49,389 nt of DNA from a virus: positions 1 through 49,389 of the IMG/VR virus record IMGVR_UViG_3300050002_000044, one strand, 5' to 3'. The position numbers and the translations under genes are program-made. The notes beneath the pieces were generated by a model. The model saw only the letters and a list, made by a program, of their open reading frames with translations, made no database searches and had not been told where the DNA came from. How positions within the stretch are numbered: the stretch's first letter is position 1; each line of letters opens with the position of its first letter. Shown in pieces: positions 1 to 49,389 of the stretch.

Positions 1-110
1 TCCCGACTAATGGCCATACGTCAGAGAGACCCAACTCTCGCCGGGAATGTGTGGGTTAGCCGGTCTGGAGTGCAGTTAGACACACCAAATGGATTTAACA
101 AGGCCCGGGC
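1..110. repeat. Terminal direct repeat, left copy
   Basis: This 110-base segment is identical to 49280-49389. It lies inside one open reading frame that continues in register across the join, so it is best read as the overlap of a circular assembly, not as a biological long terminal repeat. The unique genome length is therefore 49279 bp. Confidence 0.95.
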
Positions 111-804
111 TGCCATCGCTGAACTACCCGAAGTCCCCGGCGTAATCGTGATCGACACCCTGCATAGATTTCTGTCCGGCGATGAGAACAGTGCCCAAGA
201 CGCCGGGAAAATGATCCATGCATGCGACCGTCTTCGGGACGAGTTTAATGCCACAATATTGCTGGTGCACCATACTGGCAAAGCGACAACCGAGACTTCG
301 CGTGGCTCCGGAGCCTGGCGAGGGGCAATGGACGTCGAGATACTCCTGCAGCCCGGCATCGAAATCGTTCAAACGAAAATGAAAGACACGGAGGCTCTCC
401 CCATACACTATGGAGAGCTAATTAGCACCCCAATCCCGTGGGTAGATGAGGATGGCGACCAAGTAAAGAGCGCAGTATTTTCCTTTACTAGCGAAAAGCC
501 GCTAGACCCATTTGAAGTGGCCGCCCTAAATGACTCGAAGGCCAGATTCAAACGAGCTTGGTACGCCAGCAAATGTGAGGAACTACAGGGCGCCCCTTAC
601 GTCTCCACTAGAGCCCTAGAGTGCTACCTAGTGCAAAATGAGCGGCTTCCTGAGGCAAAAATGAAGCTAGAGACCAACCCGAGCAAAGGGGGCCTGATCG
701 GTAGGATGTTCGCTGCCGATGTCCTCCAACGGGGCGGAGACGGGTGGGTGATAACCGATCCAGGATTGGCAGAAGCGATGATAGAGGAAAGGGGCCGGGG
801 TTAA
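1..804 (+). CDS. Primase-helicase, C-terminal part (RepA-like ATPase)
   Basis: This is the 3' portion of the gene that starts at 48137 and crosses the contig end; joined, the protein is about 648 residues. This part holds the rest of the RepA/AAA_25-type RecA-fold ATPase. VIVIDT followed by HRFLSGDEN is the Walker B region, LLVHHTGK carries the sensor histidines, and RGSGAWRGAMD is the conserved glycine-rich loop. It should unwind DNA and prime lagging-strand synthesis with the TOPRIM half. An ATG at position 10 is internal, not the true start. The gene ends 3 bases past the end of the convergent gene at 801-1004. Confidence 0.93.
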   Translation, partial: SRLMAIRQRDPTLAGNVWVSRSGVQLDTPNGFNKARAAIAELPEVPGVIVIDTLHRFLSGDENSAQDAGKMIHACDRLRDEFNATILLVHHTGKATTETSRGSGAWRGAMDVEILLQPGIEIVQTKMKDTEALPIHYGELISTPIPWVDEDGDQVKSAVFSFTSEKPLDPFEVAALNDSKARFKRAWYASKCEELQGAPYVSTRALECYLVQNERLPEAKMKLETNPSKGGLIGRMFAADVLQRGGDGWVITDPGLAEAMIEERGRG

Positions 805-1004
805 CCTAGCCCCTTTTTCTTTCTGCGTCTCGTCCTGAGGTACATAACCTCCGTTGGCGGGCACGCCGGGCACCACATCATATTGCCAGTCCGCCACCCC
901 ATGTCGCCCACCGAGATCATGGCCTGACAGCAGCTGCACCTAATGTTGTACCTACTCTGTATGTAGGTAGCTCTACTACTTATTTCCATCTCCACTGTAC
1001 CCAT
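801..1004 (-). CDS. Small zinc-ribbon-like protein
   Basis: 67 residues from ATG at 1004. Cysteine clusters CSCC and, about 24 residues on, CPAC suggest a zinc ribbon. The C-terminus is strongly basic (RTRRRKKKG). It is convergent with the primase-helicase and shares 4 bases with its 3' end. The ATG sits 2 bases beyond the stop of the upstream minus-strand frame at 1007-1189, as in a coupled pair. No good ribosome binding site is visible and no family is recognised, so coding is likely but not certain. Confidence 0.5.
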   Translation of the reverse strand: MGTVEMEISSRATYIQSRYNIRCSCCQAMISVGDMGWRTGNMMWCPACPPTEVMYLRTRRRKKKGLG

Positions 1005-1006
1005 TC

Positions 1007-1189
1007 TCAAGACGCAATCAGCTCCAAATACAGCATAGCGGTTGCTCCGAAGTCAACATCAGCCAGCAACCGAGTTACTAATTTTTCCCCTTTTTCCCCT
1101 TTTAATTCTCTGTCTAGCGTAAGTGGCCCGGTAGTCGAGCCCGTACCCCCCGTAAGGGGGGGCGTCGAGGGCGAGCGAGCCGAGGACAC
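1007..1189 (-). CDS. Possible small protein, unrecognised
   Basis: A 60-residue open frame starting with GTG at 1189. The C-terminal third (LVTRLLADVDFGATAMLYLE) looks protein-like. The middle is low complexity (KGEKGEK) from C/T-rich DNA at 1080-1105, and the first part contains a perfect GC hairpin (1146-1162). There is no clear ribosome binding site. It may instead be a non-coding leader for the gene at 801-1004. Confidence 0.3.
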   Translation of the reverse strand: MSSARSPSTPPLTGGTGSTTGPLTLDRELKGEKGEKLVTRLLADVDFGATAMLYLELIAS

Positions 1190-1376
1190 ACTTGTACAGC
1201 TAGTAATAGATATTTAATTATTAATTGTTATTAAGCATTGTTAATGATTCCGAAGGATAGCATACCGGATGGCTAAAAAGCTGGGGTACGAGGTATAAAT
1301 CTTATAAATCGTCATATACGTTACTATTGCACTGGATATTTATGATGTGAGCATAAGATTGTAGAAAGGTGTAAAT
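1190..1376. other. AT-rich intergenic region
   Basis: About 190 bases without a credible gene, between minus-strand and plus-strand runs. Bases 1203-1246 are very AT-rich with repeated TTAAT/ATTAA words. With the hairpin at 1146-1162 and the neighbouring primase-helicase, this is a reasonable but unproven candidate for a replication origin. It should also hold the promoter for the genes from 1418 on, but I cannot pick a convincing one. Confidence 0.4.
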
Positions 1377-1417
1377 ATGGGTTGCAGCAGTCGAATGGGA
1401 GACTATACTCAGCGGCC

Positions 1418-1591
1418 ATGAAGGAAGCTGAAGCGAGACATTGGGCCAATCTAATTGGAGGTGAAGCGCGGCATGCATTTATGGATGGATGGATAGTGGA
1501 GACGGAGGTGGGAATACGCCTGGATAGCCAACTTGAGTGCCGGATATACTGGCTTGGGATGCAGCACGGAAGGGGCTATGGGGTCCTATGA
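1418..1591 (+). CDS. Small protein, tandem paralog A
   Basis: 57 residues from ATG at 1418. A TTG at 1382 could extend it by 12. It shares the pattern AEA-x2-WA-x2-L-x-GEA with the next gene and the two are alike over most of their length, so they are tandem duplicates. Its stop overlaps the next start as ATGA. No known family. The start is uncertain: the best ribosome binding site (AAAGG, 1364-1368) precedes an ATG at 1377 that opens only 14 codons. Confidence 0.55.
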   Translation: MKEAEARHWANLIGGEARHAFMDGWIVETEVGIRLDSQLECRIYWLGMQHGRGYGVL

Positions 1592-1752
1592 CGCGGGCAG
1601 AAGCTGAGGAATGGGCCAGAAGTTTGGCAGGAGAAGCTATCTACGACGATAAGACGCGCGAATGGTCAGTTGAGGTTGAGGAGGGGTCGCTATTTACTGT
1701 CGAGCAATGCCGGCTGCTTGAGTCGGATCTGTACCCTGACCTATACTACTAA
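1588..1752 (+). CDS. Small acidic protein, tandem paralog B
   Basis: 54 residues, acidic, starting with an ATG that overlaps the previous stop. It begins MTRAEAEEWARSLAGEA, aligning with MKEAEARHWANLIGGEA of the gene at 1418-1591. It ends just before the structured region at 1757-1822. Function unknown. Confidence 0.6.
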   Translation: MTRAEAEEWARSLAGEAIYDDKTREWSVEVEEGSLFTVEQCRLLESDLYPDLYY

Positions 1753-1756
1753 ACAT

Positions 1757-1822
1757 GTCCCCTACGCACGGGAACCCTCCCCGGATCCCTTCGGGCCGGG
1801 GGCCCCTCCCGCACGGGGTGAC
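1757..1822 (+). other. GC-rich structured element with UUCG-capped hairpin
   Basis: CCCCGG (1779-1784) pairs with CCGGGG near 1796-1801 around an inner CC(TTCG)GG hairpin. GTC (1757-1759) and CCC can pair with GGGG and GAC at 1815-1822 to close an outer stem. CGCACGGG occurs twice as a direct repeat (1765-1772 and 1810-1817). No U tract follows, so it is not a standard intrinsic terminator. It separates the gene at 1588-1752 from the promoter at 1847. Confidence 0.5.
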
Positions 1823-1846
1823 TTAGGAAAATAATCAAAAAAAAGC

Positions 1847-1876
1847 TTGAGGTTTGGAGAATCCTGTCGTTATAAT
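1847..1876 (+). promoter_or_regulatory. Sigma70-type promoter
   Basis: -35 TTGAGG (1847-1852), 18-base spacer, perfect -10 TATAAT (1871-1876). Only 5 bases separate the -10 box from the ATG at 1882, so transcription should start at or next to the start codon and give a leaderless mRNA. No ribosome binding site precedes the gene. Confidence 0.8.
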
Positions 1877-1881
1877 GAGAC

Positions 1882-2100
1882 ATGAAGAAAATCAGCGCAG
1901 AAAAAGACATCGCAACCCTTTACGACACCAAGACTGGAGTGAGCATCAAATACTCCAGCCAGTCAGATGTGAGGGTCACGGGAGTGGAGTTCGGCCGGAT
2001 CAGTGTCAGCTCGACCCGCCAAGCGAAGGGTCTGGCGCAGGAGATTCAAGCTCACGGGTTCGAAGCAGCAGTCATTGGCCGGTCAGTGGTGGTAGCATGA
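1882..2100 (+). CDS. Small conserved phage protein, paralog of 10059-10283
   Basis: 72 residues, first gene of the operon driven by the promoter at 1847. It matches the minus-strand protein at 10059-10283 along its length: IS near the start, TL, TG or AG, a YS with a downstream D-x-RV-x-G, LA-x-EI-x-A-x-GF, and a hydrophobic valine/alanine end. It is likely translated as a leaderless message. Its stop overlaps the next ATG. Function unknown. Confidence 0.75.
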   Translation: MKKISAEKDIATLYDTKTGVSIKYSSQSDVRVTGVEFGRISVSSTRQAKGLAQEIQAHGFEAAVIGRSVVVA

Positions 2101-2243
2101 GCCAGCGTCCTACAGTACCGGCTGCTGAGTCAATCGAGGAGTCTGCGTATCAACATGTGGAGATGGGACTCAAATCAATCAGCGAAGCACGAGAGATGGT
2201 AGAGATGCACAATCGCCTGAGGGCAGAATTTGGGGAGAGATGA
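2097..2243 (+). CDS. Small hypothetical protein
   Basis: 48 residues beginning MSQRPTVPAAES, with ATGA overlaps to both the preceding and the following gene, so translational coupling is likely. Predicted helical and charged toward the C-terminus (EMVEMHNRLRAEFGER). A longer in-frame extension upstream would run across the neighbouring gene and is not used. Function unknown. Confidence 0.65.
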   Translation: MSQRPTVPAAESIEESAYQHVEMGLKSISEAREMVEMHNRLRAEFGER

Positions 2244-2587
2244 CCGACCAAATCACAGTAGATGCAGCTTCAGTAAGTATTACATCTAACGGGAGCTATT
2301 GCGTCCGGAATGACGCTGGTGGCACCGTTCAGTTGTCGCTCGCCGAAGCTGTTGCGACCTCCAAATGGATCCTTAACCGCGAGGGATACACCGTCCAGAA
2401 ATCCACCGCGTCCAATACTACTGGACAATTTCGGAGAGAAGAGTTGCTCGCGGTTGCTAGTCAGATTTACGCGGGATGCATTGCGGCTGGCGCTGAGACG
2501 ATTTACACAAGTGACGTAATCAACGAAGCCGCTAAATTAATTGCTGGAGTCGATGATCATATCAAATCGATAGAGAGGCTAAGGTAG
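2240..2587 (+). CDS. Hypothetical protein
   Basis: 115 residues, ATGA-coupled to the gene before. The N-terminal half looks beta-rich (ITVDAASVSITSNGSYCVRN) and the C-terminal half helical. No recognised family. It ends 4 bases before the large modular gene. Confidence 0.65.
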   Translation: MTDQITVDAASVSITSNGSYCVRNDAGGTVQLSLAEAVATSKWILNREGYTVQKSTASNTTGQFRREELLAVASQIYAGCIAAGAETIYTSDVINEAAKLIAGVDDHIKSIERLR

Positions 2588-2591
2588 AGGG

Positions 2592-4553
2592 ATGAGAAAA
2601 GTTACAATCAAAACAGAAAAAGTTATTGAGTACAAGCTTACGTGGCTGGAGGACTATCTATTGATTGCGACAGGAGGTGACTCGTATGGAGGATACTCAC
2701 ACGAGCACGGTCTGCCAAGCGCTTCTGAGAAGTTCCCACAAGAACTCATTGATGCAGCAAAGGATGAAATCCGCAAGCATCGCGCTATGGATGACAACGA
2801 ATTCTACGGTCCTGATGGGTACGTGACATTTCGGATGGAGGATGGGTGTGCCGCGGCTGTAATGGATGATGACCTGTCTTTCAGCTCACTCATGAAACCT
2901 GGCGAGGCGGTTAAGATGCAAGGGCTACCTGAGAGGTACTACCCACAACGCGAACACCTACGCGCCTGGTACCTCAAATATCACGCCCCACAATGGACAG
3001 TAAGTGAGTGGGATGAAAAGAGGATATGGCCCGGTGTAGTGGTTAAAAGACCAGTCACAGGGGGGATGATCGAGAGGTTCTTTAACCACGAGTCACAGTT
3101 GGCGAGTCTCCCTGACAATTGTCCATCCGACATCGTCGAACTCGCTCGGCGTAGGATTCGCGAGAAGCGACCTGAGGAGGAGAACGAGGCGCGGGATAAC
3201 TATGGTATCTACACACTTTCGGTCAAAGATGGTTCGCTCCATCTCTCGTCAGATCTTGGTAAAAATCACATACGGACAAGGTCGCAACTTGAGAAGCGGG
3301 TCTCAGCAAGTGGTTCCAGCTGCCACTTCTGGACTCGCTGCCTAGAGTACTTTGATAGGCATTGTCAGTGCGCACCAAATCAGGTGCGCAATGAACTAGG
3401 GCAAATATTCACACTCGCGTGGCGAGGCGGTATGCGCATGTGTAGGGCTGGCAACGATTCCGCGTGGTGCAAATGGTCGACTGGCCTGCGCAGAGACTGG
3501 TGCAGAGATGGCGATGCATGGTTTGATGCTAATCGACCGTTAGCTGAGAATGAGGTATTTATTAACGGTGAGGTGCGAACATTGTACATCTCTGGTGGTA
3601 ATGTAGGATTTACTGGATATAGCTATTACTGGGATCCAGAGGCAAGGGTGGAGCGCTGGCTTCTTAGCCTCGACTGGAAATCTAAGGCAGAACAGTCCGA
3701 AGCATTTCGCCGGTGCAAGTCATTCTGGGAGGCTAATCGACCATTAGCTGATAATGAGATAACAATCAACGGTGAGAGTTACGAGATTACCCTCTCGTGC
3801 GGTTATGCTGTTGCTGACATTGGTTACATTAGCCCGTGCTACAGCGACTCTCTCTCGGTCTCTCGTAGCGAGTGGTGCGACGATGGACACGTTAAATGGT
3901 TAGGAGATTTCGAGAGACTTGAGGCTTATGACCGGCTCAAGGCTTTTTGGGAAGCGAATTGCCCACTAGCCGATGATGAAAAACTAGTCGACGGCCAGCG
4001 AGTAAAAATGGCCGCGAATGAGATGCGGTTTGACGATGGCACAGTGGGAGTGATGAGCAAAACGGTTGAGAGGTATATTACGTTCGCCACTCAGGACGGG
4101 ACGCGCTTCCTAAAGGTTAGTTCCAGCTCCAGCCGGTGTGACGGGGACTGGATGTGGTCAGGGGAGGTAAAAATCACCTCCGAGCCGCAACGTCAACGCG
4201 TTCTTGATTTTGCGAAGGGGAATCGACCGTTAGCTGTGCCGAACGTGGAGGAATATCCATTTATCACTCCTGATAGCAATAGCCGGTTCAAGGTGAGGCC
4301 ATCGAAGCGAGCTGGATGCTATGAGTTTAGGTTTTCTAGCTGGCCTTGTGGGGACTGGATGTCAGGAAACTTGTCTTTGCTCGACGACCCGAACGATCCA
4401 CACAACGCTCATCGTGATGAGATCAAAAGGATCTGTGGAGTGACTCAGGGCAAGCTACCGATTTTTCTCATAACAACCCCCAATGCGTCAGTTAAGCCAT
4501 CTGACTGGGGCTTCACCGGCAGGGTCAAGGTTACTCTTGAGGATCTAAAGTGA
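2592..4553 (+). CDS. Large modular repeat protein, unknown function
   Basis: 653 residues, the largest gene of this region; AAGG lies 7 bases before the ATG. It is built of repeated modules. Two N-terminal copies share a pattern of a P-rich turn followed by an E/R-rich helix and a D-G beta segment. Then a motif (F/D)xxANRPLA(D/E)(N/D)E occurs near 3529, 3734, 3953 and 4217, each followed by a beta-rich segment ending in a W-x-G/DW region. The last module (YPFI...RFKVR-x-SK...WP...) matches the stand-alone 66-residue protein at 11385-11585. No enzyme motif, signal peptide or membrane segment is seen. Confidence 0.85.
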   Translation: MRKVTIKTEKVIEYKLTWLEDYLLIATGGDSYGGYSHEHGLPSASEKFPQELIDAAKDEIRKHRAMDDNEFYGPDGYVTFRMEDGCAAAVMDDDLSFSSLMKPGEAVKMQGLPERYYPQREHLRAWYLKYHAPQWTVSEWDEKRIWPGVVVKRPVTGGMIERFFNHESQLASLPDNCPSDIVELARRRIREKRPEEENEARDNYGIYTLSVKDGSLHLSSDLGKNHIRTRSQLEKRVSASGSSCHFWTRCLEYFDRHCQCAPNQVRNELGQIFTLAWRGGMRMCRAGNDSAWCKWSTGLRRDWCRDGDAWFDANRPLAENEVFINGEVRTLYISGGNVGFTGYSYYWDPEARVERWLLSLDWKSKAEQSEAFRRCKSFWEANRPLADNEITINGESYEITLSCGYAVADIGYISPCYSDSLSVSRSEWCDDGHVKWLGDFERLEAYDRLKAFWEANCPLADDEKLVDGQRVKMAANEMRFDDGTVGVMSKTVERYITFATQDGTRFLKVSSSSSRCDGDWMWSGEVKITSEPQRQRVLDFAKGNRPLAVPNVEEYPFITPDSNSRFKVRPSKRAGCYEFRFSSWPCGDWMSGNLSLLDDPNDPHNAHRDEIKRICGVTQGKLPIFLITTPNASVKPSDWGFTGRVKVTLEDLK

Positions 4554-4726
4554 GCGACTGTGAAAAGTGTGATAAAGTTGGCTTTCCGTGCTGGGACTGT
4601 GGGATCAATACCGATGCTGGCCGCGCCGCGCGATCAAAGTTGGCCATCCAGCGCGAATACGATCTGGTTGAGCTGGCGAACGAGGCGATGCGTAAAGCAA
4701 AATTAGCGGCTGAAGGTGGCAGATGA
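4550..4726 (+). CDS. Small zinc-ribbon protein
   Basis: 58 residues, GTG start overlapping the previous stop (GTGA), with GAGG 7 bases upstream. The N-terminus carries two CxxC pairs (CEKC and CWDC) typical of a zinc ribbon, followed by a charged helix (REYDLVELANEAMRKAKLAA). The stop overlaps the next ATG. Confidence 0.75.
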   Translation: MSDCEKCDKVGFPCWDCGINTDAGRAARSKLAIQREYDLVELANEAMRKAKLAAEGGR

Positions 4727-5106
4727 TACCAAAACAAGCGACTGAGTTTTTGCGCGAGTTGGCGAATGCGCTACAGAGCATCACTGACGGTGACCGAGTG
4801 CTAATGGTTCTGGCCAACGAAATTCGCGAGGCTTCAAGGCTCATAGAAGAGATTGACGAAAAAAACAAGACCTTAGCTGTGGAGCTAATTGTCCAGCAGC
4901 CAGTATTTTCACGGCGTCAATTGGAGGCTAGATTTGCGAGAACGCGAAGGCGAATGCTCGTGAAGCTGCTTGAAGAGCGCGCTACTACTAGATGGTGGGA
5001 GGCTCAGCAATACCTCAGGTACGGTGACATGGACCGCTACCGCCAGCTCATTCGTAATTTTTCTTGGTGCATTCGAATCGCTGAAAGGATCAAGGATGGA
5101 CATTAA
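4723..5106 (+). CDS. Helical hypothetical protein
   Basis: 127 residues, ATGA-coupled to the zinc-ribbon gene. Almost entirely helical and rich in E, R and L, with probable coiled coil around EIREASRLIEEIDEKNKTLA. Basic patch RRQLEARFARTRRR in the middle. No family recognised. Confidence 0.7.
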   Translation: MIPKQATEFLRELANALQSITDGDRVLMVLANEIREASRLIEEIDEKNKTLAVELIVQQPVFSRRQLEARFARTRRRMLVKLLEERATTRWWEAQQYLRYGDMDRYRQLIRNFSWCIRIAERIKDGH

Positions 5107-5386
5107 CGAAATCATCAATACGCGAGCTAGGATTGTGAAAAACAGCTTCGGCTGCCATCGATCAAATGTCAAAAAGCACATTGCCATTACGCTAACATAT
5201 CACTACAGTCTAGGCATCAGCGCCTTGTCCAAGCGAGACTTCTTCGAGGAGGCTAAGCGTGAGCTGGTAAACATGAGGTGTAGACGAGAAATCATGGCAG
5301 CTGCAGAGCTGGAGCGAATGGCGGCACGTGCTCGGTATGAGCGATATTTCGAGCGATATGGGAGAAGGGCACCACATGGACATTAA
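5096..5386 (+). CDS. Basic helical hypothetical protein
   Basis: 96 residues from ATG 5096 (AAGGA 6 bases upstream), overlapping the end of the previous gene by 11 bases. Starts MDINEIINTRARIVKNSFG; the C-terminus is arginine-rich. An upstream in-frame ATG at 4970 would overlap the previous gene much more and is rejected. Function unknown. Confidence 0.65.
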   Translation: MDINEIINTRARIVKNSFGCHRSNVKKHIAITLTYHYSLGISALSKRDFFEEAKRELVNMRCRREIMAAAELERMAARARYERYFERYGRRAPHGH

Positions 5387-5630
5387 ATGGAGACCAATCC
5401 AGGATGCTCCACGGGACGGTCGACTCATTCGAGTCACCGACGGGCGAAGGGTGTGGGATGCGTGTTATTTGGAGTCCTATGAGGACTGGTCGGCAGACGC
5501 TGCTTGGTGTGGGCTATACTCGCAACATCCAACTCATTGGAAGCCGCTTGAACGAAGGGAGCCGGTCCCCGTGAAGTCCGGCAATGAGGTAGGTTGCGAT
5601 ATTATTGGAGAGAGATATGACAGCGAGTAA
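5376..5630 (+). CDS. DUF551-like phage protein
   Basis: 84 residues from ATG 5376, preceded by GAGAAGGG at good spacing. WRPIQDAPRDGRLIRV near the start and HPTHWKPL in the second half are the signature of the DUF551 family of small phage proteins; its biochemical role is not known. Overlaps both neighbours by about 10 bases. Confidence 0.75.
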   Translation: MDIKWRPIQDAPRDGRLIRVTDGRRVWDACYLESYEDWSADAAWCGLYSQHPTHWKPLERREPVPVKSGNEVGCDIIGERYDSE

Positions 5631-5829
5631 TACTTGGGCAAACGTAGAGGATGTTTTCCTGCTACCTGGGCTCTACACTGTGTACGAGACATTTAACAAC
5701 GTTGTTGATGTAGGCGAATGGGATGGCGAACGGTGGAAAACCTCAATAGGGTACCCGCACGTGCAATATGTACTCAACCCCGAGCTAGGGCCGATACCAG
5801 AAGTTGGGGAAAATTGGTGGAATAGATGA
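5617..5829 (+). CDS. Small acidic protein, DUF551-like features
   Basis: 70 residues from ATG 5617 with GGAGAG just upstream. The pattern G-x-WDGERWKTS followed by HVQYVLNPELGPIP resembles the C-terminal part of DUF551-type proteins. ATGA overlap with the next gene. Confidence 0.6.
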   Translation: MTASNTWANVEDVFLLPGLYTVYETFNNVVDVGEWDGERWKTSIGYPHVQYVLNPELGPIPEVGENWWNR

Positions 5830-6023
5830 AAATCCAAGGCTGTAAACTATCGTCCACCGACGGCTGTGAATGTGTTATGCCCCTCCAGAGAGACCATGAG
5901 AGGGAGTGCAATCCTTGTCCCAAAGAACTAGAATGCGGAGGGGAGTGCATATTTGATAAGGGGCATGATGGGGAGTGTGAGTGTGCGGGGGACGAGGGAG
6001 TGCCAGGCAGTTGCCCGGCGTGA
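5826..6023 (+). CDS. Cysteine-rich mini-protein with two C-H-C knuckles
   Basis: 65 residues with 11 cysteines. Two related segments, CVMPLQRDHEREC and CIFDKGHDGEC, each place a histidine between cysteines and suggest two small metal-binding knuckles. It starts by ATGA overlap with the previous gene. No signal peptide is seen, so a cytoplasmic metal-binding role fits better than disulfides. Confidence 0.65.
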   Translation: MKIQGCKLSSTDGCECVMPLQRDHERECNPCPKELECGGECIFDKGHDGECECAGDEGVPGSCPA

Positions 6024-6033
6024 GGAATAAATT

Positions 6034-6099
6034 ATGGAAATGATTAGATGTTTATTGAATGAGGATGAGTCACATGAGGAGACCCTTGGGTGGTGGTAA
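6034..6099 (+). CDS. Possible 21-residue peptide
   Basis: ATG at 6034 has a good ribosome binding site (GAGGA, 6022-6026) and opens 21 codons ending 1 base before the next ATG. It may be a real small peptide or a translational leader coupling the next gene. Confidence 0.35.
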   Translation: MEMIRCLLNEDESHEETLGWW

Positions 6100-6100
6100 C

Positions 6101-6409
6101 ATGAAAAAATATTCCATGAGGTCCTGGTCTCATGATCAGGATGTCGACCTAAGTGCTGTAGAGATTGTTTACCTCGCCTCAGAAGTAGATGTCGAACTTG
6201 CGCGGTGTGAAGAGGAGAGGCGTGATCTTAGGGCGATGGTGTTGGAAGAGCGAGCAAATTTGCATTATGCACGCGCTCTCCGTCACGGCCCTGATACCAG
6301 AAAAAGACGCAGGGAGCTTCGTCGGATCAGGCTCTTAGACCATTATTTCTTCCTAATTCGCGACAATGTACCAGGATGGTGGAGCGCTAATAACCGAGGT
6401 GAGAGATGA
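6101..6409 (+). CDS. Helical hypothetical protein
   Basis: 102 residues from ATG 6101. In-frame ATGs at 6074 and 6059 are alternatives. Acidic N-terminal half (EVDVELARCEEERRDL), then a very arginine-rich helix (TRKRRRELRRIRLL). ATGA overlap with the following gene. Confidence 0.6.
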   Translation: MKKYSMRSWSHDQDVDLSAVEIVYLASEVDVELARCEEERRDLRAMVLEERANLHYARALRHGPDTRKRRRELRRIRLLDHYFFLIRDNVPGWWSANNRGER

Positions 6410-6630
6410 GAAAGATGATCTACGAGGAATCAGGAGCGGAAGCGGTTGTCTACCTGGTTGACGAACGAACGACGGGAGACCTTCGAGAGCTGCATCTGCT
6501 GATGGTCCGTCAACTGCGCCCCAGCCCAAGATTTGGCGAGCTACCAGAGAAGGGTGCGATCTTCCGCGTGTCCAGCTCGCCGTGGTGCCAGATGTGGAGC
6601 CTAGTGCCAGTGAGTGGGAGCGATGGCTAG
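6406..6630 (+). CDS. Small hypothetical protein
   Basis: 74 residues, coupled by ATGA to the previous gene and overlapping the next. Mixed alpha/beta composition; the end reads SSPWCQMWSLVPVSG. Not recognised. Confidence 0.55.
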   Translation: MRKMIYEESGAEAVVYLVDERTTGDLRELHLLMVRQLRPSPRFGELPEKGAIFRVSSSPWCQMWSLVPVSGSDG

Positions 6631-6814
6631 GCTGACTAAACCACAACAGCAACTTCTCGATGAGGTGCAGACCAAAGGCCATGTGAGATGCTCCAGTTCT
6701 TACCGGCCAGCAAGGGCTCTCATTGATTTGGGACTGGTCCAATCGGCGACGCTTCCGTTTGGTCGGGTGCTATTGGTGAATGAATCGGAAGGGGCCCGGG
6801 ATGGCAAATCCTAA
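6623..6814 (+). CDS. Small winged-helix-like protein
   Basis: 63 residues from ATG 6623 with GGGAG close upstream. MARLTKPQQQLLDEVQTKG followed by RPARALIDLGLV and a beta hairpin resembles a small winged-helix fold seen in many phages. The first 14 residues recur in the 23-residue peptide at 7699-7770. Confidence 0.6.
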   Translation: MARLTKPQQQLLDEVQTKGHVRCSSSYRPARALIDLGLVQSATLPFGRVLLVNESEGARDGKS

Positions 6815-7490
6815 GCCAAAAATGCGTCGGTACCGTCGTACTCCAGTTGGGTATTGGACAGGTATCGGCGTGTGGGACCGGGAGCTTCAGTTTCTATTCT
6901 ACGAGGCTGATGCACTGTGTGGGTTGCGCTCCTACACCCAAGGCATGATCGACATGATCCATTTTGGCATGTACGACCCTCCTGAGATGCACTATGACCA
7001 CGTCCCGAGACTTCGAAGAGTCACCGAGCGGTTTGCTCAGCTAAAGACTCGACACCAGCAGATTCTCATGTCATGGTACTGTAGACCTAGATTTGAGCCG
7101 CTCAGGAGAGATGTCGTGGCGGCCCATAAAGCATTTGAGCGAACTAGGACTAGCCAGGATAAGGACATGCCGAGAGAATATGTAGGACGCGAAGAAAAAT
7201 TTGACCCGAGAGCGGCTCGCCTTCATCTGGCGAATATGATGAGGGCAGATCAGAAAACCAAAAGGGACCTGAAGGACCCCAGCTTCAGCCTAGATGAGCT
7301 CGCGAGGATGGCCGGCATGACGCACTCGACCATGAATCTGGCGTTACAGAAAGCCAAAGTGCGTGGCGTGTCGCTCAAATACCCACATCAGCCCTGTGTG
7401 CCGTTGTCTCGGTTGATGGAGCTGGCCAAGGAATTTGGGTGGAGCAAATTTAAGGCGAAGCCTGTTAAGAAGAAGAGGGAAGAAGAATGA
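6801..7490 (+). CDS. Putative DNA-binding regulator with helix-turn-helix
   Basis: 229 residues from ATG 6801 (AAGGGG 6 bases upstream). Residues around FSLDELARMAGMTHSTMNL form a plausible helix-turn-helix, flanked by basic segments, and the C-terminus is lysine-rich (KFKAKPVKKKREEE). Its position late in an early-type operon would suit a late-gene activator or antiterminator, but I recognise no named family. ATGA overlap with the next gene. Confidence 0.65.
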   Translation: MANPKPKMRRYRRTPVGYWTGIGVWDRELQFLFYEADALCGLRSYTQGMIDMIHFGMYDPPEMHYDHVPRLRRVTERFAQLKTRHQQILMSWYCRPRFEPLRRDVVAAHKAFERTRTSQDKDMPREYVGREEKFDPRAARLHLANMMRADQKTKRDLKDPSFSLDELARMAGMTHSTMNLALQKAKVRGVSLKYPHQPCVPLSRLMELAKEFGWSKFKAKPVKKKREEE

Positions 7491-7699
7491 GTAGGGATAT
7501 AGTGCAATTTATCATCGCAGTATTCGTAGCGATCGGATTGTTTTGGGCGATAGTTGGAGGGGCGAAAGCCTCAGGCAGCGGTTCCAGGGAAATGTGTCGA
7601 CGGATAGCAGGCAATTCCGCCAAGGTTATCGACGGTGATTGCTACAAGAAAAATAGCAATGGTTGGGAGTTGGTAGCGCTGAGACCGGGTGGGGAGTGA
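7487..7699 (+). CDS. Small membrane or exported protein
   Basis: 70 residues, one hydrophobic segment near residues 5-24 (IVQFIIAVFVAIGLFWAIVG), then a small soluble domain with two cysteines. Reads as a signal-anchored protein or a signal peptide plus secreted domain. Coupled at both ends by ATGA-type overlaps. Confidence 0.6.
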   Translation: MSRDIVQFIIAVFVAIGLFWAIVGGAKASGSGSREMCRRIAGNSAKVIDGDCYKKNSNGWELVALRPGGE

Positions 7700-7770
7700 T
7701 GGCCAAGCTAACTAAACAACAACAACAGCAACTCGACAAGGCGAAACCGATTAAGGAAAGGGAAGAGTGA
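7699..7770 (+). CDS. 23-residue peptide, truncated copy of 6623-6814 N-terminus
   Basis: MAKLTKQQQQQLDKAKPIK matches MARLTKPQQQLLDE of the gene at 6623-6814. It is preceded by GGGGAG and overlaps both neighbours by single-base stop/start junctions, so it may be translated, but it looks like a remnant of a duplicated gene. Confidence 0.45.
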   Translation: MAKLTKQQQQQLDKAKPIKEREE

Positions 7771-8024
7771 TGAGTAAATTTAAGAATGCGACCATCGAAG
7801 AATTAGAAGCAGAGTTGAAGCGTCGACATGAACAGCTGCCAGATGTCGTTGAGGGTTGCGACCTGCCTAGTGATGTGGTGGATCTACTGCAGAGAATATG
7901 CGAGCGGCACGTGGCAGGTGGACACTACTACGAGGAGGAATCCGGTCTGTTATGGGACAAGATGATGGAAAAGTGCTTTGGGGCAGACTTTATTCCTTGG
8001 TGGCGCAAGTTTGGGCCGTCATGA
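7770..8024 (+). CDS. Small acidic hypothetical protein
   Basis: 84 residues from ATG 7770 (GGGAAGAG upstream). Helical N-terminus (TIEELEAELKRRHEQL) and an aromatic C-terminal segment. Overlaps the next gene by 4 bases. Confidence 0.65.
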   Translation: MSKFKNATIEELEAELKRRHEQLPDVVEGCDLPSDVVDLLQRICERHVAGGHYYEEESGLLWDKMMEKCFGADFIPWWRKFGPS

Positions 8025-8230
8025 TGAAATTTGCAACATGTGATGGAGAGCGCGCACGTTTCGTTCCGACATCAGAAATTCAAGGCGGCGGATTGATTCC
8101 TGGCGATTATGTAGCGAGAGTCGAGTCGGGTGAGGTAGTGGGCCTCGAGGTTAGGGCGGATACTGGCTTTTCGCACATCTGCACACATATACTGTGCTTC
8201 GGAACCTGCCCGATTACCATCAGCTATTGA
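8021..8230 (+). CDS. Small hypothetical protein, last of operon
   Basis: 69 residues from ATG 8021, coupled to the preceding gene (ATGA). Beta-rich with three cysteines in the last third. After it come about 100 bases without a gene, then the candidate RNA at 8335. Confidence 0.55.
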   Translation: MMKFATCDGERARFVPTSEIQGGGLIPGDYVARVESGEVVGLEVRADTGFSHICTHILCFGTCPITISY

Positions 8231-8319
8231 CGATATATCGGCCAAACGGTCGACATAATAACATATGGCCACGGGGCAAATAGCGCTAAATGCGTGTAAT
8301 TACATATAGTGCAATTTCG

Positions 8320-8328
8320 TGCTATGCT
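8320..8328 (+). promoter_or_regulatory. Extended -10 promoter for candidate small RNA
   Basis: TGC followed by TATGCT is a complete extended -10 box. Six bases later, at 8335, the first base of the long RNA stem begins, the expected transcription start. No good -35 box is present, as is common for extended -10 promoters. Confidence 0.55.
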
Positions 8329-8334
8329 GCTTAC

Positions 8335-8434
8335 GGACCGCTAGGAACAGCGAGTCGGCGCGCTACCCGGGTTCTCCATCTCCCATTCTCCCCCGGTATG
8401 CCTTGCGCCCCCTGTTCCTGGCGGTCCTTTTTTT
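8335..8434 (+). ncRNA. Candidate small RNA with closing stem and U tract
   Basis: Bases 8335-8350 pair with 8412-8427 over 16 positions with one wobble, and seven T residues follow (8428-8434). Inside, GGCGC (8357-8361) pairs with GCGCC (8405-8409), and TACC-c-GGG (8364-8371) pairs with CCC-c-GGTA (8391-8398). The 19-base apical loop (8372-8390) is pyrimidine-rich, and UCUCC-type words occur three times between 8372 and 8394, complementary to ribosome binding sites. With the promoter at 8320 this is a self-contained transcription unit. Alternatively it is only a large terminator for the upstream operon. Any reading frame crossing it has no ribosome binding site. Confidence 0.6.
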
Positions 8435-8436
8435 GC

Positions 8437-8464
8437 TTGATTTTTGGTGCTAGTGTGGTAGTAG
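8437..8464 (+). promoter_or_regulatory. Promoter for 8472-8762
   Basis: TTGATT (8437-8442), 16-base spacer, TGG then TAGTAG (8459-8464). Seven bases separate it from the ATG at 8472, and no ribosome binding site is present. TTTGGTGCTA and the following GTGTGGTA recur upstream of the gene at 8821. Confidence 0.5.
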
Positions 8465-8471
8465 TGTGCTT

Positions 8472-8762
8472 ATGGGCAAAAACATACCAGAAGTCTGTCC
8501 GGTGTGGGGAACCCCCGCGCTTGATGCCCCAACCGCTGGACCCAATAGGGAGGAGGTGATCCTATGCCGGGTGTGGGAGACCCCCGCTCGTGAGATTTAC
8601 GTGTATCAGGATGGGGTCCCAGAAGAGAAGTCAACAGTTCAGGGGCCAACGCATATTCAGTGCGTTTGCAGATTCAAATCAGGCTCTGGCCGAGCCGTAT
8701 GGACTGGCCAGGATTGGAGGTGGGTTCAGTGGTTAGTTAGCGATCGTCTATTTAGCTACTAG
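8472..8762 (+). CDS. Hypothetical protein
   Basis: 96 residues from ATG 8472 (MGKNIPEVCPVWGTP). Two half-repeats, VCPVWGTPA and LCRVWETPA, occur about 24 residues apart. C-terminal tryptophan-rich stretch. No family recognised. Probably read from a leaderless message. Confidence 0.55.
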   Translation: MGKNIPEVCPVWGTPALDAPTAGPNREEVILCRVWETPAREIYVYQDGVPEEKSTVQGPTHIQCVCRFKSGSGRAVWTGQDWRWVQWLVSDRLFSY

Positions 8763-8804
8763 TGGTATAGTGAGCGACCAACCTGAGATCTTTGGTGCTA
8801 TGTG

Positions 8805-8813
8805 TGGTAAGGG
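8805..8813 (+). promoter_or_regulatory. Possible extended -10 promoter for 8821-8955
   Basis: TGG then TAAGGG, 7 bases before the ATG at 8821, in the same arrangement as 8456-8472. The -10 match is weak; support comes mainly from the conserved repeat. Confidence 0.35.
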
Positions 8814-8820
8814 TGTGATT

Positions 8821-8955
8821 ATGGGAAAACTGAAACTTCGCACAGCAATAGTTCTCGTGATGGCGACCAGGAAGGCTCGGGAAGTGCTCGTGATGAAAAA
8901 CCGCCAGGTTGGGGCAACCGGCTTGTTCATCACAATTTTGGGAGATAGTCAATGA
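8821..8955 (+). CDS. Small basic hydrophobic protein
   Basis: 44 residues from ATG 8821 (MGKLKLRTAIVLVMATRK). An in-frame GTG at 8770 would add 17 residues, but that stretch is a repeated non-coding element. Its stop overlaps the next ATG. Function unknown. Confidence 0.45.
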   Translation: MGKLKLRTAIVLVMATRKAREVLVMKNRQVGATGLFITILGDSQ

Positions 8956-9149
8956 AAAATCCAATTGAAAATACAGTCGGGCCAGATGGTGGTCCTACAC
9001 CGAGCGAGGAAGCGACCACCTGGAGCATCGCGGACCCTAGTAACACGATCGAGCCCCTAATTTATCTGGCCCGCAATACTAGTGATGAGTGGCCCCCCGG
9101 CTTGTTCGAAGCACTGTTGGCAGAAGCACTGTGCTATGATGAGCTATGA
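8952..9149 (+). CDS. Small acidic protein
   Basis: 65 residues, ATGA-coupled to the previous gene. Acidic, low in basic residues, ending EALLAEALCYDEL. Not recognised. Confidence 0.5.
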   Translation: MKNPIENTVGPDGGPTPSEEATTWSIADPSNTIEPLIYLARNTSDEWPPGLFEALLAEALCYDEL

Positions 9150-9217
9150 CCAACCTGAGATATCTGGCCTATAGACTATCCCAGCACAGTTACGCTCACT
9201 TCATCGGGTGTCTGTGA
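9146..9217 (+). CDS. Possible 23-residue coupling peptide
   Basis: ATG at 9146 overlaps the previous stop and opens 23 codons ending in a GTGA overlap with the terminase small-subunit start. The beginning lies in the GACCAACCTGAGAT repeat (also at 8776). It could serve only to deliver ribosomes to the next gene. Confidence 0.3.
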   Translation: MTNLRYLAYRLSQHSYAHFIGCL

Positions 9218-9684
9218 AGAAACCCAAATCATATAAGCGCGGCACAACGCTGACCACCGAAGAAAAAATAGCCTACATTGAAGGGCTGATGTATTCCGGT
9301 GTGTGGCGTAGGGGCCGTACTGTGCGTTTGCTAGCCAAGGAATGGGGGCTCGCTGTCAGTACTGTACAACAGCTCAGTGCTGAGGCGTCCCGCACCGTTC
9401 GGCGTCAGATTAGTGAGCCCGACGCGGCTGCTGTCGACGTAACGCTGGCACTCCGTGAGGTGATGGAGGACGCGCTCGAAGATGCGGCTGATTCGGCATT
9501 TCGGATGACCAAAGAGGGGCTGAAAGCCCGCGATCAGGTAATTGCCTCCGCCAAAGCCTATAGCGACATTATGGGGTGCTCGGCGCCGATCAAAATTGAA
9601 GTGGACGCAAAAAAGGCCACCCCAGAGGCGGCCCGTGCTTTGATGCGGCAGAAGGCTGGCGATGTTACTCCTGGGGAGGAGTAG
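9214..9684 (+). CDS. Probable terminase small subunit
   Basis: 156 residues from GTG 9214 (GTG 9208 is an alternative). The N-terminal half holds a helix-turn-helix (TVRLLAKEWGLAVSTVQQLSAE), the usual DNA-recognition domain. A long helical region follows (REVMEDALEDAADSAFRM) as in the oligomerisation domain, and a short acidic tail. Size and layout fit small terminases of Mu-like and other phages, which bind the packaging site and recruit the large subunit. Unusually, the large subunit is about 5.7 kb away across a minus-strand cluster. Confidence 0.65.
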   Translation: MKKPKSYKRGTTLTTEEKIAYIEGLMYSGVWRRGRTVRLLAKEWGLAVSTVQQLSAEASRTVRRQISEPDAAAVDVTLALREVMEDALEDAADSAFRMTKEGLKARDQVIASAKAYSDIMGCSAPIKIEVDAKKATPEAARALMRQKAGDVTPGEE

Positions 9685-9862
9685 ACTTTAGGTGTTTTTC
9701 GCACTCCTTACTCTCTCTATACCTCTCCAATTCCCTCTCTGTACAACAATAGGTGCAATCACCACACAACCACAACATAAACCAGTCGAACGTGAATGTG
9801 ACAACACATGCCACAACAAGCCCAACAACAAGTATTCCGACTTCAATAAAAAATTCAACCAT
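9665..9862 (-). CDS. Small membrane protein with cysteine cluster
   Basis: 65 residues from ATG 9862, with GGAGG 7 bases upstream. A hydrophobic segment covers about residues 3-33, followed by CGDCTYCC and a charged tail. It could sit in the inner membrane. The 3' end overlaps the convergent terminase gene by 20 bases. Confidence 0.65.
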   Translation of the reverse strand: MVEFFIEVGILVVGLVVACVVTFTFDWFMLWLCGDCTYCCTERELERYRESKECEKHLKSTPPQE

Positions 9863-9865
9863 TCT

Positions 9866-10057
9866 TCATCCTCCAAAAATAACGACTACCTCGACCGACT
9901 CACCACTAGGCGTGTCATAGAATTCGTCATTGTTGTCGGCAAAATATGTGCCCGTCTTATATGCCCTGCATGTGCTCTGATAATCTGTATCATGCAGCAG
10001 TACTTTATGGTTTTGGTCAAGCTTCGATAGCTCTTTGATTAGTTCCGATACTGTCAT
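9866..10057 (-). CDS. Small conserved phage protein
   Basis: 63 residues. MTVSELIKELSKLDQNHKV is a start pattern seen in many small phage proteins of unknown role. Its end provides the ribosome binding site for the membrane protein that follows. Confidence 0.7.
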   Translation of the reverse strand: MTVSELIKELSKLDQNHKVLLHDTDYQSTCRAYKTGTYFADNNDEFYDTPSGESVEVVVIFGG

Positions 10058-10058
10058 T

Positions 10059-10283
10059 TCAAGCCACCAACACAGCGTAGTAATTAGCCTCGGCGTAGAA
10101 GCCCCATGCTCGAATCTCGGCAGCCAAGTCCAGGGCGTCCTGAAGGGTTAGGGCGTCGATTTTGCCGTCCCCTGCGCCAATGACCCTGGCGTCTGTCTCT
10201 GCCGAGTAGACCAGTTTGATGCCGGCGCTCTTATTGATTAGGGTGCCCTTGTTGTCTGCGGTGCTGATTGTCACGTTGTCCAT
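10059..10283 (-). CDS. Small protein, paralog of 1882-2100
   Basis: 74 residues starting at ATG 10283. This start is preferred over 10301 because the upstream DNA aligns with the promoter of 11582-11926 exactly up to this ATG, and because the product then matches the 72-residue paralog at 1882-2100 in length. Shared features: IS near the start, a central D-x-RV-x-G, LA-x-EI-x-A-x-GF and a hydrophobic VLVA end. Likely leaderless. Function unknown. Confidence 0.75.
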   Translation of the reverse strand: MDNVTISTADNKGTLINKSAGIKLVYSAETDARVIGAGDGKIDALTLQDALDLAAEIRAWGFYAEANYYAVLVA

Positions 10284-10289
10284 GTAGAT

Positions 10290-10327
10290 ACCGTACGGCA
10301 TCTTTCAGAAAATGTGTAGGACTATTT
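10290..10327 (-). promoter_or_regulatory. Promoter with AAATAGTCC box
   Basis: Read on the minus strand: AAATAGTCC (10327-10319), -35-like TACACA, 17-base spacer containing TTCTG-N7-CCG, -10 TACGGT (10295-10290), then 6 bases to ATG 10283. It aligns base for base in spacing with the promoter at 11933-11970. Confidence 0.6.
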
Positions 10328-10567
10328 TCACTTTTTTGGCCAATATTCGCTCGGGGCCACGGCGACCCACATATGAGGATCGCCATAGTACACCTCCTCT
10401 GTAGGTACATTGTGCTCACTAACCCACCTGAGGCGAAACTCACAGCTCCCCGAAATGGCGATACTGAGCCGCTCAACCGTACATGAGCAGACAAGGTCCC
10501 CCTTGAAAAACGCACGCTTGGTCCCGGGGACCTGTACGTTTAGCGGTAGACGTTGCGCTATCCTCAC
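10328..10567 (-). CDS. Small hypothetical protein
   Basis: 79 residues from a GTG at 10567 that overlaps the upstream stop (GTGA); GTGs at 10576 and 10579 are alternatives. Beta-rich with cysteines at CSC. The composition recalls the modules of the 2592-4553 protein, but I cannot align it convincingly. Confidence 0.6.
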   Translation of the reverse strand: MRIAQRLPLNVQVPGTKRAFFKGDLVCSCTVERLSIAISGSCEFRLRWVSEHNVPTEEVYYGDPHMWVAVAPSEYWPKK

Positions 10568-10806
10568 TCCCCGCACCACTCATCCCAGTAGCATCCGCTG
10601 ATGTCAGAAGTGACCTCAAGCTCAAGGTCATCACATTCGACTACATCGTCCTCATCTGCACCTAACTCGAATTGCTCGACGTAGACATCGGCAAAATACT
10701 CCTGGTTGAGCTTCCTCGCAACGAAATCCACCCAAGAGTCGAAGGCCTCCTGTGTAACGTCCTCACCCATCCCTGCGCTGCTTAGTTTTACGTAGATATT
10801 GGTCAT
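10564..10806 (-). CDS. Small acidic hypothetical protein
   Basis: 80 residues from ATG 10806 (MTNIYVKLSSAG), with GGGAG about 10 bases upstream. Strongly acidic second half (ELGADEDDVVECDDLELE). No family recognised. Confidence 0.65.
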   Translation of the reverse strand: MTNIYVKLSSAGMGEDVTQEAFDSWVDFVARKLNQEYFADVYVEQFELGADEDDVVECDDLELEVTSDISGCYWDEWCGE

Positions 10807-10836
10807 TTTCTTTTTTCTCCCTGCCAAATTGGTTAA

Positions 10837-11052
10837 TCAACCAAAATAATGCGACTCACCATCCTCATCGATCACATATACGCCTGATTCCATCTCGGCT
10901 GCAGCGTCCTGTGCAGAGCTTATCGAGCTAAAGCTTGCAATCGCCTCTCTAGCGACGTCTGCTGCCGTTGCGCCGTGTGTGAGCATGTCTCCGCTCTCTG
11001 ATACGATCCCGAGTCTTACTGCTGATTTTTCGCTGATGATTTGGTTTGCCAT
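10837..11052 (-). CDS. Small hypothetical protein
   Basis: 71 residues from ATG 11052, with GGGGAGAAG upstream at good spacing. Contains ISSAQDAAAEMESGVYVID, loosely like the helix-strand end of the 1882/10059 family. Its probable promoter carries the third AAATAGTCC box. Confidence 0.65.
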   Translation of the reverse strand: MANQIISEKSAVRLGIVSESGDMLTHGATAADVAREAIASFSSISSAQDAAAEMESGVYVIDEDGESHYFG

Positions 11053-11122
11053 TTTCTGCTTCTCCCCGTCGAGCAACTCCGTGCTGCCCTGACTACCTAG
11101 TTGTCGTATATTTTGGCGCGTT

Positions 11123-11137
11123 GGTCAAGGACTATTT
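11123..11137 (-). promoter_or_regulatory. AAATAGTCC box with -35 TTGACC
   Basis: Minus strand: AAATAGTCC (11137-11129) directly followed by TTGACC (11128-11123), the same arrangement as at 10313-10327 and 11956-11970. The -10 box downstream is unclear. The next gene starts at 11052 with a ribosome binding site, so this message would have a leader. Confidence 0.45.
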
Positions 11138-11388
11138 TTCAGCCCTTCCTCGATTAGTCCCACAATATGTGACTCGGTCTCCCTGCAGTCCGGATGCGTC
11201 AGGTGACGATGCATTAGGATCGAGGCGGAGTCGCGGCTTACCGTGTGTGACATCAGCTTGATAATTCTCCACCATGTCTCTTCTGTTTGGTCACTCCTGA
11301 GCCCACATAGCAGATCGTACGCCTGCTGTCTAGTTGATTTCACTTGTTTCATGTCAAAAATCCCCATAAATGCGTCTGGTAGGCTCAT
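11125..11388 (-). CDS. Hypothetical protein
   Basis: 87 residues, helical, with three histidines in MHRHLTHPDC. ATGA overlap with the gene upstream (11385-11585). Its final codons lie within the AAATAGTCC/TTGACC element. Confidence 0.65.
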   Translation of the reverse strand: MSLPDAFMGIFDMKQVKSTRQQAYDLLCGLRSDQTEETWWRIIKLMSHTVSRDSASILMHRHLTHPDCRETESHIVGLIEEGLKNSP

Positions 11389-11585
11389 TTTACTACCTCT
11401 ATTACACCAAAGATCTCTTCCCGCACAGAGTGGTGCAGGTGGGTAGGGTGTTCAAGGTCACTTAGCGGGATCGTAAACCAGTCTGGCCAGTCATCGTACT
11501 GAAAATCATAGCTGTCGCAAAACTCCTTACTCAGTCGCACTCTAAACCTGTCTCCATTTAAGTCAATGTATGGAAATTCGTTCAT
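11385..11585 (-). CDS. Single-module relative of the 2592-4553 repeat protein
   Basis: 66 residues. FPYIDLNGDRFRVRLSK, then a WP and a region ending REEIFGVIEV, align with the last module of the large protein (YPFITPD...RFKVRPSK...WP...RDEIKRICGV). It therefore defines the module length at about 65 residues. Function unknown. Confidence 0.75.
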   Translation of the reverse strand: MNEFPYIDLNGDRFRVRLSKEFCDSYDFQYDDWPDWFTIPLSDLEHPTHLHHSVREEIFGVIEVVK

Positions 11586-11926
11586 TTTAGTACCTCTAGT
11601 ACTCGTGCGAGAGAGACGTCACCGTTGCAGTACATGTAGGCGAGATCGCTACCGTCGAATGCGATCCCGTCGAGCTTCTCCTGGTCAAGCCCCTCGAACT
11701 GGTCACTGGTTACCCCTGCCGCTCGCAGCTTGGCGCACGCGCCGGCGTCCCACACACTGACGCTCAGCCAACCGTCGATATCCTCAGGAGGAACAGCGGC
11801 CTCTATCCATGCGGCCACGTCATTATCTATATCGCCGCTCTGTGCTATGGGGTTAGCGTTGATAGATGCAGCGATCTGTTCAGTTCTGTCACAATGGTCT
11901 AGTTTTGCTTCTGCTGTGTTGCTCAT
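11582..11926 (-). CDS. Acidic hypothetical protein
   Basis: 114 residues, first gene of a transcription unit. Acidic, mostly helical, with one unusual aspartate-rich region (GDIDNDVAAWIEAAVPPEDID). No ribosome binding site; the ATG lies 6 bases from a -10 box. Stop overlaps the next ATG. Confidence 0.7.
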   Translation of the reverse strand: MSNTAEAKLDHCDRTEQIAASINANPIAQSGDIDNDVAAWIEAAVPPEDIDGWLSVSVWDAGACAKLRAAGVTSDQFEGLDQEKLDGIAFDGSDLAYMYCNGDVSLARVLEVLK

Positions 11927-11932
11927 GTAACT

Positions 11933-11970
11933 ATTGTACGGAAGGTCTCAGAAATGGTAAAGGACTATTT
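11933..11970 (-). promoter_or_regulatory. Promoter with AAATAGTCC box, leaderless start
   Basis: Minus strand: AAATAGTCC (11970-11962), -35 TTTACC (11961-11956), 17-base spacer with TTCTG-N7-CCG, -10 TACAAT (11938-11933), 6 bases, ATG 11926. Confidence 0.75.
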
Positions 11971-12150
11971 GCACACGCCAGTGAAAATACTTGGCACGTA
12001 GTTTGCCGAGTCGGACCAACCTAGGGAAGCTAGGGCCATCTCGTACTCCAAGACCGACTCAAACTCAGCACTGGGGTACATAGTTAGTCGCTCAGCGTCG
12101 AGTGCTTCGGCGAATTCAGGAGGTGGCGGAAGTGTGTCAGTGTTGTCCAT
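11965..12150 (-). CDS. Small protein with PPPPEFA start, tandem paralog
   Basis: 61 residues, MDNTDTLPPPPEFAEALDAER. The first 20 residues match those of the gene just upstream, MTDTTPPPPEFADTIDTER, and the DNA is near-identical there, so this is a recent tandem duplication with divergent C-termini. No ribosome binding site seen. Confidence 0.6.
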   Translation of the reverse strand: MDNTDTLPPPPEFAEALDAERLTMYPSAEFESVLEYEMALASLGWSDSANYVPSIFTGVCK

Positions 12151-12158
12151 GTGGATAA

Positions 12159-12353
12159 TTATTTAGTTAGCTCCCGATGATACTGGTAGGCGTATTCCCA
12201 CTCGCGGATATAGTCGATCAGGAATTTGGCCTCATCGACAGAGTTGTGAACCATGGAATCAAACATCGTGGCTATTTCCTTGGCGAGCGCGGCGTCACGC
12301 TCAGTGTCGATCGTGTCAGCGAATTCAGGAGGTGGCGGGGTTGTGTCGGTCAT
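12159..12353 (-). CDS. Small protein with PPPPEFA start, tandem paralog
   Basis: 64 residues. Shares the proline-rich N-terminal segment with 11965-12150; the rest is helical (AALAKEIATMFDSMVHNS). Coupled to the zinc-ribbon gene upstream by an ATGA overlap. Confidence 0.65.
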   Translation of the reverse strand: MTDTTPPPPEFADTIDTERDAALAKEIATMFDSMVHNSVDEAKFLIDYIREWEYAYQYHRELTK

Positions 12354-12901
12354 TTGATTAGCTCCCAGTAGTGAGGGTACGACTTCTCTGACTCCCTACG
12401 TACGCTCTTAGGAATGTAGGGTTCTGGCATTTTATCGTCGGCAGATCCAGTGGCGTACCCTGCCGTTTTGACAGTTTTTATGTATGTGTGGACTCCCGAC
12501 ACATCCCCAGTCTTGATCTCTATTTGCCGAAGTGCCTTCTCAGCTTCTTGGGCTAATTCTTCAGCATTTCGCCAGTCTGGTGGCCCCACATCCTCATCAT
12601 CCGAGAATGAATATGTAACAGGGACACTGTCGACCTTGCCATGCGCTATCGCTCGATATTTAATCCCGGGCACATTCGAGTAGTCCGCCACCCCATCTCC
12701 TAGCTCACCGACCTTAACGCCGCCTAGGTATACCTCGACCCTGCTGTACGTGTGTACCCCAGGCACATTACCAGTCTTGCTCCCCTCTCCTTCATACCGG
12801 CCACACACAGTGCACCAATATTTGCCCTGCTTGTCATTCCTTGAGCCGTCGGCCTTATATGGCGACTGGCTGACCTTCATTTCTTTATTGCAACAGATCA
12901 T
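12350..12901 (-). CDS. Zinc-ribbon protein with internal repeat
   Basis: 183 residues. The N-terminus (ICCNKEM ... WCTVCGRYEG) gives a four-cysteine zinc ribbon. The motif KTG(N/D)VxGVHTY occurs twice, near residues 42 and 132, marking an internal duplication. Likely leaderless: the -10 box is 6 bases from the ATG. Function unknown. Confidence 0.75.
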   Translation of the reverse strand: MICCNKEMKVSQSPYKADGSRNDKQGKYWCTVCGRYEGEGSKTGNVPGVHTYSRVEVYLGGVKVGELGDGVADYSNVPGIKYRAIAHGKVDSVPVTYSFSDDEDVGPPDWRNAEELAQEAEKALRQIEIKTGDVSGVHTYIKTVKTAGYATGSADDKMPEPYIPKSVRRESEKSYPHYWELIK

Positions 12902-12907
12902 GACCCC

Positions 12908-12913
12908 ACTATA
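12908..12913 (-). promoter_or_regulatory. -10 box TATAGT next to start codon
   Basis: TATAGT on the minus strand with 6 bases to ATG 12901. Upstream it carries TTCTG-N7-CCG, shared with the promoters of 10059-10283 and 11582-11926, though shifted by 3 bases. The -35 is weak. Confidence 0.55.
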
Positions 12914-12963
12914 GCCCGGCTACATGCAGAAGTACAGCAAAAAGAATAAATACTGCTAGGACG

Positions 12964-13278
12964 TCACTCACCACGTGCCTCCAGCTTTTCTGCGCGCTCG
13001 GTCATTGCCTCGATAGCTGCCTCGCGACCCTCCTTGTCATTTATCCCGACTAGGTCACGGAAATCTCCACCGACATCAAACGCGATACGAAACGCCGTGT
13101 GTTTTGCGCGAGCGGATTTAGTCATCGCACCGAGCGCGCAGAAACATACAGCGTCATCTTCCAGAGATCCAACTTCTCGGCCCGCTGCGTCACGAGCAAA
13201 CACCCCCTGCGTCCACCTCTCAGGATCACTAATAGTCTCAATAGCTTCCCTGATTATTTCGCTGTCTTTTTTATTCAT
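12964..13278 (-). CDS. DUF6197-like phage protein
   Basis: 104 residues from ATG 13278 (GAAGAAGAGAG upstream; a start at 13353 would overlap the previous gene deeply). The pattern W-T-Q-G-x-F-A ... DDAVCFCALGAM is typical of DUF6197, a family of small phage and bacterial proteins without known function. Overlaps the previous gene by 8 bases. Confidence 0.7.
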   Translation of the reverse strand: MNKKDSEIIREAIETISDPERWTQGVFARDAAGREVGSLEDDAVCFCALGAMTKSARAKHTAFRIAFDVGGDFRDLVGINDKEGREAAIEAMTERAEKLEARGE

Positions 13279-13507
13279 CTCTCTTCTTCTTCCAAGTATC
13301 GAGTCTAACCACATTGGCAGGAACGGCGTGTGCCTCATCTCTGGCCCGTACAATTAGGCCCTCCAATCGCTGGTAGAGGCATGTAGGCATGTTGGCCAGT
13401 TTAATGTTGAGATGCACGCAACCAGTCTCCTCATCCGGTAGCCCATGGTGCGGGTACCAGTATTTCCCTAGGATTTCGATTAGCTCTTTTTTATCTTGTT
13501 CGGTCAT
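13271..13507 (-). CDS. Hypothetical protein
   Basis: 78 residues from ATG 13507 with GGAGAAGAGAG upstream. Mixed alpha/beta, basic end (LDTWKKKRDE). No family recognised. Confidence 0.65.
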   Translation of the reverse strand: MTEQDKKELIEILGKYWYPHHGLPDEETGCVHLNIKLANMPTCLYQRLEGLIVRARDEAHAVPANVVRLDTWKKKRDE

Positions 13508-13805
13508 CTCTCTTCTCCACTGCGTCATCTATGCAGGTTAGGCAACAATACACCCCATCGTCTCCCAGCGCAACGGCAGAACCAACACTCCGCTCGCACG
13601 CCGAGCAACATACATCGGTGCAATGACTGTGACCGATAACGTAGTCCACCTCGTCCGGCTCTGGCTCAGGCCCGAGTGCCAATAGCTGGTCATGTATGAC
13701 CTGATCGCGATTGTCACGCCAAAAGCCTTCACCGTGGGTGTGCCACCTGTACCACCGTTCGGCCGCAGTTGCTGTTAATGACTTCCTTGTGACTATCTCA
13801 ATCAT
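13491..13805 (-). CDS. Zinc-ribbon hypothetical protein
   Basis: 104 residues from ATG 13805 with GAGGA 5 bases upstream. C-terminal half holds DVCCSACERS and VYCCLTC, two cysteine pairs that make a zinc ribbon. Overlaps its neighbours on both sides. Confidence 0.7.
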   Translation of the reverse strand: MIEIVTRKSLTATAAERWYRWHTHGEGFWRDNRDQVIHDQLLALGPEPEPDEVDYVIGHSHCTDVCCSACERSVGSAVALGDDGVYCCLTCIDDAVEKRDDRTR

Positions 13806-14010
13806 GGTAATCCTCAGGAAACAGCTTGTACCACGATTTATCGACGGCCGCAAGCAGTTCCTCCCGCCCGATACCGTTCTTCTTCGCTCGCTGCACAAGC
13901 ACTCCAATGGTAGCAGTGATAGCGACCGTGGCGAACGATTTGCTTTCTACCTCCGCAAAGGCGGCGTCAATTTTTAGTTGAGATATTTTGATGAATTCTT
14001 TTGGGTCCAT
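13798..14010 (-). CDS. Small helical protein, tandem paralog
   Basis: 70 residues from ATG 14010 (AAGGGA upstream). Aligns with the neighbour at 13974-14234: an IDxA(F/I)xE(V/I) helix, a TVAITATI-type hydrophobic helix and a final (E/D)(L)LxxVxxxW segment. The two overlap by 37 bases in different frames. Function unknown. Confidence 0.65.
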   Translation of the reverse strand: MDPKEFIKISQLKIDAAFAEVESKSFATVAITATIGVLVQRAKKNGIGREELLAAVDKSWYKLFPEDYHD

Positions 14011-14234
14011 AATTTTCCCTTCTCTATTTCTACCGCTTCTTCGATCTCATCCCACACCATGCCGACTGTCTGCAACAACCCGTCCTTGTTCGCTCCGCTT
14101 CCCATAAATATCTCCACTAGCGATGCTGCTATAGTGGCGACTGTCAGCGGGGTCCCGAGCTCGTCATCTATCTCTTCGATTGCCCGGTCAAGGATCTGGC
14201 TTGCTGCTAGTACTTTTTCTACTTTATTACTCAT
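13974..14234 (-). CDS. Small helical protein, tandem paralog
   Basis: 86 residues, the upstream partner of 13798-14010. Acidic first helix (AIEEIDDELG), hydrophobic TVATIAASLVEIFMG, then DGLLQTVGMVWDEI. ATGA-type overlap with the gene before. Confidence 0.65.
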   Translation of the reverse strand: MSNKVEKVLAASQILDRAIEEIDDELGTPLTVATIAASLVEIFMGSGANKDGLLQTVGMVWDEIEEAVEIEKGKLWTQKNSSKYLN

Positions 14235-14415
14235 CTGCTAACCCCCCCCATCGACTCAGAAAATCCGCGTCGGTCTCTTCTACGTAATGGACCTTCCTGA
14301 GCTTAGCCAGCGCCTTTTGCTCACATTTGATTACGGCTTGCCTCTCCGACTCTATCTCGCTAAGAGTTTTATTGACGCCCTTGATCGCTTCAATTACTTT
14401 TTCTTCTTTACTCAC
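14227..14415 (-). CDS. Small protein sharing a 16-residue block with 14412-14888
   Basis: 62 residues. QAVIKCEQKALAKLRK is identical to a block in the next gene upstream, and both continue into HYVE, with about 20 residues deleted here. It looks like a shortened duplicate of the middle of that gene with new ends. Confidence 0.65.
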   Translation of the reverse strand: MSKEEKVIEAIKGVNKTLSEIESERQAVIKCEQKALAKLRKVHYVEETDADFLSRWGGLADE

Positions 14416-14888
14416 TTCATTGCCTTTTTTACTGATTTAGTCGAGCATCGCATAATCTCCGATACTCTCTGCACCGTGTAGCCTCTACGACGCAACTCTA
14501 GCACTATTGCGGTGTCCTCGCCAGACCATTTCCGGCGTGGTTGGTCAGTAATTTTCAGCTCGGCGCGAAGCATCTCATCGGTGTCAACTTCAGGCTCGGG
14601 CTCCACGTAATGAAATTCCTGCTTCGGTAGCCTTACCCCCATCTCTGCGATCAACTGGCGCGCGAGTGGATTTTTCCTCAACTTGGCTAGTGCTTTTTGC
14701 TCACATTTGATTACAGCCTGTTTCGTGATGCCCTCGTAATACGCCGCGGTTTCAGCAGCGCAGGCGCGCTCATCGTCGGGAATCACCTCACTCGCAGCAT
14801 TGTATTTGGCGTAGGTGGTGATTATGACCTGGCGTGCGCACTCCAGCGGCACATTGAACTCGGCGGCTAATTCCTCCGCGAAGCTCAC
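14412..14888 (-). CDS. Putative helix-turn-helix regulator
   Basis: 158 residues. The C-terminal third (AIVLELRRRGYTVQRVSEIM followed by RCSTKSVKKAMK) is a good helix-turn-helix. The middle carries the block QAVIKCEQKALAKLRK shared with 14227-14415. It could regulate one of the flanking operons. ATGA overlap on both sides. Confidence 0.7.
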   Translation of the reverse strand: MSFAEELAAEFNVPLECARQVIITTYAKYNAASEVIPDDERACAAETAAYYEGITKQAVIKCEQKALAKLRKNPLARQLIAEMGVRLPKQEFHYVEPEPEVDTDEMLRAELKITDQPRRKWSGEDTAIVLELRRRGYTVQRVSEIMRCSTKSVKKAMK

Positions 14889-15190
14889 TCGCCCACCAAT
14901 TCGAGCGCATCATTTTGGCACATCTCACATAGGGCCACGGGCTCACCGAACAGTAGATCATCCTCCTCGCCAGCGATTTCCAGGTGGACTTTACTAAATT
15001 CGACCACGAATCCGAGTGCCCCATCATCATCCTCGCCATAGTCGATGTCCACAGTCGGCTCGCCGCAACATTCACACTCGAAGTAGTCATCCTCGGCGCT
15101 GTGCATCTCCCTAGACACATGTGTGAGACCGACAATCCGTGCCCCGTCGACCAATTCCAATTCTGCTTTAATATAGTTTTCTTCGCTCAT
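14885..15190 (-). CDS. Zinc-binding acidic protein
   Basis: 101 residues with CECC and, about 50 residues later, CEMC, plus a strongly acidic linker (DIDYGEDDDG). Ribosome binding site GAAGGA 8-9 bases before the ATG. Probably a four-cysteine zinc domain. Function unknown. Confidence 0.7.
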   Translation of the reverse strand: MSEENYIKAELELVDGARIVGLTHVSREMHSAEDDYFECECCGEPTVDIDYGEDDDGALGFVVEFSKVHLEIAGEEDDLLFGEPVALCEMCQNDALELVGE

Positions 15191-15324
15191 TACTTTTTTC
15201 CTTCAGACACAGAGTTAACACATTTTACGATCGGTGTATACCCGTTAAATCGCATTTGCTCAGCAAACCTCTCTGCGTTCGATCGCAAAAAGAAAGTGTT
15301 AACCTGCACACAGCAATGCAGCAT
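15190..15324 (-). CDS. Small protein, start of minus-strand run
   Basis: 44 residues from ATG 15324 (MLHCCVQVNTFFLRSNAERF ...), ending TAA at 15190, 1 base into the next start. Composition and the fully open upstream frame look coding. No ribosome binding site is evident. Confidence 0.5.
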   Translation of the reverse strand: MLHCCVQVNTFFLRSNAERFAEQMRFNGYTPIVKCVNSVSEGKK

Positions 15325-15407
15325 GTAGGACTCGACTAGATATTTTTTGATGGTGAATAACGGCATGTAAAACGATTACCACCTATTGATGGTACCGTCA
15401 ACGCATA
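15325..15407. other. Divergent intergenic region before terminase
   Basis: About 80 bases between the minus-strand run and the late plus-strand block. TGG then TACCGT (15390-15398) is a possible extended -10 box for the terminase. AGTCCTAC near 15327-15334 on the minus strand partly resembles the AAATAGTCC promoters. Confidence 0.35.
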
Positions 15408-16751
15408 TTGCACCCGACAGTAAAAATCATGCAGGAGGCCTATCCTCCAGAGGAGTTTTCTGCGGTATCTGCGTGGCTGGAGACTTTCTACAGCTACCAG
15501 CAAAATTGGCTACTCGATTGGCGTAAATTGGCTGCAATTGTCAAATGTCGCCAGATAGGAGGGTCGCACACCATAGGTGGTGGATGGCCAGTGGTAAGGG
15601 GGATGCTTGGGGAGGATGCCGTACTAGTCTCTATTCGTGACGAGGAGGCCAAGGACCTATTGGATCAGGCCAACATGCATGCCGAGATACTCGGTGAACT
15701 TGGCTCATCCTGGGCGGCTCCACGGAGTCGTACTAGGCACTCCTTGATCCTTGGGTCTGGGGCGGAGATTCGCTCAACCACCTCTAGTGCCGCTGGACGC
15801 GGATTCAGTGGAAATGTGGTCTTGGATGAATTTGCCTACATGCCCAATCAGGAGGCTACCTGGGATAGCGCGTTGGCGGCCACCATGCAGGGCTTCGGAG
15901 CCCGTATTATCAGTACCCCCAATGGCGCCGGCGATATCTGGCACCAGCTGTGCACCGAGATTGGTAGCGCGAGCCCGAAGAGCTCGAAGGAGTGGAAAAT
16001 ATATCTCACGTCCGTTACTGATGCTATTGCCGACGGTCTGCAAATTAACCTAGACGAGTGCTGGGAGATGGCAAGGCATGACCCTAGGGTCTTCGCCCAG
16101 CTGTTCGAAGGCGCATTTATCGACGGGAATTTCCAGTATATTCCAAGCGACCTTCTCAAACGCCAAACAAGCGACCTAGCTCCTGACCAGTACGGAGAGT
16201 GCTACGGCGGTATTGACATTGGCGAAACGCGAGATAAGACCACTATGATCGTCCTGCAGGGACACTCTGGATGCTTCCGTGTCAAGCACGTTGAAGTGCA
16301 CGATAGGACAGACGATGAACTGCTCCGAAAACTCATTAATGAGGCCTTCGCTATCCACAGGTGCCAAAGAATCTGTATAGACAAGACCGGGATGGGCACG
16401 TTTCCTGCGGCCGAAGCCGTTAGGACCCATGGCCCAAAGGTCGAGCCAATTCATTTCGATAATAAAAAGAAGGAAATGATGGCGGGGCGCCTATATCAGT
16501 CTCTCGCCGACGGACTGCTATGGCTGCCGGCCAATGGGCCTGAGGCCTCAAATCTACGAAATGACATCATGTCAATACGCCGTACGGTGACCGAGGTAGG
16601 CACGGTGCGATTCGAGGCTCCGAGAACCGCCAAAGGTCACGCCGACCGGGCATGGGGCCTCATGATGGCGGTGCAGGCTAGTAGTCTTGCTGGGATGTCT
16701 GGGGTGTATGGTGAAATGCGGTCTTTGCTTGTTCGAACCCCAGGTCGCTGA
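15408..16751 (+). CDS. Terminase large subunit, Mu gp28-like
   Basis: 447 residues if translation starts at TTG 15408; ATG 15429 is the alternative, and neither has a ribosome binding site. The N-terminal packaging ATPase shows KCRQIGGSHT (residues 46-55, Walker A position), NVVLDEFAY (136-144, Walker B) and STPNG (169-173). The C-terminal RNase H-like nuclease begins at YGGIDIGETRDKTT (about 267-279), supplying a catalytic aspartate, with CIDKTGMG further on. It drives DNA into the prohead and cuts concatemers. Its last 74 bases overlap an antisense gene. Confidence 0.9.
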   Translation: MHPTVKIMQEAYPPEEFSAVSAWLETFYSYQQNWLLDWRKLAAIVKCRQIGGSHTIGGGWPVVRGMLGEDAVLVSIRDEEAKDLLDQANMHAEILGELGSSWAAPRSRTRHSLILGSGAEIRSTTSSAAGRGFSGNVVLDEFAYMPNQEATWDSALAATMQGFGARIISTPNGAGDIWHQLCTEIGSASPKSSKEWKIYLTSVTDAIADGLQINLDECWEMARHDPRVFAQLFEGAFIDGNFQYIPSDLLKRQTSDLAPDQYGECYGGIDIGETRDKTTMIVLQGHSGCFRVKHVEVHDRTDDELLRKLINEAFAIHRCQRICIDKTGMGTFPAAEAVRTHGPKVEPIHFDNKKKEMMAGRLYQSLADGLLWLPANGPEASNLRNDIMSIRRTVTEVGTVRFEAPRTAKGHADRAWGLMMAVQASSLAGMSGVYGEMRSLLVRTPGR

Positions 16752-16938
16752 AATACCAAGCGCCATCGACTTCGTGAAACCCTAGGCGTCGCAGGATGTA
16801 TTTCGAAGTGTTGCCCATTACCTCGGGCACATCTATTTTTGCCTCAAGTTCGTAGAGTACCACTCCTTTAGCCCCATGCTCCTGCAGAATCTTTAGCCCG
16901 GCTATAAGCCTTGTCATCTCATCCATGTCAGTTTCCAT
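16678..16938 (-). CDS. Antisense small protein between terminase and portal
   Basis: 86 residues on the opposite strand within the late block, overlapping the terminase 3' end by 74 bases. Helical start (MTRLIAGLKILQEHGAKG) followed by a strand pair (GFHEVDGAWYFSD) suggests a winged-helix-like fold. It has its own good promoter (TTGACA at 16972) and a probable leaderless start. It could be a late-acquired regulator of the divergent portal operon. Confidence 0.65.
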   Translation of the reverse strand: METDMDEMTRLIAGLKILQEHGAKGVVLYELEAKIDVPEVMGNTSKYILRRLGFHEVDGAWYFSDLGFEQAKTAFHHTPQTSQQDY

Positions 16939-16944
16939 CCCGCA

Positions 16945-16972
16945 CAGCTACCACACAGAAACAGTATGTCAA
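16945..16972 (-). promoter_or_regulatory. Promoter for the antisense gene
   Basis: Minus strand: -35 TTGACA (16972-16967, perfect), 16-base spacer, TGG then TAGCTG (16950-16945), and 6 bases to ATG 16938. The -10 is imperfect but has the extended TGn element. Confidence 0.65.
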
Positions 16973-16978
16973 TAGTCA

Positions 16979-16987
16979 TGGTAAAAA
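16979..16987 (+). promoter_or_regulatory. Extended -10 promoter for the portal operon
   Basis: TGG then TAAAAA (16982-16987), 7 bases before ATG 16995, with no ribosome binding site. It is divergent from, and within 57 bp of, the antisense-gene start. Confidence 0.45.
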
Positions 16988-16994
16988 TACATCT

Positions 16995-18641
16995 ATGAGC
17001 CGACCTATGAGACGAGTGCGGATAGACCAGTGGTCTCCAGGTATCCAACGTTATTGGACGCCAGCTCGCGTGCGGGCAGCACTGTCTGCACATGCTGAAG
17101 GTGATTTTTGCCAGTCCGCCAAGCTCGTCGAGGCAATGTGGGAGGATGACGAGCTCCCCACAGCTCAGGCTGCGAGCATCAATTTTATCGTTGGCTCTGA
17201 GTTTCGGCTCAATCCGGCATCAAAAGACAAAGAACCTATCCCAGAGAGCGAAGCGCTCACCGATCAGTTAGAGCCATACTGGGACGATGCCTATCCCTCA
17301 TCTGAGATCGCGCGCCTACTGAGCTGGTTCCAAATGCTCGGAGTGGCCATTGGTGCACTCGATTGGTCGCAGAATGATGAGGGCAAATGGATCCCGAAGT
17401 TACGTGTTCTCAACCCACAATTCCTTCGCTGGGACGATTCTGAGATAGACCCGCAAACCGGGCTACATGGCGTTTTCAGATATCAGTCACGTGACCGGGA
17501 GCACATTGTCACGCCAGGCGACGGCACATGGGTGCTCCTGAGCGACGGCCGAGAAAGCTGGTTGCGCGCTAGCGTGCTTGCTTTGGCGGAAACCTGGATG
17601 GTTAAGGGCGGGGCAGTCCGAGACCTAGCGCGGTACATGGAGCGCCATGGGTTGCCGATCGTCAAAGCGATGGTGCCGGCGTTTGCCAATGACCCGGACA
17701 AGAAGGGTTTCTTTAACGATGTCAGGAGTGTAGGCTCTGATACCACGGTGCTCCTACCCACTCATATGGGTGGCGCAGATATGCCCGATGCTGGGTTCGA
17801 TTTAGAGCTCCTTGAGGCTACTGACGGCTCGTGGGAGGTATTTATTTCGGCGCTAGAGAGGTGCGACCGTAAATACCAAGTCCATTTTATGGGCACGAAC
17901 ACCAATGAGCTAATAGATGGCGCCGGGAGTAGGGCCACCAGCGAGAGCGGACGAAACATCTCCATGCAAAAAGCGCAGGAGTTGATTAACCGCGTCAAAA
18001 GCGATATTCGCGCCCATCTAGTGGCCCCATTCTACGATGTCAATGGGATAGCGTATTCTCCAGCACTGCTCCCTCATCCTATGTGGCTCGTAGAGGGCGA
18101 TGAGGATATGGGCAAGCGCGCCGAGACATTGGAGTCATTCGGCAGGGCAATTAACGCCATCGGAATGGGATACGAGATCAAAAACATTGATGAGTTGGCT
18201 GCCGAGTACGGGTTGACCCTAGAGAAGAAAAAGGATATAGATCCAAATGACAATGGGCAAGGTGGCCCAGGAAAACAGGGTCAAAATGAGAAAACTGAGA
18301 ACGGCGATAGTAGAAAAAATCTTGATAATTTGCATGATTGTGGGTTATCTGATTCACCGACGCCGGTCGAGGAGGTCGGAAAAAGGAGCGGATTCAAATC
18401 GGGGCAAGAGTATCTCGATCGACTAACTGACCGCCTGACGCATGAGTCAGAGATTCTAGAGCAATTAGACGCGGAGTCAATGGCGGAAATCGTAGAATCC
18501 GCAGAGACTCCAGCACAGCTAGAGCGCATGCTATCATTTTACGTCAATGATGGCGATCATGAAACTCTCGGGCGGCTGTATGAAAAGGCAATAATCCTGG
18601 CTCAAATGGCCGGTCGATTTGGCGTGCAGGAGGACCTGTGA
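16995..18641 (+). CDS. Portal protein, Mu gp29-like (DUF935)
   Basis: 548 residues from ATG 16995. The body is that of the DUF935 portal family: PTAQAASINFIVGSEFRLNP early, LRVLNPQFLRWDD and GHFR-like YQSRD in the wing, and a long helical tail. It forms the dodecameric ring through which DNA enters and leaves the head. The C-terminal region (about 440-548) has a polar linker and a helical segment that could bind the next proteins. The end carries AGGAGG, the ribosome binding site for the next gene. Confidence 0.88.
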   Translation: MSRPMRRVRIDQWSPGIQRYWTPARVRAALSAHAEGDFCQSAKLVEAMWEDDELPTAQAASINFIVGSEFRLNPASKDKEPIPESEALTDQLEPYWDDAYPSSEIARLLSWFQMLGVAIGALDWSQNDEGKWIPKLRVLNPQFLRWDDSEIDPQTGLHGVFRYQSRDREHIVTPGDGTWVLLSDGRESWLRASVLALAETWMVKGGAVRDLARYMERHGLPIVKAMVPAFANDPDKKGFFNDVRSVGSDTTVLLPTHMGGADMPDAGFDLELLEATDGSWEVFISALERCDRKYQVHFMGTNTNELIDGAGSRATSESGRNISMQKAQELINRVKSDIRAHLVAPFYDVNGIAYSPALLPHPMWLVEGDEDMGKRAETLESFGRAINAIGMGYEIKNIDELAAEYGLTLEKKKDIDPNDNGQGGPGKQGQNEKTENGDSRKNLDNLHDCGLSDSPTPVEEVGKRSGFKSGQEYLDRLTDRLTHESEILEQLDAESMAEIVESAETPAQLERMLSFYVNDGDHETLGRLYEKAIILAQMAGRFGVQEDL

Positions 18642-19333
18642 TCGGGCCATTTATGAAGGTTTTTGGTTCCAAATGGGGGGCCAGTAAAAAGGGCCGCTAC
18701 CCCGCGCCTAGGTTCCATCGCATCTACGAGCCATGGGCTGGCGGAGGAGGGTACTCGTGTGCGAATCATGAGTGCGACGTGTACCTGCGCGAGAGCCACC
18801 CTGAGTTACACCAGCTATGGTCATGGTTGATTAGGACGGCGTCCGAGTCTGACGTTAGGGACATTCCCATCTTTGAGCCAGGGGTTAACCTACTATCAAC
18901 TGGCCTAAGTGCTGAGCAAGCGATATTGGTCAAATGGTGGCAGCGCACGAACAATCACGGCACCAAGACATTTATCACGTCACCTTGGTCGGATAAGCCC
19001 GGACAGTGGACGGCCAGCACGCGCGCTAGGATCGCGGAACAGGTAAGCGCGATCAAACACTGGAGACTTGGGCCGCCGAAAACGTCAGAGCCAATGACGA
19101 TATTTGCCGACCCGGTGTATCAATACAACTACAAATATGGTTGTCCCACGCCGGACTATGGCGAAATGGCGAGCTGGCTCAAGGGCCTTGCCGACGATGG
19201 GTCACAGGTCATCGCTTGTGAAGCGAGGGGTAAAAATGGGGAAACCCCCAATTATCTACCTTTCGCCGAATCTCATAGACAGATCACTGTTAATCGCAAT
19301 AGATATTCTAGCGAACTCATCTGGACATCATAA
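18638..19333 (+). CDS. Dam-family methyltransferase homologue with DPVY motif
   Basis: 231 residues from GTG 18638 (AGGAGG upstream, GTGA overlap). EPWAGGGGYS (31-40) is the SAM-binding motif I, but the catalytic motif reads DPVY (158-161) where Dam-type enzymes have DPPY. The acidic loop TDTDE of its relative is RESHP here. It is clearly paralogous to 40790-41542 over the whole length (WSxK, ARxAxQVxxIxxW, DYGExAxW). It may be a modified-specificity or inactive enzyme. The place between portal and gpF genes is unusual for a methyltransferase. Confidence 0.8.
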   Translation: MIGPFMKVFGSKWGASKKGRYPAPRFHRIYEPWAGGGGYSCANHECDVYLRESHPELHQLWSWLIRTASESDVRDIPIFEPGVNLLSTGLSAEQAILVKWWQRTNNHGTKTFITSPWSDKPGQWTASTRARIAEQVSAIKHWRLGPPKTSEPMTIFADPVYQYNYKYGCPTPDYGEMASWLKGLADDGSQVIACEARGKNGETPNYLPFAESHRQITVNRNRYSSELIWTS

Positions 19334-20490
19334 TGCCCTCCTGGAACCTAAAGCCCACAGCGGAGCTAGATGAGGCCATCACGTGGTTTCGCCGGCGCAC
19401 GCCAATCGGCGCAGAAGCATTCGACGCGCTCAGAATGAACGCCAAGCGCCAAGGATTTTGGATGGCGCAGGTGCACACGGCTGGCAGAGCGAAGCGCATC
19501 CAGGACAGTCTCCAGGACGCCCTGGCCCATGGCATGACCGTGGACACGTGGCGCAAAAACAATAAAGGCATATTACGTGGTATACCTAGGGGGCACTTAG
19601 AGACGACGTTCCGCAACTGGACTCAGACTAGCTACAACGCGGCTCGCGTAGATTACCTGAGTCACCCGGCGGTAGTAAAGCGCCGTCCCTATTGGGTGTT
19701 TGACGCCGTAATAGATGGTGTGACCACCGCGGTATGCAGAGCATTCAACGGCATTGTGCTGGTTGCGAAACATCCGTGGTTCAAGAAACATACCCCGCCG
19801 CTCCATCACAATTGCAGGTCATCTATCAGAGGGCTAACGGCTAACCAGGCGTCAAAACTAGGGATACGCCAGAGAGCGCCGGCTAGTGTATTGACCAAGT
19901 CAAAAGCTGAAGGCACAGATTTAAAGCCTGGCCCGGTGGCGAATGCGCCAGGATTTGGCGTGCATCTGCTAACGCCTTGGCAACCAACTACCAGGGATTA
20001 TCCCAAGGGGATTCGCCCACCTAAGCGGCCAAAAGTACTACCGACTCTCACTAAAAAAGCGCCAACCGGACTGGCCGGCATCGTGTCAAAGAAAGGCGGA
20101 ATCCTCGGCGCTCGGGGCTACAATACCGACCCCCAATCGTACAAGGGTTTTGGTAACGTTCAGAAAGCATTTGAAGGCGCGACTAAAGCTGAGGCTCAAG
20201 CTATTGCCACGGGAAAACTCGCAGTGAAGACGAGCACCAAGCTGGATAAACAGGCTCTGTTACCACCGGTGAGGGTTGAGATTTTTAAAGACGCCAAGGG
20301 GCGAGAAACTGTGAGTCTAATCGACGGTCGCCATCGGGCGCACGCCGCTCATGAGGCCGGCGCAACTCACATCAGGGCCGAGGTAGTCCGTGAAATATCC
20401 GGCAGGACCAGTACTGAGTCAGTGATAATTTTGCCGCTCGGGAAGCCGAAATATACGATCGCTCAGATCGAGCGGGCTAAAAAACAATAA
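19333..20490 (+). CDS. MuF-type head morphogenesis protein with ParB-like C-terminus
   Basis: 385 residues. The MuF/SPP1 gp7 core shows CRAFNG ... HPWFKKHTPPLHHNCRSS (about 134-165), the zinc-site-like signature of the family, which sits at the portal and is carried into the head. Beyond residue 230 there is a separate domain: LLPPVRVEIFKDAKG ... LIDGRHRAHAAHEAG (DGRHR about 331-335), which matches ParB/sulfiredoxin-type folds (DGxHR). MuF proteins with C-terminal effector domains are known, so this may be an ejected enzyme or toxin. The start overlaps the previous stop. Confidence 0.85.
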   Translation: MPSWNLKPTAELDEAITWFRRRTPIGAEAFDALRMNAKRQGFWMAQVHTAGRAKRIQDSLQDALAHGMTVDTWRKNNKGILRGIPRGHLETTFRNWTQTSYNAARVDYLSHPAVVKRRPYWVFDAVIDGVTTAVCRAFNGIVLVAKHPWFKKHTPPLHHNCRSSIRGLTANQASKLGIRQRAPASVLTKSKAEGTDLKPGPVANAPGFGVHLLTPWQPTTRDYPKGIRPPKRPKVLPTLTKKAPTGLAGIVSKKGGILGARGYNTDPQSYKGFGNVQKAFEGATKAEAQAIATGKLAVKTSTKLDKQALLPPVRVEIFKDAKGRETVSLIDGRHRAHAAHEAGATHIRAEVVREISGRTSTESVIILPLGKPKYTIAQIERAKKQ

Positions 20491-20516
20491 CCCGTGAATA
20501 GGTATAGGATACACAT

Positions 20517-20675
20517 ATGAGTGAAGTCAAAAGACGCGGTCGCCCACCCAAGGCTCCTGCAGTAGAGCCTCTCGCTGAGCTGGTAGTCGAGGTCAAGAAA
20601 CCGCGGAATCTAACGCGTGAGGCTATCGCCCCTGAATGCGGCGAAGAGCGGGCCCGAGAAATGATTCCCGAATGA
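20517..20675 (+). CDS. Small basic protein with AT-hook-like motif
   Basis: 52 residues from ATG 20517 (AGGA upstream). MSEVKRRGRPPKAPAVE carries RRGRPPK, an AT-hook-type minor-groove motif. The stop overlaps the protease start (ATGA). Possibly a DNA- or scaffold-binding head accessory. Confidence 0.65.
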   Translation: MSEVKRRGRPPKAPAVEPLAELVVEVKKPRNLTREAIAPECGEERAREMIPE

Positions 20676-21595
20676 CTTTGCATGAGGTGATGCTGTTCAG
20701 CGCGCTACCCGACGGGTTGCCGACTGAATTCCCATTGTTTTTTATGGGCAAAAACGACACGAGCAAAGGCGAGCTTGTCCTAGATGATGCCGGCGCGAAA
20801 GCTATTCTGGAGGACTACGCCAAAAAGGGCGTCGATAGTCTCCCGTTCGACGTCGCTCACAATATGCTAAAAAACTCCCCCGACGCAGCTGCGCACAAGG
20901 CCTATGGCTGGTTCGTCCCGGCGCTTGGCGTAGACGCAGTAACGGGGCGAAAGGCGCTAATGGCCACAGAGGTTCAATGGACATCGGCAGGAGCCAAAAT
21001 GCTTGAAGAGCGCGAAATGCGCTACCACTCACCAGCTGTTTGGCACGACGCCAAAGGGCGAATTGTAAAATTGACTAACGTGGCTCTAACTAATCTACCG
21101 GCCACACGAAACCAACGACCGCTAGTCCTAGACGAAACGGCGACCGAAAACAAGGAAAAGAAAATGCAGGTACTATTGGACAGCCTAGGGGCGACCGATG
21201 AGGCAGGCGCCGTTGTCAAAGTGGCCGAATTTAGAGCCCAACTGGACAGCTTGGAAGCTCAACTATCGGAAGCCGTCTCGGCGAAGGACGAGGCCACGAA
21301 GGCCGTAATTGAGGCACAGGCCGAACTGGCCAACGTGTACGGGAAGCACGCTGCCGAGAAGCGGTTGAACGATGTGGAAGAGCTGATTAAGAGCACTCGC
21401 CTTCGTGAGACGCAAAAGAATTTTGCCCTTAAGCTCTCTGATGAGGACTTTGGCGAATTCGTCAAGACCCTAACCCCTCACAAGGCTCTCACGACCAAGG
21501 TCGAGGAGGGTGAGGCGAAACTATCTGCCGCTGACGCTCCCGTACCAGGCGCGGATTTCGTAGCAGAGGACCTTTTCCCCTCAATCGGTGAATAA
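20672..21595 (+). CDS. Prohead protease and scaffold, Mu gpI-like
   Basis: 307 residues from ATG 20672. The N-terminal about 170 residues match the Mu-like I protein protease (PFDVAHN, YGWFVPALGV, YHSPAVWHDAKGRIVKLTNVALTNLPATRN). The rest is a coiled coil (LEAQLSEAVSAKDEATKAV) followed by a linker, as in protease-scaffold fusions. An internal ATG at 21164 follows GGAAAAG and could give a separate scaffold product, as in Mu gpZ. It should cleave head proteins and be removed before DNA packaging. Confidence 0.85.
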   Translation: MTLHEVMLFSALPDGLPTEFPLFFMGKNDTSKGELVLDDAGAKAILEDYAKKGVDSLPFDVAHNMLKNSPDAAAHKAYGWFVPALGVDAVTGRKALMATEVQWTSAGAKMLEEREMRYHSPAVWHDAKGRIVKLTNVALTNLPATRNQRPLVLDETATENKEKKMQVLLDSLGATDEAGAVVKVAEFRAQLDSLEAQLSEAVSAKDEATKAVIEAQAELANVYGKHAAEKRLNDVEELIKSTRLRETQKNFALKLSDEDFGEFVKTLTPHKALTTKVEEGEAKLSAADAPVPGADFVAEDLFPSIGE

Positions 21596-21600
21596 CAATC

Positions 21601-22035
21601 ATGGCACTATCAGCAAATAAAACCGTGCTCCTTGAGCACAAGAGTTCATTTTCTCAGCTTGTCGGCAACTACGGTTCCGGGGCTGCAAACCAGTCGGCTG
21701 TTTTCTACAAGGGCGCTTTGCTCGTGTACGATCCTGCAGACGACACGATCAAGCCCGGCGCTACAGGTACTGGTCTGATTGCTCTCGGGCGCTGCGAAGA
21801 GCAGTTGGCCGCTGGAACGAAGGCAGATATTCGGGTACGTTCGGGCATTTTCCCGTACGAAAACTCGGGCGGTGGCGACGCTATCGCAAACGACGATGCC
21901 GGGAAAACGTGTTACATTGTTGATGACGAGACTGTAGCTCTCACAGACGACTCATCCTCTCGCTCTATCGCTGGTAAAATCGTCCGTGTCGACTCGTACG
22001 GCGTTTGGGTAGCGATCAACCCCTACGACCGATAA
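21601..22035 (+). CDS. Head decoration or capsid cement protein
   Basis: 144 residues, beta-rich, located directly before the major capsid gene. The arrangement AVFYKGALLVYDPADD ... VRSGIFPYENSGGGDAI ... GVWVAINPYDR is typical of small capsid-stabilising proteins of Mu-like phages. No enzyme motif. Confidence 0.7.
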   Translation: MALSANKTVLLEHKSSFSQLVGNYGSGAANQSAVFYKGALLVYDPADDTIKPGATGTGLIALGRCEEQLAAGTKADIRVRSGIFPYENSGGGDAIANDDAGKTCYIVDDETVALTDDSSSRSIAGKIVRVDSYGVWVAINPYDR

Positions 22036-22046
22036 GGATATATTAG

Positions 22047-22943
22047 ATGATTAATACTACTGCAAATGTTGCCGAGCTAAGCCGAGGGTTTAGCAAGGTA
22101 TTCGAAAAGTCTCGCAAAGACACCGAAGTTTGGCACCCCAAGCTTTCGATGAAGATCTCCTCGTCTCATGCCGTTGAGATCCATAGCTTCATGGCTCGGA
22201 TGCTCGCCATGCGCGAATGGGTAGGCCCACGCCTGCTCGATTCGATTAAAAACCACGAGTACGTGCTCCGTAATAGGGACTTCGAAAAGTCTCTGGCCGT
22301 ACCCGTAAACGATATCGAGGACGATGCCCTGGGGATCTACGATCTGAAATTCCAGGAGCTGGCTCGCATTATCGCGAAGCACCCCGATCAGCTAATGAAG
22401 GAAACTCTCCAGGCCGGCACGTCGACTAACGGGTTCGACGGCGTTTCATTTTTCTCGGGCAGCCATCCACTGGACCCGGCTGGCGTTCAGAGCAACAACT
22501 TTACCTCCACGGCTCTTAACGCTGCGAACCTTAACACTGTCATCACTGCCATGTATACGTACACCGGCGAGGACGGAGAGTTGCTCGGGGTTCTCAACGG
22601 CGGACAGCCAGTACTCGTTATTCCCCCTCAGTTGCTCCTGACTGCCAAGGGAATTGTTAACGCTGAGTACACCGGCGGGGGGAACACCAACGTTCAGAAT
22701 GGCCAGGCTCAGATTATGGTCATCCCCGAGCTGGCGAATGAGGCGACCACCTGGTACGTCGCGGATCTCAGCGGCCCCATTAAGCCCCTGATTCATCAGG
22801 TTCGCAAGGAAGGGCAGCTGGTCGCAAAGACCTCGCCCTCAGACGAGAACGTATTTAATGACAATCAGTACGTGTGGGGGACCCACGTACGAGATGCCGG
22901 CGGATACGGCCCCTGGTGGCTCATGGCTCGCGCAATCGCTTAA
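22047..22943 (+). CDS. Major capsid protein, Mu gpT-like
   Basis: 298 residues, preceded by AAGGA. The sequence matches the Mu-like major head subunit family: an N-terminal arm, VPVNDIEDDALGIYDLK, FFSGSHPLDPAG and a C-terminal NQYVWGTHVRDAGGYGPWWL. It forms the icosahedral shell with an HK97-type fold. A tRNA-like hairpin lies 8 bases downstream of the stop. Confidence 0.92.
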   Translation: MINTTANVAELSRGFSKVFEKSRKDTEVWHPKLSMKISSSHAVEIHSFMARMLAMREWVGPRLLDSIKNHEYVLRNRDFEKSLAVPVNDIEDDALGIYDLKFQELARIIAKHPDQLMKETLQAGTSTNGFDGVSFFSGSHPLDPAGVQSNNFTSTALNAANLNTVITAMYTYTGEDGELLGVLNGGQPVLVIPPQLLLTAKGIVNAEYTGGGNTNVQNGQAQIMVIPELANEATTWYVADLSGPIKPLIHQVRKEGQLVAKTSPSDENVFNDNQYVWGTHVRDAGGYGPWWLMARAIA

Positions 22944-22951
22944 CCAAAAAT

Positions 22952-22997
22952 AGCATGAACGGTTCTAGGCCCGGTTCGAGTCCGGGCGCATGCTCCA
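22952..22997 (+). other. tRNA-like minihelix ending in CCA
   Basis: AGCATG (22952-22957) pairs with CATGCT (22989-22994), followed by CCA (22995-22997). Between them, 22969-22974 pairs with 22982-22987 around the 7-base loop TTCGAGT, giving a consensus T arm (GGTTCGAGTCC). D arm and anticodon arm are missing; only 11 bases (22958-22968) fill their place. It may be a remnant of a tRNA 3' half, a mimic recognised by RNases or CCA enzymes, or an mRNA-stabilising hairpin. Confidence 0.65.
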
Positions 22998-23004
22998 AGT
23001 ATTT

Positions 23005-23427
23005 ATGTCTCAATACGCAACGGTCGCAGAATTTAAGATCCTCGGATTGCCCGAGGAAGCCGTGGAGGAGCTATCTGACTCAGATATTGAGGAGCAGTTG
23101 GTTGCTGATGCTGGCGTGATTGACCTGCATCTGCCTAACGCAACACTCCCAATCGTTGCTCCCTATCCTGAGTTTTTGAAGCGCTGTAACGTCTGCCTAT
23201 CTGTGTGGCATGTGTTACTCAGGAGAGGCTTTGAGCCTGAGGGCATCGATGACAAATACAAGCTGGCTCACGATGAGTGCATGGCGCTACTGGAAAAGGT
23301 CTCTAATGGGAAACTCACCATCCCTGGCCTAATCGACTCAACACCTACGGTGTCTGAAGGCTCTCCCGCTGTATCAACCTCGGCGCTGAGAGGCTGGGGA
23401 GACACTAGCCCCGGATGGTATGAGTAG
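23005..23427 (+). CDS. Head-tail connector, DUF1320 / Mu gp36-like
   Basis: 140 residues from ATG 23005 (MSQYATVAEFKILGLPEEAV); ATG 22990 lies inside the hairpin and would add 5 residues. The helical N-terminus and ASDSDIEEQL-type turn resemble DUF1320 connector proteins. It should join the portal to the tail. Overlaps the next gene. Confidence 0.75.
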   Translation: MSQYATVAEFKILGLPEEAVEELSDSDIEEQLVADAGVIDLHLPNATLPIVAPYPEFLKRCNVCLSVWHVLLRRGFEPEGIDDKYKLAHDECMALLEKVSNGKLTIPGLIDSTPTVSEGSPAVSTSALRGWGDTSPGWYE

Positions 23428-23854
23428 TAGGAACACTAAGTCGCTAGCCAAGCTCCGTGATTGGGCAAGGAGATTTGATAGCCTTGCTAGTCGCGGTCAC
23501 CAAATGACCCTGGCTCACGAGATGAGTGAGACTACTCGCAAGCGGATTGAGTACGGATTTAGATACGAGCGCGACCCATACGGAAAGCCGTGGCCGAAGA
23601 AAAAGATTCCTAACGGCCAAAAAACGCTGGTTGAATCCGGCGACATGAAGAAGAAATTCAAGGTCGTCCTGAGCCCCGGCGGGTTCCGTTTTTCTAACCC
23701 GCAGCCATACACTAACACTCACAATTACGGTGATAGATCTCGCAATATCCCCGAGCGTAAAATGTGGCCTGGCTCTAAGGGCCTGCCGGCGCTGTATATT
23801 AGAGATTACACGCTAGTTTACGAACGGCTAACGATGAAAGTGGTCAAAAAATGA
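23420..23854 (+). CDS. Virion morphogenesis protein, Mu gpG-like
   Basis: 144 residues. RIEYGFRYERDPYGKPWPKKK, then LVESGDMKKKF and a Y-x-N-x-H region, fit the phage virion morphogenesis family (Mu gpG, P2 gpS), thought to act in tail completion or head-tail joining. ATGA overlap with the next gene. Confidence 0.82.
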   Translation: MSSRNTKSLAKLRDWARRFDSLASRGHQMTLAHEMSETTRKRIEYGFRYERDPYGKPWPKKKIPNGQKTLVESGDMKKKFKVVLSPGGFRFSNPQPYTNTHNYGDRSRNIPERKMWPGSKGLPALYIRDYTLVYERLTMKVVKK

Positions 23855-24324
23855 GTAGACTACAGACATTTGCCGGTGAAGTGGCGGCCATCCTCGACGA
23901 TTCGACAGTCCTAATGGTCTACGAAAAGAAAGAGGACGGGACCAATCGCCGACGCAGGAAGGTCAAATGGTATCACTCAGGCGGCCGACTTGAGAGAGTT
24001 AGCCAAGCGGGTGGCCGACTATCTGACAGCAATGGAAACCGAACGGTAGCTGTTTGGCAGCGCGTAGCAGATATCGAGGCGAAGGTCTCCGCTGAAAATG
24101 TCGACACCCTCGAAACTCTCATGGACAACCTGGTTTCCGCGTGTGAGCAAGCTCGCCCAAATGGCTCAGTGGAAATGGAACGATACGACTGGGTGTATAG
24201 TGAGATCGGCCAGCGCACTCCTGAGGCCACAATTTTTATGAGTCTAATTTTGCCGATAGCGGATGAAATAAAGGCTCTCACCGAGATAACAGATGAAGAG
24301 GAAAACTGTGAATTCGCAACCTGA
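23851..24324 (+). CDS. Tail terminator-like protein, Mu gp37-like
   Basis: 157 residues in the position of Mu gp37, before the sheath. Contains VAVWQRVADIEAKV and an acidic C-terminus. Identification rests on gene order plus size. Confidence 0.6.
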   Translation: MSRLQTFAGEVAAILDDSTVLMVYEKKEDGTNRRRRKVKWYHSGGRLERVSQAGGRLSDSNGNRTVAVWQRVADIEAKVSAENVDTLETLMDNLVSACEQARPNGSVEMERYDWVYSEIGQRTPEATIFMSLILPIADEIKALTEITDEEENCEFAT

Positions 24325-24640
24325 TGATGAGAAGTTGCCCGCCATCGAGAAAAAGCCACCGCTAGCTTGGGCAAGGGAGCTTTGCGCTGGCGTCAGACCC
24401 GTGAATGGCGCTCCATTCTACGGGTGCGCAAGCGCTGAGTATCAGGTCGCTAGCCAGCTTTATGGGTGGGCTAGGCAAGTCTACCATTTCGGTGAAGACT
24501 CGTTCGAGCTGAGCGAGTTGGAGTTTAGGGCAGCACTTGAATCTGCAGTTAAATTCCCCGTTGCGGCGCCGCTCCAGGCTGCAATCCCTCCTGTGTCAAA
24601 AGATAAATTTAAGAAATTCACCACCAAGAAGGCCAAGTAA
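24308..24640 (+). CDS. Mu gp38-position hypothetical protein
   Basis: 110 residues from GTG 24308, which has GAGGA at good spacing; ATG 24293 would add 5 residues. LAWARELCAGVRPVNGAPFYGCA is in the middle; the end is lysine-rich. It lies just before the sheath gene. Function unknown. Confidence 0.6.
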   Translation: MNSQPDDEKLPAIEKKPPLAWARELCAGVRPVNGAPFYGCASAEYQVASQLYGWARQVYHFGEDSFELSELEFRAALESAVKFPVAAPLQAAIPPVSKDKFKKFTTKKAK

Positions 24641-26122
24641 ATGGCAGCTATCCCCTCATCCTCCGAGACTGTCGCAGATCCTGGCCTAGGGCTGGTTGAC
24701 GCCGTCAGCACTAAGCCGGTGTTTTTTGGCTACTCTAGCCTTGGCACCGAGAATTCGTACAAAGAGTACTCGACAATTGACGCTCTAGTAGAAGAGCGCG
24801 GACAAGGCCCCGCCGTGGAGCTTGCTGCGATTGCTCTCGCTACTGTCGGCGGCCCCGTTGGGTTCGTTTCATCGACGTGCACCGTTGCCGGCTCTATCGG
24901 GACAATCACCAAGTCTGGCGCCGGTCCGACCATTACTGCGGCTGGAACGCCAACTAATGATTTCAGCATTGTTTTGGAGGTTAGAGGTGCCGGCGATCTC
25001 GGCGTTGGTACGTTTCGCTACACGCTGGACAATTTCCCGAATGCAGAGGTTGCTAACCGCACTTATTCTGGGACTCTGAAGATCCCAAGCGGCGGAACCT
25101 ATCTGCTTCCTGGCACCGGGGTGACTCTCACCTTCCCGTCAGGAACCTATGTGGTCGGCGAGACCTACTCGTTCGACACCGAGTGCGCGGCCATGAATGC
25201 GGCCAACATTGCTACCGCCATGACCGCTGTAAATGCCACGCCGAAAGACTGGCGATTTGTTGTCGCTGTTGTCTCTCAGGCTAATGGCGACCCGACTACT
25301 TGCGCTGGCTTGGCTACTGCTCTGCAATCTCAGCTAAATACAATGGCAGTCGCCTCGAAATACCGTTCAGGGATGATCGCCGCATGCAGAGATGACGCCG
25401 ACCCTGAATCTGATTTTGAAGATCTGGTAGCGGATCGACTCCTAATTGACTACGGGACAGCTCGATACGTATCGGCCAAGCCGATGATTGGTTGGGCGTT
25501 CTTCCACGGCGTCGGCACCGGTGTATATGCTATGCGGGCCGCTGGCTCGCTCATCTCGACCGACCTCAAGAGAGTCCCCGGTGACGGGCTGTCCAATGGT
25601 GGTCCGATTCCGAATGTTGAGCGCATTTTCAAAGATGAGCGAACCGCCGCTACAGGTTTGGACGATATTAAGATCTCTACCCTGCGCACCATCGAAGGGA
25701 AGCCAGGGCTCTTCATTACGCAAGGACGTGTCAAAAGCGCAGACGGTAGCGATTTCGCCTATTGGCCGTATCGCCAGGTCATGGATGTTGCGTGTGAAAC
25801 AGTGCATGAAAAACAGGTAAACTTCATTGGGCGAACGGTCCGGACGAACGCCGGCACTGGAACAATTGACGAGCGTGACGCCCTGCGTCTTGAGCAGGAA
25901 GTCCAAGATGCTCTTGACGCCAAGCTTACCAGCCCCAGAAACGCCGAAGGCACGCCGGGTCATGTTACCGAGCGTCCAGAATATCAAATAGATCGCACGA
26001 ACAATGTCGCGACAACTAACACGGTGCTATCAAACACGGCTATCAGGCCGCGTGCACCAATTGACCAAGTTCAGGCAGTCCTGGGGTTCACCCTGGGGTT
26101 CGAAGCTAACGGAGCATCATAA
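24641..26122 (+). CDS. Tail sheath protein (DUF2586 / Mu gpL-like)
   Basis: 493 residues. FGYSSLGTENSYKEYSTIDA early is the usual sheath opening. An inserted beta domain (about residues 80-180, VRGAGDLGVGTFRYTLD) is typical of DUF2586 sheaths. The C-terminal part ends VQAVLGFTLGFEANGAS. It polymerises around the tube and contracts on infection. Its presence makes this a myovirus. Stop and the next ATG share one base. Confidence 0.88.
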   Translation: MAAIPSSSETVADPGLGLVDAVSTKPVFFGYSSLGTENSYKEYSTIDALVEERGQGPAVELAAIALATVGGPVGFVSSTCTVAGSIGTITKSGAGPTITAAGTPTNDFSIVLEVRGAGDLGVGTFRYTLDNFPNAEVANRTYSGTLKIPSGGTYLLPGTGVTLTFPSGTYVVGETYSFDTECAAMNAANIATAMTAVNATPKDWRFVVAVVSQANGDPTTCAGLATALQSQLNTMAVASKYRSGMIAACRDDADPESDFEDLVADRLLIDYGTARYVSAKPMIGWAFFHGVGTGVYAMRAAGSLISTDLKRVPGDGLSNGGPIPNVERIFKDERTAATGLDDIKISTLRTIEGKPGLFITQGRVKSADGSDFAYWPYRQVMDVACETVHEKQVNFIGRTVRTNAGTGTIDERDALRLEQEVQDALDAKLTSPRNAEGTPGHVTERPEYQIDRTNNVATTNTVLSNTAIRPRAPIDQVQAVLGFTLGFEANGAS

Positions 26123-26562
26123 TGGCAGACTATCCCGAAACTGAAGGCTTCACGCTTGGATTCCAGCGAGCTGAGCTAACCATGAATGGCAATGTTTACA
26201 CCGCGATCACGCAGGTAGATATCGACCAGCCCACCGAATCAGAAAGTGTCATGGGCACAAGCTCCACGCCGCTTGCCGAAACTGAGGGCCAGATGGATAT
26301 GGGCGAAGGCACCGTGACATTTAGCGATGACCGTGAACGATTTCGATTCATCGATGATCTAGGGGACGCCTATCGCAACAAGAGGTGGTCGCTCTCGTGG
26401 GTTGTCCGAAATGCAGGCGGCGACGAGACTCAGATTAAATGCATTGGTTGTCGAGTGACAGGAAACCCCATCTCTCACGGTTCTGGGAGCGCAGCTCTCG
26501 GCGGGGATGTTAGCTTCAAGTTCTTTGAGCACACGATCAACGGCAAGCGCCCCCACGGCTAA
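26122..26562 (+). CDS. Tail tube protein, Mu gpM-like
   Basis: 146 residues directly after the sheath. GMNGNVYTAI-type start, a central acidic segment and GGDVSFKFFEHTINGKRPHG at the end match contractile-tail tube proteins. Confidence 0.85.
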   Translation: MADYPETEGFTLGFQRAELTMNGNVYTAITQVDIDQPTESESVMGTSSTPLAETEGQMDMGEGTVTFSDDRERFRFIDDLGDAYRNKRWSLSWVVRNAGGDETQIKCIGCRVTGNPISHGSGSAALGGDVSFKFFEHTINGKRPHG

Positions 26563-26598
26563 ACAATAGAGGCTCAACAATGATGATAGGATTGATTC

Positions 26599-27171
26599 AT
26601 GACCGAGATGGATAAATCTTTCATTGTTGAGTTCTCCGCCGGCGAGGTTGAGTTCGGCCCCGCTACCGCTGATGTTTGGGACGGGTTCCTGGAGCACTTG
26701 CGGCAACGCAATCGCGCCGCCGGCGAGCTTCAGTTGCTTATGCAATGCTGTAAATCTCTGGGAGTAAACCCGGATACCGGCGTGCATGATCTAGAGGCGT
26801 ATCTAGAGGATGAGCCGGCGGCTATCGGTGAGATTGCCAACGAGATCGACTCTATCTCCGGTGGGGATATCGAGGCTCAAATCGATGGCCGAGTCGTTAA
26901 GTGCTGTGGATTTACATTCCAGGCGCCGAAGCGACAGCGATGGGACCGCTATCAGGAGCAACTTAGCGATGATAAATATCGCGGTGGGACCGCCTCGCGT
27001 GAGCTTGTCACGGATATGGTGGACGACAAGGAGGGATTCCGCGCCTTTCTGAAGGAGAACCCGGCAGCAATCTCATCTATTGTTGTTCAAGTCTCTAAAC
27101 TCGCTGGGCGCGGGATTCGGATCAAGCAAAAAAAAGTATCGACCGCTGGCGACAAGACCGGCGGGATTTAG
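26599..27171 (+). CDS. Tail assembly chaperone, short form (gpG-like)
   Basis: 190 residues, between tube and tape measure. Acidic alpha-helical protein with a beta N-terminus (FIVEFSAGEVEFGPATAD). It ends shortly after a run of eight A residues where ribosomes can shift frame. This short form would be the main product, coating the tape measure during tail assembly. Confidence 0.82.
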   Translation: MTEMDKSFIVEFSAGEVEFGPATADVWDGFLEHLRQRNRAAGELQLLMQCCKSLGVNPDTGVHDLEAYLEDEPAAIGEIANEIDSISGGDIEAQIDGRVVKCCGFTFQAPKRQRWDRYQEQLSDDKYRGGTASRELVTDMVDDKEGFRAFLKENPAAISSIVVQVSKLAGRGIRIKQKKVSTAGDKTGGI

Positions 27172-27335
27172 TCACATCGGCGCTAGCTCTTCGGGCTGAA
27201 TTTGGTCGAGTAGATAGCGGCGACGATAACCTGAGCGGCGCCCTGATTGTTGCGGACTTCATCGATGATGTTCGAACTATTAGATCGCTGCTTGAATCAG
27301 CTCTTGGCGTAAAAGACCACTATAGGAAAAAATGA
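26599..27335 (+). CDS. Tail assembly chaperone, -1 frameshift product (gpGT-like)
   Basis: Residues 1-179 come from the short-form frame. After the slip at 27135 reading continues in the -1 frame for 66 more residues, beginning SIDRWRQDRRDLVTSALALR and ending at the TGA at 27333-27335, which overlaps the tape-measure ATG (27332). The extension is a well-formed helical protein, not random sequence. Total 245 residues. Such paired products are standard in tail gene clusters. Confidence 0.85.
27129..27135 (+). promoter_or_regulatory. Programmed -1 frameshift slippery site
   Basis: The heptamer A AAA AAA in the zero frame (codons AAA AAA after CAA), within eight consecutive A bases (27128-27135). 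The zero-frame stop lies 11 codons later, and the -1 frame is open to the tape-measure start. Confidence 0.85.
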
Positions 27336-29167
27336 GTGATAGCGCAGATTTTGAGCTGATTCTAGTCGACGGTTACACACGAGAGGCCAAAAAGGCCGCT
27401 AAGGCGACTCGCCAGCTAGAGCGCTATCTGCAGAGAGTGACTAGGCAGAGGCAAAAGGACGCCCGAGCAGAAGTTGCAGCTGCTCGCGCTAGGAGCCGGC
27501 AGCGATCTGAACTAGGGCGCATGGCTCTCGGCGCCGGGAAGGCCACGGCTGCAGTCGCAGCTCTGGGCGTTGCGGTTGCTGCCTATGGAGCGATCTCATT
27601 CGGCCGAAGTGCCGCAGACCGTATCGAGGAGACGGAAGCGAGCGTATTTGCGCTTGAGAAACTCACGCATAACGGCACGCAAGCATTCAGAGAAATGCGT
27701 GACATGGCCAAAGACCTTGGCCTGGATATTGATGGTACAGCCCACAGTTACGCCAACTTCCTCAAGCTACAATTCCCTCAGCGCGAGGCAAAAAAGCTCA
27801 TGGCGCTGGGGGCCGACATGCAGGCGCTTGGTAATAGCGCTGATGATGTCCAGGGGATTTTTCGTGCTCTCGGGCAAATCAAGAGCAAGGGGAGAGTGCA
27901 GGCCGAGGAGGTACTGCAACTCGCCGAGAGAGGCGTGTCTCAATCCCTACTCTACGGCGCTATCGCTGAAAATCGCGGGCTAGAATCAGGTCAAAGAGGC
28001 ACCGATCAAGTTCGTGCCCTGCAGCAGCAGGGTAAAATCACTGCAGACGAATTCATGATCGCATTTGAGAAGGCGATCAACAAAAAGCTTGGGCAGTCTG
28101 AAGCTGGCGAGTCAGCAAGAGACTTCGTCAAGTCCACATTCCGTGGAGCCCGTGGGGCCGCTGAAGCTGAGGTAACCGACCTCTGGATCGAGGCGAGTAC
28201 GGCTGCGCAACCCGGCCTCAAAAAAGGCCTAGAGTCGTTCACGGAAATGATCCAGACCATGTCTAGCGACGAAAACATGGGTCGCCTGATTGACGTAATG
28301 GAGGGCGTAGGCGAAGCGTTTGCCGCAACCGGCGAGATACTCGGGTACTTGGTGCCAGCTGCAGTAGAGGCGGCACATGTATTCGGCGAGTCTTTTGCTG
28401 CTGGGTACGGGGCGCTTGGCGATGAGGCTGAAGGCGCAAATGGCGCAATAAACTCAACGAAAGAGCTAATCGATGCAATGATCCCGGTAGCTAGGGATCT
28501 AGGCTACATATTCGGGCACATTGCGCGCGCGATGGTTTTCATTGCCGACAACGCTGGCGATCTCGCTAAAGTTGGCAAGCTAGTGCTGAATCCTCTCGGA
28601 GCACTCACGAGCGGTGATGATGGCGGCGTGCCAGATCTGCTCGATAGCATGGCAAACTTGGCCGGGTTCGAATCCGGCAAAAAAGCAGCCGGTACGCCCT
28701 CCTCCATAGATGACGACAGCCTGGCCGCCAGCCGAGCAGTGGAGGTCGAGAGAAATGTCCAGCATGGAAAAGATTGGGGCAATGGTTTCATTCGTGGCGT
28801 CCAGTCAACAACTCCTGATGTATACTCCGCCGCTGGAACACTAGCCAATTCAGCCGAGTCTGGCGCGCGAGATATGTCCGAGACCCACTCACCATCTAGA
28901 GTCGCTGAACGAATCGGCGAAGATTGGGTTGCTGGATTTAACAACCCGTTGCTGGATGCCAAACCTACGATGGCGCTGCCCACCATGGCTGGCAAGGGCA
29001 ACGTTGGAGCCGTTGGCGGAACAGGCGGCATCACGATCGGTGATATCACTATAGAGGTGAGTGGCTCCGGTGACGCGGAGCAGACGGCTCAGGCTACGCT
29101 GCGCGCATTCGAGCGAAACTTGGGCTCTACACTGTCACGAGTAGCAATGGAGGCAGGAGCGCTATGA
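27332..29167 (+). CDS. Tape measure protein
   Basis: 611 residues. Charged coiled-coil N-terminus (RQLERYLQRVTRQRQKD), a hydrophobic glycine/alanine helix near residues 65-90, then the tape-measure core GRVQAEEVLQLAERGVSQSL and ETHSPSRVAERIGEDWVAGF near the end. It sets tail length and passes into the host membrane on ejection. It is relatively short, implying a short contractile tail. Confidence 0.9.
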   Translation: MSDSADFELILVDGYTREAKKAAKATRQLERYLQRVTRQRQKDARAEVAAARARSRQRSELGRMALGAGKATAAVAALGVAVAAYGAISFGRSAADRIEETEASVFALEKLTHNGTQAFREMRDMAKDLGLDIDGTAHSYANFLKLQFPQREAKKLMALGADMQALGNSADDVQGIFRALGQIKSKGRVQAEEVLQLAERGVSQSLLYGAIAENRGLESGQRGTDQVRALQQQGKITADEFMIAFEKAINKKLGQSEAGESARDFVKSTFRGARGAAEAEVTDLWIEASTAAQPGLKKGLESFTEMIQTMSSDENMGRLIDVMEGVGEAFAATGEILGYLVPAAVEAAHVFGESFAAGYGALGDEAEGANGAINSTKELIDAMIPVARDLGYIFGHIARAMVFIADNAGDLAKVGKLVLNPLGALTSGDDGGVPDLLDSMANLAGFESGKKAAGTPSSIDDDSLAASRAVEVERNVQHGKDWGNGFIRGVQSTTPDVYSAAGTLANSAESGARDMSETHSPSRVAERIGEDWVAGFNNPLLDAKPTMALPTMAGKGNVGAVGGTGGITIGDITIEVSGSGDAEQTAQATLRAFERNLGSTLSRVAMEAGAL

Positions 29168-29724
29168 CCTGGGCAAACGATCTTAGAGAGGAAAATCCAG
29201 ACCAACCAACGCCGCAAGGGACGGAGTGGGATTACGTAATTTTTGCCGGGGATGTATGCCCGGGGATAGCGAGCGTAGACATCACGTCACCGGATGGGCT
29301 GGACAAGAAGAAAGCGAAGGGTAAGCGCAAAGCGACTATTAGCGACAACGGCGACAACCCGCTTGAAATTGATATCGACCTGATTTTGCTGCCTGCCGAC
29401 CTGGAGTATTTTCGCGAGGTGACTTTGCCCACGCTACGGCCGAGGACTAGAACTGGAGCGCGTGAGCCGCTTTCGTTTGGTCATCCTATGGCTGAATTCT
29501 GGGGGGTCCAAAATATCATTGTCGGAACGATCAAGTCTGGGCACCCTTCTCGCGGCCAAATGAGGGTAAATATCAAGGCCTACGAATGGTCACCGAAAGT
29601 CTCCGAGGCAATAAGCACCGGAAAGGTACAGGTTAGCCCTCGTAAGATCTACGCACCACTGAGCGGTATACTGCCAACAATCACGGACGGTATCCCGGTC
29701 CCGCTGCTAGACGTGGTGGACTGA
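29164..29724 (+). CDS. Baseplate/tail adaptor protein (Mu gp43-position)
   Basis: 186 residues, ATGA overlap with the tape measure. Beta-rich, with a TLRPRTRTGAREPLSFGHP core and a conserved VxIKAYEW turn. Position and composition suggest a LysM-less baseplate-tail adaptor. Exact family not recognised. Confidence 0.6.
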   Translation: MTWANDLREENPDQPTPQGTEWDYVIFAGDVCPGIASVDITSPDGLDKKKAKGKRKATISDNGDNPLEIDIDLILLPADLEYFREVTLPTLRPRTRTGAREPLSFGHPMAEFWGVQNIIVGTIKSGHPSRGQMRVNIKAYEWSPKVSEAISTGKVQVSPRKIYAPLSGILPTITDGIPVPLLDVVD

Positions 29725-30359
29725 TGTATGTAGAGGCGAACGGCTACGAGGTGCTAGAGGGAGTGATTTGCGCCCCTTACTCTGGTGCTTGGGTAGCTGA
29801 AATTCAAACCACTGCCCCGCTTATCTCTGGCGACTCCGTGACCCTTAGTGACGGTGAGACTGATTTAGTGGGCACCGTAGTCACCGGCGGCTCCGCAATA
29901 TCTCGCACGATCGCACGGATAGCGGGCGGCGCCGGGAAGCTTGCCGAAACCAATTCTCCGTTGCATCGCAATGGAGCTACTGTGGGAGCAATCCTGGGCT
30001 CCATTTGCTCTGACGCCGGTGAGTCCAAGAGCCCGGCCCTGTCGCTAGATGTGTCGACGACCTCTCTCGCGCGTTACTCGGCGCCAGAGGGCACATGCGG
30101 CGAACAGATCGCTACTCTCGCCAGTATGGGAGGTTGGGTTTGGCGCGTGCTACAGGATGGCCGTGTTTGGATCGGGCGTGGTGACCAAGGAGTGCCAATC
30201 GACGATCTATTGATTCTAGAGCCCCATCCTGAGGATCTTTCATTTGACGTGGCTCCCGAGTCGCTTAAGCTTTGGGCGGGCACTCTGCAGAATGGTTCGG
30301 TGGTTAAACGCGTAGAGTATTATCTTGGCGACAATCTCCGCGCCACGTATTTTCTATGA
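29724..30359 (+). CDS. Baseplate hub protein, N-terminal-type
   Basis: 211 residues. Beta-rich hub-like repeats (WVAEIQTTAPLISGDSVTLSDG) and a CGEQIATLASMGGWVWRVLQDGRVWIG segment typical of hub domains. With the next gene it occupies the place of Mu gp44. The two could be a split hub. Confidence 0.65.
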   Translation: MYVEANGYEVLEGVICAPYSGAWVAEIQTTAPLISGDSVTLSDGETDLVGTVVTGGSAISRTIARIAGGAGKLAETNSPLHRNGATVGAILGSICSDAGESKSPALSLDVSTTSLARYSAPEGTCGEQIATLASMGGWVWRVLQDGRVWIGRGDQGVPIDDLLILEPHPEDLSFDVAPESLKLWAGTLQNGSVVKRVEYYLGDNLRATYFL

Positions 30360-30712
30360 CCACCACAACTACGACATATGACCAGGTTGACCTGCCGACT
30401 TGTACCGTCACACGTGAGACTAGCGATGTCACCGGACGGTCAAACTACACGCTCACGGTGGAGATACTAGGGTTAGATCCAGTACGTACCGTGACCTCAG
30501 AGGAAAGACTATCAGGCATATCCTCCATTGCGCCTCCAACGGTAAGGAGCAACGATCTGAACAAGCTCATCGAACTGGCGACGGTTGCGTGCTGCAACTC
30601 GTACGACGCCACTGACGGCTACGAGATAGACGGTGAAATCCTGGCGTCAATCTCGCATAGGGTCGCTCAATCAGCGTTGCAAGCCCTTCGGCTAATGGAT
30701 GAGGATGTATGA
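30356..30712 (+). CDS. Small baseplate-associated protein
   Basis: 118 residues, ATGA-coupled to the hub gene. N-terminus threonine-rich (TTTTTTYDQVDLPTCTVTRE); C-terminal half helical. Possibly a hub subunit. Confidence 0.55.
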   Translation: MTTTTTTYDQVDLPTCTVTRETSDVTGRSNYTLTVEILGLDPVRTVTSEERLSGISSIAPPTVRSNDLNKLIELATVACCNSYDATDGYEIDGEILASISHRVAQSALQALRLMDEDV

Positions 30713-31131
30713 ACGTTAGCGAAGCTTTTAAGGCTATGGTTAGATCCATCATGCGTGATGTTAGATACCATAAACACTACACGGCCACGGTACAGAGCCA
30801 GACCGGCGACACCGTGCATCTGATACCTGACGACCCAAAGATCCGCAGTAACGGTCTCACTGACGTGCAGATAATGCATGGCCTGCCTGGCGTTTCGGTC
30901 AAGGTCCTTCCTGGGACCAAAGTCACACTATGGTACGCTAATGGTGACCCCACAGAACCGCGAGCCTCCCTGTGGCAAGGTGGCATGATCGAGCTGAGTT
31001 TTCACGACGGGGTAATGCCTTACGCTCGCGTGGGTGACGGCATCGCAATCACTAGCGCTACAAGCGCCACGGGTGGCCCGGTAACAGGAGTGGGGGTTAT
31101 CACAGCTGGTGATCCTCAAGTTAAGGGATGA
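30709..31131 (+). CDS. Baseplate spike protein, Mu gp45-like
   Basis: 140 residues. An OB-like fold (YTATVQSQTGDTVHLIPDDP ... GVSVKVLPGTKVTLWYANGDP) followed by a glycine-rich tip matches gpV/gp45 central spikes that pierce the outer membrane. Coupled to its neighbours. Confidence 0.8.
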   Translation: MNVSEAFKAMVRSIMRDVRYHKHYTATVQSQTGDTVHLIPDDPKIRSNGLTDVQIMHGLPGVSVKVLPGTKVTLWYANGDPTEPRASLWQGGMIELSFHDGVMPYARVGDGIAITSATSATGGPVTGVGVITAGDPQVKG

Positions 31132-31874
31132 CCGCAACCTTACTAGGTTCATACTCACTCGGTGATGCTATCCCCGGGCTTAAGAGCGCGTTATCTACAA
31201 CTGGCCAGGCGCTCCAGTCTATTCGCGGCACGGTTGATAGTGCAATCGACTCACTGGGCACTCTCCGTTCTGCGCTAAATACCGTTGCTACAGAAGTTGA
31301 CTCTACCAAAAACGCCCTGACCGCTGGCCCAGTGGATGAGGTAAATGACGCAATAGACACCGCGCAGGACCTGCTGAGCAATCTACTGACGCTCGACGCC
31401 GCTGATTATCTATCCGACACGATCGCCGGTCTAAATTCTGCCATCGCGCTCATTGGCGGGCTGACCGCATCAACGTTTTTGGCGGACGCAATTAGCGGCG
31501 TCGAAGGGGCAATCGACGGGCAGCAAACGCGTCTGGACTCCCTAGTCGAAGATGTCAATTCGCTCACCGATATCGCGGATGACGTGCGGACACGCGCTGC
31601 CGCGCTAGGAGTATTGGCGAACACTCTACAGGCCGCTAGCGACAACGCCGTGAGCGCTCTGGTCGCCTATAATCAACAGATCAGCGAGATGCTTAACACC
31701 GGCGTCTATGTGGTCGCGTACAATGGCGCCCTTTCGTCTCTCGGTACTGAGGTAGACGCAGTGTTGCCTGATACCGGGGTAGGGTCGTCAACTAATGTTG
31801 CGGGACCACTGCTCATCGTGGAGAGCTCCAACACAGCGGCGCTTGCCGCTCTCAACAATGCTTTTGGGCTATGA
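31128..31874 (+). CDS. Long alpha-helical baseplate-region protein
   Basis: 248 residues, almost entirely helical with repeated leucine/alanine heptads (SLGTLRSALNTVATEVDSTK) and few charged residues. It sits between the spike and gp25-like genes. It may be an elongated baseplate or tape-like component. Not recognised. Confidence 0.6.
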   Translation: MTATLLGSYSLGDAIPGLKSALSTTGQALQSIRGTVDSAIDSLGTLRSALNTVATEVDSTKNALTAGPVDEVNDAIDTAQDLLSNLLTLDAADYLSDTIAGLNSAIALIGGLTASTFLADAISGVEGAIDGQQTRLDSLVEDVNSLTDIADDVRTRAAALGVLANTLQAASDNAVSALVAYNQQISEMLNTGVYVVAYNGALSSLGTEVDAVLPDTGVGSSTNVAGPLLIVESSNTAALAALNNAFGL

Positions 31875-31908
31875 GTGGTATGGTGTCACAATGGTATTGA
31901 GGAGAGCA

Positions 31909-32265
31909 ATGTCAGGAGGGCGAGATTTGAGCCCGTCGCTAGGCGAGTCGACAGGACTAAAGGCGCTCGCTGAGGCTATTGTCAGGCGTCTCACCACTAC
32001 CCTGGGAGCGTTACCGAATCACCCTGACTACGGTTTCAATATCGACGAATTGATCGGCACGACGAAGACCGATTCTTTTATCCGTCAGCAAATACTCGGG
32101 CAAGTATTTTTGGAAGAAGACGTGGCTGACGCGCGATGTAGGGTTGAGAGGACTACGGCCGGGCTATCAATTTCAATCATTGTATTCTCGCCAGATGGCG
32201 AATTTCCCCTAACAATTAGCGTCGACTCCCTAAGCGCCGACGTTATTATCCCGGCGGACATTTAA
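31909..32265 (+). CDS. Baseplate wedge protein, gp25/gpW-like (Mu gp46)
   Basis: 118 residues from ATG 31909 (GAGGAG upstream; ATG 31891 also possible). NHPDYGFNIDELIGTTKTDSF is the GPW/gp25 signature. It forms part of the baseplate wedge. The stop overlaps the next ATG. Confidence 0.85.
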   Translation: MSGGRDLSPSLGESTGLKALAEAIVRRLTTTLGALPNHPDYGFNIDELIGTTKTDSFIRQQILGQVFLEEDVADARCRVERTTAGLSISIIVFSPDGEFPLTISVDSLSADVIIPADI

Positions 32266-33473
32266 TGCTAAGCCTCCAACAATTACGCACCCCACCATCT
32301 AGGACGTCGATAGTCACATGGTCGATCGAGCGCCTTCGCCAACTGGGATTTCAGACGACTGGCTGGCAGGAGGGTGGAATAGAGCACTCAATCATTGACG
32401 CTGTAGCGACCGTTGTTTCCGGTGTCCTCGTGCTGGCTGCCAGTATTAGTCGCAACGTTTACAGTGAGTCTGCCAGCGGAGCCGCTCTAGAGTTGTTGTC
32501 ACGCAACCGGTTCGACAACGAGAAAACCCCTGCCGAAAACGCTGAAGGCGACATGACCTTCGCGAATGCAGGTACGGTTGCTCACGTCGTTAAGGTTGGT
32601 GCGATTGTCGTGGAAAATGGGAGTAAGATCCAATTCACTAACACCGAAGCGGGCACGATCCCTGCCGGTGGCGCGATTGATTTGGGTATGAGAGCCGTGC
32701 TCAAAGGAGCTTCTGGCAATGTCGCGAATAACTCGACTTGGAACTTGGTCACTCCACTAGCCGGCGTTACCGTGACTAACCCTGGCCCTGGCGATGTGGA
32801 TTTAGACGGCTTCGCGGACCCGTGGTACGCCACGAAAACAGGCTCAGACGCGAGCACAGATCTCAAACTTCGACAGTTAAATGCGAGCAAGTGGGGACTG
32901 CTATCTTTCGAGCAGACTTCGACCGCTTATCTGCATCTAGCTCTCAGGCAAGACGGCGTGGCGAAGGCGAAGATCGTAGACGATAACCCGCGTGGGGCAG
33001 GCACCATAGATGTGTACATCGCTGCCGAAGATGCCCTTTTAGGCACCAGCGAGAAAGAAGCCGCGCAAGCTAATTTCGCCTTGTACAAGGCAGGAACAGA
33101 GTCTGTTTGGCCCCCCACTAACTCTCCGCTACAGAGCGTAGTAGAAATCAAGGACCCTGATACCCTAGAGCTAGACATCCAAGGGACTATTTTTTACGAT
33201 CCGCAGTACACCCTTGCACAGATGGAGACTGCAGTATCTACCGCTTTGAGTGATTTCGTGAAGCTGATGGGCATTGGTGGCATCGAATACATATCCGGAA
33301 GCGGAACGGTAGCTCTAGGTGATATCTCGGAACTGCTAGAGGCAATTCCAGGTGTGCGCAATGCCACGCTAACTGTGCCCACCGGTAATATCCCTCTTGA
33401 CCAGATCACTATGCTCACTTCTCCTAGCGACTGGATTACTGGTAAACTCACATTTACGGCGGTAACTAGCTAA
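32265..33473 (+). CDS. Baseplate protein J, Mu gp47-like
   Basis: 402 residues. VSGVLVLAASISRNVYSESASG, GDMTFANAGTVAHVVKVGAIV and the C-terminal IEYISGSGTVALGDI are typical of baseplate J-like proteins. Together with gp46- and gp48-like proteins it makes the wedge that triggers sheath contraction. Confidence 0.88.
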   Translation: MLSLQQLRTPPSRTSIVTWSIERLRQLGFQTTGWQEGGIEHSIIDAVATVVSGVLVLAASISRNVYSESASGAALELLSRNRFDNEKTPAENAEGDMTFANAGTVAHVVKVGAIVVENGSKIQFTNTEAGTIPAGGAIDLGMRAVLKGASGNVANNSTWNLVTPLAGVTVTNPGPGDVDLDGFADPWYATKTGSDASTDLKLRQLNASKWGLLSFEQTSTAYLHLALRQDGVAKAKIVDDNPRGAGTIDVYIAAEDALLGTSEKEAAQANFALYKAGTESVWPPTNSPLQSVVEIKDPDTLELDIQGTIFYDPQYTLAQMETAVSTALSDFVKLMGIGGIEYISGSGTVALGDISELLEAIPGVRNATLTVPTGNIPLDQITMLTSPSDWITGKLTFTAVTS

Positions 33474-34165
33474 TGGCCGCCTATGGTGACGAAGGGTCCC
33501 CTGGTACGTGGCGACGATTTCTCTACGACTATCTTCCTGATCTATTCCGGCGATATTGGGGCGTCAGGTTCGCGGGTGGATGGCTAGCTACGCTAATCGA
33601 CAATGTGTCCACGGCACTGCTTGATGCGGCATTTTCCCCGTACCTCAAAGGGAACAGCGTGCCATCATATGACGCGCTGCGACCGCTAGGTAACGAGGTG
33701 TCAATGCCTCAATACGCAACTGAGACATGGCCGCAATACAAGGCGCGACTGGCAACTGATTGGGAGACATGGACAGAATACGCCGGTTCGTTCCGTGGTA
33801 TCGTCAGGCAGCTAGAGCTTGCCGGCGCGCCCGGCGCTCAGATTTTCAGATTCTCTGACACTGGATCATGGTCTGAATTCATCGTCCTATACCCGGCCGG
33901 TACTCATACGGTTACTGGTGAATTAACCATTGGCGGGAGCTGGACGATCGGTGCTGGCGACGGGACAATAGGTCCAATAGGTCTCACTCTAGAACAGCTC
34001 TCAACTTATAAAGACCTCATTGTTCATTGGAAGCCCGCTATATGGAAATGTACGGAAATAATTTTTGAGATAAGCGGATGGACCATCGGTGATGGTAATC
34101 ACACCATTGGAGAGCTAGGCCTTTTGATAGGCGGAGAGCAAGTGCGCACAACTGTGCAGAGATAA
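33473..34165 (+). CDS. Tail protein I / Mu gp48-like (DUF2313-type)
   Basis: 230 residues. N-terminal helical domain, NEVSMPQYATETWPQYKARL, then the wedge-tip region. Residues 150-215 carry a repeated WTIGxGxxTIGxxGL pattern (two copies around positions 33940 and 34080), probably short beta-turns contacting the fibres. Position right after gpJ supports the call. Confidence 0.75.
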   Translation: MAAYGDEGSPGTWRRFLYDYLPDLFRRYWGVRFAGGWLATLIDNVSTALLDAAFSPYLKGNSVPSYDALRPLGNEVSMPQYATETWPQYKARLATDWETWTEYAGSFRGIVRQLELAGAPGAQIFRFSDTGSWSEFIVLYPAGTHTVTGELTIGGSWTIGAGDGTIGPIGLTLEQLSTYKDLIVHWKPAIWKCTEIIFEISGWTIGDGNHTIGELGLLIGGEQVRTTVQR

Positions 34166-34169
34166 TATT

Positions 34170-34760
34170 ATGCCCATAAATATCACTGATGTTTCAACAT
34201 TTACTCCGACTATTCAATCAGTCAGTAATGGCGAGGCGCCTAACGAAACTAATTTTGCCGTTGCCACGCAGGGTCTTGCGAACAGGACTGCGTACTTGAA
34301 GGACGAGATCGAAAAGGCTGGCTCAGCAAAATACGATGTGACCGGGTCCTCAGAAGACAATGTATCCGCGTTTACCTTGACCGAGGATTTTGCGTCTGCT
34401 GGTTATTCTGACTCGGGAAACCTTGTTACTTTACCTAGGACCGGTGTTTACCTAGTAACGTTTGACGTGTCGGTCACTCAATCAGCCTCGACTAACCCGT
34501 ATGATGTGAGCGTAGCTGTCATTGCGGCAGAATCTCTGTGGGGTGTCTCATTCAGTGTCGTCGCATACGGTGGATCAACCCGGTATTCGTCAGACACTGC
34601 TCAAATAATGAACGCCGGTGGATCTGGTCTTGTTAATATTAGCAACACTAGTACCCAAAAATTATACCTAGCGAGCATCGGGAATGGGGCTCTCGCTAAG
34701 TCCGCAGTTTCAGCCGGGCAGCAGCTGACAATAACTTACCTCCATCCTGAGGTTACATGA
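34170..34760 (+). CDS. Tail fibre protein, C1q-like tip
   Basis: 196 residues. The start PINITDVSTFTPTIQSVSNG with LANRTAYLKDEIEKAG is a common fibre-attachment segment. The C-terminal 140 residues form a jelly-roll pattern (TGVYLVTFDVSVTQSAS), as in C1q/TNF-like trimer tips. Confidence 0.7.
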   Translation: MPINITDVSTFTPTIQSVSNGEAPNETNFAVATQGLANRTAYLKDEIEKAGSAKYDVTGSSEDNVSAFTLTEDFASAGYSDSGNLVTLPRTGVYLVTFDVSVTQSASTNPYDVSVAVIAAESLWGVSFSVVAYGGSTRYSSDTAQIMNAGGSGLVNISNTSTQKLYLASIGNGALAKSAVSAGQQLTITYLHPEVT

Positions 34761-35413
34761 GCTATCTAGAGGATCTGAATGGGAAAACGATCTCGATTAA
34801 CGGGGTTGCTCTCCCCGACCGGAAGCGCTTAAATATCGTATCTAGCGCCACCACTGGGACGGATAACCCCGGTACTCAGAGCACGGACCTAGCGATCGTC
34901 GCAGGGACGGTCGAGGATAATACTGTTACTACTGCGAAGATTGTAGATGGCGCGGTCACTGCCAGCAAAATCGACGACCCCAACGGACTCGACTTTGCTG
35001 AGGGAGGCACCAGCACGAAAGCCGGGTATTTCGACGTCACGACAGTAACTGACCTGGCGGACACTGGCGATACGGACATCACGGTCGACCTCTCTGATCT
35101 CGGCGATGGCATGTATATTTTTACCGTCAATGCGGTCGCTACTGCTGAAAATGCATCCGTGTATTTTTATTCATACGGATTCCGGGCTAGGCGGTCATCT
35201 AGCACTCTGGCTGGCGACGGATTGACATCTCCAGTGTTCATACCGACGGAAGATGGAGAAACCGAAGGTTCTGAGTATGCGCTGACATTCTCTGACGATT
35301 CCGGAGATCTGAACGTAAACCTAGAGAGCGCGATAGGCGGCGGGCTATTCACTAACGCGATCGTCTGTACTGCTCTGATCTTCATCCCTGTACCAGCGGC
35401 GCCAGTATCATGA
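34757..35413 (+). CDS. Tail fibre protein
   Basis: 218 residues, ATGA-coupled. Acidic, beta-rich, with a SKIDDPNGLDFAEGG linker and a C-terminal jelly-roll-like region (DGMYIFTVNAVATAENASVY). Likely a second fibre or collar subunit assembled with 34170-34760. Confidence 0.65.
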   Translation: MSYLEDLNGKTISINGVALPDRKRLNIVSSATTGTDNPGTQSTDLAIVAGTVEDNTVTTAKIVDGAVTASKIDDPNGLDFAEGGTSTKAGYFDVTTVTDLADTGDTDITVDLSDLGDGMYIFTVNAVATAENASVYFYSYGFRARRSSSTLAGDGLTSPVFIPTEDGETEGSEYALTFSDDSGDLNVNLESAIGGGLFTNAIVCTALIFIPVPAAPVS

Positions 35414-37341
35414 ATATAGCTCTCCAAATGCTCGCGATGAGCAGCGGTGGTAGTGTGACCTATCAATCTCCCCAGGAGATCGCACAGGAGATGACTGCCC
35501 CAACGCAGTTGACACACGTATTTCAGATCACGGATTCGCGACTAACTCGCAAGGCGTCACCACTGATCACGGGAACAGACGCGATTAAGTGGGGCGGTTT
35601 TTCTGCGGACTATTTTTCACCGCTTGATCGATCGGGAGCGCATGATGCGTCAAATATTGGAAACAACTCGGGCGACACAACTACCGCCAGCGCCGAGCTC
35701 GCTGGAAACATCAACGCGTACAGCCCTGGAAACCCGCTAGAAGTCCGTTTTATCGGAGGTGCGGCTGGATCAATTGGGTCGCAAAACGCGCTGCTATGCC
35801 GCATGGCTACAACGCTCACAACTAGCAGCGCGAACTATACTAATTTTTGGACGCGCATGGCGGCATCCGGGGAGTCTGCGAAGCTGCGGGGTCTGTATTT
35901 TAAGCACTCTGGAGGCATGTCTGGCGCGCCCAAGGCTCGACTGCACTGGCATGCAACGGGCTCCCTATTTACTGATTCCGGCAACATCCAAGGTGATTAC
36001 GTCACCGATACGACGGGCAGCGGATACGGCGAAATGCCCGCCGCAGAAATCCCGGATGATTATGATTGGGACACGTACACCGGGCCCGGGTTTGAGGTCG
36101 TATCAGAAAACGGCACCGCGTCGGTCGAGAACGAAGTGCTGGTTCTGCCTACGCCCCTGTGGGTTGAAGCGGAAACCGGAATCGTACTGCATTCGTGGGG
36201 AGAAGGCGGCCGAAGTGTCGATGGGTTTTTGAGCACTTCGATTTTCCCTGATGCCCTACTAAATGATCTTGCTCCGATGTACGGAGCGCGCCGTTGGTTT
36301 TGGATCGATCTCGGAACGAACAACCCAAGCGCCAACGATCAGGCGGCGCACGTCACAAAGATCACTGCGCTGATTGAGCGATGTCGGGCATCCTCACCCG
36401 GCGCCAGTATCATCCTGACCACATCATATCCCGCGTCTGCTGATGCAGGCATAGTTCCATACTACGTGTTAGCTGCCCGTGAAGTAGCAGATGCAGTTGA
36501 CGGCGTATGCTTGCTTGACACATGGGAGGCGATGCCGACATATGCGGACGGGGTAACGGCTGGTTTTTACTCCGACACCGTGCATTTAAACGACACTGGC
36601 ACGAGTCACTATGGGCACGTGATCGGGCAGCTTGCACTCGCAAAAGCGAACGCAATAGACCTTAACTCAGTAACTTCAAGCCTCAGATTTTCAGCTGAAC
36701 CAGATCAGATCACTATTACAGGGTCTGGCGTCTCTGAATGGGCAAACTCAGCTACGCCGGCCGATAGCGTAGCGCAGTCCACTGACTCCGCGCGGCCAGC
36801 TTACGTCACCAGTTGGCGCCAAACTCGCGGGGCGATACAGGGTGCTAGCGGCGATTACCTACAGCTCGCAACGTTTGCTGGCGGGGCGAAAGCCGGTGCC
36901 GCTACATACTATATCGCGTGCGAGTGGGCCGATGATTCGATTGACCTGACACTGTTCGATTCGGGTGGTGATGCGACAAATCGCCAATTGTTGCAAAATC
37001 TCACAGACGGCTCCAAGCGGCGCCCGAACATGTACGCGGGCGCAAATGGAAACCCGAACGTAGCAATCCCCGCGCTTTCACCGTGCATAATCCGCCTTGT
37101 TTTCAATGGCGCTGCATCGAGCATGCTAATTGAGCCACACGGCAAGAGCGTGATCAGCTTCACCGGGATATCACCTGGAACTAACAGCCTCACTGGCCTA
37201 ACCCTCCTCGCTAACAGAATCGGAACAGGGTCATGGGGGGAAAAGCTGGCGCATTTCCAGCGGATTGACGGCGTTGCCCCAGCTGAAGACGGAGAGATAC
37301 TGACCGAGCTTCGGGCTAGATACGGAATATACTCACTATGA
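35410..37341 (+). CDS. Tail fibre with SGNH-hydrolase domain
   Basis: 643 residues. A middle domain (about 255-420) has the SGNH/GDSL esterase order: SWGEGGRSVDGF (block I-like), FWIDLGTNN (block III-like) and SDTVHLNDTGTSHYG (block V, catalytic D and H). The first 200 residues are a beta scaffold; the last 210 resemble a lectin-like jelly roll. It should deacetylate or cleave ester groups on host surface polysaccharide. The canonical GDSL serine motif is altered. Confidence 0.78.
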   Translation: MNIALQMLAMSSGGSVTYQSPQEIAQEMTAPTQLTHVFQITDSRLTRKASPLITGTDAIKWGGFSADYFSPLDRSGAHDASNIGNNSGDTTTASAELAGNINAYSPGNPLEVRFIGGAAGSIGSQNALLCRMATTLTTSSANYTNFWTRMAASGESAKLRGLYFKHSGGMSGAPKARLHWHATGSLFTDSGNIQGDYVTDTTGSGYGEMPAAEIPDDYDWDTYTGPGFEVVSENGTASVENEVLVLPTPLWVEAETGIVLHSWGEGGRSVDGFLSTSIFPDALLNDLAPMYGARRWFWIDLGTNNPSANDQAAHVTKITALIERCRASSPGASIILTTSYPASADAGIVPYYVLAAREVADAVDGVCLLDTWEAMPTYADGVTAGFYSDTVHLNDTGTSHYGHVIGQLALAKANAIDLNSVTSSLRFSAEPDQITITGSGVSEWANSATPADSVAQSTDSARPAYVTSWRQTRGAIQGASGDYLQLATFAGGAKAGAATYYIACEWADDSIDLTLFDSGGDATNRQLLQNLTDGSKRRPNMYAGANGNPNVAIPALSPCIIRLVFNGAASSMLIEPHGKSVISFTGISPGTNSLTGLTLLANRIGTGSWGEKLAHFQRIDGVAPAEDGEILTELRARYGIYSL

Positions 37342-37601
37342 CACCAATATCATCACAAGAATTCCCCTCCACTCAAAAGCACTACGCGTCAATCTCAGGC
37401 GACGTAGACCTGCTCACCGATAACGGAAACAACGGGCCGGCCGTATGCGTCCAGGTATTCGGCGCAGGAACCATCATTCTCACCGGGCGCGACGATGTCG
37501 ATTCTACCATTGTGCTCACTGCGCCCGCTAACATTTTCGGTCAGTACACCGGTATCAAGAGCGCTACGACTGCCACCCAAATCCTGGTACTGTGGGCATG
37601 A
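37338..37601 (+). CDS. Small fibre-associated protein
   Basis: 87 residues, ATGA-coupled to the fibre gene. Beta-rich (VCVQVFGAGTIILTGRDDVDS), resembling small structural decoration domains. No family recognised. Confidence 0.6.
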   Translation: MTPISSQEFPSTQKHYASISGDVDLLTDNGNNGPAVCVQVFGAGTIILTGRDDVDSTIVLTAPANIFGQYTGIKSATTATQILVLWA

Positions 37602-37846
37602 AAAATTACCATCTACTCCTATTGGCCAGTCTGCTTGTGTCATGCGGTACGCCAGCTCCTGAATACACAGTAGATGAGGCCGGCTGCTTGGCCGAAGCTG
37701 AGTACAATTACCAATTGTCTCGTAGCAAATGTGGTAACAATGTATCTGGCGAGTGTTCGACAGATTTTCTGATCGACCGCCAGAAAGCGGAAGTTTCACT
37801 ATGTTTCCCAGAATCCTCTTCGTTGCGAGGGACATTTACCTATTAG
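37598..37846 (+). CDS. Small lipoprotein, spanin candidate
   Basis: 82 residues from ATG 37598. KNYHLLLLASLLVSC is a signal sequence with a lipobox ending at cysteine 16, so an outer-membrane lipoprotein is likely. Located among lysis genes, so an outer spanin role is plausible and would imply a Gram-negative-type envelope. Confidence 0.65.
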   Translation: MKNYHLLLLASLLVSCGTPAPEYTVDEAGCLAEAEYNYQLSRSKCGNNVSGECSTDFLIDRQKAEVSLCFPESSSLRGTFTY

Positions 37847-37962
37847 TCAAAGAGCTGATTGACGCCTACCACGGCAAGGACCCGAGAGAGATACGCAAGC
37901 ATCTTGCTCTCGCCGCCGTGGAGGCTAAGCGTCTGCCCGAAAAAGAACTGAGGGGCGGATGA
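37801..37962 (+). CDS. Small amphipathic protein, lysis region
   Basis: 53 residues from ATG 37801 (GGAAG 7 bases upstream), starting within the end of the lipoprotein gene in another frame. N-terminal helix (FPRILFVARDIYLLVKELID) is amphipathic. It could be a membrane-associated lysis partner. The stop overlaps the endolysin start. Confidence 0.55.
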   Translation: MFPRILFVARDIYLLVKELIDAYHGKDPREIRKHLALAAVEAKRLPEKELRGG

Positions 37963-38426
37963 GCTTTATTAGAGGAGTGATATTGGAAGTCGCTCGGGCA
38001 GAGCTTGGCGCCAATAGATGGGATAAATACACCGACGGACGGACAGCGGACCATCCTGGCTCACGCGTGTCCTGGTGTGGCATTTTCGCGCTTTGGTGCC
38101 TTCATCAAGCTGGTATTGCGCCAGAAATTAAATGGGTCTACGGGAAAGGGTTCGCCTCTAAGCTGCCGATGACCTCCGACCCGAAGCCCGGCGACATCGC
38201 GTACATCGACAAGCCGGTGCAGCATCACGCCATTGTGGCCAGCGTTGACGGCGACACCGTGCGTACAGTCGACGGGAATTTGCAGGACCGGGTACAGGAA
38301 GTCGAAAGGCCTCGCGGTGAGTTCTCGGCGTTCTTTTCGGTCGAACCATTGCTATCCGAGCTGTCTCCTGACATCACGCCAGGACTGACACCGGATGACA
38401 TGAGGGACGGTGATTTCGATGAGTGA
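37959..38426 (+). CDS. Endolysin, CHAP/NlpC-P60-type
   Basis: 155 residues. SWCGIFALWCLHQAG supplies the catalytic cysteine (about residue 40) and KPGDIAYIDKPVQHHAIVAS the catalytic histidine. This is the Cys-His amidase/peptidase arrangement that cuts peptidoglycan peptides. No secretion signal, so a holin is needed. The acidic tail is variable. Confidence 0.82.
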   Translation: MSFIRGVILEVARAELGANRWDKYTDGRTADHPGSRVSWCGIFALWCLHQAGIAPEIKWVYGKGFASKLPMTSDPKPGDIAYIDKPVQHHAIVASVDGDTVRTVDGNLQDRVQEVERPRGEFSAFFSVEPLLSELSPDITPGLTPDDMRDGDFDE

Positions 38427-38676
38427 CGCACGAGACACCATGCCGGCTGGACCGCCGGACAACGACCCGAGTGACCCTCTAGTTGACGCTATCCTGCGTC
38501 TAGGAGAGGTCGCCGACGCTCTTGCCGCCGTGTCAAAAAAGCTCACCGGCGTCGCCAGAGATGTGAGTGTTGTGCGCCAGCAGCAGACCACCCACGGCCA
38601 GGAGATAGGCGTGCACGGTGTGCGGTTAAGCGACCTTGAAGAGCGCGTTACCCGATTGGAGGACGACCGTGGCTGA
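38419..38676 (+). CDS. Coiled-coil lysis-region protein
   Basis: 85 residues from ATG 38419; GTG 38410 is in frame but too close to AGGGA. Helical, with heptads (LAAVSKKLTGVARDVSVVRQ) and no membrane segment. Overlaps genes on both sides. Confidence 0.6.
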   Translation: MSDARDTMPAGPPDNDPSDPLVDAILRLGEVADALAAVSKKLTGVARDVSVVRQQQTTHGQEIGVHGVRLSDLEERVTRLEDDRG

Positions 38677-39211
38677 TGATCCTCGACGCCTACACCCGGG
38701 GTATGAGCCAACCAAGGCACCGCCACCCAAGTCCGGCGTAACGATCGCCGGGATGGACACTAAGCACCTTCTGTCCGCCGCTGCAAAATGGTCGCCGGCC
38801 GGTATTGCTATCGCCGCTATCTGTGTGTTTTTGGCTCTAGGCGGGAAGCAGGGCGCCGTTGAAATCGTCGAGGTAATCGCCGAAGCGAACGGGGCCAGCG
38901 CCAAGATGAGTGCCGAATTCGCCGCGCTAGGAAGGCAAATAGAAGCGCACATGCAGAGCACCGATGAGCGACTGAAAAACGAGCAAGCTCAACGCGACAA
39001 GTTGCAAGCTCAAATGCATTGCCAGGAAAAACACATCACAATGCTCTGCCATTTTGCTAGTCAGCAGAACGGCGGAAGACCCGAGCCAGATTGGTGCGGA
39101 GCTCGCGGCGAAGGTCTCACGTGGCAACCTAGGCCGCTAGACTCGGTGATCGGGCAACGTTTCCGAACTGACGCCGAGTGGGTGGACTGCGAAAAACTAT
39201 TGGCCGACTAG
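38669..39211 (+). CDS. Membrane-anchored coiled-coil protein (holin or spanin candidate)
   Basis: 180 residues from GTG 38669, which has GGAGG 6 bases upstream. One membrane segment near residues 47-63 (AGIAIAAICVFLALGG), then a coiled coil (FAALGRQIEAHMQSTDERLK) and a C-terminal domain with several cysteines. Type II topology would put the coiled coil in the periplasm, as in an inner-membrane spanin. Confidence 0.62.
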   Translation: MADDPRRLHPGYEPTKAPPPKSGVTIAGMDTKHLLSAAAKWSPAGIAIAAICVFLALGGKQGAVEIVEVIAEANGASAKMSAEFAALGRQIEAHMQSTDERLKNEQAQRDKLQAQMHCQEKHITMLCHFASQQNGGRPEPDWCGARGEGLTWQPRPLDSVIGQRFRTDAEWVDCEKLLAD

Positions 39212-39253
39212 TCGGGGATAAAAGAGGGAACTTCATGCCATCATGGTCTAGTT

Positions 39254-39271
39254 AGGCCTTGGTGGCTTTTT
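39254..39271 (+). terminator. Weak intrinsic terminator
   Basis: AGGCC and GGCTT can form a 5-bp stem (one wobble) with a TTGGT loop followed by a T run. It lies after the last lysis gene. The stem is short. Confidence 0.3.
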
Positions 39272-39292
39272 CTTGAGAACTGGAGATAAAGA

Positions 39293-40039
39293 ATGAAAAC
39301 AACCTCATACCGCGCACTAGTGATGCCGGATACTCACGCCCCATTTCACGATCCTAGAGCAGTGGATTGTTTTCTTGAAGCGGCCTACCAATTGCAGCCT
39401 AACGAGCTGGTAATTGACGGGGATTTCACAGACCTGTACACGGTCTCTAGCCACGATAAGTCCCCGGCCAGACGCGAAACCATGAAAGACGAGATCGACG
39501 GGTCGAACGAATTGCTCGACATAATCGAGGGAATGTTTGGGCGCAACGTGATGTTTATTGAGGGGAATCACGAGAACAGGTACGACCGTTACATCGCTAA
39601 GCACGCTCCCGAACTCTACGGGCTGGCTCCCACGATTGCTGGAATGCTGAGGCTAGAGCAACGCGGGTGGGGACACACGCTATATAGAGATGAATACTCG
39701 ATCGGAAAGATTGATTTTACCCACGATGTTGGGCGCAGCGGCGCACAAGCGATGCAGCAATCTATCACAAGGTACGGTCATAACCTAGTGATCGGGCACA
39801 CTCACCGACTGGGAGTGGCGTATCAGGGAACCAAGCGTGGTGGGACGATGGTTTGCATGAATGTAGGGTGGCTAGGAAGATTCGACTCAATCGACTATAG
39901 GCAGCGTTCTCTTGCGCACAACGATTGGCAGCATGGCTTCGGGTACGTGGACTTTGATGAGCAGGGAAACGGTTACTGTGTGCCCGTGCCTATCATTGAC
40001 GGGCGGTGCAAGGTTGAGGGGAGACTAGTCCGTGGCTGA
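39293..40039 (+). CDS. Calcineurin-like metallophosphoesterase
   Basis: 248 residues with GGAGA upstream. All family motifs are present: PDTHAPFHD (D-x-H), IDGDFTD (GD), EGNHENRY (GNHE), DFTHD and IGHTHRLG (GHxH). It hydrolyses phosphoester bonds with two metal ions. Substrate unknown; related phage enzymes act on nucleotides or DNA ends. Confidence 0.9.
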   Translation: MKTTSYRALVMPDTHAPFHDPRAVDCFLEAAYQLQPNELVIDGDFTDLYTVSSHDKSPARRETMKDEIDGSNELLDIIEGMFGRNVMFIEGNHENRYDRYIAKHAPELYGLAPTIAGMLRLEQRGWGHTLYRDEYSIGKIDFTHDVGRSGAQAMQQSITRYGHNLVIGHTHRLGVAYQGTKRGGTMVCMNVGWLGRFDSIDYRQRSLAHNDWQHGFGYVDFDEQGNGYCVPVPIIDGRCKVEGRLVRG

Positions 40040-40415
40040 ACCCTGGAAACTACCAACTAACAGAGAGCCCACCGAGCATGAGGAACAACGGGATTTCATT
40101 CGTTGGTTCCGCAGGCTGTTCCCTGACGTGATCATTTACGCTATCCCGAACGGTGGACCAAGAAGCAAAAAGTCCGGCAACGATCTAAAGCTTGAGGGCG
40201 TATTAAAGGGCGTGTTCGATTTATACGTCCTGGACTGGGACCTGTTCATCGAAATGAAGCGCCAGGAAACATACCGCGTGAGCAAAGAACAGAAGGACTT
40301 CAAGCGCAAGCTGGAGAACCTAGGCCGAAGCCACTTTATTGCTCGTGGCTCTCTGGATTGTCAACGGCAGGTGCTGGAGTTTCTCCGCGAAAGATCTGGC
40401 GAGCCACATGCATGA
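40032..40415 (+). CDS. VRR-NUC nuclease
   Basis: 127 residues, GTG start overlapping the phosphoesterase end. EHEEQRDFIRW, IPNGGPRSKKSG, GVFDLYVL and DLFIEMKRQ place the catalytic E, D and E-x-K of the VRR-NUC fold, a structure-specific nuclease that could cut recombination or replication junctions. The 3' end overlaps the convergent gene by 80 bases. Confidence 0.85.
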   Translation: MAEPWKLPTNREPTEHEEQRDFIRWFRRLFPDVIIYAIPNGGPRSKKSGNDLKLEGVLKGVFDLYVLDWDLFIEMKRQETYRVSKEQKDFKRKLENLGRSHFIARGSLDCQRQVLEFLRERSGEPHA

Positions 40416-40806
40416 CCGCAGCTACTTTTGATGAGACGATCTCGCGTGGGATGCCAAGCAGGACAGATATATCGTCCGCATCTTGCGCTTCCCAATGCGT
40501 GCGACCCAATTCGTCGACCTGATGCACTGCATCTAGCATACATGACTCACACCGATTCTCGTCATATCGCCGCCTAATCGCCTCGACCGCTTCAGGCTCG
40601 CGCAACTGACCAATCTGGCCTATCAGATTGAATTCGCAATTGAATGCCTGGCAACGCTCGGCCTTAGGGTCGTCAGGAGGCAGTAGACGGAGATGGCGTC
40701 TGGGCTCACATTCGGCGTAAGTCGTTGGCGGCCGGTCGGCTTTATCGATCCTGCCCGACCGGTCCTGCATGACGTCTATCCCAAATAGATTATTTTGATA
40801 TGCCAT
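40336..40806 (-). CDS. Hypothetical protein with four-cysteine cluster
   Basis: 156 residues. Cysteines at YAECEPRR, RCQAFNCEF and NRCESCML could bind a metal or Fe-S cluster. The later ISVLLGIPREIVSSKVAAVM resembles a helix-turn-helix. Last gene of the minus-strand replication operon. Overlaps the methyltransferase by 17 bases. Confidence 0.6.
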   Translation of the reverse strand: MAYQNNLFGIDVMQDRSGRIDKADRPPTTYAECEPRRHLRLLPPDDPKAERCQAFNCEFNLIGQIGQLREPEAVEAIRRRYDENRCESCMLDAVHQVDELGRTHWEAQDADDISVLLGIPREIVSSKVAAVMHVARQIFRGETPAPAVDNPESHEQ

Positions 40807-41542
40807 TGTTAGTCCAGTAAACTTCGTGAGCTTTTTTCAGGGTCTTATCTCGACCTATGCTGCTAGTTCTCGCATTTGGGTCCAGGGTCTCAAACGGCAG
40901 CCAATTAGCGCCAAGTTGCTCATGCACCGTGACATCACCTCGGCGCTCGCGACACCATGTAGCTAGTTCACCATAGTCTATTGGTTCGTGCTTGTACTCA
41001 GCGTTACCATGCGCGTTGCTTTGGTATGGTGGGTCGATATGCCAATGCGCAGTAAGGTTATCAATGGCCGTGTATGGCACGCACCGAATGCTCCAACTGC
41101 GGATACTGTCGACTTGACTGGCGACCCTGGCTCGAGCCTTGTGTGACCAGGTGTTCCCTGCATGGCCGTTTCTGTCGCCGAGTAGGCACGGAGCGAGTCG
41201 GTTCGAGTGGCTGCCTGAGATAGACAACCAGCGCTGGATAAACAGCCTTCTTGGCTCGTCCAGATTCAGTTCCCGGAGATCTCCACCTTTCAGAAAGTGA
41301 TCCACTGGTAGCGACATGATGTCTGCGGGCGACGCGCGGATCAGGAAATCCCACACCATACAGACGCGCTCATCAGTGTCAGTTAGGATTACGCGGTGAT
41401 CCGGCGTGGCGTACCTCACCGAATAAGCAGCTGAGCCAGCAAATGGCTCTATTATCGTTTTGAATCTCGGCTGTGGGAGCTTGGCTGAGATGCGCCCCTT
41501 GCTGCCGAAATGCTTAAAAAAAGCCCTATTTTGAGGTTTCAT
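40790..41542 (-). CDS. Dam-type DNA adenine methyltransferase
   Basis: 250 residues. IIEPFAGSAAYS (31-41) is the SAM motif, TDTDE (54-58) the ribose-binding acid loop, and DPPY (170-173) the catalytic motif of N6-adenine methylases. It could protect phage DNA from restriction. Paralog of 18638-19333. Overlaps the gene before it by 17 bases. Confidence 0.88.
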   Translation of the reverse strand: MKPQNRAFFKHFGSKGRISAKLPQPRFKTIIEPFAGSAAYSVRYATPDHRVILTDTDERVCMVWDFLIRASPADIMSLPVDHFLKGGDLRELNLDEPRRLFIQRWLSISGSHSNRLAPCLLGDRNGHAGNTWSHKARARVASQVDSIRSWSIRCVPYTAIDNLTAHWHIDPPYQSNAHGNAEYKHEPIDYGELATWCRERRGDVTVHEQLGANWLPFETLDPNARTSSIGRDKTLKKAHEVYWTNNGISK

Positions 41543-42326
41543 TGGTCACCTTCAGTTTTTTGATCTTCTCGATGTCATTCGGAGCTAACGTGCGGCCTAC
41601 CAACACCTCCGCAGCGTCATCAAAACGAAGGGCAATCCATTTCGACCAGTCTTGACGTGAATATACATTTGACCATCGTAGACACCTTAACTCAAAGGCT
41701 TCATTATTCAGTCTATGCGCTTGGCACAGGACTCCATAAATGTCAATGAACTCATAGGTCGATTTGAGAAACGCGCGTGACCTTCCCCCGTTGTCCCGCT
41801 CGATTTCTAACTGCAGCATTGCCAGTACGCGCCAGAGAACCTTTGCAGTGTGACGGACCCCGTCAGTATCGACTGTGCCGTGGTCAAATAAATGACGAAG
41901 TGCGCAGTTTTCATGATCACTCGATTTATTGCGGTCCCAAACCAGGCCCTTTCCGTTGCAATGCTGAGCGTTACCAGCCACCGAGCATCTGGATAGCTCG
42001 ACTATCGCCCTACTGTATCGCTCTAAAAAGAAAGCCTCCTCGTCTTTTTCTTCGCCTCCAAGTTCCCTGTCAAGCTCATGAGTGGCCCACATTGCCAGTT
42101 GAATCAGTGAGTTTCGGCGAACTTCCCCCGGGATAGAGAGGCTAGCAAAGCACAGGTCGACATGAATAAAGCGCTTAGAGTAGTCATAGTCATTTGCGTG
42201 GAAGCGGATTAGCTCCTTGAACGCGTCATGGAAATAGTTCGGCCCCATAACTCCTGACCAAACCGGCAAGCCTTTCCGTGCCTCTCGGTCCAACGGGAGA
42301 ATCGGATAGTTTTTTCGTTCGTTCAT
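41526..42326 (-). CDS. MazZ-like dATP/dGTP diphosphohydrolase (DUF5664)
   Basis: 266 residues. ARKGLPVWSG near the N-terminus, VAGNAQHCNGKGLVWDRNKS (116-135) and TDGVRHTAKVLWRVLAMLQ (154-172) match the DUF5664 family, related to MazG and including phage MazZ enzymes that hydrolyse dGTP or dATP to the monophosphate. About 65 residues inserted between the two conserved blocks and a 90-residue C-terminal extension are unusual. No PurZ gene is present, so a 2-aminoadenine genome cannot be inferred. Confidence 0.8.
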   Translation of the reverse strand: MNERKNYPILPLDREARKGLPVWSGVMGPNYFHDAFKELIRFHANDYDYSKRFIHVDLCFASLSIPGEVRRNSLIQLAMWATHELDRELGGEEKDEEAFFLERYSRAIVELSRCSVAGNAQHCNGKGLVWDRNKSSDHENCALRHLFDHGTVDTDGVRHTAKVLWRVLAMLQLEIERDNGGRSRAFLKSTYEFIDIYGVLCQAHRLNNEAFELRCLRWSNVYSRQDWSKWIALRFDDAAEVLVGRTLAPNDIEKIKKLKVTNETSK

Positions 42327-42490
42327 TTTTCCAACACCCCACCTCTCTGCTCGATTGCGTCACCTAGGCAATCGCTCGCCATTTCCAGCAGCTCGGCGAA
42401 TTGGTCGATAGTCCACCAAAACTCCCTATCACCTACCACCATCATCACATCACCGTCTACTGCGGCGAATTCAACAATCAACTTTGGCAT
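42323..42490 (-). CDS. Small acidic hypothetical protein
   Basis: 55 residues from ATG 42490 (AGGG upstream), with a stop overlapping the MazZ-like start (ATGA). Starts MPKLIVEFAAVDGDVMMVVG; acidic. Function unknown. Confidence 0.65.
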   Translation of the reverse strand: MPKLIVEFAAVDGDVMMVVGDREFWWTIDQFAELLEMASDCLGDAIEQRGGVLEK

Positions 42491-42525
42491 GCGGAACCCT
42501 ATCAGGTTAACTGGCCGGCGTCAAG

Positions 42526-44166
42526 TCAAAATGGGATATCATCATCGCCATCGCCAAACACATTATTGTATTCCGGTGGCGGTCCCCAAGATTTTGAGAT
42601 GATCTTGAAAAATTTACCATCGGGCTTGTAAACTAGCCCCTCAGGAGGATAGTAGGAGTTGAGCACCCCCGCAAGCGCGTCTAGATCGTCATCGGGGTTG
42701 AGGTTGATTCTAAACTTATCAGCCAGGGACTGCAGCTCACGCTCGGACTTCGCGCGGGCGTACCCCTCGTGTCTCAGACACAGATACTCATGGATAGTTG
42801 GGTCGACCAGGTCTTTCCCGTAATAGGACACCCGAAGCATCATTCTGCCTGAGTTTCGGCTCATATGCTGACACCACGACCAGCTCTCTATCTCCATTTT
42901 TTTTGACTCGATCCTCATGATGTCATCATTGTGGAGTGTGAGTTCTTTTTTCTCTGGTGGCGGGAACTCATACCCGCAAGTTGGGCAAACCCGGGCACCG
43001 GCTGCAACTATTTCGTTGCATTGGTCACACAGCTTGACTGGAGCCTCCCCCTCACCGCTGCCTGATTTTTTCTGTCCTGCGTCACCATCTGCAGTGATCG
43101 GCCCGTGATGCGCAACTACCCCGGCGTAGTCCAGAACGAGGCAGTGATCCGTATGGCTCTTAGGTCGCAGCCCGCGGCCACCCATTTGGAAATACAAGCT
43201 CCGACTCATGGTCGGTCGGCATAGCCCGATCAGATCGATATCCGGGAAATCAAATCCGGTGGTTAGTACCGAGTTATTCGTTAGGCAAATAAATTCACCT
43301 CGCATATACCTCGCGATGATGTCGTCGCGCTCATGATCCGGCGTGCTACCTAGCACGCACTCGCACGTGATACCGTAGGCCCGAAACACATCACGCATAT
43401 GTATAGCATGCGCAACACCTGAGCAAAAAAACAACCAATGCCTACGCTCACCAGCGATTGCAATAGTCTCCCTGACGATGGCATCATTCTGCTGATCGGT
43501 GTCTACATTCCTCTCCAGCTCACCTGAGGCAAAGTCGCCTCCAGACTTTTTGACGCCTGATACGTCGTACGTCATGCCAGTGAGTTTTGATCGAAGCTTG
43601 GCGAGATGCCCCTTGTAAATCAACTCCTCGATAGATGTTGGCCTGATAATCTCAGAGAACAACGCGTCGCCATCTGTGATCAACCCGTGCCCCATTCGAT
43701 ACGGCGTAGCGGTGAGCCCAATTACTCTCAGTTGAGGATTAGTACTGGCCAAGCTGCTGATTAGCGCTCGATACATGCCCTCATCCTTGTGGTTGAGAAG
43801 GTGAGCTTCATCAATGATTACTACGTCTATATGACCCAATAGATGGGCTTTATTACGCATCGACTGAATGCCAGCGAATGTCACCGGGTAGCCTAATTCA
43901 CGGCGTTTTAGCCCGGCTGAATACACCCCTATTCCGACGTTAGGCAAATGGACAGAAGCCGTCTTGAAGCCTTGCTCAATCAACTCTTTAACGTGCGTCA
44001 GCACCAAAACCTTCCCGCCGTGGCTGGTGACTATGCGGCAGAACTCCGCCAACACGATCGTTTTCCCACCCCCCGTCGGGATCTCAATACATGGGTGACC
44101 GTCGTTGTTTTGCAGCCAGTCGAGTGTTAAATCCACGGCCCTTTGCTGATAATCTCGGAGAATCAA
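42526..44166 (-). CDS. SF2 DEAH-box helicase with zinc ribbon
   Basis: 546 residues. Motif I IPTGGGKT (29-36), motif II IIDEAH (about 117), motif III LTATPYRMG and motif VI-type QMGGRGLRPKSH. After about residue 375 a four-cysteine ribbon (CDQCN ... CPTCGYEF) and a C-terminal extension. It should remodel replication or recombination intermediates. Overlaps the nuclease gene upstream. Confidence 0.9.
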   Translation of the reverse strand: MILRDYQQRAVDLTLDWLQNNDGHPCIEIPTGGGKTIVLAEFCRIVTSHGGKVLVLTHVKELIEQGFKTASVHLPNVGIGVYSAGLKRRELGYPVTFAGIQSMRNKAHLLGHIDVVIIDEAHLLNHKDEGMYRALISSLASTNPQLRVIGLTATPYRMGHGLITDGDALFSEIIRPTSIEELIYKGHLAKLRSKLTGMTYDVSGVKKSGGDFASGELERNVDTDQQNDAIVRETIAIAGERRHWLFFCSGVAHAIHMRDVFRAYGITCECVLGSTPDHERDDIIARYMRGEFICLTNNSVLTTGFDFPDIDLIGLCRPTMSRSLYFQMGGRGLRPKSHTDHCLVLDYAGVVAHHGPITADGDAGQKKSGSGEGEAPVKLCDQCNEIVAAGARVCPTCGYEFPPPEKKELTLHNDDIMRIESKKMEIESWSWCQHMSRNSGRMMLRVSYYGKDLVDPTIHEYLCLRHEGYARAKSERELQSLADKFRINLNPDDDLDALAGVLNSYYPPEGLVYKPDGKFFKIISKSWGPPPEYNNVFGDGDDDIPF

Positions 44167-45143
44167 TCTAACATATCCCTACTAGTGATTGCCCCCTCTA
44201 GCTCGGGGTGCCCATTGATTCGGTCATCATACGCTACATGCCAATTTTCACCGATGCTACTCATTTTCCAGGGCACTAGGTCAGGGTGGAAAACATGCCA
44301 ATCGCAGCCTATTCGCTGCCCCTCTAGAGGTATCTCGCTATCCCATTTGGCGCAATGCCACTTCATACCATCCAGCGGCGTAGAGTGAGCGCAGGTCCTG
44401 CAATTCACCTCTTTGGTGGGCTTTTTCTCATGGCACATCCCGTGAGCCGCACACATTTTGCATTGCCACCATTCAGGGCGGTTGCTGATTTTATTAGGAG
44501 CTGACTCGGACATCGAGAGGGCGACACCCTTGTCCCGGATTTCAATCGCAGCTTGCCGGTCTAGTTTGACATGCTCAAAATGATAACGATCATCATCCTT
44601 GCAAACGCCTACGTATAGAGTTCGCTCAAGCTCCCGGCCTAGCATGCCTAGTTGACACTGGAGCCAATGCTGTGGTTTTGAAGCCTCAACGCCGTGCTTT
44701 TCTAGTTCGTTCATGCTTTTCTTGTTGTGCGACTTGAATTCCAGCAGGTGCGCGGTCTCCTCTGCGCCAGGAACATTACGTGCTTCCCCGTCGATCGATC
44801 CAGATAGGTGTCCACCAAATACCACCCGCGCCTGCCTATTGGTGACCTCAATACCTATCATCTCAAGATCTGAGACGATCACATCCTCTTCATTGTGTCC
44901 CCTGCGAAACAGGCGCATTAGCTGTCCGTAAGTGCGTATAACTGGATCCTTGTTCGCCTTATCTACTGCTTCGGATTTCGTCTCTGCGTCCTCAATTATA
45001 GCCCACCTGAACTTCAGCCATACCCATCGCTCGCAATGGTGCCCCACCTCTGAACAGCCTAGATGTTCTCTCGGTGGTTCCTGCTTTTTCTCATGCGCGG
45101 AGTCGATCAGGCGGGCTATGTCTACGTCTGGTTTGATTATCAT
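44163..45143 (-). CDS. PD-(D/E)XK exonuclease, Cas4/RecB-type
   Basis: 326 residues. LGCSEVGHHCERW (28-40) opens the domain, GHLSGSIDGEA (111-121) supplies the first catalytic aspartate (118), LLEFKSHN (133-140) the E-x-K, and QHWLQCQLGM the QhXXY-like helix. Cysteines at residue 30 and the C-x2-C-x5-C group near 238 could bind an Fe-S cluster as in Cas4. A second cysteine cluster follows (C-x2-C...C...C) near the end. Likely resects ends for the Sak4 recombinase. Confidence 0.85.
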   Translation of the reverse strand: MIIKPDVDIARLIDSAHEKKQEPPREHLGCSEVGHHCERWVWLKFRWAIIEDAETKSEAVDKANKDPVIRTYGQLMRLFRRGHNEEDVIVSDLEMIGIEVTNRQARVVFGGHLSGSIDGEARNVPGAEETAHLLEFKSHNKKSMNELEKHGVEASKPQHWLQCQLGMLGRELERTLYVGVCKDDDRYHFEHVKLDRQAAIEIRDKGVALSMSESAPNKISNRPEWWQCKMCAAHGMCHEKKPTKEVNCRTCAHSTPLDGMKWHCAKWDSEIPLEGQRIGCDWHVFHPDLVPWKMSSIGENWHVAYDDRINGHPELEGAITSRDMLD

Positions 45144-45313
45144 TTACGCTCGTACAGGTACGTTGTTCTATTTGTTAAGTGCCGGACGCAATTGTTCAGC
45201 TGCACAACTTCTCTCTCCAGAGATTCAATCCTATCCATGTAGTCGTAGACAATCTTAGCATCCTTCAGATCAAGTTTGGCGATCGCCAGTATCACGCGTT
45301 CCCTCTCATTCAT
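45140..45313 (-). CDS. Small coiled-coil protein
   Basis: 57 residues from ATG 45313 (MNERERVILAIAKLDLKDAK). Leucine heptads in YDYMDRIESLEREVVQLNN indicate a coiled coil. Overlaps both neighbours by a few bases. Confidence 0.65.
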   Translation of the reverse strand: MNERERVILAIAKLDLKDAKIVYDYMDRIESLEREVVQLNNCVRHLTNRTTYLYERK

Positions 45314-45599
45314 AGCCGGTAACCTCAATTAGCGCGTCGCGCAGATTTTCAATTTCATTACGCAACCATTCGCAAGCCCCTTCTTCGGTCACTTTCTTAA
45401 TGTTGGACCGCCCCCTATACCCTCCCTCCCACCACATTGTATTGTCTTCTAACACCACTCGCAGGATCCGCGCATACTCGCCCCCGACGCACGTGACCCA
45501 TTTATCAATTTGGATATCCGTGCCCATTTCTGGGGCTCTGGACCGTTGCCAATCAAGGCCCGGGTATAGTTGTTGTGGTGTGTAATCTTCTTTGGTCAT
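45306..45599 (-). CDS. Hypothetical protein
   Basis: 97 residues. Contains WVTCVGGEYARILRVVLEDN and a tryptophan-rich middle, then a helix (ACEWLRNEIENLRDALIEV). No family recognised. Confidence 0.6.
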   Translation of the reverse strand: MTKEDYTPQQLYPGLDWQRSRAPEMGTDIQIDKWVTCVGGEYARILRVVLEDNTMWWEGGYRGRSNIKKVTEEGACEWLRNEIENLRDALIEVTGYE

Positions 45600-45605
45600 T
45601 TATTC

Positions 45606-45746
45606 CTATAGAAGGGTAATTAGAGCAAATAGAAGAAAAATGGCCGTCATGATCCATAGCCCCCTATTGTCCTTGTGTAACCGTGTTTCAATCATCTCCA
45701 GGCAGCCGAAGGCTACACCTAATGCTATTGCTGTCGCTAATATCAC
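45606..45746 (-). CDS. Two-pass small membrane protein
   Basis: 46 residues from GTG 45746 in a GTGA overlap with the gene before. Two hydrophobic segments (ILATAIALGVAFG and MTAIFLLFALITLL) separated by a charged loop (ETRLHKDNRG). It could act at the membrane, for example in superinfection exclusion, but that is a guess. Confidence 0.55.
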   Translation of the reverse strand: MILATAIALGVAFGCLEMIETRLHKDNRGLWIMTAIFLLFALITLL

Positions 45747-45841
45747 TCCTCACACTCCACATCCCTTACTGCCTGGGCTACCTCCTGAGTTAGTAGGCCA
45801 ATTGCGGCGCGAATTCTGACCGCAGTCTTTTCGTCGATCAC
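45743..45841 (-). CDS. 32-residue peptide
   Basis: GTG at 45841 overlaps the upstream stop and the frame (VIDEKTAVRIRAAIGLLTQE ...) ends in a GTGA overlap with the membrane protein. The coupled position on both sides supports translation. Confidence 0.5.
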   Translation of the reverse strand: MIDEKTAVRIRAAIGLLTQEVAQAVRDVECEE

Positions 45842-46455
45842 GCCCCAGACCCCGGATCGAGAATGGAGGCGAGTTCGCTGCCATGCTCCCAGGTGCTGAC
45901 AAGCACCGAAAGCGCGTATCCATACATATAACCAGTGATCCCATGGTTATCCGCCTCGTATGAGGCCTCTTCCGCTACGTCAGCAATTTTTGCACCACCC
46001 ATGAGCTTCTTCTCCATTGTGGCAGCCCATTTTGCGGCGAATAAAACGCAGGCGTAACTGTATGGATCGCTTGAGTTTGCTTTAATAATTTTCTCCCATG
46101 TATCCCAGTTTTTCTTCTTAAATTCAGCTGGCTTCTCTTTCTCGGAACTGACGAATTTGGCGTCAGCTTCCTCACGTTCCGACGTAAGTCTTGCTCGTAT
46201 TTGGGTCCGCTCAATCTCGTGGGCCTCGGCGCTTTGGTAGCGATACACAACGTCATCAATGATAACCCCCCTGATTGGGTATCCGACCCCTTTGCCATAT
46301 AGGCGCATTACCCCACCAACGTTCGGCCTAATGTCGTTCTCGCTGCTCGCCACGAATAGCCAGTAGCCATTAGACATTTTAACCGACCACCCCCCACCAG
46401 TGTCGCTTACCACCACTACTGTGGTTTCCGTGAATTCTGTGTCTGTGTCTATCAT
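45838..46455 (-). CDS. Hypothetical protein
   Basis: 205 residues from ATG 46455 with GGAGG upstream; an in-frame start further up would run through the hairpin and is rejected. Beta-rich N-terminal half, charged helical middle (ARLTSEREEADAKFVSSEKE), and a helical end with SYACVLFAAKWAATMEKKL. The last 80 residues resemble a small helical bundle. Function unknown. Confidence 0.65.
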   Translation of the reverse strand: MIDTDTEFTETTVVVVSDTGGGWSVKMSNGYWLFVASSENDIRPNVGGVMRLYGKGVGYPIRGVIIDDVVYRYQSAEAHEIERTQIRARLTSEREEADAKFVSSEKEKPAEFKKKNWDTWEKIIKANSSDPYSYACVLFAAKWAATMEKKLMGGAKIADVAEEASYEADNHGITGYMYGYALSVLVSTWEHGSELASILDPGSGA

Positions 46456-46464
46456 ACATCCTCC

Positions 46465-46505
46465 TACCCCAAAAGCCCAACCGGCTAGGGTATGGGCTTG
46501 GGGTA
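46465..46505 (-). promoter_or_regulatory. Hairpin upstream of 45838-46455
   Basis: TACCCCAA-aa-GCCCA (46465-46479) pairs with TGGGCTTGGGGTA (46493-46505). The ribosome binding site AGGAGG is at the foot of the stem. It may adjust translation of the next gene or stabilise the message. Confidence 0.5.
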
Positions 46506-46517
46506 AAATTCTCTGGC

Positions 46518-46988
46518 TTACTTTCTCAACCAAGCAGGCGCAGCACTACTAGACGTGTCCGGGAGCCGTCTAGCACTACCATTCGAGCGATAGCCCTTGA
46601 CATCGTTTCGGGCGTCGTGCCCGTCTTTCGCCGGCTTGACCTTCACGCGGATGTCGCACTGCGCTCCTACCAGTTGGTCTACTGGTCCAGTGTCGTCTGG
46701 CAGCGATAGGCTCTTGACGCCGATAGCCTCCATCAGCTCGCGAAGGCTTTGGCGACCGATTTTCACTGCTTGCTCTGACGGGTTTTCGATCGTGAACATG
46801 TCAAAAATCACTCGTCCAGTGTAGTTTTCCCCAGTGATTGACCACTGCAGATTGAGATATCGCCCTGTTCTTGCGGCATTAAATTTGAATTCCGCCGCCT
46901 TGATCTCAGCAGAATAGGTGCCAGCAGGAATCGGTTCGAAACTCGATTCATTTTCAGGCAGGTCTTCTAGATTAATATTTAGTCCCAT
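46518..46988 (-). CDS. DUF669 ssDNA-binding-type protein
   Basis: 156 residues. IPAGTYSAEIKAAEFK, GRYLNLQWSIT and GRVIFDMFTIENPSEQAVKI are the DUF669 core, an OB-like protein found next to phage recombinases. Variable C-terminus ends in APAWLRK. Likely binds single-stranded DNA for annealing. Confidence 0.85.
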   Translation of the reverse strand: MGLNINLEDLPENESSFEPIPAGTYSAEIKAAEFKFNAARTGRYLNLQWSITGENYTGRVIFDMFTIENPSEQAVKIGRQSLRELMEAIGVKSLSLPDDTGPVDQLVGAQCDIRVKVKPAKDGHDARNDVKGYRSNGSARRLPDTSSSAAPAWLRK

Positions 46989-47007
46989 TTTTCCTTGTTC
47001 CTTGTTT

Positions 47008-47367
47008 TTACTTTGACACGCTGAAGCTCGGCTTAGCGGGTTTGATTTCGATGGCTCTACCTAGCACGGTTTTTTCGAATTCGCTAGCGCTTTTCCACGC
47101 CTTCGCGTCGATTTCTGGCTTCCAACGGAATAGCTCACCAAGTCGGTCACCCGGGATGCGCGCCGCCTCAGCCTCTGCTAAGAGTGCGTCTTTATCGACC
47201 CTTTTCGTGTGCTTGAAATTGATTTTGATGCCACCAATGTCCTCGGTGCCTTCGTGATCGGCCGGGAATCCCTTTACCATCTCCGCCTCAATCCTCAGCC
47301 TCTCCTCGCGCCACTCTGCCTCTCGTTGCTTGGCCAGCTTCCAAGCTTCTTTGAGGTCTGTGCTCAT
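47008..47367 (-). CDS. Recombination-associated hypothetical protein (DUF7173-like)
   Basis: 119 residues from ATG 47367, which overlaps the Sak4 stop. Acidic helical start (LKEAWKLAKQREAEWREERL) and the core GGIKINFKHTKRVDKD. Commonly found between Sak4-like and DUF669 genes. Role unknown. Confidence 0.7.
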   Translation of the reverse strand: MSTDLKEAWKLAKQREAEWREERLRIEAEMVKGFPADHEGTEDIGGIKINFKHTKRVDKDALLAEAEAARIPGDRLGELFRWKPEIDAKAWKSASEFEKTVLGRAIEIKPAKPSFSVSK

Positions 47368-48035
47368 GCCGTAATCTTTCGGATGATTTCCCCAAGGTCT
47401 GGTTGCTCCCATTCCTCCAGTTTACCCGATCGGTCTTTGGCGGACCATGAATCGTCACCCGACGTATAGAGAGCCCCCTCTTTTTTTCCTTCATCAGTCA
47501 AGAAGGTACGGAGTGCGAAGACTTCGTCAAAAAAATATGGCAGGTCTCTGGCGGTAGATTTTCCGGGCATGGACGCTGAGTAGAGCAAATGGCCCTTTTC
47601 GTCGGGCGCCTTGTCTAGCTTCGCTGAAAAATAAACGTTACGTCCAGGCAAATCACGGAAGCTCCGCACGAGGTCTGACATTTGCTCCATCATAGCCCCG
47701 TATGCAGCTCTGGGGTCTTTATTCCGCTTTTTTTCGAACATCAGCACCACTTCGGCGATCTCGCTAATCGAGTCAAGGGCCACTGACTCAAACTGCTCCG
47801 CCTCCTGACTGCCAGTGAGCCACTCATATGCGTCGGTGATGTCAGTGTATGACCCCACCTCGATATAGGGCGTGTTACTGTCTTTGATCGACAGGAGCCC
47901 ACCCTCTGCAGATAGAGCCACTACATTCGGCAGAGTGGGCACCAGCCTGGTTTTCCCGCTGCCAGCCTCTCCATACACGAGTATTTTAACGCCATTTGAT
48001 GCTAATTGATTCGTTGTTTTTAAATTGATTGCCAT
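47364..48035 (-). CDS. Sak4-like recombination ATPase
   Basis: 223 residues, ribosome binding site AGGAGA. Walker A GEAGSGKT (22-29), Walker B SVALDSI (about 84-90) and SARDLPYFFDEVFAL late in the sequence match the phage RecA-like AAA_24/Sak4 family. It should promote single-strand annealing or strand exchange with DUF669 and the Cas4-type nuclease. First gene of the minus-strand operon. Confidence 0.88.
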   Translation of the reverse strand: MAINLKTTNQLASNGVKILVYGEAGSGKTRLVPTLPNVVALSAEGGLLSIKDSNTPYIEVGSYTDITDAYEWLTGSQEAEQFESVALDSISEIAEVVLMFEKKRNKDPRAAYGAMMEQMSDLVRSFRDLPGRNVYFSAKLDKAPDEKGHLLYSASMPGKSTARDLPYFFDEVFALRTFLTDEGKKEGALYTSGDDSWSAKDRSGKLEEWEQPDLGEIIRKITA

Positions 48036-48055
48036 TCATTTCTCCTAGGACCAAA

Positions 48056-48085
48056 CAACTAGCACGACATCACCTGGCCTGTCAA
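48056..48085 (-). promoter_or_regulatory. Promoter for the recombination operon
   Basis: Minus strand: TTGACA (48085-48080, perfect -35), 18-base spacer, TGC then TAGTTG (48061-48056). Extended -10 like that at 16945 (TGG-TAGCTG). A leader with AGGAGA follows. Confidence 0.65.
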
Positions 48086-48098
48086 GAGATTTTCTCCC

Positions 48099-48128
48099 TT
48101 GCACATCGACTATGTTCCGTGCTAATAC
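48099..48128 (+). promoter_or_regulatory. Promoter for the primase-helicase
   Basis: TTGCAC (48099-48104), 18-base spacer, TGC then TAATAC (48123-48128), 8 bases to ATG 48137. There is no ribosome binding site, so translation is probably leaderless or nearly so. Divergent from the recombination promoter. Confidence 0.65.
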
Positions 48129-48136
48129 TGCCCGCA

Positions 48137-49389
48137 ATGGGACTAGTTATCACGCTCGACGACAGACCTGAGGACATCGATCCACCAGAACGACAACTAC
48201 GTGACGCAATGGCGTCATACGACATACAGTGTGATTCCGTCATCATGGACGGCAAAATTCACCGGTTCGGGGAGGATGAGGTCAACTGGTATATCGCATT
48301 CGGCGACAATATCCCCGCCGGCACATTCGGTTGTTGGTCTACAGGTGTCCGTGAGAATTGGGTCGCCAACGTTGGCAGAGATGTCACACCGGAAGAGCAG
48401 GATGCTATCCTCGCTAGGATTGAGCAGGCGAAGCGGGAGCGCGCCAGACAGGAACAGGCGAAGCAGGCACATGCCGCCAGGGTCGCCAGTGAGGTTTGGG
48501 GTGAATCTACCGACGCCGAGGAACACGAGTACCTAGAGAGAAAAGGTGTAAAAGCCAACGGAGCGAAGGTCTCGCCAGACAGTCGCCTTGTCCTCCCTAT
48601 GTACTCACCGGATGGGGAGATATGCTCTCTCCAGTTTATCGCGCCGGACGGGAGCAAAAGGTTCCTGGCTGGCGGGCGGGTGTCAGGCTGTTTCGGGTTC
48701 GCCGGGGATATTTCAGGCGCCAAACTGGTCTATGTGGCCGAAGGGTTCGCGACAGCTGCGACCGTGCATGAGGCTACCGGGTCGCCAGTATTTTGGAGCT
48801 ATAGCGCACACAACCTGCCCGCCGTCGCCGAATACGTGTCCTCCCTCGGCGTCCCCATGACAATTATCGCCGATCACGATCTACCTAACCATCACGCACC
48901 AGAAGGAACCGGCCAAAAATACGCCGCAAAAGCAGCCGAACTCACCGGCGCTATCGTCATCACTCCCCCGGAGCCAGGAGACGTCAACGACTACGCCCAG
49001 GCCGGCGGCAACCTAACCACACTGCTAGGCATCCAGTCCGGTGAGTGGCTAGTCCATATCGACGACCTGCTCGCACAGCCCCAGCCGCTCCGCTGGCTCG
49101 TAAAACGGTGGCTTCCCCGAGCATCTACCGCCATGGTGTTTGGCCCTTCTGGCGGGGGAAAAACATTTTTCGTGCTCTCGCTCATCATGCATGTAGCCGC
49201 CGGTCGAGATTGGGGCGGACGAAAAGTTCGCCAGGCATCCGTGGCCTATCTGGCCGGTGAAGGATACCAGGGCATCGCATCCCGACTAATGGCCATACGT
49301 CAGAGAGACCCAACTCTCGCCGGGAATGTGTGGGTTAGCCGGTCTGGAGTGCAGTTAGACACACCAAATGGATTTAACAAGGCCCGGGC
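48137..49389 (+). CDS. Primase-helicase, N-terminal part (TOPRIM + Walker A)
   Basis: The first 417 codons of the gene that continues at base 1. The N-terminal about 140 residues (HRFGEDEVNWYIAFGDNIPAG) form the usual domain ahead of phage TOPRIM primases. TOPRIM is at about 195-265: VAEGFATAATVHEATG with the catalytic glutamate at 202 and IIADHD for the metal-binding aspartates. Walker A GPSGGGKT is at 336-343. Full length is about 648 residues. No CHC2-type zinc finger is seen. Confidence 0.92.
   Translation, partial: MGLVITLDDRPEDIDPPERQLRDAMASYDIQCDSVIMDGKIHRFGEDEVNWYIAFGDNIPAGTFGCWSTGVRENWVANVGRDVTPEEQDAILARIEQAKRERARQEQAKQAHAARVASEVWGESTDAEEHEYLERKGVKANGAKVSPDSRLVLPMYSPDGEICSLQFIAPDGSKRFLAGGRVSGCFGFAGDISGAKLVYVAEGFATAATVHEATGSPVFWSYSAHNLPAVAEYVSSLGVPMTIIADHDLPNHHAPEGTGQKYAAKAAELTGAIVITPPEPGDVNDYAQAGGNLTTLLGIQSGEWLVHIDDLLAQPQPLRWLVKRWLPRASTAMVFGPSGGGKTFFVLSLIMHVAAGRDWGGRKVRQASVAYLAGEGYQGIASRLMAIRQRDPTLAGNVWVSRSGVQLDTPNGFNKAR
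49280..49389. repeat. Terminal direct repeat, right copy
   Basis: Exact copy of 1-110; see the left copy. Removing one copy gives the closed circle. Confidence 0.95.

Follow-up and report, generated by a model that had tools for sequence, protein, structure and literature searches.

A candidate small RNA with a single CU-rich loop in the genome of a divergent tailed phage

Introduction

The closest phage parallel of the element described here is sRNA1 of the virulent Pseudomonas phage PAK_P3, an RNA of about 100 nt that lies in a 200-bp gap (PMC4933390). Together with the second small RNA of that phage, sRNA2, it resembles the present element in size (about 100 nt), in its intergenic location among hypothetical genes and in its tailed-phage origin; the PAK_P3 RNAs differ in having been seen by RNA-seq, and sRNA2 further carries a match to tRNA T-loops (PMC4933390). 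A distant blastn search against the phage collection showed no sequence relation to either of them. A first-pass annotation of this DNA had held that few phage-encoded regulatory RNAs are described, which agrees with the 2016 report on PAK_P3, where only the T4 band C and D RNAs are named as earlier cases from virulent phages (PMC4933390), but understates the present count, since the table of a 2025 review lists 38 sRNAs of phage origin whose function is undescribed, in addition to those with a described function (PMC12197685). Since phage sRNAs of such a size are known (PAK_P3 sRNA1 and sRNA2, and those in the review), the element can be placed as an orphan candidate within a known class. Orphans of this sort escape gene callers and Rfam, which leaves the regulatory RNAs of phages under-annotated. 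Among bacterial sRNAs with C-rich loops, sX13 was shown to repress its targets independently of Hfq through G-rich motifs near their translation starts (PMC3771888).

The window analyzed (the whole stretch of 49,389 nt from one viral record) belongs to a tailed phage, and its positions 8335-8434 probably encode a discrete sRNA, to which we give a probability of about 0.6. The fuller reading, an sRNA that also pairs with translation-start regions, is tentative and falls somewhat short of an even chance.

A Hairpin That Starts at the Predicted +1

The anatomy reported earlier for 8335-8434 was recovered at, or within a base of, the positions given for it, and consists of the following features:

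8299-8328, + strand: promoter-like site by consensus match, with -35 ATTACA (8299-8304), an 18-bp spacer and extended -10 TGC-TATGCT (8320-8328)
8335-8434, + strand: candidate small RNA of about 100 nt, the start inferred from the -10 and the end from the T run
8335-8350, + strand: 5' arm of the basal stem, GGACCGCUAGGAACAG, pairing with 8412-8427 at a probability near 1
8357-8371, + strand: 5' arm of the nested stem, GGCGCGCUACCCGGG (minimum free energy fold and base-pair probabilities)
8372-8390, + strand: apical loop of 19 nt, UUCUCCAUCUCCCAUUCUC, CU-rich, the presumed seed (unpaired probability)
8391-8409, + strand: 3' arm of the nested stem (minimum free energy fold and base-pair probabilities)
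8412-8427, + strand: 3' arm of the basal stem, CUGUUCCUGGCGGUCC (minimum free energy fold and base-pair probabilities)
8428-8434, + strand: run of seven T directly after the stem, an intrinsic terminator by sequence

The basal stem comprises 16 positions, 15 of them Watson-Crick pairs and one a U·G pair, and its arms enclose 61 nt, within which the nested hairpin spans 53 nt (8357-8409). The element folds into a single hairpin of -50.3 kcal/mol (RNAfold), compared with a mean of -29.3 (sd 3.0) for its dinucleotide shuffles, none of which was equally good in 200 (z -7.0). When the entire 49 kb contig was scanned on both strands in 100-nt windows at steps of 10 bases (9858 windows), nothing outside this locus folded as stably; the reverse strand of the locus reached -52.0 kcal/mol. 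A strict descriptor of the hairpin, which asked for a basal stem of 14 bp enclosing 25-90 nt and for a T run, found three matches on both strands of 2.2 Mb of phage loci plus the window; one is the element itself, and the other two fold differently. The element is single copy in the contig.

The loop had been described as a 19-base pyrimidine loop with three UCUCC-type words; its size and its words stand, although it is CU-rich rather than purely pyrimidine, with 17 pyrimidines of 19 positions plus two A. The words read UUCUCC, AUCUCCC and UUCUC(C), and the last C of the third UCUCC sits in the closing stem. Each loop position is unpaired with a probability of about 0.9 or more, except for the last base (about 0.5), and this openness holds in the element alone as well as in two longer contexts with 35-115 nt added upstream.

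The -10 hexamer TATGCT occupies 8323-8328 with TG one base upstream, and the extended -10 places +1 at about 8335, the first base of the basal stem, just as the first-pass annotation had it. Matches to consensus are four of six for the -35, which is weak, and four of six for the -10, with TG present; a simple scanner that demanded 9 of 12 matches did not list the site. Counted over both strands, the contig has 91 extended -10 sites, 12 of them with an equally good -35, and the chance that such a site falls within 2 bases of the required place is about 0.0006 (about 0.005 if the -35 is ignored), rough post hoc figures from these two counts that should be read loosely. The element thus has, as sequence signals, the own promoter and intrinsic terminator expected of a trans-acting sRNA.

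Two further hairpins were recorded elsewhere in the window. The best-scoring + strand sigma-70-type match in the first 16 kb is TTGAGG-18-TATAAT at 1847-1876, with a long G+C-rich hairpin just upstream (1757-1818). A second very stable hairpin (1111-1200, about -43 kcal/mol per 100 nt) has no T run and sits downstream of the RepA-like gene, where the sequence is for the most part non-coding.

Genomic Setting and Coding Potential

Among the proteins encoded by the contig are a portal of the Mu type (Pfam Portal_Mu) and a tail-sheath-like protein with DUF2586; its large terminase shares 28-29% identity with those of phage B3 and Sinorhizobium phage Aussie. Its replication module comprises an AAA ATPase, DUF669, a putative exonuclease, a helicase and RepA; the helicase is 43-53% identical, and the RepA fragment 34-40% identical, to counterparts in Idiomarinaceae phage 1N2-2, Alteromonas phage PB15 and Manatee Spring viruses, and the helicase of Alteromonas phage XX1924 shares 50% identity with that of the contig. 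The element occupies a 235-bp gap (8231-8465) within a rightward operon of small genes, for which family searches and neighbour-gene comparison gave no known relatives.

Two ORFs overlap the element (8290-8559 and 8319-8453), and a codon model with the long ORFs as its training set gives them -0.21 and -0.16 per codon, respectively, against a median of +0.12 for the called genes. On these negative scores a protein-coding reading of 8335-8434 was rejected; a PHROGs search with the overlapping 89-aa ORF gave no match. A tRNA-like reading was likewise rejected, and no tRNA was detected in the contig. With a promoter, a stem at +1, a terminator, no coding signal and a single copy, the self-contained small-RNA unit proposed in the first-pass annotation is the best reading of this anatomy.

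Several further features of the genome were recorded. A repeated leader precedes small genes at 8443-8475, 8776-8825 and 9148-9167 (GACCAACCTGAGAT, TTTGGTGCTA..TGTGGTA...GTGTG.TTATGGG), perhaps as a shared promoter or leader, and GTGCTAT is common to it and to the -10 region of the candidate sRNA. The gene at 2592-4553 encodes a 653-aa protein without a Pfam match and contains three in-frame 48-nt repeats (3525-3998). Two proteins with similar starts, encoded at 18638-19333 (FGSKWGASKKGRYPAPRF..) and 40790-41542 (FGSKGRISAKLPQPRF..), look like D12-type adenine methyltransferases, the Pfam match being found for the latter only.

Search for Relatives

Rfam release 15 gave no gathering-score match in the window and none up to an E-value of 10 in 8200-8600, and blastn against phages and plasmids found no homologue of the element. 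Nor was one found in loci related by the small-terminase-like protein, the large terminase or a 236-aa neighbour, and the loci collected through RepA had no neighbour gene in common with the contig. Scans of viral contigs with stem and loop patterns, and of bacterial and archaeal genomes with the loop pattern, returned matches that fold into nothing similar, and a single-sequence covariance model gave nothing convincing in 33 whole records or 86 loci. With every one of these searches empty or no better than chance, the element is an orphan candidate by DNA, neighbour proteins, patterns, Rfam and covariance model. Single-protein scans recover only close kin, so more distant carriers may exist.

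The one weak covariance match lies in Idiomarinaceae phage 1N2-2 (E 0.04; across 33 records about one such match would arise by chance). On inspection it belongs to another structured element, which precedes an HNH endonuclease gene. This second element is common to two marine phages, 1N2-2 (26420-26500) and Marinomonas phage P12026 (2040-2125), in both just upstream of HNH endonuclease genes; the copies are about 74% identical, with a conserved outer stem of 13 bp, inner stems in which both sides have changed, and a run of six T. The P12026 copy has no Rfam match, and the element is possibly a leader terminator or a small RNA tied to the endonuclease gene.

Pairing of the Loop with Translation Starts

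The loop was earlier proposed to block ribosome binding sites, and its words are indeed able to meet GGAGA-type sites, which several phage genes carry (the gene at 8952, for instance, is preceded by GGGAGAT). Over the 73 called phage genes the mean duplex energy with the loop was -9.6 kcal/mol at starts versus -7.1 at mid-gene positions, so that the expected preference is present. However, shuffled loops of equal composition gave -9.2 +/- 0.6 at starts; 142 of 500 equalled or surpassed the real loop on the mean, and 322 of 500 did as well on the top ten. The start-region preference is thus an effect of base composition, because shuffled loops pair equally well, and within the phage's own genes pairing did not exceed it: the 40 best pairing sites include two at starts against 2.2 expected, and no single base-pairing target stands out phage-wide. 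A long antisense target within the phage was also rejected, the longest perfect complement elsewhere being 12 nt and lying outside the loop. What does agree with anti-Shine-Dalgarno loop sRNAs is the exposed CU-rich loop itself, and such an action is a plausible inference by analogy with sX13, LhrC and the CCUCCUCCC-loop RNAs.

Proposed Action and Alternative Explanations

We infer that the element is transcribed and that its product pairs with mRNAs. It would be an orphan single-copy sRNA gene of a divergent tailed phage, lodged in a gap among small genes. Transcription by the host RNA polymerase, carrying the housekeeping sigma factor, would begin at about 8335 and end in the T run. The product would be an RNA of about 100 nt forming one long nuclease-resistant hairpin; because the stem starts at +1, the loop and the U tail would be its main, and essentially its only, exposed parts. 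The loop would then most likely serve as an antisense seed for purine-rich translation-start regions of host or phage mRNAs, where pairing would hinder ribosome binding in the manner of C-rich-loop sRNAs. A strong requirement for Hfq appears less likely because there is no single-stranded A/U-rich site near the terminator.

The main rival to this reading is an oversized intrinsic terminator for the early operon upstream, whose genes extend to 8230; it would stop transcription there and shield the 3' end of the message, in which case the promoter-like site would be fortuitous, the inner 61 nt would have no function of their own and a 3'-derived fragment may perhaps be shed. The position speaks for it, as the element lies just downstream of the gene at 8024-8230, in an operon with all genes rightward, and has a G+C-rich stem followed by seven T, while the genes from 8466 on are preceded by a repeated leader of their own, GGTGCTA...TGTGGTA at 8444 and 8793, in which a promoter could lie. 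Termination, however, has no need for a 16-bp stem that closes a second structured hairpin of 53 nt, the phage's other terminator-like site after a gene makes do with 7 bp and a 3-nt loop, and the promoter match is placed correctly to within a few bases. The layout is also unlike the phage's own short terminator-like hairpins (e.g., 797-813), which supports the sRNA, and we consider the terminator a serious but doubtful explanation, with a chance of roughly one in three.

It is unlikely that the CU-rich loop acts as a decoy that occupies a host RNA-binding factor instead of pairing with mRNAs, be it Rho, by way of its primary site, or a protein of the FinO/ProQ type bound to the stem and the U tail. 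The repeated YC steps in the loop, the single hairpin with its U tail and the absence of an outstanding phage base-pairing target would all suit such a role, whereas 19 nt is short for a Rho site. Least probable, and held only as an outside chance, is an element acting at the DNA level, either an inverted repeat that serves in packaging or in recombination, or else a small mobile element with terminal repeats. A small-terminase-like gene, recognized by eye, does lie about 0.8 kb downstream (9208-9684; its protein gave no family match), but the element is asymmetric, with a promoter on one side and seven T on the other, and a mobile element or repeat was rejected on its single copy and lack of a target-site duplication. 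The U·G pair, which is the one imperfection of the basal stem and pairs only in + strand RNA, favours, with the asymmetry, the single copy and the lack of target-site duplication, an RNA from the + strand over a DNA element.

Returning to the small RNA, a more far-reaching version, in which the triple UCUCC loop of a single-hairpin RNA is turned against the host during infection, to block translation starts broadly or to serve as a protein decoy, seems improbable; as far as the consulted literature on phage sRNAs goes, no phage case of such a one-loop design was found described.

Comparison with Known Small RNAs

The phage-encoded PreS of lambda and VpdS of VP882 are trans-acting sRNAs, as proposed for the element, but they are Hfq-bound and come from temperate phages with known targets (PMC12197685), and, apart from the U tail, the element gives no sign of a single-stranded Hfq site. 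Another parallel is sX13 of Xanthomonas, a highly structured RNA whose apical loops are C-rich and which has little sequence left single-stranded; it differs in being a bacterial gene with three stem-loops and proven targets, whereas one hairpin is present here (PMC3771888). The LhrC family of Listeria likewise has three redundant CU-rich words that can pair with a Shine-Dalgarno sequence, but its UCCC sites are spread over two loops and a single-stranded stretch (PMC4132741); with all words in one loop, the element does not have the layout of that family. The Rhizobiales RNAs SmelA075 and SmelA099 also present anti-Shine-Dalgarno loops on stems, with three or four hairpins and a CCUCCUCCC loop on each (PMC3927594), unlike the element, which has one hairpin and no CCUCCUCCC word. 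By itself the element opens no new mechanism; if transcribed, it would add a clean and compact example of a C-rich-loop sRNA from a phage and provide a testable seed, and if it does function, sX13, LhrC and the CCUCCUCCC-loop sRNAs would be the models for how it works.
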